64,000 nucleotides of DNA, taken from contig NZ_CP146991.1 of NCBI RefSeq assembly GCF_001941975.2, positions 1,117,501 to 1,181,500 on the forward strand, written 5' to 3'. Source of the stretch: Sporomusa sphaeroides DSM 2875. GTDB taxonomy: Bacteria > Bacillota > Negativicutes > Sporomusales > Sporomusaceae. A program made the translations under genes and the position numbers. The notes beneath the pieces are model-generated. The model saw only the letters and a program-made list of their open reading frames with translations. It was not told the DNA's origin and did not search any database. This document shows, one piece after another, positions 1-64,000 of this stretch; position 1 is the stretch's first letter; each line of letters begins with the position of its first letter.

Positions 1-1
1 T

Positions 2-88
2 TTATTGAAAGAATTCGGTGAAATAAAAAATGATGTGAAACCGGAGCAGATTTTTACCAACGAATTTAATCCATACGCCCAGAAATAG
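2..88 (+). CDS. C-terminal end of a substrate-binding protein (partial)
   Basis: The window opens inside a gene. The frame from base 2 reads to a TAG at 86-88 and encodes 28 residues. They resemble the C-terminus of the binding protein ending at 3634: both carry PEQI(F/Y)TNEFN shortly before the stop. It is therefore almost certainly the tail of a second NMT1/TauA-type periplasmic binding lipoprotein, placed just upstream of the two dehydratase-like genes. Nothing more can be said because the rest lies outside the window. Confidence 0.75.
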   Translation, partial: LLKEFGEIKNDVKPEQIFTNEFNPYAQK

Positions 89-126
89 TTTTAACAACAG
101 ATGCTTGGGAAAGCGAGGAATACATC

Positions 127-1335
127 ATGGATATTGAGGACATTCAAAGTCCAAGAGATTATCTCATCTACAGTAAAGAGGAAGTTCATCACTATTCACC
201 GGCTATCGGCAAGCTGTTAGACTTGTCCACCTCTTATGTTTATGATGCCGAGAAGGCCTATGCGGAGGGAAAAATTAACGCCGTTTGGTCCCGGGCGAGC
301 GGCTGGGAGATTCCGCTGGCCTATGCTTCCGATATTATTCCCGTGGCTTATAGTGAGATGGGCCGGTTAAGTGACCTGGAATCAGTCACAATTGCTGAAG
401 ACTACTATCAGTTTCCACAAGAAACCTGCTCAATGGTAAAGTGCACGGTTGGTCAGTGGCACAAACGCCGTGGCACTGGTATCAAAAGGATTATTGGCGC
501 CAGTGTGGCCTGCGAACCTTATAATCTGGCCTGGGAACTAATGAGAAAGGAGGACTATGATGTTCATGCCATTGATGTGGTTTACCGGGCCCCTGGCGTA
601 AAAGGGGAGCGGCTGGAACAGTTAGTACAGTTCCTGATTGAACAAATTTACGAAACAGCCCAGTGGCTGACAGGCAGTAAAGAGATCAATGAAGACAAAT
701 TAAAAATTGAGATTCTGCGCAAGAACCGCTTGATTGCCAAAGTCCGGAAAGTGCTGGAACTCAGGCTAAAACACCCTTATTATATGCGCAGCCTTCCTTC
801 CATCTATCTGCTCACAGGCTTAAATACCTATTTTGGCAAACCGGCCGAATACGAGGCCGTGCTGGATGACTTGATCAGGGAACTGGAGACAGCGCCTGTT
901 AATCAGCGCGACCTGGATAAAGTCATTCCCCTGGTTTGGGTCGGCAGTGCCGGACAGGAATTTGGCATTTATGAAGCCATTGATCAGGCCGGCGGTGCAT
1001 TGCTCGGTTTCCGGGGCTATCCTTTTAACAATTATGATGAAACATTGCCGCCGGTAGAGGCATTAGCCCGCCATGTGCTGGGAAATCAGGAAGCCGGAGC
1101 TTCCATTTATGTACAAAAAGTTATTGAACAGGAACTGAAAAAAGTGAAAGCCAGAGGGCTGGTTCTCTACGGTTATCTTGGCTGCTCTTATGGCAGTGTT
1201 GCCAGGGAAATGTGGCGGGACTATTTTCATAAAAAGGGCTTCCCTAGTATCAACATTGAAGGCACCTTCCAGGTAGGGCCACCTACAGGGCAAATTCTGA
1301 CAAGAATCAGAGCCTTCGTCGAAATGCTGGCCTAG
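127..1335 (+). CDS. 2-hydroxyacyl-CoA dehydratase subunit-like protein (HgdB/FldB/BcrC family), copy 1
   Basis: This 402-residue protein has the overall pattern of the 2-hydroxyacyl-CoA dehydratase D-component family, whose members bind a [4Fe-4S] cluster and receive low-potential electrons from an ATP-driven activator. Visible cysteines are C101 and C106 (TCSMVKC), C129 (ACEPYNLAWE) and one near residue 351 (LGCSYGS). All four are shared with the adjacent paralogue, which suggests cluster ligation. The gene lies 38 bp after the truncated binding protein and 40 bp before its paralogue, so it is probably co-transcribed. No activator ATPase (HgdC type) is seen in the window. The substrate is unknown; the neighbours suggest a transported small molecule rather than a classical amino acid fermentation intermediate. 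Confidence 0.75.
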   Translation: MDIEDIQSPRDYLIYSKEEVHHYSPAIGKLLDLSTSYVYDAEKAYAEGKINAVWSRASGWEIPLAYASDIIPVAYSEMGRLSDLESVTIAEDYYQFPQETCSMVKCTVGQWHKRRGTGIKRIIGASVACEPYNLAWELMRKEDYDVHAIDVVYRAPGVKGERLEQLVQFLIEQIYETAQWLTGSKEINEDKLKIEILRKNRLIAKVRKVLELRLKHPYYMRSLPSIYLLTGLNTYFGKPAEYEAVLDDLIRELETAPVNQRDLDKVIPLVWVGSAGQEFGIYEAIDQAGGALLGFRGYPFNNYDETLPPVEALARHVLGNQEAGASIYVQKVIEQELKKVKARGLVLYGYLGCSYGSVAREMWRDYFHKKGFPSINIEGTFQVGPPTGQILTRIRAFVEMLA

Positions 1336-1375
1336 ACGGGAAGATTATAAAATACCTTGATCAAGGAGGATGGTT

Positions 1376-2587
1376 GTGGAGATAGAAGACATTCAAAGCC
1401 AGCGTGAGTATGTTGATTATTGTAAAAAGGTGCATAGCTATTCGCCGGCTGTCAACAAGCTATTGGATCTGTCTGAGGCATATGTGCCTGATGCGGAAAA
1501 GGCGTACCGGGAGGGACGGAAGAAAGCCGTTTGGAGCAACGCCTATGGCTGGGAAGTACCGGTGATTTATGCCTGCGATACCATCCCGGTAGCCTTTAGT
1601 GAGATGGGGCGGTTGAGCGATAAAGAGGTTATGCTGATTGCTGAAGACTATTACCAGTTTCCGGCAGAAACCTGCTCTATGGTGAAATGTACGGTAGGGC
1701 AGTGGCATCTGCGGCGCAACACCAGTACCATCAACCGCATTCTCGGCAATAGCTCGGCCTGCGAACCCTACAATCTGGCCTGGGAGATCATGAAACGGGA
1801 AGGCTATGATGTGTATAACAATGACGTGGTCTACCGCGGACCTACGGTGGCAGGCAAACGTCTGGAGGATTTGGTGCAGTTTTTCATTGAGCAGATCTAT
1901 GATGTGGCCGAATGGCTTACCGGCAGCCGGAAAATTGACGAAGATAAGCTCAGATTTGAAATTCAGCGCAAAAATCGCCTGCTGAATAAGCTAAGGACGG
2001 TTTTGGAATTACGGCGGCAGCATCCATTTTATGTACGCAGTCTGGCAACCATCCTGATGCTTAACATCGGCCTGAACAACTATTTTGGCAAACCGGAAGA
2101 ATATGAGGCGGCCATTGATTTATTAATCGCAGAACTGCAAAATAAGCCGGTTAATCAAGACGATCTAAAGAAGGTTATCCCACTGGTCTGGGCCGGCGGA
2201 ACCGGTCAGGAATTTGGCATCTATGAGGCTATCGACCAGGCAGGCGGTGCGCTCTTAGGCTTGCGCAGCGTTCCTTTCAAGCTGTACCGGGAAGATGTTG
2301 CGCCGGTAGAGTCGCTGGCCAGATGGGTATATGACAATGCCGGCGCCGGTGCCGGCGTGTATGCGCGTAATGTACTGGAACATGAAGTTGACAAACTAAA
2401 TGCCCGGGGAATAATCCTGTACGGCTATATCGGTTGTTCGTTCGCCAGTGTTGACAGGGAAATGTGGCGCAAATATTTTCATGAAAAAGGCATACCAAGC
2501 ATTAACCTGGAGGGGTCCTTCCAGACCGGATCACCCAGCGGCCAGGTATTGACCAGAGTAAAAGCCTTCGTGGAAATGCTTGCTTAA
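1376..2587 (+). CDS. 2-hydroxyacyl-CoA dehydratase subunit-like protein, copy 2
   Basis: This close paralogue of the preceding gene is about 403 residues long. It shares the N-terminal EIEDIQS segment, the TCSMVKC pair, ACEPYNLAWE and a late GCSF cysteine. I chose the GTG at 1376 because an ideal AAGGAGG lies 6-7 bases upstream; the ATG at 1370 overlaps that Shine-Dalgarno sequence. This start also aligns with the start of copy 1. Tandem A/B paralogues fit a heterodimer such as HgdAB, in which each subunit carries a cluster. The binding-protein gene follows 36 bp later, so transport and chemistry are probably linked. The function is inferred from the family only. Confidence 0.75.
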   Translation: MEIEDIQSQREYVDYCKKVHSYSPAVNKLLDLSEAYVPDAEKAYREGRKKAVWSNAYGWEVPVIYACDTIPVAFSEMGRLSDKEVMLIAEDYYQFPAETCSMVKCTVGQWHLRRNTSTINRILGNSSACEPYNLAWEIMKREGYDVYNNDVVYRGPTVAGKRLEDLVQFFIEQIYDVAEWLTGSRKIDEDKLRFEIQRKNRLLNKLRTVLELRRQHPFYVRSLATILMLNIGLNNYFGKPEEYEAAIDLLIAELQNKPVNQDDLKKVIPLVWAGGTGQEFGIYEAIDQAGGALLGLRSVPFKLYREDVAPVESLARWVYDNAGAGAGVYARNVLEHEVDKLNARGIILYGYIGCSFASVDREMWRKYFHEKGIPSINLEGSFQTGSPSGQVLTRVKAFVEMLA

Positions 2588-2623
2588 TAGCACCAGCAGG
2601 GCAGAAGAAGGATGTGATGCAGT

Positions 2624-3634
2624 TTGCAACAAAAACACAGGAATCGTTTGCGGCTTGCTGCGATGGTATTGGTTATTTTCATGCTGGCATTGACCGGATG
2701 TGCCAAAAAGCAGGCAAATACCAATACGGAAAGCGGCGGAAAACAAGTTGATGTTATTCGGGTGGCCACTCCTAATGCGCCGACAAGCCCGTCAATTTAT
2801 TATGTGGGGGATGAACTTGGCTTTTTTGCCGAGCAAGGGATAAAACTTGAATACGCCGGTGTTGTGCCTTCCCCGCAATTGGTGGCCGCCGTTGTGGCGG
2901 GAAAACTGGATGTGGGCGGTGCTCATGTCAACAGAACCATTGCCGGGATTTCCGCCGGGGCAAAAATTAAGGCGGTTGCGGCAAATACCGAGACCAGCCA
3001 AGCCATCCCGCATATGGTTGGTGTAGTTACTAAAAACAGCCCGATAAAGAGCGCGCAGGACATGGTCGGTAAAAAAATTGGCATACCCACTATCGGGGGC
3101 TGCAATGAATACACTCCCTATGCCTATATGAAAAAACAAGGAATTGCTGATCCTAAAAGCAAGGTGGAGGTCATTGTTATGCCTGAAGCGCAGCTGGATC
3201 AGGCTTTGCGCCAAGGAAACATTGATTTGGCCATGATGCACAAAACCGCCGATTTCATCCAGGAGCGAGGCGAGTTTACCGTTCTATTCAGCGATTTTGA
3301 TGTATGGGAAGCCATTGGCGGCGCGACACCGGCATATTTTTCCGAGAACTTTATTAAAGAAAAACCCGATGTGGTTAAACGCTTTGTTGCCGCAGTGGCA
3401 AAAACCAACAACTGGGCCAATGCCAATCCGGACAAAGCTATTGAAATTACCGCTAAAAGAGCCAAGGTTGATCCTAAGACAATTAAACCTGGTTATTATG
3501 CTAAAGATGCTGTGATTTTGGAAGAAACAGTTACTGTCTGGATTGATTTGCTTACCGACTTCAATGAGATCAAGGCCGGTATTAAGCCGGAACAAATTTA
3601 TACTAATGAATTTAATCAACAGGTAAAAAAATAG
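2624..3634 (+). CDS. ABC transporter substrate-binding lipoprotein (NMT1/TauA/SsuA type)
   Basis: The 336-residue protein begins with a basic stretch and a hydrophobic segment ending in the lipobox LTGC (about residues 23-26), so it is an exported lipoprotein. The mature part follows the NMT1/SsuA-like fold, with an opening IYYVGDELGFFAEQGIKLEY motif and VAGKLDVGGAH. Such proteins deliver sulfonates, taurine, nitrate, thiamine precursors or similar small molecules to an ABC importer. The start is a TTG with a purine-rich site 15-20 bases upstream; a later ATG at 2663 would remove the basic n-region. No permease or ATPase adjoins it, so it may use the transporter at 14.97-16.69 kb or components upstream of the window. 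The ligand is unknown. Confidence 0.8.
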   Translation: MQQKHRNRLRLAAMVLVIFMLALTGCAKKQANTNTESGGKQVDVIRVATPNAPTSPSIYYVGDELGFFAEQGIKLEYAGVVPSPQLVAAVVAGKLDVGGAHVNRTIAGISAGAKIKAVAANTETSQAIPHMVGVVTKNSPIKSAQDMVGKKIGIPTIGGCNEYTPYAYMKKQGIADPKSKVEVIVMPEAQLDQALRQGNIDLAMMHKTADFIQERGEFTVLFSDFDVWEAIGGATPAYFSENFIKEKPDVVKRFVAAVAKTNNWANANPDKAIEITAKRAKVDPKTIKPGYYAKDAVILEETVTVWIDLLTDFNEIKAGIKPEQIYTNEFNQQVKK

Positions 3635-3751
3635 GGTATTTTTAACTTATCCAAAGCGCTGGTCGACATACTGGAAACAGGCAGCTGTACGGGATACCTG
3701 GAAAGTAACAGGCAATTATAAATGATGTTGACTGGTTGATTACTATTGACT

Positions 3752-3799
3752 AAATGCTGGCGTAGCCCCTGGCAGGGAACGCCGGCATTTTATTTTTTT
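3752..3799 (+). terminator. Intrinsic terminator after the binding-protein gene
   Basis: A 12-bp stem (3752-3763 with 3779-3790) with a 15-base loop is followed by a T-rich run to 3800. It ends the dehydratase-like/binding-protein operon. Confidence 0.8.
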
Positions 3800-3948
3800 T
3801 ACCCTAATTAGGAAGCATAATTTTACATAAAATAAACGCAGATAACTTTGTTCCTTCGGTATGGTAATAGTCATAATAATATTGTATTATGTGTAAGGAG
3901 ATAGCCTATTAAAAAGTGCAGTATGACTAAGTGACTGAGGTGAGTTAG
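3800..3948. other. A/T-rich intergenic region before the diguanylate cyclase
   Basis: Between the terminator and the TTG start at 3949 lies A/T-rich DNA with several TATAAT-like strings but no convincing paired -35 box. I see no ORF and no stable hairpin. It presumably holds the promoter of the cyclase gene. Confidence 0.5.
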
Positions 3949-5103
3949 TTGCCTATACTGGATACATATACAATTTATTTCTTGATATTTATGGGAAATC
4001 TCGTTATGTGTTTGATGCTGCTTATATTCGCCAAGACTACCGGTTTTGAAGTCTTAATGCGGTATTATACCTACGCAAAGCTGCTGCAAACTTCAGGTGC
4101 GGGCGTATTACTTTTTAGAGGGATAGTGCCGGTTGACTTCTCTGTTATTGTGGGCAATGGGCTTGTTTTTCTCGGTATTGCCTTAGAAGTCTGTTGTATT
4201 GTTCATATCGACAGAGTGCCGCTGAAAAGTGTGGTGAAACGCTGGCTGCAAGTGGCAGCCGGATTGGCTGTGGGATTTGCGCTGCTTTATCTAGCAGGAG
4301 CTAACATCGGCATCAGAGCTTTTATTAGTGCTATGTCCATAGCCGTGTATTCGTTAGTGGCGGCTGCCGGACTTTTTTTTCGCAGCAATAGTACTAACTT
4401 ACGCAGAGTAGTGGCATTGTTTTTTTTGATTTTAGCCGCCTGTCAGGTTGTACGGGCTTTGTATGCATTCTCGCTGGGACCCAATCATGCGCCATTTTCC
4501 CTTTCTTTATCACAAATGTTTGCGTTCATCAGTATATACTTACATATGTTGATAAGCACAATGTCATTTTTGCTAATGAGCCGTGAAGTTATTGACATAA
4601 GATTGCAGGAAGCGGCTACCAAAGATTTTCTAACAGGCATTTATAACCGGGCGCAGTTCATGCAAATGTCGGAAAAATTGCTATCATTAATGATCCGTCA
4701 GCAAAGGCCGGTCACAGTATTTATGATCGACTGTGATAATTTCAAGGCTATCAATGATACGTACGGACATGCTGTTGGTGATAGCGTATTGGTTAATTTT
4801 AGCCAAGATACGCAGGCCATCCTGCGTAAGGAGGATTTATTCGGCAGATACGGCGGTGAAGAATTTATTATCTTTTCTCCCAACACCACGGACAGCGATG
4901 CACTTATCATGGGGAAAAAGATCCAATCAGCAATACTGCTAAGTGCTGCCGGTGACTTAACTATTCCTAAGTATACTATCAGTATCGGGACGGCCACTAT
5001 GATTCCGGAGGCACTTGCCGATATGGAAAAGTTAATTAAACGGGCTGACCAGGCCCTGTTACAAGCCAAAAGAAACGGACGCAACCAAATTGTTCAATTT
5101 TAA
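3949..5103 (+). CDS. Membrane-anchored diguanylate cyclase (GGDEF)
   Basis: The N-terminal ~200 residues form about six hydrophobic segments. They are followed by a GGDEF domain that starts at the TKDFLTGIYNRA motif (about residue 224) and carries the active-site signature GRYGGEEF near residue 303. The A-site is therefore intact (GGEEF), and the protein should make cyclic di-GMP from two GTP. The membrane part has no sensory family I can name. The start is TTG at 3949 after a GAGGTG element. The gene is monocistronic and its neighbours give no clue to the signal. Confidence 0.88.
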   Translation: MPILDTYTIYFLIFMGNLVMCLMLLIFAKTTGFEVLMRYYTYAKLLQTSGAGVLLFRGIVPVDFSVIVGNGLVFLGIALEVCCIVHIDRVPLKSVVKRWLQVAAGLAVGFALLYLAGANIGIRAFISAMSIAVYSLVAAAGLFFRSNSTNLRRVVALFFLILAACQVVRALYAFSLGPNHAPFSLSLSQMFAFISIYLHMLISTMSFLLMSREVIDIRLQEAATKDFLTGIYNRAQFMQMSEKLLSLMIRQQRPVTVFMIDCDNFKAINDTYGHAVGDSVLVNFSQDTQAILRKEDLFGRYGGEEFIIFSPNTTDSDALIMGKKIQSAILLSAAGDLTIPKYTISIGTATMIPEALADMEKLIKRADQALLQAKRNGRNQIVQF

Positions 5104-5116
5104 TGAACCATAATAA

Positions 5117-5145
5117 TGGGACGAGGGGACAGGTCCCTTGTCCCA
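5117..5145. repeat. REP-like GGGACA palindromic repeat, copy 1
   Basis: A 29-base imperfect palindrome built on GGGACR and TGTCCC arms lies between the convergent diguanylate cyclase and reductase genes. The same element occurs inverted at 9035-9067. Such GGGACAnGG/TGTCCC repeats are common dispersed palindromes in Clostridia and Negativicutes genomes (established knowledge). Here it touches the 3' end of the reductase gene. Confidence 0.75.
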
Positions 5146-5805
5146 CTAATTCTGCCTAATACAGGGGATATCATTAGTTTTGCCTGTGAGAAACTGGCCG
5201 AGTAACTGACCGGTTTTTGTGGCCTCTTCCCACACCGGCTGTGTTTCAACGGCAACACAGTGGTCTTTGGAGGCCTTAATTTCCCGGGAAAATATGTGGG
5301 GTATGCCACTGTTCTTACAGTCATCGCCATAGCCACAGGTAAGACAGGGCACATTGCCTTCAATCTCAAATTCAGCTACATGATGCATTCTTTCCATCTG
5401 CAGTTCTGTCGCCATGGCGTTAAGGGCTGCAGTTCTAATTTCTTTAAAAAGACCTGAAACAATAGTGACAGCATATTTTTTTTCGTTTAGGCTATGTATG
5501 TGTCTCATTGACCAGAGCCTTTCCAGAAAAGCTTTGGTAAAGGCATCAAGCAGTCTGTAAGGCGTATAGCCGCCAATTACCACAGCTTGTGCTTCCCGCA
5601 GTTTTTGGGCTATAGCAGGAAAATCATCATTAACTTTACAAAGGTTGTCTTCAACGCATGCCTTACAGGCTAAACAGGGCCGGACATGTACATTGCTTAG
5701 TTTTATAAATTCGAAATCCAGATTAGTTGAACGCAGCACCTGCAGGATTAAACGGTCGGTATTGCTGTTGGGGACAGGACTTCCGGATATGCCTAGTATT
5801 TTCAT
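5146..5805 (-). CDS. Flavodoxin-type NAD(P)H-dependent FMN reductase / iron-sulfur flavoprotein-like
   Basis: The 219-residue protein starts with the FMN phosphate-binding motif GISGSPVPNSNT, typical of the NADPH-dependent FMN reductase superfamily. It then has a cysteine-rich insert (CLACKACVEDNLC, about residues 44-56) as found in iron-sulfur flavoproteins that bind a [4Fe-4S] cluster. A second group, CLTCGYGDDC, lies near residue 153. Expected activity is low-potential electron transfer or flavin reduction in the cytoplasm. A GAGGAG site precedes the ATG. The gene stands alone, convergent with the cyclase, and its last codons abut the REP-like repeat. Confidence 0.8.
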   Translation of the reverse strand: MKILGISGSPVPNSNTDRLILQVLRSTNLDFEFIKLSNVHVRPCLACKACVEDNLCKVNDDFPAIAQKLREAQAVVIGGYTPYRLLDAFTKAFLERLWSMRHIHSLNEKKYAVTIVSGLFKEIRTAALNAMATELQMERMHHVAEFEIEGNVPCLTCGYGDDCKNSGIPHIFSREIKASKDHCVAVETQPVWEEATKTGQLLGQFLTGKTNDIPCIRQN

Positions 5806-5974
5806 ATGAGTATTCTCCTCTGCAATGAATAGTAATTTAGATATTTTAACATGAAGGCGATAGGGCGTAAATATTTGAATAATTGTAAAACAGTTTACAG
5901 ACTTTTACGCTTGTCTAAGGTAAAATGATAGGTACAGTAAAAAATCAGCAGAAACAGGCAACTGTTTTCAGGCG

Positions 5975-6532
5975 TTACCTGAGATAGGTGCCAAGCAGTT
6001 TTTTGAGATTATCAAGATCGACTGGCACAATCTCAATAGGCACTTCGGTGTATTCGAAGAATTCCAATATGGCTTCGTCTTCTACGGGAATAAGACCGGT
6101 ATCAAGCAGAACAATACGTTCGTAGAAACCAAAGTTCTGACGTGCATCAATCTTATCCCATTTGAGTTGTTCGATAAATATTTTGCGCCAGTTTTCCAGC
6201 CAGCCGCTTGTTATATAGAACGTTCGGGCTTCAGCATCAAGCTCTTTTAATTTATCGCCCAGCAGGATTTCAATACAGTTTTTCCCTGCCAGAACATTCA
6301 CACCATAGTTAGCGGCGATGCTCTCCATTTCCGGATGGCACATGCTGCCGAAGCCCAGTAGCACATCATTGCTATTGCCGATACCATCTAAGGCAGTTTT
6401 TATAGCATTCTCCATTTTTTTTAAGTCTGCGTGCAAGCCTGCTTCGAGATACTGAATTTCAACATCTTGCTTTGTTTTTAGCAGTTGCTCGATTTCAGCA
6501 CGCAATATTTCACAGCACAATAGTTTCGTCAT
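5975..6532 (-). CDS. DUF1638 family protein
   Basis: The 185-residue soluble protein opens with a CCEIL segment and contains GFGSMCHPEMESIAANYG and a C-terminal VPIEIVPVDL stretch, a pattern I recognise as DUF1638. Members occur in anaerobes, often near corrinoid methyltransferase genes, but the biochemical role is unknown. The gene is divergent from the Crp/Fnr regulator at 6715, which could control it. There is only a weak Shine-Dalgarno sequence (GGGGGA). No signal peptide or membrane segment is visible. Confidence 0.65.
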   Translation of the reverse strand: MTKLLCCEILRAEIEQLLKTKQDVEIQYLEAGLHADLKKMENAIKTALDGIGNSNDVLLGFGSMCHPEMESIAANYGVNVLAGKNCIEILLGDKLKELDAEARTFYITSGWLENWRKIFIEQLKWDKIDARQNFGFYERIVLLDTGLIPVEDEAILEFFEYTEVPIEIVPVDLDNLKKLLGTYLR

Positions 6533-6714
6533 TGGCGGTAGTCCCCCTTATTTTCATTATTTGGGATCGTTGGATACGGACGATTGACCGTAGTGGCATA
6601 AGGTCTCTTGACGACTTTAATTATATACTTATAACCCGGTGAAAAGATGTAAACCATTTAACAAAATGGGAAGATTATGACAAATAAATTGATGCTGAGG
6701 GTTGGAAAACGAAT

Positions 6715-7386
6715 ATGAATACCAAACCATGTTTATGTTTACGTGACATTGAACTGTTTTCCGGTTTAAGTTTAGAATTTTTTAAGCATATCTGTTTTGC
6801 CACCAATAAGCAGCAGATTAAGAAAGGTCAAGTTCTGTTTCAGCAAGGAGATGAGGCAGATCATATTTATGTTATCAAAGAAGGCCGGTTTAAATTAACG
6901 CGTATAACAGAAGACGGAAATGAATCAATCCTGCATATTATGGGTACAGGCGAGCTGTTGGGAGAAACAGCATTATTTAGACCCGGTGCCGTTCAATTGG
7001 CAACAGCAATTGCATTGGAAGAAGCTAAAGTTTGCAGTATTGATCGTTGGACTTTTGAGAAGATCATAAAAAACCAACCCGATTTAGCTTGGGAAATGAT
7101 AAAAAATCTGGGTAACCGGCTATATACTATTTGGGAGCAAGTATCTGAAACCAATAGACAGTCAACCCTGGAAAAAATATTGAGTTTAATGCTGCGCTTG
7201 GCGCGGGAGCATGGTGAGGCCTGCGCTAACGGAATCCGGATTACAATTCCATTAACCCAGCAGGAAATTGCGGCACTGGTTGGTTCATCGAGAGTCATGG
7301 TTTCGCAATCTATCAAAGAATTGACAGAAAAAAATTATCTTTATCGGGAAAAAAGATATTATATTCTAAAAAATAAATGTTTTTAG
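6715..7386 (+). CDS. Crp/Fnr family transcriptional regulator
   Basis: The 223-residue protein has an N-terminal cyclic-nucleotide-binding fold (GQVLFQQGDEADHIYVI and GELLGETALF motifs, residues ~35-90). A C-terminal winged-helix HTH carries LTQQEIAALVGSSRVMVSQSIKEL (about residues 178-201). It lacks the four-cysteine cluster spacing of Fnr; only two N-terminal cysteines (C6, C8) and C24 are present, so the signal cannot be predicted. The gene is divergent from the DUF1638 gene and 94 bp upstream of a PPOX-like gene, which are plausible targets. Confidence 0.88.
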   Translation: MNTKPCLCLRDIELFSGLSLEFFKHICFATNKQQIKKGQVLFQQGDEADHIYVIKEGRFKLTRITEDGNESILHIMGTGELLGETALFRPGAVQLATAIALEEAKVCSIDRWTFEKIIKNQPDLAWEMIKNLGNRLYTIWEQVSETNRQSTLEKILSLMLRLAREHGEACANGIRITIPLTQQEIAALVGSSRVMVSQSIKELTEKNYLYREKRYYILKNKCF

Positions 7387-7480
7387 CTCTGAGAATTGTT
7401 AAATACTTGACAGCTTATCCTCATATCACCGGGTATGATAGTGATATAGCCCAATAACGACAAAATGAGGAGTGGTAATC

Positions 7481-7816
7481 ATGAATCAAGAGCTAAAAAC
7501 CAGTAATAATCTTGTTACACTTACCAAGGAAATGAAGGAGGCTATTTTGGCATCTCCTTTCATTGCCCTAACATCTGTCTCTAAAGCCGGCGTCCCCCAT
7601 TTGATTGTAGTTGGTCAAGCTAAGAATATAGTTAATGACAGCCAGTTAGTTTTTGGTGTATACAAAATGGAAACAACTCGCCAGAACTTGGCTGAAACCG
7701 GCTGCTTGCAAGCTGCAGTGGTTTCAGGAAAGGTAGGTTACCGTTTTACTGGCAAGGCAGTGGTTCAGAACGACGAAGTTATACTTTCCATTGAGCAAGT
7801 TGCTGCTTTGTTATAA
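7481..7816 (+). CDS. Pyridoxamine 5'-phosphate oxidase-like flavin-binding protein
   Basis: The ~111-residue protein has a PPOX/FMN-binding split-barrel pattern: an N-terminal helix, then SPFIALTSVSKAGVPHLIVVGQAK and a VYKMETTRQNLAETG segment. It is shorter than PdxH and lacks its substrate residues, so it is more likely a small FMN-binding protein of unknown substrate. I start at the ATG at 7481 because ATGAGGAG lies 8-15 bases upstream. A strong bidirectional terminator follows. Confidence 0.7.
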   Translation: MNQELKTSNNLVTLTKEMKEAILASPFIALTSVSKAGVPHLIVVGQAKNIVNDSQLVFGVYKMETTRQNLAETGCLQAAVVSGKVGYRFTGKAVVQNDEVILSIEQVAALL

Positions 7817-7841
7817 GCGTCTAATAATGAATTTGATATTG

Positions 7842-7890
7842 ACATAAGATAAGGACAGTCAGAATACCTCTGACTGTCCTTATCTTATGT
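7842..7890. terminator. Long perfect-stem terminator
   Basis: A 20+ bp inverted repeat (7842-7863 with 7869-7890) with a short loop is followed by TTT. It ends the PPOX-like gene. Confidence 0.85.
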
Positions 7891-7981
7891 TTACTCCGGC
7901 GGCGGACACTGCCAATCAATTCTTGGGACAGGGCTTCTTGTCCCCAAAGAAAAAGCTGCTATATCAATATGCCCAGAGCTT

Positions 7982-8023
7982 ATACTGCAAATAGGACAAA
8001 ATATGTCTTATTTGCAGTATAAT
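7982..8023 (+). promoter_or_regulatory. Dyad operator overlapping the promoter of the WYL regulator
   Basis: A 17-bp inverted repeat with one mismatch (7982-7998 and 8004-8020, centre AAATA) contains GACA-N5-TGTC at its core. It runs into a TATAAT at 8018-8023. Its position just upstream of the regulator suggests autoregulation. A related half-conserved site recurs at 8957-8984. Confidence 0.7.
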
Positions 8024-8041
8024 AGTGGCGGTGATAAAAAA

Positions 8042-8953
8042 ATGAAAATGAACAGGCTGTTTGAAATAACCATCATATTGCTTAATAAGGGATCGGTTAC
8101 GGCTAAGGAACTGGCCGGCCGTTTTGGCGTTTCCACCAGGACAATTTACCGGGATATTGAGGTGCTTTCCGCTACCGGCGTGCCGGTGTACACAAACAAG
8201 GGCAATGGCGGAGGCATACACCTCCTGGAAGACTATGCAATAAACCGGACGCTGATTTCCGCGCAGGAAAGCGAGAATTTGCTGCTGGCCATTAAAACGC
8301 TGCAGGCCACGCAATATCCGGAATTGGATATGGTATTGGAAAAAATGGGAGCCATATTCAAACATGCGGCAGATCATGACTGGGTGGAAGTCGACTTTTC
8401 ACCGTGGGGCAGTGCACCTAATGACAAGAACAAATTTAACGATATAAAACAGGCTATGCTGCAGCGGCAGGTCCTGTGTTTTGATTACGTTAACGGTGAA
8501 GGGCACAAAAGCCGCCGCTTAGCAGAACCGGCAAAACTGCTTTTTAAAGACAATGCCTGGTATTTAGTAGCTTACTGCCGGCAGCGCCAGGCGCAAAGAA
8601 CCTTCCGGCTTTCACGCATGAAGAATATAAAAACCCTGCTAGAAACATTTATGCCCCAAGTATTGCCACAGCCGCAACAGGCAGAAAGCAAGACTGGTAA
8701 ACAGTCGCAGGTTTCATTGAGGCTGCGTTTTCAGGCCAAGGTCTTAAACCGGCTTTATGATTATTTTGACGACTCACTTATTACTCATAATGCCGACGGC
8801 AGTTTTACCTTAGAAGCGGTACTGCCGGAGGGTGAATGGCTGTATGACTATATTCTCTCACTCGGCAGTTTTGTTGAGGTGCAGGAGCCGGAACATGTCC
8901 GCCAAATTATAGCAAACCGCTTAAAGCAAGCTGTAAAAATTTACGAAATATAA
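8042..8953 (+). CDS. YafY-type transcriptional regulator (HTH_11 + WYL domain)
   Basis: The ~303-residue protein has an N-terminal HTH (VTAKELAGRFGVSTRTIYRDIEVL, about residues 17-40), the GNGGGIHLLEDYAINRT linker typical of the family, and a C-terminal WYL domain (DNAWYLVAYCRQRQAQRTFRLSRM). These proteins are DNA-binding regulators that sense ligands, often nucleotides, through the WYL fold. I take the ATG at 8042; the upstream ATG at 8003 lies inside the operator. The gene is flanked by two similar dyads, so it probably controls itself and the next transcription unit. Confidence 0.88.
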   Translation: MKMNRLFEITIILLNKGSVTAKELAGRFGVSTRTIYRDIEVLSATGVPVYTNKGNGGGIHLLEDYAINRTLISAQESENLLLAIKTLQATQYPELDMVLEKMGAIFKHAADHDWVEVDFSPWGSAPNDKNKFNDIKQAMLQRQVLCFDYVNGEGHKSRRLAEPAKLLFKDNAWYLVAYCRQRQAQRTFRLSRMKNIKTLLETFMPQVLPQPQQAESKTGKQSQVSLRLRFQAKVLNRLYDYFDDSLITHNADGSFTLEAVLPEGEWLYDYILSLGSFVEVQEPEHVRQIIANRLKQAVKIYEI

Positions 8954-8956
8954 GTT

Positions 8957-8996
8957 CAAATATGACATACTGTTGTCTTATTGCCTCGTGTACAAT
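8957..8996 (+). promoter_or_regulatory. Second WYL-type dyad with -10 box
   Basis: The sequence CAAATATGACA-N6-TGTCTTATTG resembles the dyad at 7985-8017 (CAAATAGGACA-N5-TGTCTTATTTG). A TACAAT -10 lies at 8991-8996. It heads the damaged gene at 9018, which suggests that gene was once a target of the WYL regulator. Confidence 0.55.
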
Positions 8997-9017
8997 AAAG
9001 AAAAATAACGAGGTGAT

Positions 9018-9257
9018 GTGCTGAATGAATATCGAGTGGGACAAGGGACCTGTCCCCTTGTCCCACTCAGTGATGAGACTGTTCTTACCGCGCAGGTAGC
9101 CGGTAATTTTGTGGGCAGTCCGGTTTCACTTGACTTTCATTTCGCCATCCAGGCCGGTAAATTAGCCGGTTGGCCATTGATTTTACCGGCAATCAAGCCT
9201 AGTAGGATGATAACCCTAATCCTGTGGACACTGACGGGATATTTTCTACAGTTTTAA
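9018..9257 (+). pseudogene. Remnant of a SnoaL/NTF2-like gene disrupted by a REP-like repeat
   Basis: After a good RBS (GAGGTGATG) the frame begins, but within 20 bases it runs into the palindromic repeat at 9035-9067. After the repeat comes a segment with the SnoaL/NTF2-like pattern (FVGSPVSLDFHFAIQAGKLAG). The frame then reads an unrelated hydrophobic tail to the stop at 9257. The intact family is about 110-130 residues, so most of the protein is missing. The likely history is insertion of the repeat near the start codon followed by decay. The family call is tentative. Confidence 0.5.
9035..9067. repeat. REP-like GGGACA palindromic repeat, copy 2
   Basis: This palindrome is the reverse complement of the element at 5117-5145, with one difference in the core. 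It sits inside the start of a decayed gene. A third, weaker GGGACA...TGTCCC string lies at 7924-7945. Confidence 0.75.
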
Positions 9258-9315
9258 GGTTGGCACGCTACTAGTGTTAAGGTGCGGTATTGATGTTATA
9301 TAAAGGAGTGAAGAA

Positions 9316-9603
9316 ATGATTACAAACAATCTACTTCTTAAGTTAGAGGACAGAAGCAGTGCCAATATTGAACAGGTGCGGTCTGCACTTTTAAGTATGC
9401 GCGGGAAAATTGAGTTTCTGCGCGATCTCAAGGTGGAAGTGAACATCCGGCAGGGGGCGGCGGCCTATGATATCATAATGATTGCCCAATATGACTCGAT
9501 GGCCGGTTTTGAGGCGTATCTGGTGCATCCGGTTCATGTCGAAGTAAGCCAATATATCGCCAGTGTACTGGCTGCAAGCGCATCGGTCTGTTATGAATCC
9601 TGA
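9316..9603 (+). CDS. Dabb (stress-responsive alpha/beta barrel) protein
   Basis: The 95-residue protein shows the Dabb ferredoxin-like barrel pattern: an N-terminal LLKLEDRS strand, a central SMRGKIEFLRDLKVEVNIR, YDIIMIAQYDSMAGFEAYLVHPVH, and a final strand. These small dimeric proteins are mostly uncharacterised. A strong RBS (AAAGGAGTG) precedes the ATG. It follows the decayed SnoaL-like gene and may belong to the same former WYL-controlled unit. Confidence 0.8.
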   Translation: MITNNLLLKLEDRSSANIEQVRSALLSMRGKIEFLRDLKVEVNIRQGAAAYDIIMIAQYDSMAGFEAYLVHPVHVEVSQYIASVLAASASVCYES

Positions 9604-9644
9604 GCGGAAAGTATTCACACATTACGGTTTTCCCTTATATATGC

Positions 9645-9822
9645 TATAATAAACTCAATAAGCTGGGAATAGGCAGCTAGGGTTCCGCCTGCGCGAGCAG
9701 GGGCCGCGACCGAGCGCTGCAGCCCTGTTCCAACCGGACAGGGGCACCTATTGGCACAAAAAGCCCGAGGGGGATAGCTTGGCGTACTTGGTGTGCGTCA
9801 GGATATCTCCTGCGGGTTTTTT
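9645..9822 (+). promoter_or_regulatory. ykkC-class riboswitch (candidate nucleoside-diphosphate, subtype 2c) with terminator
   Basis: After a TATAAT at 9645-9650, the leader contains ykkC hallmarks: GCTAGGGTTCCG near 9676-9687, a CCGAGCGC segment near 9710-9718, and AAAAGCCCG near 9759-9767. The aptamer spans about 9671-9777. A terminator follows, in which CCCGAGGGGGATA pairs with TATCTCCTGCGGG, then a T run. ykkC RNAs bind guanidine (type 1), ppGpp, PRPP or, in subtype 2c, (d)ADP/(d)CDP; the last group is associated with Nudix genes. The gene downstream is a HAD-Nudix fusion, so I favour 2c. The class is seen in sequence; the ligand is inference. Confidence 0.8.
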
Positions 9823-9843
9823 AATTTTATAAGGGGTGATTTT

Positions 9844-11082
9844 ATGCTGGCCGAAAGATATGATGTGTTTTTAATTGACCTGGACGGAGTCATGTATGTT
9901 GGCGATGAACTTCTGCCAGGCAGCGGGGAAGCCGTTGAAGCGCTGCGGAGAATGGGCAAACAAATCTATTTTCTCACCAATGATCCGCGTTACTTACGCC
10001 GGGAGTTCTGTGAAAAGTTACTGCGGCTGGGGGTTAGTTCACAGGAGGAGGAATTCATTACGCCCGGCTGGACGGCCGCTCATTATCTTGCTCAGCACAG
10101 TATCCGGCGTGTCCAGGTGATTGGTACTGCGAGCCTGCGGGCGGAATTTGCCAACCAGGGTATTCAGGCAGTGACAACCGGTGAATGTCAGGCCGTGGTT
10201 GTCGGCTATGATGAGTGTACGACTTTGGCTGAGGTTGAGCAGGCGGTCCGGCAAATTGAAAATGGCGCCTGGTTTATCGCTACCAACTCTGATTTGTCGT
10301 TTCCCGGCAAGGACGGACGGCAGTTGGCTACGGGAGCTATCGTGCAGGCGATACAGGCGGCCTGCCGTCGGATTCCTGTTATCATCGGCAAACCGTATCC
10401 GCCCATGTTTCAACAGGCATTGTACAAGACCGGCAACAGCAGCCGGACAGTCATGATTGGCGACAGTCCGGACACCGATATTCTGGGAGCGCATCAGTGC
10501 GGTCTTGATGCCATCTTGGTAGAGCGGATTGCCTGCCGTTATCCGGCAGCGAACGATTACCGGCTGCCCAATGCCAGGATCACCACTCTGCTGGAACTGT
10601 TTCAACACAGTTCTGATTTCCGGGAGTGGCGCAATCCCGGCTTTCCCTGGCCGGATACGATTGAGCCCGGAGTCACTGCGGTAATTCTTAACAGTCAGGG
10701 TGAGGTTCTTCTGGTTGAACGTGTGGATAACGGACTCTGGGGTTTGCCGTCAGGTCATGTGGAAAAGGCTGAGACGGTTACTCAGGCCATTGTCAGGGAG
10801 ATCTGCGAGGAAACAGGATTGGCTGTGGCTGTCGAAAAATTAGTGGGGGTCTATTCAGAACCTGCAACACAGGTTTTCAGCTACCCGTCAGGCAAACGCA
10901 CTCATTTTATCACATTGTGTTTCCGCTGCACTATAACAGGCGGCCACCTGCGGGCCGATAAAAATGAGATCAGCAGGGCAGCCTTTTTTGCTGTTGATGA
11001 ATTGCCTGCAAACCTGCTGCCAATGCACCCCCAATGGCTGAATGATGCCTTGGACAAAGCGGCTGCAGCCGTAATCAGATAG
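9844..11082 (+). CDS. HAD hydrolase (NagD-like) fused to a Nudix hydrolase
   Basis: The N-terminal ~250 residues are a class-IIA HAD phosphatase with the DxD motif in FLIDLDGVMYVGD and the late GDSPDTDILGAHQCG motif. The C-terminal ~150 residues are a Nudix domain with a complete Nudix box, from GHVEKAE to REICEETGL. Together they suggest stepwise removal of phosphate from a nucleotide, such as a diphosphate to a monophosphate to a nucleoside, in the cytoplasm. The start is the ATG at 9844 with AAGGGGTG before it; an upstream GTG at 9793 lies inside the riboswitch terminator. The ykkC-class leader supports control by a nucleotide-type ligand. Confidence 0.87.
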   Translation: MLAERYDVFLIDLDGVMYVGDELLPGSGEAVEALRRMGKQIYFLTNDPRYLRREFCEKLLRLGVSSQEEEFITPGWTAAHYLAQHSIRRVQVIGTASLRAEFANQGIQAVTTGECQAVVVGYDECTTLAEVEQAVRQIENGAWFIATNSDLSFPGKDGRQLATGAIVQAIQAACRRIPVIIGKPYPPMFQQALYKTGNSSRTVMIGDSPDTDILGAHQCGLDAILVERIACRYPAANDYRLPNARITTLLELFQHSSDFREWRNPGFPWPDTIEPGVTAVILNSQGEVLLVERVDNGLWGLPSGHVEKAETVTQAIVREICEETGLAVAVEKLVGVYSEPATQVFSYPSGKRTHFITLCFRCTITGGHLRADKNEISRAAFFAVDELPANLLPMHPQWLNDALDKAAAAVIR

Positions 11083-11246
11083 CAGGCTGTAGTCCACCAT
11101 TTTTAGCTGGATTTTTGAATATTTACTGGCTTTCCATACAGTCTGCCGGTTCCCTATATGTACGTTAAATAACTTTAATTTGATTTAAAAAGGAATTCAG
11201 GTTTCTTAAGCGAATTTTACATTTTGTAACGAGGGGAGGTAATATA

Positions 11247-11681
11247 ATGAAATTAAGCAAATATCTTACTTTGGTTATACTCTTGGTTAGTCTTGTCATA
11301 CTATCCGGCTGCTCCGCACAGCAACTTTCGGCAGATGAGGTGCAAAAGTTTGCTAACCCTATAACCGAAAATATGCTGTTAGCGATGAATGAAGATGATT
11401 ACCCTCGGTTTTCCCGGGATTTTGATGAGCAAATGAAAACTTCTTTAAATGAAGCACAATATAAGAACACTATCGGACCAATTAAAGCTAAAATTGGAAG
11501 TTATTTATCAAAGGAATTTATTTCGACAGAGAATAAAGACGGATATACGGTAGTGCTGTATAAGGCCAGATTTTCTCAGGAGCCTGGTGATGTAATTGTA
11601 AGAAGTGTGTTTAGCGATAAAAATGGGAAGAAGTATATATCTGGATTTTGGTTAGATTCTCCCAAATTACGCAGCAATTAA
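11247..11681 (+). CDS. DUF3887-like lipoprotein
   Basis: The 144-residue protein has a basic start, a hydrophobic core and the lipobox LSGC (about residues 19-22). The mature part (ENMLLAMNEDDYPRFSRDFDEQMK...) resembles DUF3887, a small domain in Firmicute lipoproteins of unknown role. An excellent AGGGGAGG site precedes the ATG. It is monocistronic and ends shortly before a terminator. Confidence 0.7.
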   Translation: MKLSKYLTLVILLVSLVILSGCSAQQLSADEVQKFANPITENMLLAMNEDDYPRFSRDFDEQMKTSLNEAQYKNTIGPIKAKIGSYLSKEFISTENKDGYTVVLYKARFSQEPGDVIVRSVFSDKNGKKYISGFWLDSPKLRSN

Positions 11682-11763
11682 CATAAGATGAGGTATCTGC
11701 CGAATAATAAGCTGCCAATGAGGGAACCGGAAGCGGTAAATAAAACATAGGATGCGTGTCATT

Positions 11764-11797
11764 AAAGGACTCCTGAAATCATCAGGAGTCCTTTAGT
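11764..11797. terminator. Bidirectional hairpin terminator
   Basis: A 13-bp stem around AAAGGACTCCTGA/TCAGGAGTCCTTT lies after the lipoprotein gene. Its T-run is short. Confidence 0.7.
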
Positions 11798-11982
11798 AAT
11801 TAACAGGCGGATAGTTTTGGCAGCTCAGGATGCGTTTTTTTGAGGAGTTGTTTTCTTAGTAAGTTTAGTTTATTATTGGCATATATAGTCGCATTTTATG
11901 GTATTTTAGGTGCTTTTTGGGTTGAAGACATTATGCAGTTGGATTCAGACAAATTAATTTTATACGAAGGTAGGGTTAAAAT

Positions 11983-12840
11983 GTGAGTATTAGAGTTATG
12001 GTTGTTGATGATTCACCGTTTTCTCGCACTCTTTTGGCAGACAGCCTACAGCAGGAAGGCTGTGAGGTCGTTGGCGAAGCAGATTCCATTGAATGCTTGA
12101 TTGAGACGTACAGGCAATGTGAACCGGATATTGTGACAATGGATATTGCCATGCCTGGGGCTGACGGTTTCGAATGCAGCAGGGCATTGCTTGCGCATGA
12201 CCCGAAGGCAAAAATAATTCTGGTCAGTTCAATGAAGGATGAGGAGACTGAAGCCGAGGCCCGTCGTTGCGGCGTAGTTGGCTATCTGCAAAAACCTGTC
12301 GAGGGCGAAGTGTTAAAGAAGGTTATTGAAGGAGTTATGTCTCCGGACGTTTTATATAATAATCTGCAAAGCTGGAGTATCGACATTTTTAAAGAAGCTC
12401 TCGGACAGAGCATAACTCGTATGACAAAAACCACGGCAACTTTTGTCGAAGCAGAGTGTTCGGAAAAAAACATATCACAAGGGATTACCGTGGTTATTGG
12501 CATAATTGGACATTATCCAGGGTCGATGATTTTAGACATATCAAAGGAAGCGGCAGAGAAAATGGCAGAAGTCATTCTCCGGCGGCCGGCAAAAGGCCAA
12601 GATGAGGTTGTGGCAATGGGGGCGGAATTTGCTAATGTAGTGGGTGGGATTGCCTGCTCAATGTTGAATAAAAAGGATAAAGCTTTTAGCCTCAGGGTAT
12701 CTCCCCCCAGTGTGTTTTATGGAGCACAGACCGAAATCGCCAGTCCGGGTATTCGGCTTCACTGTTTGTATGCGGACAGTGATTTTGGCAGAATCTATCT
12801 GGGAATCGGCTTTAAGAAGGGGTCGGTATTGTGGATGTAA
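11983..12840 (+). CDS. Response regulator with receiver and CheX-like domains
   Basis: The N-terminal CheY-like receiver has the acidic pair in VVDDSPFSR, the phospho-acceptor Asp in TMDIAMPG (about residue 54), and a K in the YLQKP motif. The C-terminal half is CheX/CheC-like and contains the phosphatase signature ExxN (EFAN, about residue 213). Such fusions can regulate CheY-P levels or act as non-chemotactic phosphatases. The start is a GTG. The next gene, a stand-alone CheX, overlaps the 3' end by 10 bases, so the two are translationally coupled. Confidence 0.85.
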   Translation: MSIRVMVVDDSPFSRTLLADSLQQEGCEVVGEADSIECLIETYRQCEPDIVTMDIAMPGADGFECSRALLAHDPKAKIILVSSMKDEETEAEARRCGVVGYLQKPVEGEVLKKVIEGVMSPDVLYNNLQSWSIDIFKEALGQSITRMTKTTATFVEAECSEKNISQGITVVIGIIGHYPGSMILDISKEAAEKMAEVILRRPAKGQDEVVAMGAEFANVVGGIACSMLNKKDKAFSLRVSPPSVFYGAQTEIASPGIRLHCLYADSDFGRIYLGIGFKKGSVLWM

Positions 12841-13295
12841 CTATGATTAATCCTATACTGGAGGCCTTTGTCAGTATAGTACCGCAACTTGGCTTTCAAA
12901 CAGTAGAAAAGAAAGGGATTTCTTTGAAAGGCTCCATTTTAACTTATCAAGGGGTTCTTATTAATATTGGTGTTGTTGGTCCGCTAAAAGGCGCAGTCCT
13001 CATTGGCATGGAGCTTGATTCAGCTAAACAGTTCGCTTCCAAGATGATGATGGGAATGGAAGTGCCTGAATTAGACAGCCTGGCTCAAAGCGCTATTTCT
13101 GAAATGGGGAACATGGTTTGTGCTAATGCTTGCACAAATTTTGCCAAGGCAGGCATTGACGGGCTGGATATATCACCGCCTACTTTGTTGATTGGCAATG
13201 ATGGGCAAGTACGATTGGCGGTGTCTGAAGTCCTTGTTGTTAATTTGACTGTGGACGGCATACCTGTAAATGTTTATTGCGGGTTATACAAGTAA
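12831..13295 (+). CDS. cheX: CheX-type phosphatase
   Basis: The 154-residue protein is a single CheX domain with an ExxN motif (EMGN, about residue 90), the residues that CheC/CheX proteins use to dephosphorylate CheY-P. A GTG start at 12831 overlaps the end of the upstream receiver-CheX gene and has AAGGGG about 10 bases before it; the ATG at 12843 has no clear RBS. No other chemotaxis genes are in the window, so the partner is probably the upstream receiver protein. Confidence 0.8.
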   Translation: MDVTMINPILEAFVSIVPQLGFQTVEKKGISLKGSILTYQGVLINIGVVGPLKGAVLIGMELDSAKQFASKMMMGMEVPELDSLAQSAISEMGNMVCANACTNFAKAGIDGLDISPPTLLIGNDGQVRLAVSEVLVVNLTVDGIPVNVYCGLYK

Positions 13296-13365
13296 AAGCA
13301 TTCGGATTTAAACCAATAATAGGGCAGTGATTGAGGCTATACACAGCGCGTTATTTTTCTCTGAG

Positions 13366-13662
13366 TTACTGTTGTGACTTATAGGCTGAGGCAATAGCCT
13401 CTTGTATCATTTTGGGGGTAATCCCTTCTGTCCATTTATCAAAATAGCAGGGATAGCTGGTTCCACAGGTTTTGCATTCTATAGATTGCTTAGCATCCTT
13501 TTGTTCCCGTTGATCATACATATAGGGCAGAAGCTCGTTGGTGTTATTAAGTCCGGGGGCATTCCCGTCTATCCTATAGGAATACTCATAAGTAGCCTGG
13601 TATTTTAGGGTAAAATGGTCAGCGCTGCAAACCGGACAAATAACACGAGTGGTATGATGCAT
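13366..13662 (-). CDS. Small zinc-ribbon-like protein
   Basis: The ~98-residue protein contains two CxxC knuckles, ICPVC near the N-terminus and CKTC near residue 66, plus another cysteine two residues after a tyrosine. This suggests one bound zinc. I recognise no family. The ATG at 13662 has GAGGTG 6 bases upstream; a GTG at 13671 overlaps that site and is less likely. It stands alone between the cheX pair and murI. Confidence 0.6.
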   Translation of the reverse strand: MHHTTRVICPVCSADHFTLKYQATYEYSYRIDGNAPGLNNTNELLPYMYDQREQKDAKQSIECKTCGTSYPCYFDKWTEGITPKMIQEAIASAYKSQQ

Positions 13663-13825
13663 AGTTGTCACCTCTATTTTTAATATTCCGGTATAGTTTT
13701 GCCTTTCTGAGGAACTAACTGCATGAGATCAGCGGTAGCCTATTGCTATTATGTCCATAAATAGCAGCCTAATGCTGGATAGCTGAAGCGTGGCGGCAGG
13801 GTACGGGCTGGGGCTTTGCTTTTGT

Positions 13826-14599
13826 TTATATGCTATGCAAATAAGTTTGCAATATTTTTTTATAATCAACGTCATTTGGTGGAAGCTTGCCATCGGTAAT
13901 TACGAATTTAATTTTATCATCGGTACTCGGAACTACTCCTTTTTTATTTAATATATCTGCCAAGTGATTTATGGTGCCAACAGTTCCGTTAAAAAAGACA
14001 GTTTCTGTTGTAAACGATTTTTGCAAAGCTTTATTAAATAATGGGAAATGTGTACAGCCAAGAACAACGGCACCATAATCAGCTATTGCTAATGGTGCAA
14101 ATTCCCGTTGCAAATACTGATATACAGCTGAAGTGTCAAACTCAAACTGTCTGGCAAAATCCACCAAGCGGCCTAATGCCATCGTATCAACCATGTCTGT
14201 CGCACCAAGTCTATGAATTAATTGATGAAATTTTTCCTCACGTAAAGTAAGGCTGGTTGCCAGTACCAATACCTTTTTGCCTTTTTCTTTACAATAAGCA
14301 ACAGCTGGTTTTACAGCAGGTTCCATTCCAATGATCGGAAAACTATATTTCTTTCGCAATTTCCCGACAGCAACATTTGTTGACGTATTACAAGCGATCA
14401 CCACGGCATCTACGTTGATTTTATCCATATAATCCATACCGTTTTGGACATATTGTTTTACTTCGCCTTTCGTCTTTTCCCCATAAGGCAAATGCTCGAT
14501 ATCAGCATAGTAAGTGTAATCAGCAAACGGTAGTATTTTTAAAGCGTGACCAAGAACCGTTAAACCGCCAATACCAGAGTCAAAAAAGCCGATCTTCAT
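13826..14599 (-). CDS. murI: Glutamate racemase
   Basis: The 257-residue protein matches MurI throughout. FDSGIGGLTVL carries the first acidic residue, VIACNTSTN the first catalytic cysteine, and VLGCTHFPL the second. It makes D-glutamate for peptidoglycan in the cytoplasm. Length is normal. A promoter is visible upstream on the same strand (14630-14657 in plus coordinates). Confidence 0.95.
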   Translation of the reverse strand: MKIGFFDSGIGGLTVLGHALKILPFADYTYYADIEHLPYGEKTKGEVKQYVQNGMDYMDKINVDAVVIACNTSTNVAVGKLRKKYSFPIIGMEPAVKPAVAYCKEKGKKVLVLATSLTLREEKFHQLIHRLGATDMVDTMALGRLVDFARQFEFDTSAVYQYLQREFAPLAIADYGAVVLGCTHFPLFNKALQKSFTTETVFFNGTVGTINHLADILNKKGVVPSTDDKIKFVITDGKLPPNDVDYKKILQTYLHSI

Positions 14600-14629
14600 T
14601 TTAATCCCTTCCTAGTTTCAATTATTGTA

Positions 14630-14657
14630 CTTATACTATCATGAACAACTCTGTCAA
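14630..14657 (-). promoter_or_regulatory. Sigma-A promoter of murI
   Basis: On the minus strand, TTGACA (plus 14652-14657), a 16-base spacer and TATAAG (plus 14630-14635) precede murI. A direct repeat of about 19 bases (14628-14646 and 14694-14712, three mismatches) covers the -10 region and a second -10-like copy upstream. Confidence 0.6.
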
Positions 14658-14782
14658 AGTACGGAACGCCGATGTGCAATAATAGTACCTGTATACTTAT
14701 AATATCATAAACTACCTGCCGGTAGAAATCCTGCTCCCCCGACACTGCATAAAGCTATGTTCCAAAATATAATGAGAAACTC

Positions 14783-14811
14783 TTTACAGCAGGAGGCATA
14801 TGCCGTATAAT
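14783..14811 (+). promoter_or_regulatory. Promoter of the sulfonate-type ABC operon
   Basis: TTTACA at 14783-14788, a 17-base spacer and TATAAT at 14806-14811 form a strong sigma-A promoter about 45 bases upstream of leader A. Confidence 0.8.
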
Positions 14812-14852
14812 ACCATCATAACCTGTAAGTGTAAGCCAACCAATTATCTGGT

Positions 14853-14922
14853 GGCGGCTGACTAGTTAACACACTAGAGGCCGGGAAAATGCTTTTTAAA
14901 AAGCATTTTCCCGGCCTTTTCG
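14853..14922 (+). promoter_or_regulatory. Attenuator leader A (YTGA-hairpin-AGG class)
   Basis: CTGA (14858-14861) is followed by a CTAG/CTAG hairpin (14862-14877) and AGG (14878-14880). The AGG begins a long terminator stem (14879-14916) with a T-run. The bases CGG before CTGA can pair with CCG after AGG, giving a competing helix that would block the terminator. The controlled genes are the ABC operon 14969-17708. The element shares its design with leaders B-G. Confidence 0.75.
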
Positions 14923-14968
14923 TATTTTCAGCAAATACGCATTTTATGTTCAGAAAGAAGGGTAACAG

Positions 14969-15916
14969 ATGAAAAAAGCAACCATATGGCTTCCGGTTTT
15001 ATCGATTGTTTTAGCAATTATTGTGGAAAGCTTCGTGGCAAATGGCGGCAGGCACACACCGGTACAACATCCTTATTTTAGCTACTTGCTGCTATGTTTT
15101 CTCCTGGGTTTTGCAACCGTTACGGTGGCTTCCTATTTTAATATGAAAGCAAAAGCATGGATTGAAGAACAGGCTTTGTTTGTTGCCGCAACGATTTTAT
15201 TTTTAAATGTACTTAATATTGTAACCCAAAAACTGGGATTATTGCCGGTTATCTACTTTCCGTCCCTGGATAAAATCCTGGGCGTTATTATCGAAGACCG
15301 GGATTTTCTCGCCCTTTGTCTTGCCTCTTCCGGCAAGCTGCTTTTTACCGGATATTTTTTTGGAGCCATTGCCGGGTTCGCTACCGGTATTGCCGTAGGG
15401 TTCAGCAAAGGGGCCGGCTATTGGATAAACCCGCTGATTCGTGTTCTGGGACCTATTCCATCAACCGCCTGGATTCCGCTGGTGCTAATCAGCTTTCCCA
15501 CTACATTTTCCGCCAGTGCCTTTTTGATTGCGCTTGCCGTTTGGTTTCCGACAACTGTAATGACCAGCAGCGGGATTTTAAATGTGCAAAATGCGTATTT
15601 CGAAGTATCCAGTACACTGGGAGCCGGAAAATATTATCAAATATTCAAAGTAGGTGTTCCTGCCTCCATGCCCCACATGTTTATCGGGCTGTTTAACGGG
15701 ACTTGCGCCTCGTTCATCACGTTGATGACGGCAGAAATGCTGGGGGTCAAAAATGGTATTGGCTGGTATATTAACTGGCAGAAGGAGATGATGGCTTATG
15801 CGAATGTCTATGCAGGACTTATCTTAATTGCCATTACTTTTTCCATTCTTATTACACTATTATTCAAAGTACGCGATTATGTACTTGTATGGCAGAAGGG
15901 AGTCATAAAATGGTAG
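14969..15916 (+). CDS. ABC transporter permease (SsuC/TauC family)
   Basis: The 315-residue membrane protein has two or three extra N-terminal hydrophobic segments, then the BPD-type permease core. The EAA-like loop is seen at STLGAGKYYQIFKVGVPASMPHMFIG. It carries solute across the inner membrane with the ATPase at 15910 and the binding lipoprotein at 16701. The last bases overlap the ATPase start. Family members move sulfonates, taurine, nitrate or pyrimidine precursors. The sulfur context and the leader shared with cysK point to an organosulfur ligand, which is inference. Confidence 0.85.
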   Translation: MKKATIWLPVLSIVLAIIVESFVANGGRHTPVQHPYFSYLLLCFLLGFATVTVASYFNMKAKAWIEEQALFVAATILFLNVLNIVTQKLGLLPVIYFPSLDKILGVIIEDRDFLALCLASSGKLLFTGYFFGAIAGFATGIAVGFSKGAGYWINPLIRVLGPIPSTAWIPLVLISFPTTFSASAFLIALAVWFPTTVMTSSGILNVQNAYFEVSSTLGAGKYYQIFKVGVPASMPHMFIGLFNGTCASFITLMTAEMLGVKNGIGWYINWQKEMMAYANVYAGLILIAITFSILITLLFKVRDYVLVWQKGVIKW

Positions 15917-16689
15917 GGGAAATAAAGATAGAAGGAGTTGTTAAACGCTTTCCACAGCAGGATGCAGAGGATGTTGTTGCCCTCAGCGGTATTGATCTAA
16001 CCATTGAAGCCGGTGAATTTGTATCGCTCATTGGACCTTCCGGCTGCGGCAAATCAACGCTGCTGCGGCTGATTGCCGGACTAAACGGCGCTGATGAAGG
16101 GAAGCTGTATATTGATAATGAGGCAATCAGCCAACCATCTTATGAACGCGGGCTGGTGTTTCAAAATCCCATGCTGTTTCCCTGGTTGAATGTCTATGAT
16201 AATGTGGCCTTCGGTTTGAAAGCCCGCAGCGTCTATAAAGAAAGTAAACAGGAAGTTCATAAATTTATTGATTTGGTGGGATTATCAACTTTCCATAAAT
16301 CATACCCTCATCAGCTTTCCGGCGGTATGGCACAGCGGGCATCCCTGGCAAGAGCTTTAGTGAATTATCCCAAGGTGCTGCTGCTTGATGAACCGCTTGG
16401 TGCGCTTGATGCATTTACCCGCATGAACATGCAGGATGAATTGCTCCGCATTTGGCAGGAACGGAAAACCACCATGATTATGGTGACACATGATGTAGAC
16501 GAAGCAATATATCTGTCAGACCGCATCATTGTTATGACCCCAAGACCGGCCAAGATAGAAAGCTGCATTAAGGTAAAGCTGTCAAGACCCAGAGCCCGCA
16601 GCAATCCGGAATTTTTACATTTGCGCTCAAAAATTTTAGGGATACTGAATTACGCCGGCAATGAAAAAGAGCCCGGTTATTATTTATAA
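15910..16689 (+). CDS. ABC transporter ATPase (SsuB/TauB family)
   Basis: The ~259-residue protein has Walker A GPSGCGKST, the Q-loop VFQNPMLFPW, signature LSGGMAQRASLARAL, Walker B VLLLDEPLGALD and an H-loop in VTHDVDEAIYL. It powers the permease it overlaps. I use the ATG at 15910 (AGAAGGGAG upstream) rather than the ATG at 15889. A second, orphan ATPase of the same family is at 37437. Confidence 0.9.
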   Translation: MVGEIKIEGVVKRFPQQDAEDVVALSGIDLTIEAGEFVSLIGPSGCGKSTLLRLIAGLNGADEGKLYIDNEAISQPSYERGLVFQNPMLFPWLNVYDNVAFGLKARSVYKESKQEVHKFIDLVGLSTFHKSYPHQLSGGMAQRASLARALVNYPKVLLLDEPLGALDAFTRMNMQDELLRIWQERKTTMIMVTHDVDEAIYLSDRIIVMTPRPAKIESCIKVKLSRPRARSNPEFLHLRSKILGILNYAGNEKEPGYYL

Positions 16690-16700
16690 GAGGTGAAGGT

Positions 16701-17708
16701 ATGAACAGGAAAAAACAGATGAGTGTGATTGCCTTAACAGTAATTTTTGCACTGATATTAACGGCCTGCGGCCAAAAACCGGTGACCAAGGCGGACGAGT
16801 TTGTGCTGAAAATCGGTTACTCCGGCAGCTTGTGTGAAGCTCCGGTGCATATGGCTGTGGAAAAGGGCTTTTTTGCCGAGGAAGGTTTGAAGGTTGAACT
16901 GATTAAGCTGGCCCCTGGTACAACATTTGAAGCCGTTACCGCCGGTAAGATAGATGCTGCTTTTGGTTTGCTGGCCAGCCTGATGCAGCCGCTTTCCAAC
17001 GGATTGCCGATTAAGGTTACCACCGGTTTGCATACCGGCTGCGACAAGGTGCTTGTGGCCAGCGACTCCGGGATTAAGACCCTGACAGATTTAAAAGGTA
17101 AAAGGATAGGGGTTCCCAGTATGACCAGCAGCCCGATTATTTTTGCCAAACGGGCGTTAGCTGATGCCGGTGTGGGCGTAAGTGAAAAAAACATGGAAGT
17201 AGAGTTTGCTGTATTTAATGCCAGTGATCTTCCCATTGCTTTGAAAAACGGCTCGGTGGATGCACTGGCGATGAATGACCCGACGGCAGCCGTAGCCCAA
17301 AAAGAATATGGACTGTTTACTCTGGTTGACTCGGCATTGACCGAACCCTATAAACATCAGTATTGCTGCTCGGCATTTGTCCGGGATAATATAGCCAGCG
17401 ATTATCCGGAAATTGCGGCAAAATATACCCGGGCTATGCAGAAGTCCAGTGCCTGGATCCAGAAGAATCAGGATGAAACCGCAAAAATTCAGGTTGAGAA
17501 AAAGTGGGTTGCCGGCGACGCTGCTTTTAATGCCGAAGTATTAAAAACCTATAACTATATTCCTTCGGTTAAAGGGGCTTACGATGCCTTTGGCATAACA
17601 GCAAAACAGTTGCAGCAGGTGGGTATGCTGAATAGTAGTGTGGATGTGGAAGCCTTGCACAAAAACAGCTTTATCTTTTTCAAAGATGTGCAGGATACTG
17701 TTCAATAG
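16701..17708 (+). CDS. Substrate-binding lipoprotein of the sulfonate-type ABC transporter
   Basis: The 335-residue protein has a signal peptide ending in the lipobox LTAC (about residues 20-23) and an SsuA/NMT1 fold, shown by GYSGSLCEAPVHMAVEKGFF and VTAGKIDAAFGL. It lies 11 bp after the ATPase with GAGGTGAAGGT as RBS. It is distantly related to the binding protein at 2624. An unusual number of cysteines in the mature chain (including LCEA, TGCDK and YCCSA) is notable for an exported protein. Confidence 0.85.
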   Translation: MNRKKQMSVIALTVIFALILTACGQKPVTKADEFVLKIGYSGSLCEAPVHMAVEKGFFAEEGLKVELIKLAPGTTFEAVTAGKIDAAFGLLASLMQPLSNGLPIKVTTGLHTGCDKVLVASDSGIKTLTDLKGKRIGVPSMTSSPIIFAKRALADAGVGVSEKNMEVEFAVFNASDLPIALKNGSVDALAMNDPTAAVAQKEYGLFTLVDSALTEPYKHQYCCSAFVRDNIASDYPEIAAKYTRAMQKSSAWIQKNQDETAKIQVEKKWVAGDAAFNAEVLKTYNYIPSVKGAYDAFGITAKQLQQVGMLNSSVDVEALHKNSFIFFKDVQDTVQ

Positions 17709-17710
17709 TA

Positions 17711-17784
17711 TATAATACGGCAAGTTGGCTGATTGGCAGGATGCTGAAGGCTAAGGTAGCAATACTTTAGCCTTCGGCATTTTT
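17711..17784 (+). promoter_or_regulatory. Attenuator leader B upstream of the nitrogenase-like operon
   Basis: A TATAAT at 17711-17716 (weak -35) precedes CTGA (17729-17732), a six-base-pair hairpin (17733-17738 with 17742-17747) and AGG (17748-17750). The terminator stem runs from 17741 to 17780, about 18 bp, and is followed by TTTT. TTGG before the CU can pair with CTAA after AGG, in competition with the terminator. The genes controlled are the MFS carrier and the two component-1-like subunits. Confidence 0.75.
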
Positions 17785-17833
17785 CAGTTAGTCAGGTTCT
17801 GTTTAAGTATGAAAGAGGAGATCGTTACGCCTT

Positions 17834-19105
17834 ATGGGGAGCAAATGGGAGCTACAAGCTAAACTTACTGCCAACAGCAAGCTGATAGTGCGCGCTTTGC
17901 GCCATCGCAATTACCGTTTGTTTTTTACCGGTCAGACGATTTCCATGATTGGGACCTGGATGCAGGATATCGCTATAAACTGGCTGATTTACGAGTTAAC
18001 CGGATCGCCTTTGATGATCGGGATGGTTAATTTTTGCGGCAAAATTCCCGGGTTTATGTTAGGACCGTTTGCCGGTCTGATTGTGGACCGATTTAATAGA
18101 CGTAGAATCATAATTTTTACTCAAATCATGTCAATGCTGCAGGCGTTGACTATGGCCATACTGGTATTGACTGGCCGGGTCGAGGTCTGGCATGTTATGG
18201 CATTGGGAACTTTGCTTGGCTGTATCCAGGCCTTTGATCTGCCTGCGCGTCACGCATTCATTGTTGATATGGTGGATGACCGGGACGATATGAATAATGC
18301 CATTGCCTTAAACTCGATTATTATTAACACAGCGCGGCTTGTCGGCCCGTCTGTTGCCGGCATTTTAATTGCCATTGTGGGAGAAGGCATTTGCTTTTTG
18401 TTGAATGCAGGCAGTTTTATCGCGGTCATCATGGCTTTAATGGCTATGCGGATCAATACCGGACCCGAGGAACCTAGCCGCCACTGGGCAATTGGTCATG
18501 AATTACGGGAAGGATTTTCCTATGCTTATCACTTTCTTCCCATCCGCTATTTGTTTTTTTTACTGTGGATTATCTGTTTGCTAGGAATGCCGTATATTGT
18601 GCTTATGCCAATTTTTGCCGATCAGGTTTTGGGCGGCGGTTCTACCATGTTAGGTTTCTTGTTTTCGGCTACAGGGCTGGGGGCCATCTGTGGCGCTTCC
18701 TTTCTGGCGGCGCGTTCCCAGGTCGCCGGGCTGGAGAATATTACACCGGCGGCGGCAGGCTTATTTGGTTTGGCACTGGTGGTATTCTCGCAAAATACCT
18801 CGGTTTGGCTGGCTTTGGGTATTATGTTTTTTGCCGGTATTGGCATGATCATGCACAGCATAGCAACAAATACACTGCTGCAAACCGTGGTCGACGATGG
18901 CAAGCGGGGACGGATTATGAGTATGTACTCGATGGCGTTCCAGGGCTTGACACCGCTAGGCAGTCTCCTGGCAGGCTTTTTGGCGCAACAGATTGGCGCT
19001 CCGGCGACAGAATGTATTTTTGGCAGTGTTTGCGTAATTGGCGCCATGGTGTTTTATAACTGTCTGCCAAAAATGAAAGCACATATGAGTGTTATTTACA
19101 ATTAA
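17834..19105 (+). CDS. MFS transporter (DHA3/EntS-like)
   Basis: The 423-residue protein has about 12 membrane segments and the MFS A-motif variant GPFAGLIVDRFNRRRI between segments 2 and 3. It resembles the EntS/DHA3 subgroup, proton-driven exporters of siderophores or drugs. It is the first gene of the unit holding the nitrogenase-like pair, 29 bp upstream of it, so it may export a product or import a substrate of that enzyme. An AGAGGAG site lies 13 bases before the ATG. Confidence 0.8.
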   Translation: MGSKWELQAKLTANSKLIVRALRHRNYRLFFTGQTISMIGTWMQDIAINWLIYELTGSPLMIGMVNFCGKIPGFMLGPFAGLIVDRFNRRRIIIFTQIMSMLQALTMAILVLTGRVEVWHVMALGTLLGCIQAFDLPARHAFIVDMVDDRDDMNNAIALNSIIINTARLVGPSVAGILIAIVGEGICFLLNAGSFIAVIMALMAMRINTGPEEPSRHWAIGHELREGFSYAYHFLPIRYLFFLLWIICLLGMPYIVLMPIFADQVLGGGSTMLGFLFSATGLGAICGASFLAARSQVAGLENITPAAAGLFGLALVVFSQNTSVWLALGIMFFAGIGMIMHSIATNTLLQTVVDDGKRGRIMSMYSMAFQGLTPLGSLLAGFLAQQIGAPATECIFGSVCVIGAMVFYNCLPKMKAHMSVIYN

Positions 19106-19134
19106 CATATAAAAGGATAGCAGGAGGTTATTAT

Positions 19135-20475
19135 ATGGGTACTTTTATTGAACGGGCAAAATCGACATGTGCTCTGGGTGGTGCTATTGTTACCATAGCT
19201 TCATTACCGCGGGCTATTCCCATTGTTCATGCATCAGGCGGGTGCGCCACCATGCTGTCAGGCACCTATAACCAGGCAAGCGGTTACAAAGGTTCAGGCT
19301 ATTGCAGCGGCCATATGACACCTACCTCCAATGTTGTTGAAAAAGACATTGTTTTTGGCGGCGAGGAGCGGCTGGAGGAGCAAATTACCCACACGATCAA
19401 AATAATTGATGGAGATCTATATTTTGTTGTGACCGGCTGCCAGGTAGAAATCATCGGTGATGATGCCGTCGGTGTGACCCGGCGCTTCCAGGACGGTAAA
19501 CTGCCTGTGCTGGCAGCCAATACCCCCGGCTTTTTGGGTAATGGCTTTAAGGGCTATGATGTGGTGCTGAGTACTCTGGCTGCCGAATTTATCGAACCCA
19601 AGGCAGTCAAGGCGGCAAAGACCGTCAATATCTTAGGCATAATGCCGGGACAGGATGTCTTTTACCGGGGAAATATCAGCGGTATCCAAAACTTATTAAA
19701 CAAGCTGGGCATCAAAGCCAATACCTTTTTTGGCGATGGGGAAACCATCGAAACCATCAAAAATTACGGAGACGCAGCGCTGACAATTGTTTTTTCCGAC
19801 AGATATGGCATCGATACCGCCAAGGTTTTTGAGGAAAAGCATAACATTCCGTATATTACTGCAGACCTTCCCATTGGCGAGACCAGGACAGATGCTTTTT
19901 TACACACAATTGGCAGACATCTGGGAATTGAGCCGGCGGCCATTGAAGCGCTTATTGCTGAGGAAAGGCGCTATTATTACAGCTATCTCGAACGGTTTTT
20001 GGATATTTACGGCGATATCGATTTGCAGCGGTATGCCATCGTTTCGGCCGATATTAATTATGCTTTTCCGTTAATCAGTTTTTTGGCTGACGATTTGGGT
20101 TGGGTACCGCATCTTGTTGTTATCAATGAAGAGGTGGATGAGCTTGGCAAAAAGCGCTATGACCAGAAATTTAATCAACTGACTTCAGAGGCCAAACCCA
20201 AAGTCGTTTTTGAACAGCATGCCGGACAGCTGCTGAACCATATCCGGCAAAGCTGGCCTCATAACAGCAATGATAAGTATTATGATGCACTCAGTCCGGC
20301 TTTCCTTGTAGGCAGCAGCCTGGAAGGCTCTACCGCCCAGAAGATCGGAGCCGCATTCCTGCCGGTTTCCTTTCCGGTCACTAACCGGGCTGTTTTGAAT
20401 AAAGGCTACACCGGTTACCGGGGCGGGTTATCACTTGCCGAAGATCTATTTTCAGCGCTTGTCAGTAATCGATAG
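19135..20475 (+). CDS. Nitrogenase component 1-like subunit, NifK-like
   Basis: The 446-residue protein is of the oxidoreductase/nitrogenase component 1 family. Cysteines C37 (VHASGGC), C57 (SGYCSGH) and C102 (VTGCQVEIIGDD) correspond to the NifK region that ligates the P-cluster (C70, C95, C153 in Azotobacter). The middle one is displaced by about five residues relative to the following FGG. It lacks the NifK N-terminal extension. It should pair with the D-like subunit that follows 14 bp later. The K-before-D gene order is opposite to nifDK. It is distinct from BchN/B and CfbD because of its partner's cofactor cysteine and the presence of NifB in the region. The likely reaction is inference. 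Confidence 0.8.
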   Translation: MGTFIERAKSTCALGGAIVTIASLPRAIPIVHASGGCATMLSGTYNQASGYKGSGYCSGHMTPTSNVVEKDIVFGGEERLEEQITHTIKIIDGDLYFVVTGCQVEIIGDDAVGVTRRFQDGKLPVLAANTPGFLGNGFKGYDVVLSTLAAEFIEPKAVKAAKTVNILGIMPGQDVFYRGNISGIQNLLNKLGIKANTFFGDGETIETIKNYGDAALTIVFSDRYGIDTAKVFEEKHNIPYITADLPIGETRTDAFLHTIGRHLGIEPAAIEALIAEERRYYYSYLERFLDIYGDIDLQRYAIVSADINYAFPLISFLADDLGWVPHLVVINEEVDELGKKRYDQKFNQLTSEAKPKVVFEQHAGQLLNHIRQSWPHNSNDKYYDALSPAFLVGSSLEGSTAQKIGAAFLPVSFPVTNRAVLNKGYTGYRGGLSLAEDLFSALVSNR

Positions 20476-20489
20476 AAGGAGGCAGAATC

Positions 20490-22028
20490 ATGTCCAAATT
20501 AACCGAAAACCTTACTTATGATTATTTAGCCGCCGAGGCCGCGCCTACCAGAGAAGAACGGATTGAAGCAACCTATGCCTTTGGTGGCTCTTGCTCAAGT
20601 CTGAAACTTGGCATGGGAAAGGGCTGCACTAAGTATAATTGCCGGAAGTTTGCGCAAGGCGGCGGCTGCCAGTTAACCTTAGCCTTGGGCATTGTCAGAA
20701 CCTTTCAGAATACCGTGGTCATCATCCACGGGCCGCTGGGCTGCGCTTCCAATAACCTGGGGGTGGCCGGCTATAGTAAGACCTTCAGGGTGCTAAAGCA
20801 TAAACCGGTTACCGATAATATCTGGTTACACACCAATTTGGATGAAAATGATGTTATTTCCGGCGGCATTGACAAATTGCGTGAGGCAATAGTATATGCA
20901 GAGCAAGAATACCGTCCTGATGCTATTGTCATTGGCAATAGCTGCGTACCTGGAATTATCGGCGATGATATTGATGCTTTAATCGACGAACTGGACGGAC
21001 AGCTTTCGGCCCGGATAGTGCCTGTTCACTGCGAAGGGTTTAAAAGCAAGTTTGTTGCCACCGGCTATGATTCGGCTTACCATGGGGTATTGAAAAAACT
21101 GATTGATCCTGTAAAAAAAGCTAAAAAAACAAATCCAGGTGACAGTGCCGGGACAACTGCAGTGGAACAATATATTCACAGTAAGACTGTCAATCTTCTG
21201 AACGTGGGCTCCACCAGCTACGGCGATGAAGTGGAGTTATCAAGGCTGCTTAAAGCTCTTGGCCTGACAGTGCGTGTAATGCCGCTGTATGCAAGTATTG
21301 AGGAAATTTCCCGTATGGGGGAAGCTGCACTCAATGTCAGCATTTGCGCCACCCATGACGATTACCTGATTGGTCACTTGAAAGAGCGTTTTGGTACAGA
21401 ATATATAATCGATACCCTGCCGATCGGTATTAAGAATACCAATCAATGGCTGCGGGCTATTGCAGCATTCTTTAAGCTCGAAAATGAAGCAGAAGAACTA
21501 ATCGCCATGGAAACTCTCCAGATTGAAGCCGCTCTCGAACCCTTTAAAAAAGTGCTTAACGGCAAAACTGTTTTTGTCGGCGGCGGCGAGACCCGTATTT
21601 TTACAACTGCCGAATTTTATCAGTTTTTAGGGATGAAGGTTCTGGGGTTGAAACCGCATAATTTTGATCGTTTTGCCGTACCGATGATTGATGATATTGA
21701 TGATCCGGAGGCTGTTGTTGATGTGGCGCCAGGGCAGCCGGCCGAAGAACTGGTTGTACTCAACCGCCTCAGGCCTGATCTTTATGTCGGCCATACGGGA
21801 GCCAACGCCTGGGTAACCAAACTGGGTATTCCCACCACACCGCTTTTTGGCCAGTCATTTAACTATATGGGTTATTCAGGAGCCTTTGAACTGGCGAGAA
21901 AAGCGGCGAGAAGGCTGCAGAATACCGCTTTTGCAAAAAAAATAGCGGCCAATGTAGCCCTGCCGTTCCGGCCTGAATGGTATGCCAGTAATCCGTTTGA
22001 CAACATCAAAGAAGCACAGCAAGGTTAA
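20490..22028 (+). CDS. Nitrogenase component 1-like subunit, NifD-like (cofactor-binding)
   Basis: The 512-residue protein keeps the key NifD landmarks. C60, C85 (IIHGPLGC) and C152 (NSCVPGIIGDD) match the P-cluster ligands C62, C88 and C154. C181 sits in the conserved VHCEGF motif. C286 (LNVSICATHDDYLIGHL) aligns with FeMo-co ligand Cys275. At the place of His442 the sequence reads FGQSFNY, so Gln455 probably replaces the homocitrate-side ligand. An N-terminal cysteine-rich stretch (GSC, GKGC, YNC) is extra. The protein is predicted to hold a NifB-derived cluster but not typical FeMo-co. NifH and NifB lie 12-13 kb downstream. A C-S reductase akin to methylthio-alkane reductase is my preferred guess. 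Confidence 0.82.
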   Translation: MSKLTENLTYDYLAAEAAPTREERIEATYAFGGSCSSLKLGMGKGCTKYNCRKFAQGGGCQLTLALGIVRTFQNTVVIIHGPLGCASNNLGVAGYSKTFRVLKHKPVTDNIWLHTNLDENDVISGGIDKLREAIVYAEQEYRPDAIVIGNSCVPGIIGDDIDALIDELDGQLSARIVPVHCEGFKSKFVATGYDSAYHGVLKKLIDPVKKAKKTNPGDSAGTTAVEQYIHSKTVNLLNVGSTSYGDEVELSRLLKALGLTVRVMPLYASIEEISRMGEAALNVSICATHDDYLIGHLKERFGTEYIIDTLPIGIKNTNQWLRAIAAFFKLENEAEELIAMETLQIEAALEPFKKVLNGKTVFVGGGETRIFTTAEFYQFLGMKVLGLKPHNFDRFAVPMIDDIDDPEAVVDVAPGQPAEELVVLNRLRPDLYVGHTGANAWVTKLGIPTTPLFGQSFNYMGYSGAFELARKAARRLQNTAFAKKIAANVALPFRPEWYASNPFDNIKEAQQG

Positions 22029-22191
22029 GTAACAGGCAAAAGGCCAAACGGTTTTACCGCAGAAAATAAAGGGTACTCCAAGAAATGAGCCATAGCACAA
22101 TCAATATAATAAGGTACTTGCCGATAAGACGTATAAATTGTAAGATTATAGTAATAAATATTCACCAAACACTAAAGGAGGATGATTTACC

Positions 22192-23196
22192 GTGCCTTAT
22201 CTATTAAAACCATTACAGGCAGGTTCTTTATTATTGAACAACCGCCTGGTTATGCCGCCGATGGCTACTGCCAAAGCCGAACCTGACGGCAAGGTGAGTT
22301 CAGCCGTCCTGGATTACTACCGGGAGAAATCAGCAGGTGGTTATTTTTCTTTGATTATCGTTGAACATAGTTTTATCCAGCAGGCAGGCAAGGCCAGTGA
22401 AAATCAGCTTTCTGTCGCCGATGACAGTGTGATTGACGGCTTAAAAAGGCTGGCGGCTGTTATTCAGGCAAATGGCACGAAAGCGGTGCTGCAAATCAAC
22501 CATGCCGGGAGTGCCGCTTCTCAGGAAATCACCGGTAGTATACCGGTTGGGCCCTCTGCCGTAAAAAATCCCCGTAAGGGCGGCGTTCCTCATGAGCTTA
22601 CCCGGCAAGAAATTGGTGAAATTGTTGCCGCCTTCGGTGCCGCTGCCTATCGCACAAAACAGGCCGGTTTTGACGGCGTGGAAATTCATTCCGCGCATGG
22701 CTATTTTTTGAATCAATTCTTATCACCGCTGACCAACCGGCGCACTGATGAATATGGTGGTGATTTGCCGGGAAGAATCCGGATCCATAAAGAGGTTATT
22801 GCTGCCGTACGGGCCGCTGTAGGGGAAGACTTCCCCGTTCTCCTGCGGCTGGGAGCTTCCGACTATGCAGAAGGGGGAACCACCGCCGACGACAGCCAGA
22901 TTGCCGCCAAAGAATTTGAAAAAGCCGGAGTCAATATCATTGATATTTCCGGCGGTTTTTCCGGCTATACCATTCCGGGAAATAATGAACAGGGATATTT
23001 TGCCCCACTTAGTACGGCAGTTAAGGAAGCTGTTGCCATTCCGGTTATTCTTACCGGCGGCATTACTGACGTACAGGCCGCCGAACAACTTTTAGCTCAG
23101 GGAAAGGCCGATCTCCTCGGTATTGGCCGGGCGGTATTGCAGGACTCGCTGTGGGCGAAAAAAGCGGTGGAAAGTCAAGCGCAATCGGCTTTATAG
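22192..23196 (+). CDS. Old yellow enzyme family NADH:flavin oxidoreductase
   Basis: The 334-residue single-domain FMN enzyme has QINHAGS, GVEIHSAHGYFLNQFLSPLTNRR, DEYGG and LTGGITD motifs, like YqjM/OYE. It lacks the C-terminal FeS and FAD domains of 2,4-dienoyl-CoA reductase. It reduces activated alkenes or similar substrates with NAD(P)H. It follows the nitrogenase-like pair by 163 bp and has a strong AAAGGAGG RBS, so it may process the product or have its own promoter. Confidence 0.88.
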   Translation: MPYLLKPLQAGSLLLNNRLVMPPMATAKAEPDGKVSSAVLDYYREKSAGGYFSLIIVEHSFIQQAGKASENQLSVADDSVIDGLKRLAAVIQANGTKAVLQINHAGSAASQEITGSIPVGPSAVKNPRKGGVPHELTRQEIGEIVAAFGAAAYRTKQAGFDGVEIHSAHGYFLNQFLSPLTNRRTDEYGGDLPGRIRIHKEVIAAVRAAVGEDFPVLLRLGASDYAEGGTTADDSQIAAKEFEKAGVNIIDISGGFSGYTIPGNNEQGYFAPLSTAVKEAVAIPVILTGGITDVQAAEQLLAQGKADLLGIGRAVLQDSLWAKKAVESQAQSAL

Positions 23197-23227
23197 GCAA
23201 GTGTAATTACCCCGCAAGACTGCTCCT

Positions 23228-23959
23228 TTAGCGTCCGCAAAAACAAATTCTGGGAAGATCAAATAATTTTGCCAGACCTGCTGCAGTCACCCCATAATAA
23301 ATGACAGGCTTTCCTTGCTGCAGTTCCTGGTAAGTGTCATTGACCAGGACGCTGCCTGTGGCCAGGACAATATCCGCCCAACGGACATGTTCGACATTGC
23401 GGGCCGCATCTTCAATCTGTACGCCACAGCGAATTTGGCCGATATTATCCGGGTTAAGATCGGTTACGCGCATGTCAAAGCCGGCGCTCTTCAGAGCCTG
23501 GATAAGGCCGGGCTGCAGCCCAATAAACGCGATCTTGGGCTGGCCATACCGCAGCTGAATATAGGACGGCAGTTTCTGAGCGCAAAGCGCTGGTTCGCTA
23601 TCTTTGCAGTGGACGGTTGCCTTTATTTGCTGCAAATTACGCAGGACAGCGTTCAACGTTGCGACAAATACCGCTCGGCGAAAATTGGTGTCCAGCGGCA
23701 ACTGCAGCACTTCGCCGAACGTGCCTTCAAACCGCCCTGGCCGGTCGGTAAAGGCTTGGCCGGCGCTACCGCGAAAGCGGGCCTCCATCATGACTTCTTT
23801 TCCGGTGAGAAGGGGATAATCGTCCCGGTCCGGCTTTCCAATCGCTTCTGCGGGAGTGAGATCGTGTGCGGACACAATATGAACCTTTTCGTTCTCATTC
23901 CATTTGTAGGTTGCCGCTAGTTGGCGAAGTTTTGTTCTGGCTTCTTGGAGTAGTGTCAT
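23228..23959 (-). CDS. DUF364 (putative heavy-metal chelation) family protein, copy 1
   Basis: The 243-residue protein has a DUF4213-like N-terminal part with a GTFGEVL stretch (GTFGEVLQLPLDTN), and a Rossmann-like DUF364 C-terminal part with IAFIGLQPGLIQAL, TDLNPDNIG, ADIVLATGSVLVNDT and a C-terminal CFCGR. The family has a solved structure and is thought to bind metal, but has no proven function. Two other copies lie in the metal uptake cluster (51871 and 59576). It is convergent with the OYE gene and 148 bp upstream of the CoA-disulfide reductase start on the opposite side. Confidence 0.7.
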   Translation of the reverse strand: MTLLQEARTKLRQLAATYKWNENEKVHIVSAHDLTPAEAIGKPDRDDYPLLTGKEVMMEARFRGSAGQAFTDRPGRFEGTFGEVLQLPLDTNFRRAVFVATLNAVLRNLQQIKATVHCKDSEPALCAQKLPSYIQLRYGQPKIAFIGLQPGLIQALKSAGFDMRVTDLNPDNIGQIRCGVQIEDAARNVEHVRWADIVLATGSVLVNDTYQELQQGKPVIYYGVTAAGLAKLFDLPRICFCGR

Positions 23960-24106
23960 ACCATCATCCTCCTTATCCTACGGGTCGTGTTGCTTTGGCA
24001 TAGATAAAGGCGCATTCAGGGTGATGCAATGTTCTTCCCGATGCGCCTTGGCGCTTACTTAGTGACCGCCGTCCTATGCAAAGACCGGCGGCAAAGTTTC
24101 ATTTGG

Positions 24107-25792
24107 TTAATTTTTTTCACAAGCGAATGGCCAGGATACAATGCCGCCCTCCATAACCTTAACATTGTCGAAGCCTGCGCTTTCCAAAATGCCTTCAGCC
24201 TCATAGCCGCGCAGGCTGATTTTGCAGAAGGCTACAATTTCATCGCTTTTGTTTAATTCGTCCAGGCGGCTGCGTAACTGCCCCAAGGGAATATATTGGA
24301 TGTTTTTGCAGTCAGCCAGACGAATTTGACGGCATTCATCCGGGGTGCGCACATCGAGGAAAACAGTTTGTGCGGATGTCATTTTTTCTTTAGCCTCAAG
24401 GGAGGAAATGCCTTTTAATTTACCAGCTAGTTTATTCATGACCGCGTTGGCCGCTACGGCAATATTGTCGATAGGCGAGTTATACGGCGGGGCATACGAT
24501 AAATCAATATCAAATAAGTCATTAATGGTACCGCCGAATGTCAGGACTGTGGCCGCAACATCCACCCGTTTAGCCACTTCGCCTTCCCCTACGGCCTGCA
24601 GGCCCAGTACTTTGCCGGTAGCGGCATCGGCAATCAATTTTACGGTAATTGGTTTGGCTCCCGGCATGTAATGCGGTTTGTCGTGGCCGGCTACCATGGC
24701 GGTGATATATTCATAGCCCAGTTGTTTGGCTTCTTGTTCTGTCAGGCCGGTTTTGCCAACGTTTAGGTTATGAATTTTGACGACAACAGTACTGAGAATA
24801 CCCTTGAATTTTGCATGACCACCGCACAGATTCTCACCGATAATTCTTCCATGCTTATTGGCCGTCGATCCCATAGGGGCAAATACTTTCCGGCCTGATA
24901 GCAGATTTGTATTTTCCACGCAGTCGCCGCCGGCATAGATTGCCGGGTCGCTGGTGCGGAGTTCTTCATCTACGGCGATGGCGCCGGTTGAGCCTAGCAA
25001 TAATCCGGCCGCCTTGGCAAGCTCTACATTGGGGCGGGCGCCCATGGCCAGGATGACCAGATCGGCAGGGAGAGTGTGCTTGTCGGTTTCCACTGCCTCT
25101 ACGGCATTGCCGCCGGTGAAGCGTACCACTTTTTCTGCTGTCAACAGGGTAAGGCCTTTATCCTGCACATATTTGCTCACGATACCGGCTATTTCCGCAT
25201 CCAGAAAGGCCGGAAACACCTGGTCTTTCATTTCTACGATTGTGATCGGAATGCTCCAGTTGGACAGGGCTTCGGCCATTTCCATGCCGACCAGTCCGGC
25301 TCCGATGATGACGGCATTTTTAAACCGTTTTTCTTCCAGCCCTTGCCGGATTGCTTTGGCGTCAGCCGGATGCCAGAGTTGATAGATATTGGCCAGGTCT
25401 ACGCCCGGCAGCGGTGGTTTGATGGCTGACGCGCCGGTGGCAATGACCAGTTTGTCATAGATAAGTTGCTCTTCGGTGCCGGAAGCTAGATTTTTAATGG
25501 TTACCGTCTTGGATTGGCGGTCAATGGCTGTGGCTAGAGTCTGGGGTCGTACAACAATGTCTTTGACATTTTTAAAATAGCCGGGACTACGCAGGATGCC
25601 AACCGGTGTTTTCATTAAATCTTCAATGTCTTCCACATCACCGGCTATGTAATAGGGCATGCCGCAGGCACCATAAGAAATGAGGTCGCCTTTTTCGATG
25701 ACGGTGATGTGTGCCGCCGGGTCGCACCGTCTGGCTTTAGCTGCGGCTTTCAGGCCAGCAGCCACTCCGCCGATTACCACAATGTTTTGCAT
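24107..25792 (-). CDS. CoA-disulfide reductase with C-terminal rhodanese domain
   Basis: The 561-residue protein has an N-terminal FAD site (VVIGGVAAGLKAAAKAR), the single redox cysteine in SYGACGMPYY (about residue 43), an NAD site near residue 160 (VIIGAGLVGMEMAEAL), and a C-terminal rhodanese domain with the catalytic Cys in AFCKISLRGY. This is the CoADR-Rhd architecture, which reduces CoA persulfide or polysulfide with NAD(P)H. It fits the sulfur theme. The RBS GTGAGGAGG is good. A dyad shared with two other promoters lies about 110 bases upstream. Confidence 0.9.
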   Translation of the reverse strand: MQNIVVIGGVAAGLKAAAKARRCDPAAHITVIEKGDLISYGACGMPYYIAGDVEDIEDLMKTPVGILRSPGYFKNVKDIVVRPQTLATAIDRQSKTVTIKNLASGTEEQLIYDKLVIATGASAIKPPLPGVDLANIYQLWHPADAKAIRQGLEEKRFKNAVIIGAGLVGMEMAEALSNWSIPITIVEMKDQVFPAFLDAEIAGIVSKYVQDKGLTLLTAEKVVRFTGGNAVEAVETDKHTLPADLVILAMGARPNVELAKAAGLLLGSTGAIAVDEELRTSDPAIYAGGDCVENTNLLSGRKVFAPMGSTANKHGRIIGENLCGGHAKFKGILSTVVVKIHNLNVGKTGLTEQEAKQLGYEYITAMVAGHDKPHYMPGAKPITVKLIADAATGKVLGLQAVGEGEVAKRVDVAATVLTFGGTINDLFDIDLSYAPPYNSPIDNIAVAANAVMNKLAGKLKGISSLEAKEKMTSAQTVFLDVRTPDECRQIRLADCKNIQYIPLGQLRSRLDELNKSDEIVAFCKISLRGYEAEGILESAGFDNVKVMEGGIVSWPFACEKN

Positions 25793-25904
25793 AACAAAAT
25801 CCTCCTCACTATGATTTTTTTAATTTTTCCAAGTCTTGTGCCAACTGGTCGGTGTAGGAAGTCTGGTTAGGACAAAGATTGCTTCGCCTCCCTCTTGTAG
25901 AAAA

Positions 25905-25918
25905 TGAACTATATTTCA
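25905..25918. promoter_or_regulatory. TGAAMTATRTTTCA dyad, site 1
   Basis: TGAACTATATTTCA lies between the divergently placed CoA-disulfide reductase start and the MOSC stop. The same 14-base dyad occurs at 27537-27550 and 27707-27720. It is likely a repressor operator for the reductase gene. Confidence 0.55.
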
Positions 25919-25938
25919 CAATTGTGTTAAAAAATATA

Positions 25939-26403
25939 TCACTGGATATGTTTTTTTGGTAATTTGGGGGATATTACCGTCTCGTCAGTTAAGAAGACAG
26001 GGTCCCCTATATTAATATAACCGCCTTTTAAGATGATGCCAAACCGGCCTTCTCTGCTAACTATATAAGGCCTACCCTGCTCTTTGTATTGTTCTTTACC
26101 GACATGTTTAATTTGTATTAAAACTTCATTGCCAATTTGTACGAAACTGTTGGCAGAAAACTGCTCAAGCGGAATCCCGGAAACGGTGATATTTTCAGTA
26201 TAGCCGCCGTTTATTACCTCATCATATTTTTCGGCGGGTACTTTGTTCATAGTCTCTATTGGAAATAAGCTTACTTGCCGATCCCAGTTACCACCATGGG
26301 CATCATTTTCCAACCCCCAATGTTCAATCACCTTTACCCTATTTATGCTATTTTTTTCGATACCTTTGCTTGAGCTTATGTGAATAGATAGAACAGTTCC
26401 CAC
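25939..26403 (-). CDS. MOSC domain protein without the conserved cysteine
   Basis: The 154-residue protein follows the MOSC pattern (a sulfur-carrier domain related to the molybdenum cofactor sulfurase C-terminus): HGGNWDRQVSLFP, GGYTENITVSGI, and a final REGRFGIILKGG. In typical members a GKECH...C segment supplies cysteines. Here the equivalent reads GKEQYKEQG and the whole protein has no cysteine. It may therefore bind a molybdenum or sulfur ligand without forming a persulfide. The start is a GTG with AAAGGAGG. It is downstream of the CDF gene on the same strand. Confidence 0.8.
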   Translation of the reverse strand: MGTVLSIHISSSKGIEKNSINRVKVIEHWGLENDAHGGNWDRQVSLFPIETMNKVPAEKYDEVINGGYTENITVSGIPLEQFSANSFVQIGNEVLIQIKHVGKEQYKEQGRPYIVSREGRFGIILKGGYINIGDPVFLTDETVISPKLPKKHIQ

Positions 26404-26516
26404 TTTAGATACCTCCTTTCGAAAACTTATTATTGAAGTTATTCTAGTCGAAACAGTGCTATTCCTTTTTATAGCAAGCGCTCATATTTGACACCGGCAA
26501 GCAGGATTCGATTCAG

Positions 26517-27434
26517 TCATTGCAGGAGAGAGAAATCGCTGTTAGAAATAAGCGGCGATGCTTTGTTTCCTTCAGGCTCTAAGTGAATCATTACATCGCA
26601 GGTACCCCAATGATGTCTGATGGCTGCTTCAATTTGATCGCAGATGGCATGAGCCTCATCCAACGGCATGTGCTTATCTAAGATGAGATGCATGTCGATT
26701 AGGCGATAACTTCCCGAATATCTGGTGCGTAGCTGGCTCAGGGATATTACTTGATCATGCTGGTTAATGATCTGAGAAATTAGTTGTTCTTCTTCTTTAG
26801 GCAGACTGATGTCGGTTAGTTCCGCGATATTTTTTTTGATCATTGTGTAGCCTGTTTTCAAAATGATTATGGCCACCACCATGGCAATCACCGGATCGAT
26901 CCATGTCCAACCGGTGATGTAAAGCCAGAATAAGCCGACCAATATGCCGCCGGATGTCCACATATCGGTTTGCAAATGGAGTGCGTCGGCTTCTAGGGCT
27001 GGGGAATTAGTTTGTTTAGCGACTGTCAGCATTTTATGAGAAACAAAATAGTTGACTATGACAGAAATGATCATGACGATCATTCCGTATGCCAGAAACG
27101 CGGGCGAATGGGTGTGAATATAGTTTTCATAGGCTTCATATATAATCCAGAAAGCCGCTGCGACAATGAGCAATGCTTCTATGGTGCCAGATACATTTTC
27201 GAATTTGCCGTGACCGTAGTGGTGATTGTCATCGGGAGAGGCAGCAGCCTTTCGTATGGCGTAATAAGCGATCAGGGTTGCCAGCAAATCGACGGCCGAA
27301 TGAATGGCCTCGGAAATGATACTGATGGTGCCGGTAAACATGCCGACAAGTAGCTTTAATATTAACAGCAGAGAAGTGGCGATGATTGAGAGTTTAGCCG
27401 TATTCTGTTTTAAGGAGTTCATGCTTTCGGTCAT
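26517..27434 (-). CDS. Cation diffusion facilitator family metal exporter
   Basis: The 305-residue protein has six membrane segments. It has the HxxxD-type metal site in SEAIHSAVDLLA and the HYGHGKFE motif of CDF proteins, and a cytoplasmic C-terminal domain ending with DVMIHLEPEG. It exports Zn, Fe, Co or Mn in exchange for protons. A perfect GAAGGAGG RBS precedes the ATG. The upstream region holds a 26-bp perfect palindrome, a probable operator. Confidence 0.9.
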   Translation of the reverse strand: MTESMNSLKQNTAKLSIIATSLLLILKLLVGMFTGTISIISEAIHSAVDLLATLIAYYAIRKAAASPDDNHHYGHGKFENVSGTIEALLIVAAAFWIIYEAYENYIHTHSPAFLAYGMIVMIISVIVNYFVSHKMLTVAKQTNSPALEADALHLQTDMWTSGGILVGLFWLYITGWTWIDPVIAMVVAIIILKTGYTMIKKNIAELTDISLPKEEEQLISQIINQHDQVISLSQLRTRYSGSYRLIDMHLILDKHMPLDEAHAICDQIEAAIRHHWGTCDVMIHLEPEGNKASPLISNSDFSLLQ

Positions 27435-27530
27435 AAGGAGACCTCCTTCGTAAACGTTATAATAGGTAAAACAAGGGCAGTACGTTATGCCAAAGGGGAC
27501 TTACTACGGAAAGCGTGGGATTCTTGTGAG

Positions 27531-27556
27531 ATATTATGAAATATATTTCATAATAT
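27531..27556. promoter_or_regulatory. 26-bp perfect palindrome (TGAAMTATRTTTCA site 2)
   Basis: The 26 bases are identical to their reverse complement and centre on TGAAATATATTTCA (27537-27550). It lies about 100 bases upstream of the CDF gene. It is likely bound by a dimeric repressor. Confidence 0.65.
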
Positions 27557-27705
27557 AATCAAAAAAAATTTATATTTCGTTACGACGAACAGTAGTAGCT
27601 TGAGTATCCAGGTCAAATAAAATGGCGCAAGCCAGTTTGACAACGATAGGCAATGAGAAAATTACCGCCAACTGCTACCTAGCGTGTATGGTTCTTTGCT
27701 ATGTT

Positions 27706-27735
27706 TTGAACTATGTTTCATAATAAATATATAAT
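27706..27735 (+). promoter_or_regulatory. Promoter overlapped by dyad site 3
   Basis: TTGAAC (27706-27711), an 18-base spacer and TATAAT (27730-27735) form a promoter. The dyad TGAACTATGTTTCA at 27707-27720 covers the -35 and part of the spacer, a classic repressor position. Confidence 0.55.
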
Positions 27736-27819
27736 ACTCAATGGAGAATGTCAAGAAATGAAATAAGATTTAAAGAACACTATATGGAATAACCGGCTGC
27801 AATGAGTTTGCGGCAGGCC

Positions 27820-27848
27820 TTGACAATGGAAACAGATGATACTACGAT
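27820..27848 (+). promoter_or_regulatory. Promoter proximal to the ThiF-like gene
   Basis: TTGACA at 27820-27825, a 17-base spacer and TACGAT at 27843-27848 lie about 70 bases before the GTG start at 27920. Confidence 0.6.
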
Positions 27849-27919
27849 AAATACAAACAGGAATTAGATGGAATATCGTAATAACTTATCTTAATAAGAT
27901 ATATGAGGAGGTAACCTGG

Positions 27920-29344
27920 GTGATTCTGGCCAAGGAACAGATAAATAGATATTTACGGCATATTATCATGCCTGAAATTAGTGGTCCGGGACAGAAAAAA
28001 CTTTTAGAGTCGTCGGTTTTTATCTATGGAGAAAGTGTAAGCGCCGCAGCGCCGGCGATATATTACCTGGCTGCATCCGGTATCGGTTCCATACACTGTC
28101 AGTTCGCCGATACAGCAGGCTTTGACAAGCTTGCTGCCTGTATTCGTGACTTAAACGGCGATGTCTCAATCAGTTTGGCAGACGGACAGGATAGCGGTTT
28201 GCGAATTTTTCTGGGTGGACCGGAGTTTATCAAAAAATCCAAGTTGGCTTTTGCACACTTTCTTCCTGCCGTAGTGGCTCTTTATTACGGTTGGCTGGGC
28301 GGTATCCAGGTGTTTAAAGCCGAGGATGATCTGGATGTATTCCTGGCAAAACTGCCTGATTTACAACCAGCCGCAGCTGCCGCTGCTGATACAAAGATAA
28401 CTGCCGAAGTCTTTTCAACCTGCTTCCTGGGGGCGTTGTGTGCTATGGAGGCAATTAAACTGATCCTGGATATTGGCGAAACCGCAGGTGATTTCTTATA
28501 TTGCAATCTTTTCTCCATGGAGTTTTCTAAGGTTGGCCAGGCAGAACTGGAACAGACCCTGGCCGGGTTAGCTTCGGTACAAGCAACCACCGCCCTGAAT
28601 TTTGACCTGACCGACAGTAAAGTGCTGATTGTCGGAACCGGCGGACTGGGATCACCTGCCGCTTATGCACTGGCATCAGCCGGTGTTGGCACAATCGGTC
28701 TGGTAGATTATGATGCGGTTGAAATCAGCAACCTTAACCGTCAAATTCTTCATTCCGGGTCAAGAATCGGGATGCCGAAGGTGGAATCGGCGGCCCTGTT
28801 TTTACATGACATAAACCCGCAACTTAGTATTGATACATATCATACAGCTCTGAGCAAAGAAAATATTTATAGTATCCTTGAAAATTATGATCTTGTTATT
28901 GCGGCAGTTGACAATTTTCCTGACCGCTTTCTGCTGAATGATGCCTGCTTTTTCACGAAAAAGCCAATGCTCGATGCCGGTGTACTTAGATTTGATGGCA
29001 CCTGTATGAGTATTATAACACCCCAAAGCCACTGCTATCGCTGTACGCTGCCGGACATTCCTTCCGGCGGCAGTACGCCGACATGCGCTGAATCCGGGGT
29101 GCTTGGCCCGTTGCCGGGAATCATGGGCTTTCTCCAAGCAGCCGAAGCCGTTAAATTATTATCCGGTCAGGGGAATACCTTACACGATAGAGTATTATTC
29201 CTGGATGGAATGTTTTCTCATTTTGGCACCATACAGTTGCGCAAGCAGAGCGGTTGCCGGCTATGCGGTACAAATCCTGCAATCCACGAACTCCAGGAAT
29301 ATAAATTCGTATGTTCTGATGAGGAGGATACTCACCAGGAGTAA
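27920..29344 (+). CDS. Double E1-like (ThiF/MoeB) protein: inactive N-half, active C-half
   Basis: The 474-residue protein contains two ThiF/MoeB folds in tandem. Residues 1-~210 start like MoeB (RYLRHIIMPEISGPGQKKLL) and end with an ALCAMEAIKLIL helix. The ATP loop there is GESVSA instead of GxGGLG, so it cannot bind ATP normally. Residues ~228-474 are a complete adenylating domain: GTGGLGSP at 239-246, the NLNRQ arginine, zinc pairs CYRC and CRLC, and a cysteine in PTCAESGVLG. The layout recalls the pseudo-symmetric halves of ubiquitin E1. Typical MoeB/ThiF activates the C-terminus of MoaD or ThiS for sulfur transfer. No such carrier is visible in the window. GAGGAGG precedes the GTG. Confidence 0.85.
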   Translation: MILAKEQINRYLRHIIMPEISGPGQKKLLESSVFIYGESVSAAAPAIYYLAASGIGSIHCQFADTAGFDKLAACIRDLNGDVSISLADGQDSGLRIFLGGPEFIKKSKLAFAHFLPAVVALYYGWLGGIQVFKAEDDLDVFLAKLPDLQPAAAAAADTKITAEVFSTCFLGALCAMEAIKLILDIGETAGDFLYCNLFSMEFSKVGQAELEQTLAGLASVQATTALNFDLTDSKVLIVGTGGLGSPAAYALASAGVGTIGLVDYDAVEISNLNRQILHSGSRIGMPKVESAALFLHDINPQLSIDTYHTALSKENIYSILENYDLVIAAVDNFPDRFLLNDACFFTKKPMLDAGVLRFDGTCMSIITPQSHCYRCTLPDIPSGGSTPTCAESGVLGPLPGIMGFLQAAEAVKLLSGQGNTLHDRVLFLDGMFSHFGTIQLRKQSGCRLCGTNPAIHELQEYKFVCSDEEDTHQE

Positions 29345-29388
29345 CCGCATAGTAGCCTGAGACTAATTTAATAAGGTGAATAGTTATG

Positions 29389-29453
29389 CGAAGTTGACCA
29401 GAAATACTGGAGGCTTGGTGCTACCCCTGTCAGGGGTAGCGCCAAGCCTTTTC
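29389..29453 (+). promoter_or_regulatory. Attenuator leader G upstream of the FtsX-type ABC exporter
   Basis: TTGA (29394-29397), a CCAG-AAATA-CTGG hairpin (29398-29410) and AGG (29411-29413) lead into a terminator stem (29411-29449) with TTTT. AAG before the TTGA can pair with CTT after AGG. The variant first base (TTGA) defines the Y in the consensus. It lies between the ThiF-like gene and the exporter, so it may be an internal attenuator. Confidence 0.65.
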
Positions 29454-29549
29454 ATTATCCTGACAGAAAGCATGCCTTTGGCCAAAGGCTCGGCGCAAGT
29501 CGTGTTTTCTTTACCCTTAGGCATGTTGAAAAAGAAGGGAGATAGGAGT

Positions 29550-30749
29550 ATGACATTTCTTATCTGGAGAAGCCTGCTGCACCGACGGCTGCAGAGTATC
29601 GCCATGATTGTTTCGATTGCTGTTGGCGCAGCCATCATTTTTAGCGTTGCCGCCATGTATAAAGGGGTGGCAGCAGGCATGGCGCTTTCCCGGCAGCGTA
29701 TGGGAGCCGATATTGTTATTGTGCCGTATGGGGTGACGTTAGAGCCCAGCCTGCTCTTATTTGGCGGGGCGACGGCCAATTCCTATATGCCGGAAGGATA
29801 TGTGGACAGCGTACGCGCCGTCCCGGGTGTTCGTACAGCTACACCGCAGTTCTATACTCATTCTCTAACGGCAGATTGTCATGATATTGGCAGCCAGAAC
29901 CGGATGATTGGGTATGATGCGGCCAGTGACTGGATTATTGCTCCATGGCTGAAGAAGGTTCATAAAGATGAGCTTAAGGATGATGAGGTCATTTTAGGAG
30001 CCAAAGTACCTACCTGGACACAGGGAAAAATATCGATTTTAGATCAGTGGTACAATATTGTCGCCGTGGCGGAAGAAACCGGGACAACGCTTGACTATTC
30101 CCTGTTGGTCAGTATGAATGAGGCCAGACGGGTGGTTGCCAAAGATAAATCGTTGCGGGGAATATGGGAGAAACAAGGCCCCCCGGCTGAACTTATTTCG
30201 ACTATTTTAGTGCAGGTGGATGAGGGGGCAGATATGAATGAAGTGGTAACCGCTATCCAAAGTGCCGGACTCATGAAACCAATTGTGGCGGCAGAAGTGA
30301 AAAAACGTATTGCCGATCAGTTTACGGTATTTTTGCTTTTAATTGGCATTGTCGGTATCCTGGCAGTACTAACCTCTTTGCTGCAGCTTTTTTCCCGGTT
30401 TTATACACTGACCTGGGAACGGCAGGCAGAGTGGGGGCTGTATCTGGCTTTTGGTGCCTCAGGGCGGGATATTGGTGCCGTGATTGTTGGCGAAGCGGCC
30501 ACGGTAGCCATAACAGGAGCGGCTGCCGGCCTGCTATTGGGGGGCGGCTTGTATCAAGGCAGCTTGACGTTACTGGAAGCCTACCAATCGTTTCCCTTTG
30601 TACCGCCATCCTGGACATTTATTGGTGTTCTGGCTATTGGTATTACCATACTGTTCACCGGACTGGGTGCTCTGGCCGCCTGGCTGCCGGCCTATCGGGG
30701 CAGCCGTATTGATCCCAGTGTTATTATGACCAGAGGAGAATTTGATTAA
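29550..30749 (+). CDS. ABC transporter permease, FtsX/MacB type
   Basis: The 400-residue protein has an N-terminal membrane helix, a periplasmic MacB-like domain of about 200 residues, and three further helices (FLLLIGIVGILAVLTSLLQ and two near the end), as in FtsX/LolC/MacB permeases. It works with the ATPase that follows 18 bp later. The frame is open from 29376, but ATAGGAG before the ATG at 29550 and the leader terminator at 29411-29449 decide the start. The substrate is unknown; the family exports peptides, lipoproteins or drugs. Confidence 0.85.
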   Translation: MTFLIWRSLLHRRLQSIAMIVSIAVGAAIIFSVAAMYKGVAAGMALSRQRMGADIVIVPYGVTLEPSLLLFGGATANSYMPEGYVDSVRAVPGVRTATPQFYTHSLTADCHDIGSQNRMIGYDAASDWIIAPWLKKVHKDELKDDEVILGAKVPTWTQGKISILDQWYNIVAVAEETGTTLDYSLLVSMNEARRVVAKDKSLRGIWEKQGPPAELISTILVQVDEGADMNEVVTAIQSAGLMKPIVAAEVKKRIADQFTVFLLLIGIVGILAVLTSLLQLFSRFYTLTWERQAEWGLYLAFGASGRDIGAVIVGEAATVAITGAAAGLLLGGGLYQGSLTLLEAYQSFPFVPPSWTFIGVLAIGITILFTGLGALAAWLPAYRGSRIDPSVIMTRGEFD

Positions 30750-30767
30750 GGAGAAAGAAGGGGAAAT

Positions 30768-31436
30768 ATGGAGAATCTGCTGGAAATGCGGGACATTGGC
30801 AAAAGTTACGGCGAGGATATCATTTTATCAGGGCTTTCCTTTACGCTGGCAAGGGGAATGGCGATAGCCATTATCGGACACTCTGGCGGCGGTAAGACTA
30901 CACTATTATCGATAATGGGACTGCTGCAAAAGGCGACTTCCGGACAGGTACGGATAGACGGTCTGGATATTGCCGGTTTATCTTCTGCCATGTTGGCTAA
31001 ACTGCGCGGTCAATATATCAGTTTTGTCTTTCAACGAGCCCGGTTAATTAATTCGCTGACTGCGTTGGAAAATGTCATCGCACCGGCCTGGTTTATTCGC
31101 CGCGGGGAAAATCTGGAACAGCAGGCACAGGCTTTGCTGGCGCATTTCGGTTTGTCCCACCGCCTGCATCATAAGCCGCAGGAACTGAGTCTTGGTCAAT
31201 TGAGACGGATTTCGCTGGCCAGGGCATTACTGCTTAAACCGCCAATCTTATTGGCCGATGAACCGACAAATGATCTGGATCCGGCGTTGGCCGGAGAAGT
31301 TGCTGCCTGCCTGCTTGCTGCGCGCCAGGCGGGCAGTGGTGTAGTTATTGTCACCCATGACGTGGGGTTGGCGGCACAAGCGGATCAAACTTTCCGTCTG
31401 GCAGACGGGGCATTGCATTCTGTTGCCTGCCAGTAA
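30768..31436 (+). CDS. ABC transporter ATPase, LolD/MacB type
   Basis: The 222-residue protein has Walker A GHSGGGKTT, Q-loop FVFQRARLINSLTALENV, signature LSLGQLRRISLARALLL (LSLGQ, a variant of LSGGQ), and Walker B ILLADEPTNDLD with VTHD. It drives the FtsX-type permease. The operon ends at the terminator at 31469. Confidence 0.88.
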   Translation: MENLLEMRDIGKSYGEDIILSGLSFTLARGMAIAIIGHSGGGKTTLLSIMGLLQKATSGQVRIDGLDIAGLSSAMLAKLRGQYISFVFQRARLINSLTALENVIAPAWFIRRGENLEQQAQALLAHFGLSHRLHHKPQELSLGQLRRISLARALLLKPPILLADEPTNDLDPALAGEVAACLLAARQAGSGVVIVTHDVGLAAQADQTFRLADGALHSVACQ

Positions 31437-31468
31437 ACTAGTTTGAGCGTATAACGGCAGAAGCAAAG

Positions 31469-31506
31469 GAGAGCTTGCCTTATCAAGTCTTAAGGCAAGC
31501 TCTCCC
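31469..31506. terminator. Intrinsic terminator
   Basis: GGAGAGCTTGCCTTA pairs with TAAGGCAAGCTCTCC around a short loop, between convergent genes. The T-run is poor on the plus strand. Confidence 0.7.
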
Positions 31507-31546
31507 TAATAGTAATCAATGAGTCCAGGCAAAATCCCCGTATCTT

Positions 31547-32329
31547 TCAGACCTGCAGAACCGAGTCTGCTTTCAGCCATCTGCTTACCTGGGATGTAAG
31601 CTCGGCGTGTTTGCCTGTAAACACGTGGTCTGCCTGCATACGGATCAATTCTTTTTTGCCCCTGTAGCCATCATACAAAATTTCCGACCCTGACGGTGGC
31701 ACAACAATGTCCTGGCTGCCATGAATAAGCAACAGTGGTGAACGGTGATGCCGGGTTCGGGCCAAAGGATCATAGCGATTTTCCAGTAAGTCGTTGACAA
31801 AGTTGGGCGTGAGGCTGAACCCCTTACCTAAAAAGTTCGATACTGTCTCGCCTTGTAGGGAACGCTGCCACAGGTCAGGCCCTAATATAATGTTCCGGAA
31901 ATTTTCAATCGGTTGAGTTACCGGAGCCAAAGCCACCCGCCCGGCAATGGCCTGATCTTCATGACTCAGTACAATAAGGCCGCCCAGACTATGTCCCAGT
32001 AAATAGATGGGTAAGCCATCAAACTCCGGCAGGTTTTTGACCCATTCAATCACATTGCGTAAATCGGCCTGCCAGTTTTTGATGGTGGTGTCGACGGCAA
32101 ATTCACCATCGCTTTCACCTGAACCGGTAAAATCAAAACGAACGGCGATGAACCCTGCAGCTTCAATAGCATTGGCTACATGGAGCATTAGCTGATTTGC
32201 CCCGATTTTTTCGCTGGTGAAGCCATGGCAGCAGATAACGATCGGTGTCTGGGTCACAGTGAAGCTGTTGACGTGAATCATAGCAGATAATTTGCGGCCT
32301 TGACTGAGAATCCATTCATGTTGTTTCAT
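31547..32329 (-). CDS. Alpha/beta hydrolase (S33/BAAT-like esterase)
   Basis: The 260-residue protein has the oxyanion motif CCHGFTSEK, the nucleophile elbow GHSLGG (about residue 113), an acid in GSQDIVVPP and a late catalytic His in ADHVFTG. This matches the serine hydrolase family that includes acyl-CoA thioesterase and dienelactone hydrolase-like proteins. No signal peptide is seen. The substrate is unknown. It is downstream of the PatB-like gene, with a terminator in between. Confidence 0.85.
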   Translation of the reverse strand: MKQHEWILSQGRKLSAMIHVNSFTVTQTPIVICCHGFTSEKIGANQLMLHVANAIEAAGFIAVRFDFTGSGESDGEFAVDTTIKNWQADLRNVIEWVKNLPEFDGLPIYLLGHSLGGLIVLSHEDQAIAGRVALAPVTQPIENFRNIILGPDLWQRSLQGETVSNFLGKGFSLTPNFVNDLLENRYDPLARTRHHRSPLLLIHGSQDIVVPPSGSEILYDGYRGKKELIRMQADHVFTGKHAELTSQVSRWLKADSVLQV

Positions 32330-32354
32330 GGTACTATCCCTCCCTAACTAAGAT

Positions 32355-32391
32355 AAGGCTCAAAAGCGACCTAAGTCATTTTTGAGCCTTT
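32355..32391 (-). terminator. Intrinsic terminator after the PatB-like gene
   Basis: AAGGCTCAAAA and TTTTGAGCCTT pair across a 13-15 base loop, with T/A runs on both sides. It lies 46 bases after the aminotransferase stop on the minus strand. Confidence 0.75.
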
Positions 32392-32436
32392 AGTTTTTCT
32401 AATCAGCTTTACATATTATATTATCCGGTTTTTTGG

Positions 32437-33609
32437 TTAGCCCAACTGATTGACGGCCTGGGCGATTCGGTTAAGTCCTTCTGCCAACACCGGACGCGGG
32501 CAGCCAAAGTTTAGGCGCATAAAGCCGCTGCCTTGCCGGCCGAAAGTCGCACCGTCATTTAGTCCCACTTTGGCGTTGCTGGCAAAGAATTTTGCCAGCT
32601 CTTGCTGTGGGAGATTGAGGTTGCGGCAATCAAGCCAGGCTAAATAGGTGCCTTGCGGTTTACTGACCTTAATTGCCGGAATGTTGCCGGTAATAAACTC
32701 TGTCAGATACTCGGTGTTGCCTTCAAGGTAGACTAACAGCTCATCAAGCCACGGACCGCCATGGCGGTAAGCGGCTTCCAGCGCGGTGATGCCGAATACG
32801 TTGCTTTTGCTTATGCCTAGCTGCTGGAGAACTTGTGAAAATTGCCGGCGTAATTTGCTATCCGGAATTATGGCAATCGAGGTATACAGGCCGGCGGTGT
32901 TAAAGGTCTTGCTGGGAGCGGTAAGGGTAATGATTTTGTCTTCATTGCCGGTTTGCAGGGAGGCCAGCGGTATATACTGATGGCCGCTATATACGAGATC
33001 ACCGTGGATTTCATCTGCCACAATTAATACGTTATTTTCCAGACAGATATTTATCAACTGGGTTAGTTCTGACTGCGACCAAACCCGGCCAACAGGATTG
33101 TGCGGACTGCACAGGATTAGCATTTTAGCTTCCTTGGCTTTGGCGGCTAAGTCCGCAAAGTCCATGCGGTATTCGCCGTCTTCATAGACTAAAGGGTTTT
33201 CCAGCACGGTGCGGCCCTGACTTTCCACACAGGAGAAAAAGGGCGGATACACAGGCGGTTGGATGATAACCTTATCATTGGGATTGGTGAATGTTTGTAC
33301 CGCCAGTGTTATGGCCGTTACTACGCCGGGGGTACTTAGCATCCAATCGGGATTGGCTTGCCAGTTATGACGATTCTCCAGCCAGGCAGTTACGGCATCA
33401 TAGGCATAGGAATGGGGCGAAGGATAACCAAAAATGCCATGCTCAACGCGGGCAGCTAATGCCTCCGTTACCGCTGGCGGCGCAGCAAAATCCATATCGG
33501 CAACCCAAAAGGGGAGCACATCTTTTGAACCAAACAGTGTGGCAGCGTCATCCCACTTGGTACTGCCGCTGTTTTGACGCGCAATTACAGTATCAAATCG
33601 AGTAGTCAT
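32437..33609 (-). CDS. PatB/MalY-type PLP enzyme, probable cystathionine beta-lyase (C-S lyase)
   Basis: The ~390-residue protein is a class I/II aminotransferase fold of the MalY/PatB branch: FWVADMDFAAPPAVTEAL near the start, CSPHNPVGRVW, VADEIHGDLVYSGH, and the PLP lysine in LTAPSKTFNTAGL. PatB enzymes split C-S bonds of cystathionine or cysteine conjugates to give a thiol or sulfide, pyruvate and ammonia. The ATG at 33609 is favoured over the GTG at 33618 by the spacing to AAGGGTG. The upstream leader F is nearly identical in its core to the one before cysK, which supports a sulfur role. Confidence 0.88.
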   Translation of the reverse strand: MTTRFDTVIARQNSGSTKWDDAATLFGSKDVLPFWVADMDFAAPPAVTEALAARVEHGIFGYPSPHSYAYDAVTAWLENRHNWQANPDWMLSTPGVVTAITLAVQTFTNPNDKVIIQPPVYPPFFSCVESQGRTVLENPLVYEDGEYRMDFADLAAKAKEAKMLILCSPHNPVGRVWSQSELTQLINICLENNVLIVADEIHGDLVYSGHQYIPLASLQTGNEDKIITLTAPSKTFNTAGLYTSIAIIPDSKLRRQFSQVLQQLGISKSNVFGITALEAAYRHGGPWLDELLVYLEGNTEYLTEFITGNIPAIKVSKPQGTYLAWLDCRNLNLPQQELAKFFASNAKVGLNDGATFGRQGSGFMRLNFGCPRPVLAEGLNRIAQAVNQLG

Positions 33610-33682
33610 AGTAATCACCCTTATTCATAGAATATAAGCTATTAGTTAAGAAATACCGGTTATGAAGCAGGATCAGGGTATG

Positions 33683-33747
33683 CAAAAAAGGCTAAAGTAC
33701 GTCCGGGACAGACAATACTTTAGCCTTCAGTCTCTCTGATCAGCTAG
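33683..33747 (-). promoter_or_regulatory. Attenuator leader F upstream of the PatB-like gene
   Basis: On the minus strand: CTGA (plus 33740-33743), hairpin TCAG-AGAGA-CTGA (plus 33727-33739) and AGG (plus 33724-33726). A terminator stem reaches plus 33689 with a T-run to 33684. TAG before CU pairs with CTA after GG. The core differs from leader D at one loop base. A TTGACA on the same strand (plus 33796-33801) may be the -35. Confidence 0.75.
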
Positions 33748-33843
33748 ATGGAAGTAAATAATATATAAATATAGGCTACCATTAGTGCGGGGAATTGTCA
33801 AGAATTTGAGAGAAAAACTCATGAAAAATTCCACAAAAAAACC

Positions 33844-33872
33844 TTGTATTTTTGGCAAGTGGTCAGTATAAT
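33844..33872 (+). promoter_or_regulatory. Promoter of nifH-nifB
   Basis: TTGTAT (33844-33849), a 17-base spacer and TATAAT (33867-33872) precede leader C. The -10 is perfect and the -35 is weak. Confidence 0.65.
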
Positions 33873-33902
33873 AAATTACAAGTTAATAAAAAAATACAAA
33901 TG

Positions 33903-33971
33903 AGACTGATTGGTGGATCAACCAAAGGTCAGGATAACAGTTCTGCAGGACTGTCATTCTGGCCTTTTTTT
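33903..33971 (+). promoter_or_regulatory. Attenuator leader C upstream of nifH
   Basis: CTGA (33906-33909), hairpin TTGGT-GGATCA-ACCAA (33910-33925) and AGG (33926-33928) enter a terminator stem (33925-33966) followed by seven T. GA before CU pairs with TC after AGG. The 16-bp terminator has one mismatch. Confidence 0.78.
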
Positions 33972-34031
33972 GTTCTAAAAGAAAAAAATTCTTAAAAACA
34001 GGATTCTCTAACAAGCTGGGAGGGGTAACAC

Positions 34032-34907
34032 ATGAGCAAAAAAATCAAGCAAATTGCCATTTATGGCAAAGGCGGAATTGGCAAATCGACAACAACTTCC
34101 AACATCAGTGCAGCGTTGTCAAAATTGGGTTATAAGGTAATGCAGTTTGGCTGCGATCCGAAGGCTGACTCAACCAATACGCTGCGCGGCGGTACGTACA
34201 TTCCTACAGTGCTTGATACACTGCGTGAGAAAAACAAGGTGCAGGCCGAAGATGTAATTTATAAGGGTTTTAATGGTGTGTATTGTGTGGAAGCAGGCGG
34301 GCCGGCTCCCGGTGTCGGCTGCGCCGGGCGGGGCATTATTACGGCAGTTCAGCTGCTTAAGCAATTAAAAGTATATGAAGAACTGGAACTGGATGTTGTT
34401 ATTTATGATGTTTTAGGCGACGTGGTATGCGGCGGTTTTGCCGTACCTATCCGTGAAGGTATTGCTGAGCATGTATTTACCGTATCTTCAGCCGATTTTA
34501 TGGCAATTTATGCGGCCAATAACTTATTCAAAGGAATTCAGAAATACTCTAATTCCGGTGGTGCACTGCTGGGAGGGCTGATTGCCAATTCAATCAATGT
34601 TCCCTATGCAAAAGAGATTGTGGATGATTTTGTACAGCGGACGCAAACCCGGGTGGTGGAGTATATTCCCCGTTCAGTAACCGTAACCCAGGCCGAGCTT
34701 CAGGGAAAAACGACAGTGGAAGCGTCGCCAGGTTCTGAGCAGGCGAAAATTTACAGCCGCTTAGCCCAAAAGGTAATAGAAACCACAGAATCCAAAGTTC
34801 CATCCCCGCTGGAAACAGCCGAATTACGCAAGTGGGCCGCCACATGGGCCGATCACCTGCTGGCCATGGAAACAGGTGAGGTTCGCAGTGCGGCGGCTGG
34901 TATCTAA
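34032..34907 (+). CDS. nifH: NifH-like nitrogenase reductase (Fe protein)
   Basis: The 291-residue protein has P-loop GKGGIGKST (residues 12-20) and cluster cysteines C97 (GVGCAGRG) and C133 ([13 protein letters not shown]). It has Arg100, the usual ADP-ribosylation position. As a homodimer it should pass electrons to a component 1 partner with ATP hydrolysis. The only component 1 candidates here are the NifK/NifD-like pair at 19.1-22.0 kb. [10 protein letters not shown] and the C-terminal tail look like NifH rather than BchL. It is followed 84 bp later by nifB. Confidence 0.85.
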
Positions 34908-34991
34908 GAGGGATTATCCGGAAGTTAAGCCCTCCCCTGCCGCTGCTGACATGTTGCTTTAAACGGGGGCAAAAAAAGCGAGGTGAATTGT

Positions 34992-36275
34992 ATGGGCAGC
35001 GTATGCTTCAGTACGCTACATGCTGATGTTCTGGAAAAAACAAGTAAGCATCCTTGCTACTCGGCAGATGCTCATCATAAATATGCCCGGATGCATTTGC
35101 CGGTGGCTCCCCGGTGTAATATTCAATGTAATTATTGTAATCGTAAGTTTGACTGTGTCAATGAAAGCCGTCCGGGAGTCACCAGCGAGGTATTGACACC
35201 AGAGCATGCTAAAGATAAATTTGCCTGGGTTAAAGAAAAAATGGAACACCTCAGTGTTGTTGGCATTGCCGGACCGGGTGATGCGCTGGCTGACTGGCTG
35301 TTCACCAAACAGACAATTAAACACATTCAAGCCCTGGATCCGGAGATTACCTTCTGCTTATCGACAAATGGATTGCTGCTGCCAGAATATGCGCCTGAAA
35401 TTGTGGCTTTAGGTATCCGTCATGTTACAGTAACGGTTAATGCGCTGGATCCGGCGATCGGGGCAGAAATTTATCAGTTTGTATCCTATCAGGGTAAATG
35501 GTACACAGGTGTCGCAGCAGCAGGACTGTTGCTGCATAATCAGTTGGCAGGCATAGCGTATTTAGTTAAACATGGTGTTATGGTTAAAATCAATATAGTT
35601 ATGATTAAAGGGCTTAATGACAGACACATACCGGCGGTTGTCAAAAAGGTAAAGGAACTGGGAGTGTTTGTTACCAATATTATGCCGCTCATTCCCGCGC
35701 CGGGCAGTGCCTTTGAGCACTTACCCCAGACCAGCATGAAAGACCTGAATACCTTAAGGGATGTTTGTCAGCTTGATATTCGCCAGATGCGCCACTGCCA
35801 GCAATGCCGGGCCGATGCCATCGGCTTGCTGTATGAAGACCGTTCGCAGGAATTCCGGATGTGCGACCGGCCTCAGGACGGCGTAACGGTAAACAACGGG
35901 AACCGGAAGCTTTACCGGATTGCTGTTACCTCAAAATATGGAAAACTAGTGGATCAGCATTTTGGTCATGCCACTAAACTGCTTATTTACCAGGGCGATG
36001 GACTCCAGTTTCAGCTCCGTGAGACCCGGACGGTAGGTCGGTATTGTGCCGGGATGTCAGAGTGTGATGCCGAGGCTGGGGACAGCGGGAGGGAGAAGAT
36101 TATTGAGGCGCTGAAAGATTGTAATGCGGTACTGACAATGCGTATTGGCTATCATGCGAAAGAGCGGTTGCGAGATAAGGGGATTTTTATCTCAGAATAC
36201 TGCGATACAGTAGAAGCAGGTCTTCGCTATGCAGCAGCTCAAATGCAGTCTCAGGGCGCGGCAGAAAATGAGTAG
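34992..36275 (+). CDS. nifB: NifB cofactor-maturation radical SAM protein with NifX-like domain
   Basis: The protein of about 427 residues carries the full NifB signature: HPCYS and AHHKYARMHLPVAP, then CNIQCNYCNRKFDC with the CxxxCxxC radical SAM site (about residues 42-49). Downstream come ESRPGV and CQQCRADA. A C-terminal NifX/NafY-like domain starts near residue 305 (YRIAVTSKYGKLVDQHFGH). NifB builds the carbide-containing [8Fe-9S-C] NifB-co, so its presence implies that the nitrogenase-like enzyme here uses a complex cofactor. GCGAGGTG before the ATG at 34992 decides the start over a GTG at 34983. Confidence 0.9.
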   Translation: MGSVCFSTLHADVLEKTSKHPCYSADAHHKYARMHLPVAPRCNIQCNYCNRKFDCVNESRPGVTSEVLTPEHAKDKFAWVKEKMEHLSVVGIAGPGDALADWLFTKQTIKHIQALDPEITFCLSTNGLLLPEYAPEIVALGIRHVTVTVNALDPAIGAEIYQFVSYQGKWYTGVAAAGLLLHNQLAGIAYLVKHGVMVKINIVMIKGLNDRHIPAVVKKVKELGVFVTNIMPLIPAPGSAFEHLPQTSMKDLNTLRDVCQLDIRQMRHCQQCRADAIGLLYEDRSQEFRMCDRPQDGVTVNNGNRKLYRIAVTSKYGKLVDQHFGHATKLLIYQGDGLQFQLRETRTVGRYCAGMSECDAEAGDSGREKIIEALKDCNAVLTMRIGYHAKERLRDKGIFISEYCDTVEAGLRYAAAQMQSQGAAENE

Positions 36276-36282
36276 GAAACTA

Positions 36283-36310
36283 TTGACAAATAGCTTACGG
36301 GCAGTATAAT
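36283..36310 (+). promoter_or_regulatory. Promoter of the cysK1 unit
   Basis: TTGACA (36283-36288), a 16-base spacer and TATAAT (36305-36310) are consensus boxes just after the nifB stop. Confidence 0.85.
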
Positions 36311-36333
36311 TTAAATACAATAACATTCCAAAA

Positions 36334-36399
36334 TTTGGCTGATCAGAGAGGCTGAAGGCTGAGGTATTTATCCGCAAGGATGTACTTTGGCCTTTTTTT
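36334..36399 (+). promoter_or_regulatory. Attenuator leader D upstream of cysK1
   Basis: CTGA (36339-36342), hairpin TCAG-AGAGG-CTGA (36343-36355) and AGG (36356-36358) lead to a terminator stem (36355-36394) and seven T. TTGG before CU can pair with CTGA after AGG, an arm shared with the terminator's 5' strand. An extra CCAAAATTTGG palindrome lies directly upstream. Confidence 0.8.
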
Positions 36400-36440
36400 G
36401 TTATTATTTTTGGATAAATTCATAGAGGGGATGTGTTAGT

Positions 36441-37373
36441 ATGTCTAACATTGCCGGCAGTATCACTGCTTTAATCGGCGGTACGCCATTGCTGCGCCTG
36501 AATAAGGTAACAGCCGGGGCTCAGGCAGAAATCGTGGCTAAACTGGAATCCTTTAACCCTGGCGGCAGTATTAAGGACCGCATCGGTTTCAGCATGATTA
36601 AGGACGCTGAGGAAAAGGGACTTATCAATGAAAATACGGTAATTATCGAGCCTACCAGCGGCAATACCGGCATTGCCCTGGCCTTAATTGCCGCTGCCAA
36701 AGGGTACCGGCTTATCCTGACCATGCCGGAGACCATGAGTGTGGAACGGCGCAGTCTGTTGAAAGCATACGGTGCGGAACTGGTGCTCACTCCCGGTGCG
36801 GCAGGCATGAAAGGAGCTGTTTTAAAAGCCGAAGAATTAGCTGCTGTGACGCCAAATTCATTTGTGCCGCAACAGTTTAATAATCCGGCTAATCCGGAAA
36901 TTCACCGGGCCATTACCGCAGACGAAATATGGAAGGATACAGACGGTAAAGTAGATATTATCGTTGGCGGTGTTGGTACAGGCGGTACGATTACCGGTGT
37001 GGGGGAAGTACTCAAACAGCGCAATCCTAATATCAAGGTGGTCGCGGTTGAACCCTTGGATTCCCCTGTTCTTTCCGGTGGGCAGCCCGGCCCTCATAAG
37101 ATTCAGGGAATTGGGGCAGGTTTCGTTCCCTATGTACTGAATTTGGATGTAATTGATGAAATCTTTAAAGTGAAGAATGAAGAAGCCATTACTACCGCAC
37201 AGCGTTTGGCTAAGGAAGAAGGCGTACTGGTCGGCTTTTCTTCCGGTGCAGCGGCGTTTGCCGCCCTGCAGGTAGCCAAAAGACAGGAAAATAAGGGGAG
37301 GTTAGTGGTGGTTATTTTGCCGGACACCGGTGAGCGGTATCTTAGCACCGTACTTTTTGCAGAAAATAAATGA
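36441..37373 (+). CDS. cysK: Cysteine synthase (O-acetylserine sulfhydrylase), copy 1
   Basis: The 310-residue PLP enzyme shows [11 protein letters not shown] with the Schiff-base lysine (about residue 42), [26 protein letters not shown] and a C-terminal [11 protein letters not shown]. It joins sulfide to O-acetylserine to give cysteine. It is very similar to copy 2 at 44038. It heads a unit with an orphan SsuB-like ATPase 63 bp downstream. Confidence 0.93.
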
Positions 37374-37436
37374 TCGAGTTTGTTATAGAATCGATACTGC
37401 CTGGCTTTGCAGTTTGACGATAAAGGAGGAAGTTGG

Positions 37437-38321
37437 ATGTCCGATAATCAGGTAGCACCAACAGAATTTTTTGGTGCAGATGACAAAATCATTGCCCGCA
37501 ATATCCGGCGTGTATTTAAAATTAAGCGCAAGCCAAACGAAGAAGCTACTGAATTTGAAGCAATTAAACAGTTGGACCTTACTGTTAAACAAGGAGAATT
37601 TCTGGCCATTGTCGGCCCAAGCGGCTGTGGAAAATCAACTTTTCTGGATATGATTGCCGGTTTGGCCCACCCCAGCTCCGGCGAAATATACATGGACGGC
37701 AAGCTGATTACCGGTCCGGCTTTGGACCGTGGCATCGTAATGCAGGGATATGCGTTGTTTCCCTGGCGAACAGTGCGAAAAAACGTTGAATTTGGGCTTG
37801 AAATAAAAAAGGTGCCGTCAAAAGACCGCAAGGAAATCAGTCAGCAGTATATTGAATTAGTCGGCTTGAAAAACTTTGAGGACAGGTATCCTCATGAATT
37901 GTCCGGAGGCATGAAGCAGCGTGTAGCTATTGCCAGAGCATTGGCTTATGATCCGGAGGTCTTGCTTATGGATGAACCCTTTGCAGCCGTTGATGCTCAG
38001 ACCCGGGAGGTTCTGCAGGAAGAACTGCTGCGCATTTGGGAAAAAACCAGGAAAACCATTGTTTTTGTTACACATGGTATTGATGAAGCAGTATTTCTGG
38101 CAGACCGGGTAGCTGTAATGACGGCAAATCCCGGAACCATTAAAGAAATTGTTACTATCAATCTGCCCAGACCACGCGATGGTATCCGTTCATCAGCCGA
38201 CTTTGGCTGGGTTCGGCACAAAATTTGGGAATTACTGCAAACCGAGCATTTCACCGCTGGCAAGACGAAGTTATCTGGAAAAAATGTGGCTGAATCCATA
38301 TCTGCGTCGGCAGCATTGTAA
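37437..38321 (+). CDS. ABC transporter ATPase (SsuB/TauB family), orphan
   Basis: The ~294-residue protein has Walker A GPSGCGKST, YALFPWRTV after the Q-loop, signature LSGGMKQRVAIARAL, Walker B VLLMDEPFAAVD and H-loop VTHGIDEAVFL. An N-terminal extension of about 30 residues precedes the domain. AAAGGAGG before the ATG at 37437 sets the start. No permease or binding protein is adjacent. It could energise the permease at 14969, serve the binding protein at 2624, or be a relic. Confidence 0.88.
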   Translation: MSDNQVAPTEFFGADDKIIARNIRRVFKIKRKPNEEATEFEAIKQLDLTVKQGEFLAIVGPSGCGKSTFLDMIAGLAHPSSGEIYMDGKLITGPALDRGIVMQGYALFPWRTVRKNVEFGLEIKKVPSKDRKEISQQYIELVGLKNFEDRYPHELSGGMKQRVAIARALAYDPEVLLMDEPFAAVDAQTREVLQEELLRIWEKTRKTIVFVTHGIDEAVFLADRVAVMTANPGTIKEIVTINLPRPRDGIRSSADFGWVRHKIWELLQTEHFTAGKTKLSGKNVAESISASAAL

Positions 38322-38397
38322 ACTGAATCAGTACACTTTTGCATTGCATCTTGTTTGGCTGATGATTTGTCGATAATAATTAATTCGGGGGTGTAAT

Positions 38398-38751
38398 GTG
38401 GAAAAGTTAAGTTCCAAGAAACGTTTGTTGCCGCAAGTTATGGAGTTGATCCGTCATTCGCTTCATACGGTTAAATATGGGCACTTAATTTTGACAGTGC
38501 AGGACGGCTATGTGATTAAAATGGAGCGAACAGAAAAATTTATTTTTACCGCTAAAAATAAATCCGGCTATATAGTACAGGATGTTCCAGCAAGACAGCA
38601 CTCTTTTCAGCCTAAAATCATTGCTCAGCTTGAAGGTCTGATGTATGGGCAGCTGATTATCCGAATTGAAGATGGCAAGGTGGAACAGATAGAGAAAACC
38701 GAAAAACGGCGGATTAACGAACAGGAAGGAATTTACGGAGATGGTATCTAA
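38398..38751 (+). CDS. Small protein with two DUF2292 (YezD-like) repeats, copy 1
   Basis: The 117-residue protein contains two related units: VKYGHLILTVQDGYVIKMERTEKF (near residue 26) and MYGQLIIRIEDGKVEQIEKTEKRR (near residue 82). Each matches the YezD/DUF2292 pattern of a YG-(I/L)-x-DG-x-V-x-Q-x-E-x-TEK strand pair. Usual members have one unit of about 55 residues. It ends GIYGDGI, like the second copy at 41989 (GLHGDGI). The function is unknown; YezD-like genes tend to lie by sulfur genes. It is 30 bp before a radical SAM gene. Confidence 0.7.
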   Translation: MEKLSSKKRLLPQVMELIRHSLHTVKYGHLILTVQDGYVIKMERTEKFIFTAKNKSGYIVQDVPARQHSFQPKIIAQLEGLMYGQLIIRIEDGKVEQIEKTEKRRINEQEGIYGDGI

Positions 38752-38780
38752 GGCATAGTTGATTGAAAAAAGGGGTGATG

Positions 38781-39380
38781 ATGACGATTACGTATGAATG
38801 GGGAGACTCTTTATATATCAATATTACCAACCGCTGTACCAATAATTGTACTTTTTGCGTAAGAAATAATCAGGAAGGTATTTCCCGGGGAATGAATTTG
38901 TGGCTGGAACGGGAACCTACGGTCAGTGAAGTTCTGGCAGATATTCAAGCCAGGGATATCTATAAGTACCGGGAGTTTGTATTTTGCGGGTATGGAGAAC
39001 CCATGCTGCGAACTTATGATATTATCGAAATATGCAGATATCTGAAAAATGCATATAACATGTCTATTCGCATAAACACAAACGGGCATGCCAATTTGAT
39101 TTGCGGGCAGGATATTACTTCACAGTTAGCAGGGCTGGTGGATGCTGTTTCTATTAGCATGAATGCAAAAAACAGTAAAGAATATCAGGAACTATGCCAA
39201 TCTGATTATGGTGAAAAAGCCTATGAGGCTATGCTTGCGTTTGCTGCTAAGTGCAAAAAGTATATTCCCCAGGTAGTACTGTCTGTTGTTGATGTTATGC
39301 CTGATGACAATATCCAGTCATGCCGGGAGATTGCCAACAGAATTGGTGTTGATTTTAGAGTCCGGCATTATCAATCATAA
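38781..39380 (+). CDS. TatD-associated radical SAM protein
   Basis: The ~199-residue protein opens with SLYINITNRCTNNCTFCVRN, which holds the CxxxCxxC [4Fe-4S] motif, then FVFCGYGEPMLR and INTNGHANLI. It matches the short TatD-linked radical SAM family. Its substrate is unknown, and no tatD gene is visible here. The ATG at 38781 has AAAAGGGG at good distance; TTG and ATG codons lie just upstream in frame. Confidence 0.82.
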   Translation: MTITYEWGDSLYINITNRCTNNCTFCVRNNQEGISRGMNLWLEREPTVSEVLADIQARDIYKYREFVFCGYGEPMLRTYDIIEICRYLKNAYNMSIRINTNGHANLICGQDITSQLAGLVDAVSISMNAKNSKEYQELCQSDYGEKAYEAMLAFAAKCKKYIPQVVLSVVDVMPDDNIQSCREIANRIGVDFRVRHYQS

Positions 39381-39387
39381 TTTAGAT

Positions 39388-39427
39388 ATAGAAATGAGTC
39401 AGAAAAAAATTTCTGACTCATTTCTAT
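39388..39427. terminator. Bidirectional terminator
   Basis: ATAGAAATGAGTCAGAAA pairs with TTTCTGACTCATTTCTAT between convergent genes, with A/T runs on both sides. Confidence 0.88.
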
Positions 39428-39428
39428 C

Positions 39429-40574
39429 TTACTGTTCCAGCGCCTGGGCCAAATCGGCAATAATGTCTTCCACATCTTCAATGCCGACAGACAAGCGCAA
39501 GAGACAGTCACTAATGCCTAAGCGCTCGCGAATGTCGGCCGGGATGTCGGCGTGGGTCTGGACTGCCGGGAAGGTGATCAGCGATTCGACGCCGCCTAAA
39601 CTTTCGGCAAACTGGAGAACTTTTACCTTGCGCAGCACTTGGGCAGGCAGGCGGGGATGGTCTACGGTGAAAGACAGCATGCCGCCATAGCCAGAGGCCT
39701 GGGCGTCCTGGATTTCTTTACCGGGATGGTTGGCTAAGCCGGGGTAATAGACTTTGGTAACACTGGGATGGGTGGTAAGCCACTCGGCGACAGCCTGTGC
39801 GTTTTTTTCGTGCTGGCGTGACCGGATTGCCAGTGTCTTGATCCCCCGCAGTAAAAGCCAGCTGTCCTGCGGCCCAAGGATGGCGCCGGTAGCGTTTTGG
39901 ATAAACCCGATTTTTTCACAGAGCGCGGGGTCACCGGCAACTACCAGACCGCAGACCACATCATTATGGCCTGACAGGTATTTGGTACCGCTATGGAAGA
40001 CAATATCGGCGCCCAGAGTCAGCGGTTGCTGGAAATAGGGGGAGAGGAAGGTGTTATCCACAATGACGTGCACCGGTTGTGGGGTATGCTGACGGGCGAT
40101 AGCCGTTATTGCCCGGATATCGGCAATTTTCATCAGCGGATTGGTGGGTGTTTCCAGTAAGATGGCTTTCGTGGCAGGCTGCAGTGCCTGGCGCACCTCT
40201 TCCAGGCTGCTGGTATCGACAAAAGTAACTGTCAGACCGAACTGGCTGAATATCTTGTCCATAATGCGATAGGTTCCGCCATAACAGTCTTCGGTAATAA
40301 TCAGATGATCACCAGGCTGATACAGCATCAGTATTGCCGAAATGGCAGCCATGCCTGAAGCGAAGGCAAAGCCGGCATGCCCTTCCTCCAGGGCGGCTAC
40401 GGCTTCTTCCGCCGCCTTGCGGGTAGGGTTCTGGGTACGGGAATAGTCATAGCCGGTGCTGCGGCCGAGTTCAGGGTGGCGGAAGGTGGTTGTCTGGTAG
40501 ATGGGAGTGCTGATGGCACCGGTGGTTTTATCGGTGACAAGACCTGCGTGGACGGCTTTGGTGGCAAATTTCAT
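39429..40574 (-). CDS. metB: Cystathionine gamma-synthase / gamma-lyase family enzyme
   Basis: The 381-residue PLP enzyme has SRTQNPTR, FASGMAAI, the YGGTYR motif, and the PLP lysine in HSGTKYLSGHNDVVCG. It belongs to the Cys/Met metabolism PLP family, in which MetB, MetC, MccB and sulfhydrylases are hard to separate by eye. The SAM-I riboswitch upstream points to methionine biosynthesis, so cystathionine gamma-synthase or an O-acetylhomoserine-using enzyme is favoured. Confidence 0.87.
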   Translation of the reverse strand: MKFATKAVHAGLVTDKTTGAISTPIYQTTTFRHPELGRSTGYDYSRTQNPTRKAAEEAVAALEEGHAGFAFASGMAAISAILMLYQPGDHLIITEDCYGGTYRIMDKIFSQFGLTVTFVDTSSLEEVRQALQPATKAILLETPTNPLMKIADIRAITAIARQHTPQPVHVIVDNTFLSPYFQQPLTLGADIVFHSGTKYLSGHNDVVCGLVVAGDPALCEKIGFIQNATGAILGPQDSWLLLRGIKTLAIRSRQHEKNAQAVAEWLTTHPSVTKVYYPGLANHPGKEIQDAQASGYGGMLSFTVDHPRLPAQVLRKVKVLQFAESLGGVESLITFPAVQTHADIPADIRERLGISDCLLRLSVGIEDVEDIIADLAQALEQ

Positions 40575-40612
40575 AACATATCATCTCCTATTTTGTGTTT
40601 GCGGCAGGCAAC

Positions 40613-40753
40613 AAAAAAACGACTCCACCGTAAGAAGAGTCGCCTGTATGCGCTGATAACTCATCTTCCGGATTGCTCCGCTGGATTTAGCACCTTGCAT
40701 TGCTGCCGGTTGCCGGGTGTCATAGGGCCAGTCCCTCGACCACTCTCGATAAG
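40613..40753 (-). promoter_or_regulatory. SAM-I (S-box) riboswitch with terminator
   Basis: On the minus strand the aptamer begins CTTATCGAGAGTGG (plus 40753 downward), continues GGGACTGGCCCTATGA and CCCGGCAACC, has a GGTGCTAAATCC segment and closes with GATGAG (plus ~40660). These are S-box hallmarks. A terminator (plus 40613-40643) with seven T follows. It turns metB off when S-adenosylmethionine is plentiful. Confidence 0.95.
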
Positions 40754-40927
40754 TTTAATTATTTAATTTTATTGGATTTTATTTTTGCATACTTAATACA
40801 ATTTGTCAATAGATATTTTTATGCTTTTTATCTCTTGCCTGCTTGATATTGACGCCGGTTGAAAAACCGGATATCATGATTTCAACAGGAGATAACTATT
40901 TTGGGAATACGGGGAGGCAGTAACAGT

Positions 40928-41974
40928 ATGACTGATAAAAAAGATATACTGGCATTAATTGAAAAAGCTGAAACAACCCATGAGCTTACTAAAGATGAAA
41001 TTGTTGCGCTGCTGATAGATACCGAATACGAAGCGGAATTTTTTGCTGCCGCCGACCGGGTGCGCCGAATGTATGTGGGCGACGAGGTACATTTGCGCGG
41101 TCTGATTGAGTTTTCCAACACCTGCAAACAAAACTGTCTGTATTGCGGTCTAAGGCGGGATAATAAAAAGGTAAACCGTTATCGTCTGGGACCGGAAACC
41201 ATCCTTGATTTTGCAACCAAAGCCAAGTCATACGGCTATCGCACGGTTGTGCTGCAGTCAGGCGAAGATGAATGGTTTGATGTGGCTGCCATGGTTGATA
41301 TTATCAAAAAAATCAAGGAACTTGGTTTGGCGATTACACTGAGTGTGGGTGAAAAACCCCGTGAGGTTTATCAAGCATACCGTGATGCCGGTGCCGACCG
41401 GTATTTGCTCAGAATTGAGACTACCGACAAAGCGTTGTATGAAAAACTCGATCCGGGCATGAGCTGGGATAACCGGGTAAAATGCTTGCAGGACATAAAA
41501 GAGCTGGGTTTTGAGCTGGGAACAGGCTCACTGGTCGGTATACCGGGGCAAACTATTGAATCGCTGGCCGATGATGTTTTGTTTTTCAAAAGCATGGATG
41601 CGGACATGATTGGTGTAGGTCCGTTTATTCCTAATCCGGACACGCCGTTAGCCAAAGAGGCGGGCGGTACTTTTGAATTAAGCACCAAGGTGATGGCTAT
41701 GACCCGGCTGCTGTTACCGGATATTAATATTCCGGCGACAACCGCTATGGAGTCTTTGAACCCGCAGGGACGGGTACTGGCGCTGCAACGGGGGGCCAAT
41801 GTAGTGATGCCCAATGTTACCGAGGGCGAATACCGGCAGCTGTATTTGCTCTACCCGGGGAAGATTTGTATCAACGACACGCCGGCTCATTGCCGTTCGT
41901 GTATTACCGGCAAAATTCAGGGTATTGGCCGCAAGGTAGCTGAAACGCACGGTTTCCGGGTAAAGCGGGCTTAG
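40928..41974 (+). CDS. hydE: HydE-like radical SAM protein ([FeFe] hydrogenase maturase)
   Basis: The ~348-residue protein has the radical SAM site CKQNCLYCGLR (about residue 57). It also has a second C-terminal cysteine set, CINDTPAHCRSC (C-x7-C-x2-C), as in HydE, plus SGEDEWF, GIPGQT and GPFIPNPDTPL. HydE makes part of the dithiomethylamine ligand of the H-cluster and can cleave C-S bonds. No hydF, hydG or hydrogenase gene is near. GGGGAGG fits the ATG at 40928; an earlier in-frame start at 40901 is less likely. A DUF2292 gene follows. Confidence 0.85.
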   Translation: MTDKKDILALIEKAETTHELTKDEIVALLIDTEYEAEFFAAADRVRRMYVGDEVHLRGLIEFSNTCKQNCLYCGLRRDNKKVNRYRLGPETILDFATKAKSYGYRTVVLQSGEDEWFDVAAMVDIIKKIKELGLAITLSVGEKPREVYQAYRDAGADRYLLRIETTDKALYEKLDPGMSWDNRVKCLQDIKELGFELGTGSLVGIPGQTIESLADDVLFFKSMDADMIGVGPFIPNPDTPLAKEAGGTFELSTKVMAMTRLLLPDINIPATTAMESLNPQGRVLALQRGANVVMPNVTEGEYRQLYLLYPGKICINDTPAHCRSCITGKIQGIGRKVAETHGFRVKRA

Positions 41975-41988
41975 AAGGGAATGGGCGT

Positions 41989-42321
41989 ATGAATAAACAT
42001 ATTTCTGAGGAAGTGCTTGCGCTGATTGAGCAAGCTGTGAGACATATTAATTTTGGTTCTGTTACCCTGGTACTCCAGGATTCACGGATTATTCAAATGG
42101 AGAAACTGGAAAAAATCCGGATAGGCGAACAGCCGCCGAAGGGCGCAGGTAAAACTGCAGCGGCTGCCACTGGGGTGCGGATGCGGATATTGCAATCAGT
42201 TGACGGCATGGAATATGGAAAAGTGGCTATGCAAATCCAGGCAGGACAGATTATGCAGGTGGAGAGAACCGAAAAATACCGGGTAGGAAAATTAACCGGC
42301 CTTCATGGCGACGGAATTTAA
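41989..42321 (+). CDS. Small protein with two DUF2292 (YezD-like) repeats, copy 2
   Basis: The 110-residue protein has the same plan as the one at 38398. One unit is INFGSVTLVLQDSRIIQMEKLEK (near residue 18) and another is MEYGKVAMQIQAGQIMQVERTEK (near residue 76), followed by GLHGDGI at the end. It lies 15 bp after hydE. Both copies thus sit beside radical SAM genes and between sulfur genes. The function is unknown. Confidence 0.7.
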   Translation: MNKHISEEVLALIEQAVRHINFGSVTLVLQDSRIIQMEKLEKIRIGEQPPKGAGKTAAAATGVRMRILQSVDGMEYGKVAMQIQAGQIMQVERTEKYRVGKLTGLHGDGI

Positions 42322-42325
42322 AGGA

Positions 42326-42370
42326 ACATACGGCGATGAACTGCTTATAGTTCATCGCCGTATGTTTTTT
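42326..42370 (+). terminator. Intrinsic terminator
   Basis: A 17-bp stem (ACATACGGCGATGAACT with its complement) with a short loop and a six-T tail ends the hydE unit. Confidence 0.92.
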
Positions 42371-42492
42371 GGGGGTTGTAATGTTAGTGTCACTTTTTTC
42401 GCCGGGAAAGGGGTGACGCTTTTCTTTTAGGCACTATATTCGTGCTCTTAATAAATACAAATGTACTTTATGTAAAAACGACAAAAACCGTG

Positions 42493-42521
42493 TTGACAAT
42501 AAACATGTAAAGGTGTATAGT
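42493..42521 (+). promoter_or_regulatory. Promoter of the branched-chain-type binding protein gene
   Basis: TTGACA (42493-42498), a 17-base spacer and TATAGT (42516-42521) lie about 110 bases before the start codon. Confidence 0.8.
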
Positions 42522-42545
42522 ATATTTTGATTATAAAATATAGAA

Positions 42546-42615
42546 TTTCCCCGGCATAGATACGCTCTGTGAGTTTCAGTGTACAGACTGAATGGGAGCT
42601 ATAGTACGGGGGAAA
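42546..42615 (+). promoter_or_regulatory. Unassigned structured leader
   Basis: The transcript can close a stem TTTCCCC (42546-42552) with GGGGAAA (42609-42615). Inside it are CATAG/CTATAG pairing and a TTCAG/CTGAA hairpin. No T-run follows, so any control would act on translation (RBS at 42621-42627). I do not recognise the class; it could also be a simple 5' stability structure. Confidence 0.4.
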
Positions 42616-42632
42616 AAGGGGTAGGAGAAAAT

Positions 42633-43802
42633 ATGCGAAAAAAAATGTTAGCAGTGGCTATGAGCACACTGATGATGGCTGGTGCGCTGGCCGGCTGCGG
42701 CGGCGGAGCCAAACAAGAGGCCGCAAATGAAATCAAGCTTGGCGGTAACTTCGAGTTAACCGGCGGTGTGGCCAACTATGGCAAACAAGCAGTAAACGGC
42801 ATCCAACTAGCCATCAAAGAAGCTAATGCCTCCGGCGGTGTGTTAGGTAAACAAATAAAGTTAGTATTGGCAGACAATAAATCGGAAGCTGCCGAAGCAA
42901 CCAATGCTCTTACCAAGCTTATTACCCAGGACAAAGTCGTAGCCGTGTTCGGACCTGCCACCAGTTCAAATACGATAGCCACAGTACAGGTATCCCAGGA
43001 TAATAAAATTCCTATTATCACTCCTACCGGAACAAGTGAAAAGATTACTGTCGATAATGGCAAAACGCGTCCGTACGCCTTCCGTTCCTGCTTTATCGAC
43101 CCGCTGCAAGGCACCATTATGGCGAACTTTGCCAGCAATACGCTGAAAGTAAAAACCGCAGTTATGTATATTGATAACAGTTCCGACTATTCCAAAGGAC
43201 TGGCCAAATCCTTCGAAACCGTATTCACCCAAAATGGCGGTACCATCTTAGGGCAGGAAGCCTTTTTACAAAAGGATCAGGATTTCAAGTCAACGCTGAC
43301 CAAAATTAAAGCACTTAATCCTGAGGTAGTATTTATTCCGGCATATTATGAAGAAGTGGGCAAAATTCTTAAGCAGGCACGGGAAATGGGCATGAACATG
43401 CCGTTCATTGGAACCGATGGCTGGGATGATGCCAAAGTAGTAGAAATTGCCGGTGCCGCTTCGCTGAACAATACCTATTTCAGCAGTCACTTTTCTTCCC
43501 AGGATACCGATCCTAATGTCGTGAAATTTATTGCTGCGTATAAGAAAGAATACAACCAGGAACCAAGTGTTTTCTCCGCTCTGGGCTATGATGCCGGTTT
43601 GCTGATGATTGACGCCATCAAGCGGGCTAACAGCACTGATCCGCAAAAAATTCGCGATGCCATAGAACAAACTAAGGATTTGCAGTTGAGCACAGGTATT
43701 GTAACAATTGACGCCAATCATAATCCTATTAAGAGCGCCGTTGTTATTGAAATGAAAGACGGCAAACAAGTGTTTAAGGAAAAAATCACCCCTAAACAAT
43801 AA
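42633..43802 (+). CDS. Branched-chain amino acid-type ABC substrate-binding lipoprotein (LivJ/K family)
   Basis: The ~389-residue protein has a lipoprotein signal peptide ending LAGC (about residues 19-22). It has a type I periplasmic binding fold: IKLGGNFELTGGVANYGKQAVNGIQLAIKEAN and VFGPATSSNTIA. Family members bind leucine, other amino acids, amides or aromatic compounds. The liv permease and ATPase genes are not adjacent. GTAGGAG before the ATG at 42633 decides the start; the frame is open from 42579 through the leader. Confidence 0.88.
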   Translation: MRKKMLAVAMSTLMMAGALAGCGGGAKQEAANEIKLGGNFELTGGVANYGKQAVNGIQLAIKEANASGGVLGKQIKLVLADNKSEAAEATNALTKLITQDKVVAVFGPATSSNTIATVQVSQDNKIPIITPTGTSEKITVDNGKTRPYAFRSCFIDPLQGTIMANFASNTLKVKTAVMYIDNSSDYSKGLAKSFETVFTQNGGTILGQEAFLQKDQDFKSTLTKIKALNPEVVFIPAYYEEVGKILKQAREMGMNMPFIGTDGWDDAKVVEIAGAASLNNTYFSSHFSSQDTDPNVVKFIAAYKKEYNQEPSVFSALGYDAGLLMIDAIKRANSTDPQKIRDAIEQTKDLQLSTGIVTIDANHNPIKSAVVIEMKDGKQVFKEKITPKQ

Positions 43803-43826
43803 TGGTGAAAATATAGTAAAAAAAGG

Positions 43827-43856
43827 TTGACAGTCAAAACCCGGCTATGTTAGTAT
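43827..43856 (+). promoter_or_regulatory. Promoter of cysK2
   Basis: TTGACA (43827-43832), an 18-base spacer and TAGTAT (43851-43856) precede leader E by about 20 bases. Confidence 0.65.
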
Positions 43857-43874
43857 ATAGCCAACATAAATATT

Positions 43875-43933
43875 CTGCTGACCGGAAGACCGGAGGCAAT
43901 CGCTGGCTTATTCAGTCACGATTGTCTCCTTTT
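43875..43933 (+). promoter_or_regulatory. Attenuator leader E upstream of cysK2
   Basis: CTGA (43878-43881), hairpin CCGG-AAGA-CCGG (43882-43893) and AGG (43894-43896) run into a terminator stem (43892-43902 with 43919-43929) and TTTT. TG before CU pairs with CA after AGG. Confidence 0.78.
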
Positions 43934-44037
43934 GTTTTTTCGGCAGAAAGTTAAATGCTTAATAGTATGCAGGTCTTACTATTAGGCAGGAAAAGGGTTA
44001 CAATATAATTAACCGGTTAAGAAAGGATGATTTTATT

Positions 44038-44973
44038 ATGGCTAAAATTTATGGAAATCTGACAGAACTGATTGGCAATACTCCACTGCTGGAATTGAAA
44101 CAATATGCTGGCATCAAAGAGGTTGGCGGACGGATTATCGCTAAGGTAGAATATTTTAATCCGCTGGGCAGTGTTAAAGACCGCATTGGCTATGCGATGA
44201 TTAAAGATGCTGAGGACAGAGGCCTTATTAATAAAGATACTGTAATTATTGAACCCACCAGTGGCAATACCGGCGTAGCGCTGGCATTTGTTGCCGCAGC
44301 CCGTGGCTACAAGCTGATTCTGACTATGCCGGAAACCATGAGCATAGAACGCCGTAAATTGCTCAAAGCCTTAGGGGCGCAGCTGGAACTGACGCCAGGT
44401 GCCAACGGGATGAAAGGCGCCATTGCCCGGGCGGAGGAACTGGCAGCGGCAACTCCTAATTCCTGGATTCCTCAACAGTTTAAGAATCCGGCTAATCCTG
44501 AAATTCATCGTAAAACAACTGCCGAAGAAATCTGGCAAGATACCGACGGCGAAGTGGATATTGTGGTAGGCGGCGTCGGTACCGGCGGTACCATTACCGG
44601 TATTGCCGAAGCGTTGAAGGCCCGTAAACCAGGATTTAAAGCTGTGGCAGTAGAACCGATTGATTCGCCGGTGTTGTCTGGCGGCAACCCCGGTCCGCAT
44701 AAAATTCAGGGAATTGGCGCCGGTTTTATTCCGGATGTATTTAATGGCAAGGCCATTGATGAAATTATTCAAGTGCAGTCTGCCGATGCTTTTGAAACCG
44801 CAAGAGCAGTGGCAGCCACCGAAGGCCTGCTTGTCGGTATCTCCAGCGGTGCTGCCCTTCATGCCGCGACAGAACTGGCCAAACGCCCGGAAAATAAGGG
44901 TAAAAACATTGTGGTCATTCTGCCTGATACCGGTGAGCGGTATCTGTCAACCCCATTGTTTGGTGAAGAATAA
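44038..44973 (+). CDS. cysK: Cysteine synthase, copy 2
   Basis: The 311-residue PLP enzyme has [11 protein letters not shown] with the catalytic lysine (about residue 44), [26 protein letters not shown] and [11 protein letters not shown]. It closely parallels copy 1 over its whole length, and both genes carry the same type of leader. The pair looks like a duplication whose control element was kept. It is monocistronic and ends before a strong terminator. Confidence 0.93.
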
Positions 44974-45022
44974 ACTTGTTGCCAAAGTTCAGGCTTTCCT
45001 CGAAATGAGGAACTGAGACGGT

Positions 45023-45056
45023 AAAGCAGCCCGGGATAATTCCCGGGCTGCTTTGT
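45023..45056 (+). terminator. Terminator of cysK2
   Basis: AAAGCAGCCCGGGA pairs with TCCCGGGCTGCTTT around a short loop, followed by a T-rich stretch. Confidence 0.88.
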
Positions 45057-45076
45057 TTCTATATAGTATCCGAGAA

Positions 45077-45117
45077 CTAGCCTTCAGAGGGGGTTAAAAC
45101 CCCAGCTGAAGGTTAGT
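45077..45117. repeat. Extra hairpin downstream of the cysK2 terminator
   Basis: CTAGCCTTCAG and its near complement flank an inner GGGGTTAAAACCCC palindrome. A T-rich tract follows after about 10 bases. It may be a backup terminator. Confidence 0.5.
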
Positions 45118-45152
45118 CTACTTTATCTTTTTGCAGGAAATACTAAAAAATA

Positions 45153-45203
45153 TTGACTATAAGTAAGCTTCATTATATTATAATACTATACAGGGGTATA
45201 GTA
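45153..45203 (+). promoter_or_regulatory. Copper-responsive promoter and CsoR operator
   Basis: TTGACT (45153-45158), a 17-base spacer and TATTAT (45176-45181) are followed by a perfect dyad TACTATAC-AGGG-GTATAGTA (45184-45203). The G-tract in the dyad centre is typical of CsoR operators. It lies 14 bases before the csoR start. Confidence 0.82.
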
Positions 45204-45217
45204 TATGGAGGGTGTCT

Positions 45218-45487
45218 ATGTTAAATGAGCAGGAAAAGGTTAGCATAAAAAAAAGATTACGCCGTATCGGCGGACAAATTAATGGCATTGAAAAAATGGT
45301 GGAGGAAAGCCGCTATTGTGTGGATGTCCTGCAGCAAATTATGGCTGCCAGAGCGGCGCTTAATCAGGTGGCACTGATTATGCTTGAAAGCCATACAAAA
45401 AGCTGTGTGGTTAATGCGATAAAAGAAGACCGTACCGAACAAGCTGTAGATGAACTGATGAGCGTTTTGTCCAAATTCGCAAAATAA
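45218..45487 (+). CDS. csoR: Copper-sensing transcriptional repressor CsoR
   Basis: The 89-residue all-helical protein has the Cys-His-Cys copper site: YCVDVLQQI, then LESHTKSC. Cu(I) binding releases it from the operator upstream. The ATG at 45218 has GGAGG 6-7 bases before it; a GTG at 45212 overlaps the site. It leads the csoR-copA-copZ operon. Confidence 0.93.
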   Translation: MLNEQEKVSIKKRLRRIGGQINGIEKMVEESRYCVDVLQQIMAARAALNQVALIMLESHTKSCVVNAIKEDRTEQAVDELMSVLSKFAK

Positions 45488-45515
45488 AGCTTTGGGTTAA
45501 AGGGGTGAAACAGAT

Positions 45516-47948
45516 ATGGCTGAAGCACGAAACAACCTGTCTGCCGACACGGTATTACTAAAGGTCGGCGGCATGACTTGCGCCGCTTGTTCCGGCAGGG
45601 TGGAACGGGGGCTTGCCAAATTGCCGGGAGTAGAGAAGGCGGCAGTAAATCTGGCAACCGGAAAGGCGGCGGTGACCTATGACCGGTCGCAGCTCTCGCT
45701 TAATGAGATTGCGCAGAAGATTGAAGCGCTGGGTTATACGGTGATCCGGGATAAGGTGGAATTAAAAATTACCGGCATGACCTGCGCGGCTTGCTCGGGG
45801 CGGGTGGAAAGGAGCCTGAATAAGCTGCCCGGTGTCGTCAGCGCAGTTGTCAACCTGGCGGTGGAGAAGGCTACAGTCGAGTATTATCCGGATGTGGTCA
45901 GCGTTCAGGACATTAAGGCCAAAATTGAAGCCACCGGTTTTGGGGCCCTGGATTTAACCGATACGGCGGCGGTAGATAAAGAACAGCAAACCCATGAAGC
46001 CGAAAGTAATAAACAACGGTTTCGCCTGTTTCTGGCTGCCGGGTTTTCTGTGCCGCTCCTGCTGGGCATGATTCTGCATATGTTAGGCCTGATGGGCGGG
46101 GTTACCGAATTTTTGATGAATCCGTATTTCCAATTTGTAATGGCCACACCGGTTCAGTTTATTGCCGGCTGGCAGTTCTACCGGGGAGCCTATATGGTGC
46201 TTAAGAACGGCAGTGCCAATATGGATGTATTGGTGGTGCTTGGCACCTCGGCAGCATATTTTTACAGTATTGCCAATGTGCTGCGCGGGGAACCGCACTT
46301 GTATTTTGAAACCTCCGCTATTTTGATTACCCTTATCATCTTAGGCAAATTGCTTGAAGCCAATGCCAAGGGGAAAACCTCTGAGGCCATTAAGGCGCTG
46401 ATGGGGCTGCAGGCCAAGACCGCCCGGGTGGTTCGCGACGGGCAGGAAATGGATATTCCGGTCGAGGCGGTTTTAGTCGGGGATGTGGTGGTAGTACGTC
46501 CCGGCGAGAAAATTCCGGTTGACGGTATTATTCGTGAAGGAACATCAACTGTTGATGAATCCATGCTTACCGGTGAAAGCCTGCCTGTTGACAAAGCAGT
46601 GGGCGACCAGGTGGTTGGCGCTACTATTAATAAATTAGGCACCTTCAAATTTGAGGCCGTTAAGGTTGGCAAAGATACTGCCTTAGCCCAAATTGTGCGT
46701 ATTGTCGAAGCCGCGCAAGGGTCGAAAGCTCCCATTCAACGGTTTGCCGATGTGGTTTCAGGCTATTTTGTTCCGGTTGTCGTCGGGCTGTCGCTGGTAA
46801 CCTTTGCTGTCTGGTTCTTTATCCTGGACCCGGGCAATTTTGCGCGCGCCCTGGTTAACTTTACCGCCGTCCTGGTTATTGCCTGCCCCTGCGCTCTGGG
46901 ACTGGCTACGCCGACCTCCATTATGGTGGGTACAGGCAAGGGGGCGGAAAGCGGCATCTTGATAAAAGGCGCTGAGCATTTGGAACATGCCCATAAGTTG
47001 ACAACCATTGTCCTTGACAAAACCGGCACAATTACCAAAGGCCAGCCGGAAGTGACCGATATTGTCACCCTGGCCGGGATGGCGGAAGCCGAACTGGTGA
47101 GGCTGGCCATCAGTGCCGAGAAGAATTCGGAACATCCCCTGGCGCAGGCGATTGTTGCCCACGGACAGCAGCAAGGGATAGCCCTCAGCGAACCGGAGTC
47201 GTTTACCGCCATTCCGGGCCATGGGATTGAGGTTGCGATTGAGGGCAAGCGAATTTTAGTGGGTACCCGCAAGCTAATGAAGGAAAACAATATTGAATAT
47301 GAAACAGCGGTGGCAACAATCGAGCAGTTGGAGCTTCAGGGTAAAACCGTAATGCTGCTGGCGGTGGACAATCAGCTAAGCGGTTTGCTGGCGGTAGCCG
47401 ATACGGTAAAAGAAAGCTCGGCCCAGGCTGTAGCCGAACTGCAAAAAATGGGTATCGAAGTGTGGATGATGACAGGGGACAACACCCGTACGGCGCAGGC
47501 CATTGCCCAAGCGGTAGGGATTACAAATGTTATGGCCGAGGTGCTGCCGGAGCACAAAGCCGCAAAGGTAGAGGCGCTGAAGCAAGAAGGCAAGATTGTG
47601 GGTATGGTTGGTGACGGCATTAATGATGCCCCGGCACTGGCTATTGCCGATGTGGGCTTTGCTATTGGCACCGGCACCGATGTGGCGATTGAGGCCGCCG
47701 ATATTACCCTTATACGGGGAGAGCTAACCGGCCTGGTGGCAGCCATTCGCTTAAGTAAGGCAACCATGCGCAACATTAAGCAGAATTTATTCTGGGCGCT
47801 TGTCTACAACTCGCTGGGCATTCCGGTGGCGGCGGCAGGATTTTTGTCCCCCGTTCTGGCAGGTGCCGCCATGGCGTTTAGTTCGGTTTCGGTGGTAACC
47901 AATGCGTTGAGATTAAAACGGTTTGACCCTTACGGCGAGTTAAAGTAA
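45516..47948 (+). CDS. copA: Copper-exporting P1B-type ATPase
   Basis: The 810-residue protein has two N-terminal heavy-metal-associated domains (each [13 protein letters not shown]), eight predicted membrane helices, the CPC metal site in [12 protein letters not shown], the phosphorylation motif [16 protein letters not shown] with the P1B histidine, and the hinge [10 protein letters not shown]. It pumps Cu(I) out of the cytoplasm. Length and order are normal for Firmicute CopA. Confidence 0.95.
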
Positions 47949-47970
47949 GGAACGAAAGGAGGTGAATTTT

Positions 47971-48177
47971 GTGAGTCAAGCAGCAGAGATTGTATTAAAA
48001 GTTGAAGGTATGTCCTGCGGACATTGTAAAATGAGTGTTGAGAAGGCACTCCAGGCTATTCCGGGAGTAGTGAGCGCAAGTGTTGACCTGGAAAAAAAGG
48101 AAGCCCTGGTGACAGGTACTGCTGCACGGGATGCGCTGGTCAAGGCTGTGGAAGATGTGGGGTTTGACGTGGTTTAA
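47971..48177 (+). CDS. copZ: Copper chaperone CopZ
   Basis: The ~68-residue protein is a single HMA domain with MSCGHCKMSVEKAL. It hands Cu(I) to CopA or CsoR. GTG at 47971 is chosen because AAAGGAGGTG ends 6 bases upstream. It is the last gene of the copper operon, followed by a terminator at 48236. Confidence 0.92.
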   Translation: MSQAAEIVLKVEGMSCGHCKMSVEKALQAIPGVVSASVDLEKKEALVTGTAARDALVKAVEDVGFDVV

Positions 48178-48235
48178 TGACTAATGACAGACGCAAGGAA
48201 GTTTTATATTAAATCTATGCTAATAAAGTACGCTA

Positions 48236-48268
48236 AAATCAACGTCTTCAACAAGACGTTGATTTTTT
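48236..48268 (+). terminator. Terminator of the copper operon
   Basis: AAATCAACGTCTT pairs with AAGACGTTGATTT and is followed by a T-run to 48268. Confidence 0.9.
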
Positions 48269-48284
48269 GCTTTTAGTAATTCAG

Positions 48285-48396
48285 CTTTCGCAGTGATAAA
48301 CCGGTCTTTATGCCATACTCCTGTAGCACCGTTGGGCGAAAGAAGTCAGGCAGCCGATTTATCTGAGAATCACCGAAGCTTGCACGGTAATAAGCT
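48285..48396. other. Unassigned structured intergenic segment
   Basis: The stretch can fold: GTGAT/ATCAC and GATAAA/TTTATC close a domain, with CGGT/ACCG inside. A GAAGCTT/AAGCTTC hairpin follows near 48375-48400. It is not coding by any convincing frame. It might be an RNA, or the 3' region of the minus-strand phosphoesterase gene. I do not recognise a class. Confidence 0.35.
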
Positions 48397-49674
48397 TCAT
48401 GAGGCGATTTTCTCCTTCGTCCTCTCTTTCATCCTCTGCCAGCTGTCGATCTGCTGGCCGCTTTGTGAAACAGTTTTGACAGATAACTTGTCTTGCCCTA
48501 CTTCGACGACAAGATAATTCGGCTCCTCAAAAGGATTATGAAAAAATTCATGGAGTTCGTTGGGGGTAACATACTGATAAGCTTTTGCCCCGCTGCGTCC
48601 TGCCGTAACATAGATTGTGCCGCCTGCCGTTATCTTATCGCCTGTCAGCGGATAGGTGCGGGCATAAACATGGTCGTGTCCGCTTATGACAACATCAACG
48701 CGATGCTTGTCAAACAGCGGGACGAACGCCGCTTTGACTGGCTCGTTGCTTCGGCCTGATTTGACAGGATAGGGAGTCTTGTGCAGCAGCACAATCTTCC
48801 AGCGCTTAGCAGTTGCCGCCAGATCGGCATCAAGCCAGGCCTGCTGCCTTGCCAGCATATCCGGTATAAAGCGCGCCTCCTCCCGTTCCTGGCTATCCAG
48901 GATAACGAAATGGGCGTCGCCGTAATCGAATGAATAGACAAGGCCTTGTAAACCGTCAGGTCCGTTAGCGGGAAGCTTGAACTGGGCGGTAAACAAAACA
49001 GGCATAGTCCGTTCGCCCCAGACCGGCGTGTATGTTTCATGATTGCCGGTAAGCGGCATGACGGTGACGTTGCTGATAACAGCTTCGGCTGCGTCAAACC
49101 ACTCCTGCCATTGGCCGTAATCGGCGCCGACATCGACAAGATCGCCGACTACTGTCAAAAACGCCGCCTGGGGATTGGCCTGGTAGGCCTGCCTGACAAG
49201 CCGGCCCCAGCTCTCATACCGGTCACTCTGCGAGTCACCGAAAACAAGAAAGCGAAAAGCCGCCGTATTGGCAGGTGCTGTTGTAAACCAGTACGGCCGG
49301 CTCCAGCTATCACCATCTCCCAGCAGGTACATGTAGGTTGTATCAGGCTTCAGCCCTGTCAGTGCCGCTACATGGACGACAAGGCCGCTTCCGTCGGCAG
49401 GCAGCGGCCGGGAGGTAGCGGTGACAACCGTGGCTTTAGCAGTAAATACATTACTGTCGGCCTTTTCAGCATACATGATTTTACCGACAGGCCAGGATGA
49501 TTCTGTTTTCCAGGTAATAGTCTGCGTGACACTTGCCCTGTCTGTCCAGGTTAGTGTCACATGCTGCGCCGTATAGGCGTCTGCCACCGCTCCAGCGAGC
49601 GGCACCGGTAAAACCGCCAGCACCGCCGCCAGTAGAAAGATGAGGATACCATCCCTTATTCGATAACCAGCCAT
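48397..49674 (-). CDS. Secreted metallophosphoesterase (purple acid phosphatase-like)
   Basis: The 425-residue protein has a signal peptide (hydrophobic core residues ~10-28, then AVADAYT). A fibronectin-like N-terminal domain (VTLTWTDRASVTQTITW) is typical of purple acid phosphatases. A calcineurin-like domain follows, with FGDSQS, GDLVDVGADYGQW, GNHE and SGHDHVYARTYP. These residues bind two metals and cleave phosphate esters outside the cytoplasm. It is monocistronic, with an AAAGGCGG RBS. Confidence 0.88.
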   Translation of the reverse strand: MAGYRIRDGILIFLLAAVLAVLPVPLAGAVADAYTAQHVTLTWTDRASVTQTITWKTESSWPVGKIMYAEKADSNVFTAKATVVTATSRPLPADGSGLVVHVAALTGLKPDTTYMYLLGDGDSWSRPYWFTTAPANTAAFRFLVFGDSQSDRYESWGRLVRQAYQANPQAAFLTVVGDLVDVGADYGQWQEWFDAAEAVISNVTVMPLTGNHETYTPVWGERTMPVLFTAQFKLPANGPDGLQGLVYSFDYGDAHFVILDSQEREEARFIPDMLARQQAWLDADLAATAKRWKIVLLHKTPYPVKSGRSNEPVKAAFVPLFDKHRVDVVISGHDHVYARTYPLTGDKITAGGTIYVTAGRSGAKAYQYVTPNELHEFFHNPFEEPNYLVVEVGQDKLSVKTVSQSGQQIDSWQRMKERTKEKIAS

Positions 49675-49814
49675 TATTTCGCCGCCTTTCTGTTATAAGC
49701 TATTACAACTTTTAAATGGTTTGCCCTTTTATCATTTGGATTAATTTTAAAATAAAAAATAAGCATAAATAAACCTTATTAGACTATTTAAAAAGAAAAC
49801 GAGGGTTTTTTAAT

Positions 49815-49919
49815 AACACGGTTTCAACGGTAACCAATGCGCTTAGAATCATTTTAAGCGCATTTTTAAATATAAACAACATAAACAAACAAAAACAAAC
49901 AATAATGATGTTTAATTGA
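49815..49919 (+). pseudogene. Possible fragment of a P-type ATPase C-terminus
   Basis: The frame reads NTVSTVTNALR and then an asparagine- and isoleucine-rich tail to a TGA at 49917. The first part resembles the CopA end ([14 protein letters not shown] at 47.9 kb), also at DNA level. It has no start and looks like a decayed copy left by duplication. The match is short, so this is weak. Confidence 0.3.
49836..49867 (+). terminator. Hairpin terminator upstream of the metal cluster
   Basis: AATGCGCTTA pairs with TAAGCGCATT across about nine bases and is followed by TTTTT. Confidence 0.65.
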
Positions 49920-49927
49920 TGGTTTTA

Positions 49928-49956
49928 TTGACTGGTGTTCGTTTTTGTATTAAGAT
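49928..49956 (+). promoter_or_regulatory. Promoter of the metal uptake cluster
   Basis: TTGACT (49928-49933), a 17-base spacer and TAAGAT (49951-49956) lie about 48 bases before the first start codon. Confidence 0.65.
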
Positions 49957-50003
49957 GATAAATATAGTAAATTATGGATGCGATGCAGGGTGGGGGTAGC
50001 TTA

Positions 50004-50699
50004 ATGAAGCTGATTACGGTGTCAGGGGCACCTTCTTCTGGTAAGACCTCGGTAATTTTACGGCTGATTGATTGCCTTAGGCAAGGTGGGCAGGAGGTCG
50101 GCGTGGTTAAGTTTGACTGTCTGACTTCTTTTGATCAACTGCGTTACGAAGAATATGGCGTAAAAGTGCAGGTGGGCTTTTCCGGGAAATTTTGCCCTGA
50201 TCATTTTTTTATTACTAATATTGCTGATGCTGTGGAGTGGGGAGAACGCACCGGGCTGGATATATTGATCAGTGAAAGCGCGGGTTTATGTAATCGCTGT
50301 TCCCCGCATATCCAGGGAATTCTTGCCATTTGTGTTATTGATAATCTATCAGGGGTGAATACTCCCCGCAAAATTGGTCCTATGCTCAAGCTGGCCGATA
50401 TTGTTGTCATTACCAAGGGTGATATTGTTTCCCAAGCCGAACGGGAGGTTTTTATGGGGAGTGTCCGGCAGGTTAACCCCAGGGCCTCCATTCTCTTTGT
50501 GAATGGCATTACCGGTCAGGGTGCATTTCTCTTAAGCAAGCATGTTATGAATGCAGCTGCTGTTACCAGTGTGAGAAACCGGCGCTTGCGCTTTTCCATG
50601 CCGGCTTCTGTATGCGCTTACTGTACCGGTGAAACGCGAATCGGTGAAAGCTACCAGATGGGAATGCTGAAAAAGATGGAATTCAAGGTGGAATCATGA
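50004..50699 (+). CDS. HypB/UreG-like P-loop GTPase
   Basis: The ~231-residue protein has a P-loop GAPSSGKTS (residues ~8-16), an ESAGLCNRCSPH segment with a CxxC, an NKxD-like TKGD, and a C-terminal CAYCTGETRIGESYQMG. This resembles SIMIBI metallochaperone GTPases such as HypB and UreG, which deliver metal to enzymes. The added CxxC pairs could bind metal. Its last four bases overlap the next gene (ATGA), so the GTPase and the ABC-like ATPase are translationally coupled. The ATG at 50004 is chosen over 49974 from the G-rich site upstream. Confidence 0.72.
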   Translation: MKLITVSGAPSSGKTSVILRLIDCLRQGGQEVGVVKFDCLTSFDQLRYEEYGVKVQVGFSGKFCPDHFFITNIADAVEWGERTGLDILISESAGLCNRCSPHIQGILAICVIDNLSGVNTPRKIGPMLKLADIVVITKGDIVSQAEREVFMGSVRQVNPRASILFVNGITGQGAFLLSKHVMNAAAVTSVRNRRLRFSMPASVCAYCTGETRIGESYQMGMLKKMEFKVES

Positions 50700-51718
50700 G
50701 GCAAGCAATCAGAGAGTGTGCGGCAAGCAGGACAATTGCTGAAATTATCAATACTTATCCGGTGGTACAGGATTTCTTTATTAATTATAATTTACCGAAT
50801 CTGCAGAAAAATCTTACGCTGGCTCAGGCTTTGGCCGAAATACCACAGGAGCAATTGGCAGAGTTCGGTCTTGATAGATTCAGCTTGACAGAAGAACTGG
50901 TAAGGTTCGTGGCAGCATTGGCAGGAAACCTGGAGGCACAGGAAAAGGTAGAAAGTATTACCATCATCGGCGGTAGAAATAAAGCAGGGGAAGCCGAGAA
51001 TGTGACGCTTACCATTGCCGCCGGTGAGGTTATCAGCATTGTCGGCCCTACCGGTTCAGGGAAAAGCCGTCTCTTAGGGGACATTGAATGCCTGGCGCAA
51101 TGCGATACACCGACCAACAGGCAAATTCTGATCAATGATCATGTGTTGACTGATGAACAGCGGTTTGATATGGGCAATAAACTGGTGGCGCAGTTATCGC
51201 AAAATATGAATTTTGTTATGGATGTGAATGTGGCGGAATTTCTGGCAATGCATGCAAAGATCCGCCTGTGCAAAAATCCCGAACAAGTCATCAACCGCTG
51301 CTTTGTTTGCGCCAACGAAATGGCTGGTGAAAAATTTGCCATGGATACCAGAGTAACTGAGCTGTCAGGGGGGCAATCACGGGCGCTGATGATTGCCGAC
51401 ACAGCTCATATGAGCGCCTCGCCCATTGTTCTGATTGATGAAATCGAAAATGCCGGCATTGACAGGAAGCAGGCCATCAGCCTGTTGACTGAAAACCAAA
51501 AGATTGTACTGATTTCCACCCATGACCCGCTGCTGGCCTTGAGTGCCGATAAACGGATTGTTATCAAAAATGGCGGTATCTATAAAATCCTGGAGACATC
51601 GGACGAAGAGGCCAAAAGCTTACGTGATATTGAAAAACTGGATGCCATGATGCTGGCTGTCAGGCAGCAATTGCGGTACGGAGAGCGGGTTAAGCCGTTG
51701 ATGCCTGTCCTGGGATAA
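50696..51718 (+). CDS. Soluble ABC-type ATPase with N-terminal DUF1858/DUF542-like domain
   Basis: The 340-residue protein begins with a short helical domain (TIAEIINTYPVVQDFFINYN, residues ~13-32) like DUF1858 or the ScdA N-terminus. A full ABC ATPase domain follows: Walker A GPTGSGKS near residue 117, signature LSGGQSRALMIADTA, Walker B IVLIDEIENAG, and an H-loop in STHDPLLAL. It has no membrane segments and no partner permease of its own. Coupled to the GTPase and before a DUF364 gene, it may act in metal insertion rather than transport. The function is unknown. Confidence 0.72.
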   Translation: MRQAIRECAASRTIAEIINTYPVVQDFFINYNLPNLQKNLTLAQALAEIPQEQLAEFGLDRFSLTEELVRFVAALAGNLEAQEKVESITIIGGRNKAGEAENVTLTIAAGEVISIVGPTGSGKSRLLGDIECLAQCDTPTNRQILINDHVLTDEQRFDMGNKLVAQLSQNMNFVMDVNVAEFLAMHAKIRLCKNPEQVINRCFVCANEMAGEKFAMDTRVTELSGGQSRALMIADTAHMSASPIVLIDEIENAGIDRKQAISLLTENQKIVLISTHDPLLALSADKRIVIKNGGIYKILETSDEEAKSLRDIEKLDAMMLAVRQQLRYGERVKPLMPVLG

Positions 51719-51728
51719 ATGTAGACTT

Positions 51729-51760
51729 GATTCAGGTGGAGTTTTAACTCCACCTGAATC
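51729..51760 (+). terminator. Hairpin between the ATPase and DUF364 genes
   Basis: GATTCAGGTGGAGTT is matched by AACTCCACCTGAATC with almost no loop. No T-run follows, so it may be an mRNA processing or partial attenuation site. Confidence 0.5.
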
Positions 51761-51870
51761 CTAGGCGGAATTATCCGATGGCCGCAGAGAATGCCAGGGA
51801 CACAAAGGGGACGAGCCAAGGAGAATTAAAGGCCGCGGCAGCGGTTCTTATGACAGATGGAGGCGAGAAA

Positions 51871-52665
51871 ATGTGGGAGTTATATGACACTATGATTGCG
51901 GGAATACCGGAGGATTGTCTTGTCGACGAATTTATCTGCGGCACTTATGGCGTACTCATACGCAGCGGGGAGAGGTGTGGCTTCAGCCATATCATACCAG
52001 GCGATACCCTGCCGGAGACGATGAAAAAGACACTTAATATGCCCTTGCGGAAGCTGGCAGAATGTATTAAATCCTGGAATTTCGTCGAAGCCTCTGTCGG
52101 TCTGGCGGCCATAAATACCTGGTATAATTCGCCGGCAACTGCGGCAGACAACGGCATTGTGCTTGCTAACAGCTTATACAGTGAGGATCGTCTTAATGAT
52201 CCCTTTATTGCCTATCAAAATAGGATAAAAAATAAAAAAGTAGCTGTTTTCGGTCATTTTCCCTATGTTGAGCAATTGTTCCGGCCTGTCTCTGACCTCG
52301 TCATCATTGCGCGTGAGCCGGAGGAGGAAGGTGATTACCCGGAATCGGCCGCCGACTACATCCTGCCGGAATATGATTTTGTTGTCTTAAGCTGTACAAG
52401 TCTTATTTACAAGACATTACCGCGTCTGCTGAATTTATCAAAAAATGCTTATGTTATTATTGTCGGCCCATCAACACCATTGGCACCGTCGCTATTTGCT
52501 TTCGGTGTCAATGATTTATCAGGCTTTGTGGTTAAGGATAATGCCGGTGCGGCGCAGATTGTGGCAGGCCTGGAACGCAGCCCGATTTACAAGACAGGGC
52601 AGAAAGTAGCGCTTAAATCCCAAGAGTTCACTGGGAGGACCAGCCTGGCGGGACTTGATATCTAA
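51871..52665 (+). CDS. DUF364 family protein, copy 2
   Basis: The ~264-residue protein has the DUF4213-DUF364 layout. Its N-terminal part has a SWNFVEASVGLAAINTWYN motif. The Rossmann-like part has VAVFGHFPYVEQL, EPEEEGDYPESAADYILPEYDFV and VIIVGPSTPLAPSLF. It closely resembles copy 3 at 59576 and more distantly copy 1. The TP(L)SP loop (GPSTPLAP) is a conserved family feature. ATGGAGG before the ATG at 51871 sets the start, although the frame is open from 51778. The role is probably binding of a metal or metal complex. Confidence 0.78.
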   Translation: MWELYDTMIAGIPEDCLVDEFICGTYGVLIRSGERCGFSHIIPGDTLPETMKKTLNMPLRKLAECIKSWNFVEASVGLAAINTWYNSPATAADNGIVLANSLYSEDRLNDPFIAYQNRIKNKKVAVFGHFPYVEQLFRPVSDLVIIAREPEEEGDYPESAADYILPEYDFVVLSCTSLIYKTLPRLLNLSKNAYVIIVGPSTPLAPSLFAFGVNDLSGFVVKDNAGAAQIVAGLERSPIYKTGQKVALKSQEFTGRTSLAGLDI

Positions 52666-52716
52666 GTGTTCGAACAAACAAGTTTACCGGGCACTGGTGA
52701 AAGGAAGAGCGTCATT

Positions 52717-53436
52717 ATGAGGATGGCAGGGACTTGGGGCTCAGCCTTTGCGGTGGCTTTGGCTGTTCACCTTAGCGTTTTTGCTTTAGTGGGGCAGGGA
52801 TTATTGGCGGAAACAGCCTTGGAGCCACAATTTGAATATATGGAAGTTGAGCTGGCACCGCTCCCCCCTGCTGCTAAACCGGGTCAGGCGAAGGAGATAC
52901 CGGCGGCCAGTAATCACAGCCCGGACCTGAGCAGCAACAAGCAGGTTTATCCGGCTGCCAGGCCGGCAGCTGCCCGCTTGGCTCCCGTCAGGGAGCAGAC
53001 CGAGGCTTGGCCGCAGGTTGCAGCTGTCGCCGCGGCCGGTGTGTCATCAGGCGTAAGCAGCAGCGATTTTAGCGGAGAGGCAGGAGCAGGAGCGGCGGCA
53101 GGCGGCGGGACGGGAAATAGCGTCTCTGCCGGCGGAACCGGGCCGGCAGCAGAGCCGGTTGACCGCCGGCCGTCGCTGGCTTATGCGCCTTTGCCGGAAT
53201 ATCCGGTGGAAGCCAGGCGCAATCACTGGCAGGGAAAGGTATTTGTCAGTGTACTGGTGACGGCTGCGGGAAGAGCCGCCGAGGCGAAAGTGGCCGAAAG
53301 CTCAGGCTATGATGTGCTGGATCAGGCGGCGGTGAACGTAGTGCTGTACAAATGGCGGTTTAATCCTGCCGAGCGCGGCGGACAGGCTGTACCTGGCAGG
53401 GTGAGAGTGCCGGTTACGTTTAGCCTGGATCGCTGA
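52717..53436 (+). CDS. tonB: TonB energy-transducing protein
   Basis: The protein of about 239 residues has one N-terminal membrane helix (FAVALAVHLSVFALVGQGLL). A long periplasmic linker rich in proline, alanine and glycine follows, and then a TonB C-terminal domain with EYPVEARRNHWQGKVFVSVLV. It couples the inner-membrane ExbBD motor to the outer-membrane receptor encoded next. The start is uncertain: GTG at 52666 directly abuts the previous stop, while ATG at 52717 has AAAGGAAG upstream. Confidence 0.88.
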   Translation: MRMAGTWGSAFAVALAVHLSVFALVGQGLLAETALEPQFEYMEVELAPLPPAAKPGQAKEIPAASNHSPDLSSNKQVYPAARPAAARLAPVREQTEAWPQVAAVAAAGVSSGVSSSDFSGEAGAGAAAGGGTGNSVSAGGTGPAAEPVDRRPSLAYAPLPEYPVEARRNHWQGKVFVSVLVTAAGRAAEAKVAESSGYDVLDQAAVNVVLYKWRFNPAERGGQAVPGRVRVPVTFSLDR

Positions 53437-53483
53437 TAGAAATATAGTGTTTATATTAAAGAGCACAACAAGGAGGAGTAGGT

Positions 53484-55559
53484 ATGAGAGAAAATTTCAA
53501 GAAAAGGATGATTCCCCCGGTGCTGGCTGTTTGCTTATTAAGCTCATTCCAGCTTGCCACAGCACAAGAGGTCGATGAGGCCACGCTTGAGGGCGTGGAA
53601 GTCCACTCGACATCCCTGGAGAAATACCAAGTGACCACAGCAGTTATTACCGCCGAAAAAATTAAGGAAACCGGCGCAAGAAATCTGGCTGAGGCTCTGG
53701 AAGCGGTACCCGGGCTGTATATGGCCACTGCTGATAAGAATGCCCGGCTGGTACGTATCCGGGGGGCGGCCACCGACCAGACGAGGGTTTATATTGACGG
53801 GCTGCCGGTGTTTCCCTTATCAGGTATCGCCTCCAACTCGGCGTCTGATTTGGCTGGTATACCTGTCGATAATATTGAAAAGATTGAGATCATTAAAGGA
53901 CCCGGACCGGTGCAATACGGCACAGACTATAAAGGCGGCGTTATTTTAATTACCACCAAGGATGGCAAGGGGCCAGGCCAGTTTCAGCTTAATTTGGCAG
54001 CAGGCTCTGATAAACGCTTTGACCACAGCATCTCCTACCGCGGCAGTGATGATAATGCCAGCTACTCCTTTGCCGCCGGCAAAAGCAAAGGCGACGGGTA
54101 TCTGAGACACTCCGAGTTTGATAAGGAGTATTTTGACGGTAAAATAAAATGGAAGCTGGGTGAGGGCCAGAACCTGACAATCAGCGGCTGGTATATGAAC
54201 ACCGACCGGGACATTGCCAATGGCATTGACCAGGAAACCGGCAAAGAGACCTCGGCCACCGGCAATAAATGGTCTGGTGATACATTTCTTGACCAGGCTG
54301 GTATTCCAGATCCTAATCAAAGCAAGCCAGATAAAAACAGTACGACAGATGTAAAAGACTGGAAATACCGGGACTTCAAACAAACCAATATTGCCGTACA
54401 GTATGATCAAAAGGTCAATGACCGGTTCAAATATGATGTGAAGGTTTACCATGTTACTGACCGCAATACCCTGCAGGTAACTAATGGCAATAACGTTAAA
54501 TTGGGTGTAAATACCAAGAAAAACCCGCAGTTGTACAGCAGTGACTGGACCTCAAGCGGCAACGGTCTGGAGCTTACTGCCGACTGGCAGGCAGCCCGGA
54601 ACAATACCGTCACCTTTGGCGCCAAATACAGCAAGCTTGACTGGGATGCCAGCGAAAATAGAAGTTTAAATCCAGGCGGTATCACTGACGGCGGCAGCGA
54701 TAAGCGCATTGGTTATTACCTGCAGGATAGCTGGCAGCTTGACAGCAAAACCAATCTGACCGCAGGCGTGCGCCATGACAAGGTAACGCAAGCCTTTGAC
54801 AACATTCCGGGGAAAACACCGGCAGAACTTGCAGATATTGACGATTCTACCACTGATCCGGTATTTAACCTGACCCATCAATTGGATGAGAAAAATACGC
54901 TGCGTTTTTCGGCAGGCAAAACCCATAACTTTGTTACCGCCAAGCAGGCTAACGCTAATCGCAAGGCTGGTTATGCCGTTCCGGGGACTGAAAAGGCCAC
55001 CAACCAGGAGATCGGCTGGAAGCACAAGCTTAATGAAAAAGCATCACTGGACATTGCTATTTTCAAAAATGATATTGATAACCGGATTGACAGACTGCCG
55101 GGAAAAACGGAATATCGCAACATTGCTAAAACCGAGATACGGGGAGTAGAGCTGGAATATAACCAACAGATCAGCAAACGCCTGAAGGGCTTTGTTAATT
55201 ACACGTATTTGAAGGCGGAAGACACGAATGCCGGGGTTACCACCGATGCCGCCAATTTGCCTGACAGTATGTTCAATTACGGTGCAACCTACACGGTGGA
55301 CAAGCTCCAGGCTACCTTGATCGGTCATTACTTTGGCAATGTTAGCAATACTGATGTCAGTACACCCAACAACTATGGAAATATCTATAAGAAGCTGGAT
55401 AGCTATCATACGGTAGATCTTAATTTCAACTATCAGGAGAATGACAATCTGTCCTATTATTTGCATATCAACAATCTGTTTGACACTAAATACTGGGATA
55501 AATATGACGAACGGGGCGACGGCATTAACTTCATGGCCGGCATAAGCATGAAAATGTAG
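53484..55559 (+). CDS. TonB-dependent outer-membrane receptor
   Basis: The 691-residue protein has a signal peptide cleaved near ATAQE and a plug domain (AEALEAVPGLYM, then RIRGAATDQTRVYIDGLPV and IEKIEIIKGPGPVQYG). A 22-strand barrel follows that ends in KYWDKYDERGDGINFMAGISMKM. It imports a metal chelate or similar ligand across the outer membrane. This confirms a diderm cell. Downstream binding proteins are of the FecB/BtuF type, so a siderophore, cobamide or other metallophore is expected. Confidence 0.92.
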   Translation: MRENFKKRMIPPVLAVCLLSSFQLATAQEVDEATLEGVEVHSTSLEKYQVTTAVITAEKIKETGARNLAEALEAVPGLYMATADKNARLVRIRGAATDQTRVYIDGLPVFPLSGIASNSASDLAGIPVDNIEKIEIIKGPGPVQYGTDYKGGVILITTKDGKGPGQFQLNLAAGSDKRFDHSISYRGSDDNASYSFAAGKSKGDGYLRHSEFDKEYFDGKIKWKLGEGQNLTISGWYMNTDRDIANGIDQETGKETSATGNKWSGDTFLDQAGIPDPNQSKPDKNSTTDVKDWKYRDFKQTNIAVQYDQKVNDRFKYDVKVYHVTDRNTLQVTNGNNVKLGVNTKKNPQLYSSDWTSSGNGLELTADWQAARNNTVTFGAKYSKLDWDASENRSLNPGGITDGGSDKRIGYYLQDSWQLDSKTNLTAGVRHDKVTQAFDNIPGKTPAELADIDDSTTDPVFNLTHQLDEKNTLRFSAGKTHNFVTAKQANANRKAGYAVPGTEKATNQEIGWKHKLNEKASLDIAIFKNDIDNRIDRLPGKTEYRNIAKTEIRGVELEYNQQISKRLKGFVNYTYLKAEDTNAGVTTDAANLPDSMFNYGATYTVDKLQATLIGHYFGNVSNTDVSTPNNYGNIYKKLDSYHTVDLNFNYQENDNLSYYLHINNLFDTKYWDKYDERGDGINFMAGISMKM

Positions 55560-55567
55560 GAGGGTTT

Positions 55568-56671
55568 ATGAAAAGGTTAAGCACACTGATCATCTTGCTT
55601 TGCATCAGCTTGCTCATGCTCTTAACCGGGTGCGGCCGGCAAAGTGCTGTGGATTCGGGCGCGGCGCCAGGTTCAGGCAGGGTTATTATTGACATGGCAG
55701 GCCGCAAGGTTATATTGCCGCAGAAAATTGAGAAGGTATATCCGGCATCACCGCTCGAATGTGTGTTGATTTATACTCTTGCGCCCGAGCTGTTGGCAGG
55801 CTGGGGTTATCACATGGCGGCAGATCAGTCAGGCTATATCCTGCCGGAGTACCGGAACTTGCCGGTGCTTGCCTGGACCACCCGCGGTTCGACCAGTAAT
55901 GCCGAAGAAATTATGAAGATGAAGCCGGACGTAATTTTAACAATAAACGATATCAATGATACTACCAGGCAATATGCGGATGAACTGGAACGATTGACCA
56001 AAATACCGGTGGTGCTGTTGGATAAAGAATTAACTAAAACAGAACAGGCCTTTGTGCTTGCCGGTAAGGTGCTGAACCGTGAGGAACGGGCAGCTAAGCT
56101 TGCGGCCTATTGCCGGGAAACGCTGGCGATGGTGACGGAAAAGCAGCCGCTGTTACAGGGCCGCACCCCGGTAACCGTGTATTATGCCGAAGGCCGGCGC
56201 GGTTTGGAAACCGAGCCGCGGGGGTCGTGGCATGCCGAGATCATTGAATTTGTCGGCGGCATGAATGTTGCCGATCCCGGTTTGCCGGCCGGCAGTATTA
56301 TTGGGCGGAGTCCGGTATCGATGGAACAAGTGCTGGCATGGAATCCGGAGGTGGTATTAATCAGCTATTTTCGCGATGGCGAAAGCAGCAGCTACCCCGC
56401 AATTATGGGTGAAAAATCATGGCAAAATGTCCGTGCGGTTAAGGCGCGGCAGGTATATGAAATTCCTACAGGCCCTTTTAACTGGTTTGACCGGCCGCCG
56501 GCGGTAAGCCGGCTTATCGGTATAAGATGGGTGGCGAATTTATTGTACCCTGATGTCTATCCTTTTGATTTCCGTGCCGAAGTTAAGCGGTTTTATGCGT
56601 TATTTTATCACTACCAGCTGTCTGAACAGGAACTTGATGATCTGGCAGCCAGGGCGAAAAGAGTAGAGTAG
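55568..56671 (+). CDS. FecB/BtuF-type metal-chelate binding lipoprotein, set 1
   Basis: The 367-residue protein has a lipobox (LTGC, about residues 20-23) and a class III periplasmic binding fold: RKVILPQKIEKVYPASPLECVLIYTL and SMEQVLAWNPEVVLIS. GPFNWFDRPPAVSRLIGIRW near the end is often seen in iron or molybdate-related members. It starts 8 bases after the receptor stop, so one mRNA is expected. Confidence 0.87.
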   Translation: MKRLSTLIILLCISLLMLLTGCGRQSAVDSGAAPGSGRVIIDMAGRKVILPQKIEKVYPASPLECVLIYTLAPELLAGWGYHMAADQSGYILPEYRNLPVLAWTTRGSTSNAEEIMKMKPDVILTINDINDTTRQYADELERLTKIPVVLLDKELTKTEQAFVLAGKVLNREERAAKLAAYCRETLAMVTEKQPLLQGRTPVTVYYAEGRRGLETEPRGSWHAEIIEFVGGMNVADPGLPAGSIIGRSPVSMEQVLAWNPEVVLISYFRDGESSSYPAIMGEKSWQNVRAVKARQVYEIPTGPFNWFDRPPAVSRLIGIRWVANLLYPDVYPFDFRAEVKRFYALFYHYQLSEQELDDLAARAKRVE

Positions 56672-56674
56672 CTT

Positions 56675-57670
56675 ATGTGGAAAATTTCGATATTGCTGGC
56701 GATACTGGTAATCGCCTTCTTCGGCTCATTTCTGGTCGGACGTTTTCCCCTTGCCCCAGATATGGTAGTGATGATTCTGGGCGCCAAGCTCTTGGGACTG
56801 CCGCCGGCCGGGACTGATATTATGGAAACCGTTGTGTTTGACATCCGGCTGCCGCGAATCTTGGCTGCCTTGTTAGTGGGCAGTGCGCTGGCAGTGGCCG
56901 GGGCGGCTTATCAGAACTTATTCCGCAATCCCCTGGTGTCGCCGTCAATACTGGGGGCCTCCTGGGGCGCGGCCTTTGGTGCAGTTTTGGGGATGGTTTT
57001 CCACCTGTCCTGGATATGGGTGGAGTCGCTGGCTTTTATTTTTGGCCTGCTTGCGGTATCCTGCGCCATTATGATCAGTTCGTGGTTCGGCAATAAATCA
57101 ACCATATCGCTGGTATTGGCCGGTATTGTAGTTTCTGCCTTTTTCCAGGCCCTTGTTTCGGTGCTGAAATATATGGCCGATCCCATGAACACACTGCCTG
57201 AAATCAGCTTTTGGCTAATGGGAGGGCTTTCCAAGGTTACGAATCAGGATGTACTATTGCTCTTTCTTCCCATAATGCTGCCAATGGCAGTACTATATTT
57301 CATGCGTTGGCAGATTAATGTGCTTAGTGTTGGCGAAGAAGAAGCGCGTACACTCGGCATCAATGTCCGGGGTACCCGTTTGGTGATTTTGGCCTGCGCT
57401 ACCATGCTGGCAGCGGCGGCTACCAGTATTGGCGGTATTATCCAATGGGTAGGGTTGTTGATTCCCCATATAGCCAGAATGCTGTTTGGGGCAAATTTTG
57501 CCATAGTACTGCCGGTGTCTATGCTTTTGGGAGCCGCCTATCTGTTGATAATGGATAATTTAAGCCGCAGCCTTGCTTCAGTAGAAATACAGGTCGGAAT
57601 TCTTACAGCCTTAATTGGGGCGCCCTTCTTTGTTTTTTTACTGGCCAGAAGCAAAAGGGGTCTGGAATGA
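56675..57670 (+). CDS. FecCD-type ABC permease, set 1
   Basis: The 331-residue protein has about ten membrane helices, with RLPRILAALLVGSALAVAGAAYQNLFRNPLVSPSILG, EARTLGINV and GLLIPHIARM, as in BtuC/FecCD. It forms the inner-membrane channel for the ligand delivered by the preceding lipoprotein. The start is 3 bases after the previous stop. The matching ATPase is at 58758, separated by exbB and exbD. Confidence 0.9.
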   Translation: MWKISILLAILVIAFFGSFLVGRFPLAPDMVVMILGAKLLGLPPAGTDIMETVVFDIRLPRILAALLVGSALAVAGAAYQNLFRNPLVSPSILGASWGAAFGAVLGMVFHLSWIWVESLAFIFGLLAVSCAIMISSWFGNKSTISLVLAGIVVSAFFQALVSVLKYMADPMNTLPEISFWLMGGLSKVTNQDVLLLFLPIMLPMAVLYFMRWQINVLSVGEEEARTLGINVRGTRLVILACATMLAAAATSIGGIIQWVGLLIPHIARMLFGANFAIVLPVSMLLGAAYLLIMDNLSRSLASVEIQVGILTALIGAPFFVFLLARSKRGLE

Positions 57671-57708
57671 AATAGGTTTGGCAGCAACACTAAGGAGATG
57701 GTTTTTAG

Positions 57709-58329
57709 ATGTATGACATTGTGGCTAAAGGCGGAGCTACGTTTTGTGTAATTATTGCCTGTTCGCTGCTGGCGATGACGATTGTCATTGAAAGGTGGTG
57801 GTTTTACCGGAAGGTAGCCCGTGAAGACCAAATATACATGCCGGATTTACGGCAAGCAGTTGCCGCCGGCAGTGCCAGACCCTTTGGCACTGGTGACGGA
57901 CCGCTGGCAAGGCTGTGGCTGGTTATGTACGGGAACTATCTGACGGCAAGCGAGGAAATGGAGCTTGCCGGCGAAACTGCTTTAGACAGCGAGAGCATGC
58001 GGTTGGAGAAATATTTGTATATCTTAGCGACAATTGCCACAATCGCGCCGCTCCTGGGGTTATTGGGCACAGTATTAGGCATGATAAAAACCTTCCATGT
58101 GGCGGCGGTCAGCGGGGCAGGCAATCCCCAGTTATTGTCTGAGGGCATTGCCGAAGCCCTGTATAACACGGCTGCCGGCTTGTTTGTCACCATATTCTGC
58201 ATTGTCTGCCACAATCATTACCGCAACTGGGTGGAACGGCGGCTGCGCATCCTGGAGTCAAGGATAAAGGAGTTTTCGTCTTTATTAAAGGCAAAAGGGG
58301 AGAATAATGTTGCCACGCAAGGTAAATAA
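57709..58329 (+). CDS. exbB: ExbB/TolQ/MotA family proton channel
   Basis: The 206-residue protein has three membrane helices and the family core GLLGTVLGMIKTFH followed by EGIAEALYNTAAGLFVTI. With ExbD it uses the proton gradient to energise TonB. Its end overlaps exbD by 23 bases. Its placement between the permease and ATPase genes ties the motor to this uptake system. Confidence 0.92.
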   Translation: MYDIVAKGGATFCVIIACSLLAMTIVIERWWFYRKVAREDQIYMPDLRQAVAAGSARPFGTGDGPLARLWLVMYGNYLTASEEMELAGETALDSESMRLEKYLYILATIATIAPLLGLLGTVLGMIKTFHVAAVSGAGNPQLLSEGIAEALYNTAAGLFVTIFCIVCHNHYRNWVERRLRILESRIKEFSSLLKAKGENNVATQGK

Positions 58330-58705
58330 ACGACAGATCGGCGTCCATATTGATATGACGCCAATGGTTGATGTAATGATGCTGTTGGTTATTTTTTTTA
58401 TGATGACAACGGCGTTTGTTACCGTCTATCCGGGCTTTACCATAAATTTACCCCAGGCAGCGGCCAAGAGTCAGGAGACGCAGCATATTACGGTATTAAT
58501 TGCCCAGGATGGGCGCATTGCGGTTGATGGCCGGCCGGTGGCTAAGGGCGAACTGACGGCGCTGCTAACCGGTGCAAAAAATGCTGCCGTATCCATTCAG
58601 GCCGATAAGGAAGTCAGCCATGGACAGGTAGTGGAGGTAATGGATGAAATTCAGCGGGCCGGAGTGGCTAAGATAGCAATAGCGGTCAGGGAGAAGGGAC
58701 GCTAA
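58307..58705 (+). CDS. exbD: ExbD/TolR family protein
   Basis: The 132-residue protein has the DMTPMVDVMMLLVIFFMMTTAF helix with the essential Asp (about residue 22) and a periplasmic domain. It pairs with ExbB. AAAAGGGGAG lies just before the ATG, inside the exbB coding sequence. Confidence 0.93.
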   Translation: MLPRKVNKRQIGVHIDMTPMVDVMMLLVIFFMMTTAFVTVYPGFTINLPQAAAKSQETQHITVLIAQDGRIAVDGRPVAKGELTALLTGAKNAAVSIQADKEVSHGQVVEVMDEIQRAGVAKIAIAVREKGR

Positions 58706-58757
58706 CGGAGTTGAGTTACGAAATTTGGACCTGCGAATAGAAGGGAGCGGTATATAC

Positions 58758-59537
58758 TTGCTTGTGGTTGAGAATCTCAGTTTTGCTTACCCGTCAGCAG
58801 GCAATCTGCTCACAGATATTTCTTTTGCCGTTGACAAGGGGGATGTTATTTGTCTCCTGGGGCCAAATGGCGCCGGCAAGACGACCTTGCTCAGGTGCTT
58901 ATTGGGGCTTGCCAAAATACGGACAGGCAGTATCAGGCTCAGAGGTCAAAAGATCGATGCAATACCGGCAAAGGAACTGGCTGCTGATCTGGCCTATGTA
59001 CCGCAGGCAGCCGCGACGGTATTTCCCTATAGAGTGCTTGATATTGTTGTTATGGGACGCACACCGCATATTGACTTTACCGCAGTGCCAGGCCGGGAAG
59101 ATTATGCCATTGCACAGGAGAGTCTGGCTGAACTGGGTATTTCGCACCTGGCGGAGGCCTTGTTTAGCCGTATCAGCGGCGGCGAGCGGCAATTGACGCT
59201 CATTGCCAGGGCGCTGACGCAGCGGGCCAGGCTGCTCATTATGGACGAGCCGACAGCCAGTCTTGACTATGGCAATCAGGTCAGGATATTGCGCGTGATT
59301 GATAAGCTGGCCAAGCAGGGGTATTCGATTATTATGACTTCACACTTTCCCAACCATGCTTTTCTGCTATGCAATCAGGTGATGATTATGAAGCAGGGGA
59401 AAATTGTGGCGCTGGGCAGCCCGGACAGTGTGGTAACCGACACGGTATTAAGCGATCTGTACATGACAAAGGTTAAGGTGGTTGAAATCGATACCGGCGA
59501 GTCAAAAGCACTGAAGGTGTGTTTGCCGCTGATTTAG
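58758..59537 (+). CDS. FecE/BtuD-type ABC ATPase, set 1
   Basis: The ~259-residue protein has Walker A GPNGAGKTT, the VPQAAATVFPYRVLDIVVMGRTPHI stretch after the Q-loop typical of siderophore ATPases, signature ISGGERQLTLIARAL and Walker B LLIMDEPTASLD. It powers the set 1 permease. The TTG at 58758 with AAGGGAG upstream aligns best with family starts; a TTG at 58725 is the alternative. Confidence 0.87.
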   Translation: MLVVENLSFAYPSAGNLLTDISFAVDKGDVICLLGPNGAGKTTLLRCLLGLAKIRTGSIRLRGQKIDAIPAKELAADLAYVPQAAATVFPYRVLDIVVMGRTPHIDFTAVPGREDYAIAQESLAELGISHLAEALFSRISGGERQLTLIARALTQRARLLIMDEPTASLDYGNQVRILRVIDKLAKQGYSIIMTSHFPNHAFLLCNQVMIMKQGKIVALGSPDSVVTDTVLSDLYMTKVKVVEIDTGESKALKVCLPLI

Positions 59538-59575
59538 CCAATAACTGACAACTATTATAAAAAGGTGGTTCTAGC

Positions 59576-60379
59576 ATGGGTGAGGTGTCCAAGTGGGATA
59601 TTTACGACAAACTGATTGCTTCAATCCCTGATGATCTGAGGATTGAAGCATGTTTAACCGGGTTATCCTGGTTCTTGGTACGATCTAAAGGTGTGGGGAT
59701 TGCCATGACTCCGCCGGAGGGCAGCCGGGATTACTGCTTTACCGGTAAAATTAACGGAGCTCCGGTAAAGGCGGTCGCTCAATGGGTCAAATCCTGGAAT
59801 TATTTTGAGGCTGCCATGGGTTTGGCGGCAATTAACTCGGTAATTAACACACCGCAGCGGCTGGAGGAGACATTAGCCGTAAAGTGGGAAGAACAGCCGT
59901 CCAAGGATGTGTTTGTCCAGATGAGAGAACAGCTTCGCGGAAAAAAGGTGGCAGTCATTGGCCACTTCCGGGATTTGGAGCTCTTAGCACCGTTGTGTGA
60001 GTTATCCATTTTGGAACGCCGGCCGCAGCAGGGGGACTATCCTGATCCGGCCTGCGAATATATCTTGCCACAGCAGGATTTTGTGTTTATTACCGCGACT
60101 ACGCTGATTAATAAGACCTTGCCCCGGCTGCTGGAATTGAGCCGCAATGCTTTTGTGGTTTTGGCAGGCCCCAGTACACCATTAAGCCCGGTCCTGTTCG
60201 AGTACGGCATTGATATGCTTGCAGGAACCGCTGTGGTTGAGCAGCAGACAGTATGGCAATTGATGCAGGAGGGAGACCGGCAAAAGTTTTTCGATACAGG
60301 GGCAAAAATGGTTCAGGTTGCCGCTAAGGATTATTCGATTTTCAGGAACACACCTGAGTATAGACAAGCATTAGCTTAA
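59576..60379 (+). CDS. DUF364 family protein, copy 3
   Basis: The 267-residue protein parallels copy 2: KSWNYFEAAMGLAAINSVIN, VAVIGHFRDLELL, RPQQGDYPDPACEYILPQQDFVFI and AGPSTPLSPVLFEYG. It lies between two Fec-type transport sets, 38 bp after the set 1 ATPase and 11 bp before the set 2 binding protein. The regular link of DUF364 genes with metal importers suggests that it handles the imported complex in the cytoplasm. Confidence 0.8.
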   Translation: MGEVSKWDIYDKLIASIPDDLRIEACLTGLSWFLVRSKGVGIAMTPPEGSRDYCFTGKINGAPVKAVAQWVKSWNYFEAAMGLAAINSVINTPQRLEETLAVKWEEQPSKDVFVQMREQLRGKKVAVIGHFRDLELLAPLCELSILERRPQQGDYPDPACEYILPQQDFVFITATTLINKTLPRLLELSRNAFVVLAGPSTPLSPVLFEYGIDMLAGTAVVEQQTVWQLMQEGDRQKFFDTGAKMVQVAAKDYSIFRNTPEYRQALA

Positions 60380-60390
60380 AGGAGAGAAAA

Positions 60391-61494
60391 ATGATGTATT
60401 TGAAAAAATGTTCCTTTGTTTTGGTTTTTATGCTTATTGTTGCACTTGCTTTGGCCGGGTGTGCGAACCAGACCGCAGGAACACTGTCGCAGGAAAAGAC
60501 ACCAAAACAAACCGAAATTACTTTTTTGGACCAAAATGACCGCAAAGTCACTGTAAAAGCCCCTGTCAAGAGGATTGTAGTCCTGCAGCATCATTCTCTG
60601 GACATTTTAGCCATGCTTGGTGCCCAGGATCAGGTGGTGGGCGTGGTATCCAAGTGGGACAGCCTGTTGGGCAAATATATAACAGATGTTTTCCCGGGAA
60701 TAGAAGCCTTGCCGACGCCGGGGTCGCTGGAAGACTGCAATGTGGAAGAGGTCGCCAAGCTGAATCCCGACCTGGTAATTGTCGCTGCGCAGTTTAAGAA
60801 GGAATATATCCAACAATTGGAGAACTTGGGCATCCCGGTCATGACCGTTACCCTGCGCGGAGAAGGCAAGCAGAAAGAGGCGCAGAATCCGGAGTTGGCC
60901 AATGCCGATGTTGCTTATACGAGAGGTTGTGAGTGGGCCGTCAGGAAGCTGGGGGAAGTCACTGGCAAAACGGACAAGGCCGTTAAGATATGGGATTTCG
61001 CTGTGGCCAACAGAACATATGTGGAGGACCAGCTGAAAAATATGTCCGGCGATCAGAAGGTACGTGTCTTTATTGCCAATGAAAACAATATGACCTATGG
61101 TTCGGACAAGTATGTCGGCTGCCAGCTGGAACGAGCGGGGGCGGTCAACGTCGCTGCGGCAGAGATTAAAGGCTATAAGGAAGTAAGCTTTGAAAAAGTT
61201 GCGCAGTGGAATCCGGATGTCATTGTGGTTCAGGACCGGTACAAAAGTGTTTATGACAGCATTCTGGCCGACGCTAAATGGCAGGACATTAAGGCGGTCA
61301 GAGAAAACAGGGTGATTCTCGCCCCATACTGGACCAAGCCCTGGGGAAATCCGGGACCGGATTCCATTGCCCTGGGTGAGCTGTGGCTGGCGTATCAATT
61401 CTATCCTGATCAAATTAAACGGGATATTGTAGAAGTCAAGGCCAAGGAGTTTTACAAAGAAATTTACGGAATCAATTTTACGGGAACGATATAA
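60391..61494 (+). CDS. FecB-type metal-chelate binding lipoprotein, set 2
   Basis: The 367-residue protein has a lipobox (LAGC) and a class III binding fold: RKVTVKAPVKRIVVLQHHSLDILAML, VEEVAKLNPDLVIVAAQF and FEKVAQWNPDVIVVQDRYK. It ends with APYWTKPWGNPGPDSIALGELWLAYQFYP, a pattern seen in iron, cobalt or molybdate-type members. AAAGGAGAG precedes the ATG. It starts the second import set. Confidence 0.88.
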   Translation: MMYLKKCSFVLVFMLIVALALAGCANQTAGTLSQEKTPKQTEITFLDQNDRKVTVKAPVKRIVVLQHHSLDILAMLGAQDQVVGVVSKWDSLLGKYITDVFPGIEALPTPGSLEDCNVEEVAKLNPDLVIVAAQFKKEYIQQLENLGIPVMTVTLRGEGKQKEAQNPELANADVAYTRGCEWAVRKLGEVTGKTDKAVKIWDFAVANRTYVEDQLKNMSGDQKVRVFIANENNMTYGSDKYVGCQLERAGAVNVAAAEIKGYKEVSFEKVAQWNPDVIVVQDRYKSVYDSILADAKWQDIKAVRENRVILAPYWTKPWGNPGPDSIALGELWLAYQFYPDQIKRDIVEVKAKEFYKEIYGINFTGTI

Positions 61495-61515
61495 ATTGAA
61501 GCGGTAAAGGCGCGC

Positions 61516-62541
61516 ATGGATAAAAAAGTCGGAAATATAACTCTTGGGGTTGTCTTGATTCTGCTGCCGGTCGTTTTGTTTATCGCATCATTAATGTTAG
61601 GGCCATATCCTATTGGCCCTTTCGACGTTGTTAAGATTGTTCTCGACAACTTCCTCGGCACGGGTTATGTAGACAATCCTCTTGCTGAGAACATGATCTG
61701 GAAGGTCCGAATGCCCAGAATTCTGGGGGCCGTTCTGGTCGGGGCAGCATTATCTGTGGCCGGAGCCGTTTTCCAGGGGCTTTTCCGAAATCCGCTGGCT
61801 TCTCCTTACACGTTGGGTGTATCTAACGGTGCGGGTTTCGGTGCCGCTCTGGCCATTCTTTTGTCCTCCGGGGCGGGGCTGAACGTCTTTTTTGTTCAGC
61901 TTTCTGCGCTGGCTTTCGGGCTGATTTCCATCGGCATTACCTTTCTGTTGGCTGCCAAGGCCAGAAGATCAACGGTCACCCTGGTATTATCAGGCATGCT
62001 GGTGGGCGCTTTGTTTTCGTCCCTGGTGGCATTGATCAAATATGTGGCCGATCCGTATGAACAGCTGCCACAAATCGTCTTCTGGCTGATGGGAACCCTG
62101 TCGGGCGTGACGTATGAGAAGCTGGCGATGATCCTGCCACTCTACCTTCCGGCGATGACGGTCATTTTCCTGATGCGCTGGCGAATCAACATCCTGAGCA
62201 TGGGGGATCAGGAGGCGAGATCCTACGGTGTGGATGTCAAAAAAAACAGGACCGTTGTCATCCTGGCTTGCTCCGTCCTGACCGCGCTGGTGGTATCCCT
62301 GGCAGGGGTAATCGGCTGGGTCGGCATTGTGATTCCGCATCTGGCCAGGATTATTGCGGGGCATGACTTCCGTAAACTGGTGCCGGTCAGCCTGTCGCTG
62401 GGAATCTGCTATGTATTGTTGATCGATGATATTTGCCGGAATGTAACGGCGGCGGAGATTCCGCTGGGAGTGGTAACAGGGATTATTGGTACACCGGTCT
62501 TTATCTATTTTATTTATAAAGGCAAGGTGAGATGGGAATGA
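61516..62541 (+). CDS. FecCD-type ABC permease, set 2
   Basis: The 341-residue protein has about ten membrane helices with VRMPRILGAVLVGAALSVAGAVFQGLFRNPLASPYTLG, EARSYGVDV and GWVGIVIPHLARII. It is homologous to the set 1 permease but diverged. Its last codons overlap the ATPase gene. Confidence 0.92.
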   Translation: MDKKVGNITLGVVLILLPVVLFIASLMLGPYPIGPFDVVKIVLDNFLGTGYVDNPLAENMIWKVRMPRILGAVLVGAALSVAGAVFQGLFRNPLASPYTLGVSNGAGFGAALAILLSSGAGLNVFFVQLSALAFGLISIGITFLLAAKARRSTVTLVLSGMLVGALFSSLVALIKYVADPYEQLPQIVFWLMGTLSGVTYEKLAMILPLYLPAMTVIFLMRWRINILSMGDQEARSYGVDVKKNRTVVILACSVLTALVVSLAGVIGWVGIVIPHLARIIAGHDFRKLVPVSLSLGICYVLLIDDICRNVTAAEIPLGVVTGIIGTPVFIYFIYKGKVRWE

Positions 62542-63323
62542 AGCTGGAGGTACGGAACCTGACCTTTTCCTATGACGGTAGCAGAAAGATTTTTGAAGAT
62601 ATCTCTTTTCAATATCACTCACCCCGGGTTTTCTGTATCCTGGGACCCAATGGAACAGGAAAAAGCACCTTGCTGCGGTGTATGATCAATGAATTGAGAG
62701 CTCAAAGCGGCAGCGTCTTTATTAATGATGCACAAGCCGGCGCGTACAATGCCCGGGAGCTGGCCAGGATTATTGCCTATATCCCGCAGAATCACTACCC
62801 TGCGTTTCCGTTTCCGGTCCTCGATATTGTCATGATGGGGCGGATTTCCCGGATGGGGTACCTGGCCAATCCGGGGAAAATGGAAAGAAAAATTGCTATG
62901 GAAAAGCTGGAATTCCTCCAGATCGGACACTTGAAAGACAAACCGTATACGGACATATCCGGCGGAGAGCGGCAGTTGGTGATGCTTGCCTCCGCGCTGG
63001 CCCAGGAACCCGATCTCCTGATTCTCGACGAACCCACAGCCCATCTCGATTTTGGCAACCAGTATCGTTTTATCCAACTTGTTAAGCGGCTTGCAGCGAA
63101 TGGAACGGGCGTTTTAATGACTACGCATTTTCCGGACCATCCCTTGGAATTAAACAGCCTTACGGCGATTCTGAAAGACGGGAAAATGATTGGAATCGGC
63201 AATTCGGAGGAGTTGCTTACAGACCGGAACCTGACGGATTTATATAATATCCGGGTCAGTGTGGAAAGCGTTGGCAGGAAAAGAATTTGTGTGCCGGGAG
63301 GGTTTCATGAAGAATGTATCTGA
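62538..63323 (+). CDS. FecE-type ABC ATPase, set 2
   Basis: The ~261-residue protein has Walker A GPNGTGKST, YIPQNHYPAFPFPVLDIVMMGR, signature ISGGERQLVMLASAL and Walker B LLILDEPTAHLD. It energises the set 2 permease. The ATG at 62538 has a better-spaced AGGTGAGA than the ATG at 62532. Its 3' end overlaps the methyltransferase start. Confidence 0.9.
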   Translation: MKLEVRNLTFSYDGSRKIFEDISFQYHSPRVFCILGPNGTGKSTLLRCMINELRAQSGSVFINDAQAGAYNARELARIIAYIPQNHYPAFPFPVLDIVMMGRISRMGYLANPGKMERKIAMEKLEFLQIGHLKDKPYTDISGGERQLVMLASALAQEPDLLILDEPTAHLDFGNQYRFIQLVKRLAANGTGVLMTTHFPDHPLELNSLTAILKDGKMIGIGNSEELLTDRNLTDLYNIRVSVESVGRKRICVPGGFHEECI

Positions 63324-64000
63324 GCGTTCAAATGCTTACTGGTCAGGCAGAGCGCCGGAGTTCAGCGCTCTGCGGATGAATGAATTCGCGTCGGTCGCGC
63401 GGCAATCGTATGAAGATTTCCTGCTGGAATTTCTGCCGGCGAAGCAGGAACCGCTGGAAGCGCTGGATATCGGAACCGGCGCGGGATTTTTTGCGTTGAT
63501 TCTGCAAAAACTGGGATGCCGGGTAACGGCAGTGGATTTTTCCCCGGAAATGCTGGCGCAAGCCCGGAAAAACGCTACAGAAAGAGGGGGAAATGGAATT
63601 GATTTCAGACAAATGGATGCGCAGAACCTGACATTTGCGGACAATTCTTTTGATTTTGTTATTACCCGGAATGTAATGTGGATTGTCGAAGACGCTCAAA
63701 GGATGTATTTCCATATGCACCGGGTTTTAAGGCCGGGGGGAATCCTGCTGAATCTGGACGCCAATTACGGAAAGGCCTTTCGGGAAGCGGACCAAAACAA
63801 GGAAACGCCCACCCATCCGACCCAGACACTGGAGCAGCTGAGGGAGAGAAACGAGATTGCCGGAGCCTGTCAGATCGCATGGGAAAAGCGTCCCGGCTGG
63901 GACGTAGCGGTGCTGAGTGAATTAGGCGTACGTCATATCCGGATCGAGCCTGATCTGGACAGGAGACTTGGGCTGGCAGAAGTAAACCGGCCATACAGCA
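63307..64000 (+). CDS. Class I SAM-dependent methyltransferase (partial, cut by window end)
   Basis: From the ATG at 63307 (GGAGGG upstream, overlapping the ATPase end by 17 bases) the frame stays open to the window edge, giving at least 231 residues. It has motif I LDIGTGAGFFAL (about residue 54), acidic VDFSPEML, the FDFVITRNVMWIV stretch and RVLRPGGILLNLD. This is a Rossmann methyltransferase of the Methyltransf_11 type. Such genes often close metal-chelate uptake clusters and might modify an imported ligand or make a metallophore. The C-terminus is not seen. Confidence 0.85.
   Translation, partial: MKNVSERSNAYWSGRAPEFSALRMNEFASVARQSYEDFLLEFLPAKQEPLEALDIGTGAGFFALILQKLGCRVTAVDFSPEMLAQARKNATERGGNGIDFRQMDAQNLTFADNSFDFVITRNVMWIVEDAQRMYFHMHRVLRPGGILLNLDANYGKAFREADQNKETPTHPTQTLEQLRERNEIAGACQIAWEKRPGWDVAVLSELGVRHIRIEPDLDRRLGLAEVNRPYS

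Follow-up and report, generated by a model that had tools for sequence, protein, structure and literature searches.

The adenylation chemistry of MoeB and ThiF is already known, as are E1 enzymes that hold an inactive and an active adenylation domain in a single chain, both in eukaryotes and in the bacterial protein BilD. MoeB and ThiF of E. coli are made of two identical chains, both of which bind ATP, according to the accessible part of PMC12355090. The same text matches Gly41, Arg73, Lys86 and Asp130 of MoeB with active-site residues of human UBA1, and reports that Arg57 and Arg515 of UBA1 hold a pyrophosphate mimic, as in MoeB. BilD belongs to the BilABCD anti-phage conjugation system and, in the accessible part of PMC11354881, is described as a bacterial single-chain E1 with an N-terminal inactive and a C-terminal active adenylation domain.

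Here we describe a protein of Sporomusa sphaeroides DSM 2875 whose gene lies in a window of 64,000 nucleotides (positions 1,117,501 to 1,181,500 of contig NZ_CP146991.1). Nucleotide positions below count from the start of this window unless another locus or a chromosomal position in Mb is given; L and G numbers are our labels for loci and genomes. The initial annotation, made from the letters alone, had called the protein a double E1 with a dead N-terminal ThiF half, and structure prediction, genome comparison and an accounting of E1s and carriers upheld this description. Drawing on the computed fold, conserved residues, reciprocal loss of motifs, tree grouping and genome accounting, we consider it probable that the protein is a single-chain MoeB-type E1 with one dead half, which adenylates MoaD/ThiS-family sulfur carriers chiefly for the cofactor of tungsten aldehyde ferredoxin oxidoreductases (AOR), and ThiS where ThiF is missing.

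Architecture of the double E1

The whole protein matched PF00899 with an E value of 1.7e-79, the best match covering residues 229-447. The N-half alone (residues 1-227) reached 26.8 bits, just below the cut-off of 28.1, and its residues 3-64 matched an NCBIfam MoeB model with 61.2 bits (6.5e-17), which bears out the MoeB-like start first attributed to it; the late helix AMEAIKLIL was likewise found where it had been placed, at residues 175-183. Alignment of N-half and C-half profiles (hhalign) paired 183 columns with a probability of 96.9, an E value of 2e-10 and 22% identity. GESVSA stands in the place of the ATP loop, as had been claimed, and a gap of about 19 columns additionally removes the loop that holds Arg73 and Lys86 in MoeB, so that the ATP site of the N-half is partly deleted, beyond mere mutation. 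Loose GxGx[LVI]G matches in three N-halves (L005, L007 and L008) were rejected as ATP loops; they align to a G-V-G-H-I-G turn and not to the ATP-loop position.

Folded alone, the N-half gave a pLDDT of 87.0. Its best structural match was MoeB 1jw9 (189 residues, rmsd 3.4, Z 19.2), and the next were ThiF and chains of APPBP1-UBA3. An N-half without the ThiF fold had been named in advance as the outcome that would overturn the annotation; in the predicted model this half is a true ThiF fold. Residues 1-20, which include R13, are among the least confident (block pLDDT 47 and 42 in the full model; 61 and 55 when the N-half was folded alone).

The C-half scored 284.4 bits against the NCBIfam subfamily model PRK05690.1 (cut-off 266), and the double E1 stayed below the cut-offs of the MoeB equivalog models. 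The double E1 gave 72.6 bits against the TcdA model, short of the cut-off of 304, and 71 bits against the Ube1 model, a score that belongs to the whole protein, the N-half giving no Ube1 row. In structural matches the C-half is 38-39% identical to MoeB, with 39% for 1jw9, and it aligns to MoeB residues 29-248 over 221 residues with no inserted Cys domain, the chain ending 24 residues later. Equivalents of MoeB Gly41, Arg73, Lys86 and Asp130 are present together with two CxxC pairs, C372/C375 and C446/C449, which we take to be the zinc ligands of the MoeB-type domain; these pairs and the GTGGLG loop at residues 239-244 lie just where the annotation had them. In a set of 20 double E1s, ranging from Sporomusa to Clostridium and including one Aminicenantes MAG, 51 columns were invariant, R274, K287 and D331 among them, and Gly242 was invariant in 20 of 20. 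The features of the gene and protein are listed in Table 1.

Table 1. Features of the double-E1 gene and its product in the window
Feature	Position	Strand	Basis or remark
Double E1, inactive ThiF/MoeB domain plus active MoeB domain	27920..29344	+	474 aa, GTG start
Ribosome-binding site GAGGAGG	27905..27911	+	Read from the sequence, 8 nt 5' of the GTG
N-half, residues 1-205, MoeB fold without ATP site	27920..28534	+	Profiles and N-half model
R10-Y-L-R13, retained R-x-x-R motif	27947..27958	+	R10 and R13 invariant in 20/20 rows; motif in 21/21
GESVSA, residues 37-42, replacing the GxGGLG ATP loop	28028..28045	+	Sequence, N/C profile alignment
C-half, residues 229-450, full MoeB domain minus its own N-terminal helix	28604..29269	+	Structural match, NCBIfam
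GTGGLG ATP loop, residues 239-244	28634..28651	+	Sequence, conservation
R274, MoeB Arg73	28739..28741	+	Alignment; invariant; residue named in PMC12355090 (accessible part)
K287, MoeB Lys86	28778..28780	+	Alignment, conservation, PMC12355090 (accessible part)
D331, MoeB Asp130	28910..28912	+	Alignment, conservation, PMC12355090 (accessible part)
First zinc pair C372-Y-R-C375 (presumed ligands)	29033..29044	+	Invariant in 10/10; motif in 21/21
C389, crossover-loop cysteine	29084..29086	+	Cysteine also at the aligned position in E. coli ThiF and MoeB; nearly invariant
Second zinc pair C446-R-L-C449 (presumed ligands)	29255..29266	+	Invariant in 10/10; motif in 21/21

The two halves show a reciprocal loss of motifs. 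In all 21 double E1s compared, which had been chosen by the presence of an ATP-loop motif, R-[YF]-x-R stands at the start of the N-half, where NLxRQ is missing, and NLxRQ is found in the C-half together with the Lys86- and Asp130-type motifs, the crossover cysteine and the two zinc pairs. No R[YF]xR occurs within the 48 residues preceding the C-half ATP loop in any of the 21; three single MoeBs compared have RYSR about 27 residues upstream of theirs. The two active sites of a symmetric homodimer are not found here, one half being without the ATP loop and the Arg73/Lys86 segment. We take the R-x-x-R of the N-half to occupy the position of MoeB Arg14, the arginine finger. In MoeB this finger is contributed by the other subunit, and Arg14, like the corresponding arginine of Uba1, works in the partner's active site. 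Because of the reciprocal loss and the role of this arginine in MoeB and UBA1, we infer a single composite active site, to which the N-half would donate the arginine and the C-half all else.

In the mechanism that we propose, a MoeB-type adenylyltransferase homodimer has been turned into a single chain. The N-half, MoeB-like in fold, would give the partner surface and probably the arginine finger R13, and the sole working ATP site would sit in the C-half. There the C-terminal glycine of MoaD/ThiS-family carriers would be adenylated, after which sulfur, from a donor that we likewise only infer, would be loaded as thiocarboxylate.

A full model built from 20 sequences (mean pLDDT 83.6, pTM 0.87) superposed on BilD 8tz0 over 382 residues at once (rmsd 3.3, Z 33.7) and on 8tyz with a Z of 33.6; chains of Uba1, Uba6 and Uba7 were matched mostly over 375-414 residues with Z of about 28-31. 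Both halves thus fall on these enzymes in one piece, and in the predicted models the pseudo-symmetric arrangement of inactive and active adenylation domains that characterizes a canonical E1 is present, as the annotation had proposed. The catalytic-cysteine and ubiquitin-fold domains of a canonical E1 are absent. With MoeB and ThiF the protein shares the fold of both halves, the ATP-site residues of the C-half, the zinc cysteines and, likely, the chemistry, but it is one chain with one working site. Uba1, Uba6 and Uba7 show the same order and arrangement of domains, but are about 1000 aa long and distant in sequence (71 bits), whereas the double E1 has 474 aa and lacks FCCH/SCCH and ubiquitin-fold domains. 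BilD shares the architecture, which is therefore not unique among bacteria; BilD, however, has a catalytic Cys domain, and the double E1 has none, a MoeB-like C-half and a metabolic context.

Distribution, lineage and probable clients

A search for the same fusion, which the annotation had recommended, found it in 22 further genomes, giving 23 with S. sphaeroides, at N-half identities down to 34%. Besides S. sphaeroides, these are seven genomes of the same genus, one from another genus of the family (G011), UBA5324 (G045) and G130, both within the class, and 12 others. The 12 are a lower bound because that search required exact short peptides; they include Geosporobacter subterraneus, Clostridium bowmanii, C. 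frigoris, C. psychrophilum and Thermovorax subterraneus, the remainder being MAGs labelled Syntrophomonas, Aminicenantes, Thermosediminibacteraceae, Tepidanaerobacteraceae, Thermoanaerobacterales, Clostridia and Bacillota. Within the class, 11 of 380 genomes encode a double E1; a tally of 14 had included three N-terminal matches whose frames (283-287 aa) are as long as ordinary E1s. The truncated protein of L081 and that of G130, which was found later, were left out of the tree and the accounting, leaving 21.

The C-halves of all 21 double E1s formed one group (96/90) in an unrooted tree calculated from 78 proteins, and this group was joined with 10 single MoeB-like rows (98/96). Two over-long E1 rows (G004 C48 and G067 C49) were left out, and none of the branches flagged as long belonged to a double E1. 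As judged from sequence, by the score of 284.4 bits and by this grouping beside single MoeBs, the C-half belongs to the MoeB lineage. Its nearest relatives (98/96) are MoeBs of a JAB/sulfite-reductase/PLP cluster, for which we assume the name HcyF; these are single-domain proteins, and the one in S. sphaeroides has its own ThiS-family carrier 35 bp away. The single-domain E1s of AOR clusters (PERYxRNxGTIG family) share the genomic place of the double E1, but have one domain and fall in a different part of the tree. Independence from BilD and Uba1 rests on scores, because neither was in the tree.

AOR (PF02730) was found in 20 of the 21 double-E1 genomes, the exception being G006. Within the class it occurs in 10 of 11 double-E1 genomes versus 26 of 369 others (Fisher 1.7e-10, kinship ignored). 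A gene of the AOR cluster was present in the retrieved flank of 8 of 22 loci (one member Pfam-checked), and also in G130. AOR-MoaD clusters often include MoeB, as stated in the accessible part of PMC1779556, and among 18 AOR genomes without a double E1 (60-genome set, read by hand) a single E1 lay less than 10 kb from AOR in 14. The double E1 therefore often occupies the usual place of a single E1.

Carriers with Gly-Gly ends are present in double-E1 genomes. Of 68 carrier matches, four inside frames of 728-749 aa (G068:C43, G045:C26, G069:C100 and G067:C152) and two under the curated cut-off (G061:C249 and G070:C79) were removed; 39 of the remaining 62 lie less than 10 kb from an AOR. The single carrier match of C. 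bowmanii (G062) has the double E1 at a distance of 0.6 kb and AOR at 1.3 kb. A second MoaD-like protein was seen in L071 (8801-9124; Pfam ThiS 26.7 bits), with an extended C-terminus, PPGxPGPYR...LGF, and no Gly-Gly end; similar genes lie in L203 (9182-9472) and L200 (6915-7316).

The complement of other E1s, whose classes were checked on representative proteins, varied among the 21 genomes. In six of them (G006, G061, G062, G066, G069 and G070) any other PF00899 matches above the cut-off were all TcdA-type, a label that denotes the best match (a representative scored 171.9 bits, below the cut-off of 304); the absence of an E1 is weak in four of these six because they are MAGs. Three more (G001, G008 and G063) have, besides TcdA-type proteins, only a thiamine-type ThiF, whose own carrier is about 0.2 kb away. 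Single E1s of MoeB-like or AOR type are kept in G000 (S. sphaeroides), G011, G045, G060, G064 and G068 (one of them frameshifted, with others), an unclassified ThiF-like protein is carried by G003, G005 and G007, and G004 (L230) and G067 (L231) encode E1-E2 fusion proteins of anti-phage type (PADLOC 795 and 630 bits). The double E1 is thus the exclusive E1 in part of the genomes only, because others keep further ThiF-family proteins. By eye, the thiamine-type ThiFs of L222, L208, L220, L223, L227 and L213 have a ThiS-like stretch N-terminal to the E1 domain.

G006 has one carrier, the ThiS of its thiS-thiG-thiH operon; thiF is missing from this operon and likewise from that of S. sphaeroides. 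The other MoeB of S. sphaeroides (3.134 Mb) is surrounded by JAB, sulfite-reductase-like and PLP genes, and 35 bp separate it from its own carrier. Two AOR-linked carriers are found at 1.622 Mb and 1.625 Mb, the latter not ending in Gly-Gly. No carrier was found near the double E1 in this genome, and AOR is 474 kb away; the link between them is one of inventory, not of position. The search for an orphan carrier, also recommended at the outset, gave the ThiS of the thi operon and the two AOR-linked carriers, none with an E1 beside it, and the double E1 is therefore the candidate for all three.

The usual partner of MoaD is MoaE, which gave matches in 7 of the 21 genomes and none in S. sphaeroides; these matches were weak (25.0-30.7 bits), so that distant forms may be missed. 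With MoaE in 7 genomes although AOR is in 20, the large subunit of molybdopterin synthase may be replaced or diverged.

Co-occurrence with AOR and the accounting of E1s and carriers support the earlier suggestion of sulfur-carrier activation for a cofactor, which is probably the role of the protein. The main clients would be the MoaD-type carriers encoded beside AOR, and ThiS is probably also served in genomes without ThiF, S. sphaeroides included. The pathways in which the double E1 most likely takes part are those to the tungsten cofactor and to vitamin B1.

Neighbouring genes and alternative explanations

The MOSC, rhodanese and cation-efflux genes beside the double E1 in the window, all on the opposite strand, had been read as clues to its function. 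MOSC does recur, in three Clostridium loci at a distance of 4-7 kb, but the rhodanese fusion and the cation-efflux gene occur in none of the 21 other loci; an FtsX permease recurs in one and a nitrogenase-like pair in three. Window neighbours were rejected as functional clues, and the useful links (AOR, MoaD-type carrier, IscU-like gene) came from other genomes or from elsewhere in the S. sphaeroides genome.

Several features of these surroundings were recorded in their own right. The MOSC protein (25939-26403, minus strand), just below its Pfam cut-off, has the motif GKEQYKEQ, without the cysteines found there in its relatives of the three Clostridium loci (GKECHAGCE or GKECHKGCE). The nitrogenase-like pair, in the region of 19135-22028 / 34032-36275, has nifE as its best NCBIfam match (99.8 and 173.5 bits versus 505.1) and is accompanied by NifH (413 bits) and NifB (480 bits), both above their cut-offs, and by cysK (36441-37373). 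This is an uncharacterised nitrogenase-like reductase set, and its cluster is also found in the double-E1 flanks of three other loci. No Moco or TPP riboswitch reached the gathering score in 16 loci (L087-L091 not among them) or in the window; a SAM riboswitch lies at 40658-40755 (minus strand, 82 bits), about 11 kb from the double E1.

An IscU/NifU_N-type gene stands directly upstream of the double E1 in 10 of 22 loci (L074 9616-10029, L080 4444-4845 and eight more), but not in the S. sphaeroides window. Numbering Cys35 as in IscU, and with ligand roles at its Cys and His positions as we assume them, this cysteine is Asp in 10 of 10 proteins. Both remaining cysteines are invariant, and where a His would precede the third ligand cysteine these proteins carry Lys, Leu, Gln or Arg. 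With Asp in all ten, the three ligand cysteines that define an IscU/NifU scaffold are not complete, and one member scored 172.3 bits against TIGR03419 (cut-off 187.9). Within the class, proteins at 229 bits or more occur in 6 of 11 double-E1 genomes versus 0 of 369 others; these six score 229-233 bits and the next protein 204.8. Across 30 loci retrieved, the Cys35 position was Asp in 6, Cys in 23 and incomplete at an edge in 1. In Sporomusa KB1 and S. ovata the gene stands behind an AOR-MoaD pair.

A C-terminal relic of the IscU-like gene lies upstream of the double E1 in KB1 and S. silvacetica (0 of 200 shuffles as good). One seen by eye in the S. sphaeroides window was discarded, as 195 of 200 shuffles were equally good; L077, L078, L079, L087 and L089 did not pass the shuffle test either (128, 99, 55, 163 and 149 of 200). 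The only S. sphaeroides match above the IscU threshold (2.198 Mb) has the canonical Cys. By score and cysteine, the IscU-like protein is absent from S. sphaeroides, G003, G004 and G008, four of ten double-E1 genomes (G000, G001, G003-G008, G011 and G045). Substitution for MoaE was considered and rejected: among genomes with the IscU-like protein, MoaE is present in G001, G005, G007 and G045 and absent in G006 and G011, which gives no pattern. Our literature search found no description of such a partner.

These observations bear on a dedicated relay, in which the dead half would dock the IscU-like protein (Cys35 to Asp) and the enzyme would deliver or route sulfur, or alternatively an Fe-S unit, to the carrier once activated; such a relay would supplement the sulfur-carrier E1 and not exclude it. 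The upstream gene in 10 of 22 loci with relics in two more, its position beside the AOR-MoaD pair in two Sporomusa genomes and its confinement by score to double-E1 genomes of the class argue for the relay, but the protein is missing in S. sphaeroides and the three other genomes, and we regard the relay as rather unlikely. The annotation had spoken of cofactor or cluster assembly. The cofactor part stood, whereas the one thing pointing to cluster assembly is the IscU-like neighbour of other genomes, a protein without a defining cysteine.

The N-half could also be a decoration, regulating or docking partners of an ordinary MoeB homodimer formed through the C-halves. Its lower identity to S. sphaeroides in nine relatives (51-62% versus 60-67% overall) would fit such a role, but all 21 C-halves lack the N-terminal R-x-x-R helix that the N-halves keep, and the model sets both halves as in Uba1 and BilD in one superposition of about 375-414 residues, which makes a decoration improbable.

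BilD being the best whole-length structural match (8tz0 and 8tyz, Z 33.7 and 33.6), the double E1 might instead be the E1 of a ubiquitin-like protein-conjugation system and not a sulfur-carrier enzyme. We judge this very improbable. The C-half aligns to MoeB without the Cys domain of about 80 residues described for BilD in the accessible part of PMC11354881, and the protein scores 284 bits to MoeB against 71 to Ube1. PADLOC E1-E2 models gave at most 71.5 bits for three double E1s against 795 and 630 for E1-E2 proteins from two of these genomes, the BilD model gave 37.5 bits for one of the three among the matches listed, and no E2 or JAB appeared among 20 neighbouring proteins run through Pfam, a subset of the neighbours. 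With low PADLOC scores and no Cys domain, a defence-system role was rejected as the main reading. A decaying or non-functional fusion, for which the deleted catalytic loop of the N-half and the lack of a nearby carrier partner in the window might speak, is hardly credible given an open frame and 51 columns invariant in 20 sequences, whose sources range from Sporomusa to Clostridium and include one Aminicenantes MAG.

Evolutionary meaning of a probable MoeB-type single-chain E1

Our literature search found no MoeB-derived single-chain E1 without a Cys domain in a metabolic setting, and an earlier mention is possible. It is conceivable, although doubtful, that the double E1 represents a separate metabolic origin of the pseudo-symmetric E1 beside the BilD/eukaryotic line, with a dead half that acts as arginine donor and as landing site for a degenerate IscU-like protein in a sulfur relay for the tungsten cofactor.

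The path from the symmetric MoeB dimer to the lopsided ubiquitin E1 is usually argued from its end states. In the case described here, fusion, loss of one ATP site and matching loss of the other N-terminal helix seem to have occurred within a MoeB lineage, with no cysteine domain gained. Protein conjugation may thus not be required for fusion and asymmetry to arise. For acetogens and clostridia the double E1 would also offer an enzyme of tungsten-cofactor synthesis that can be tested, together with its putative IscU-like partner.
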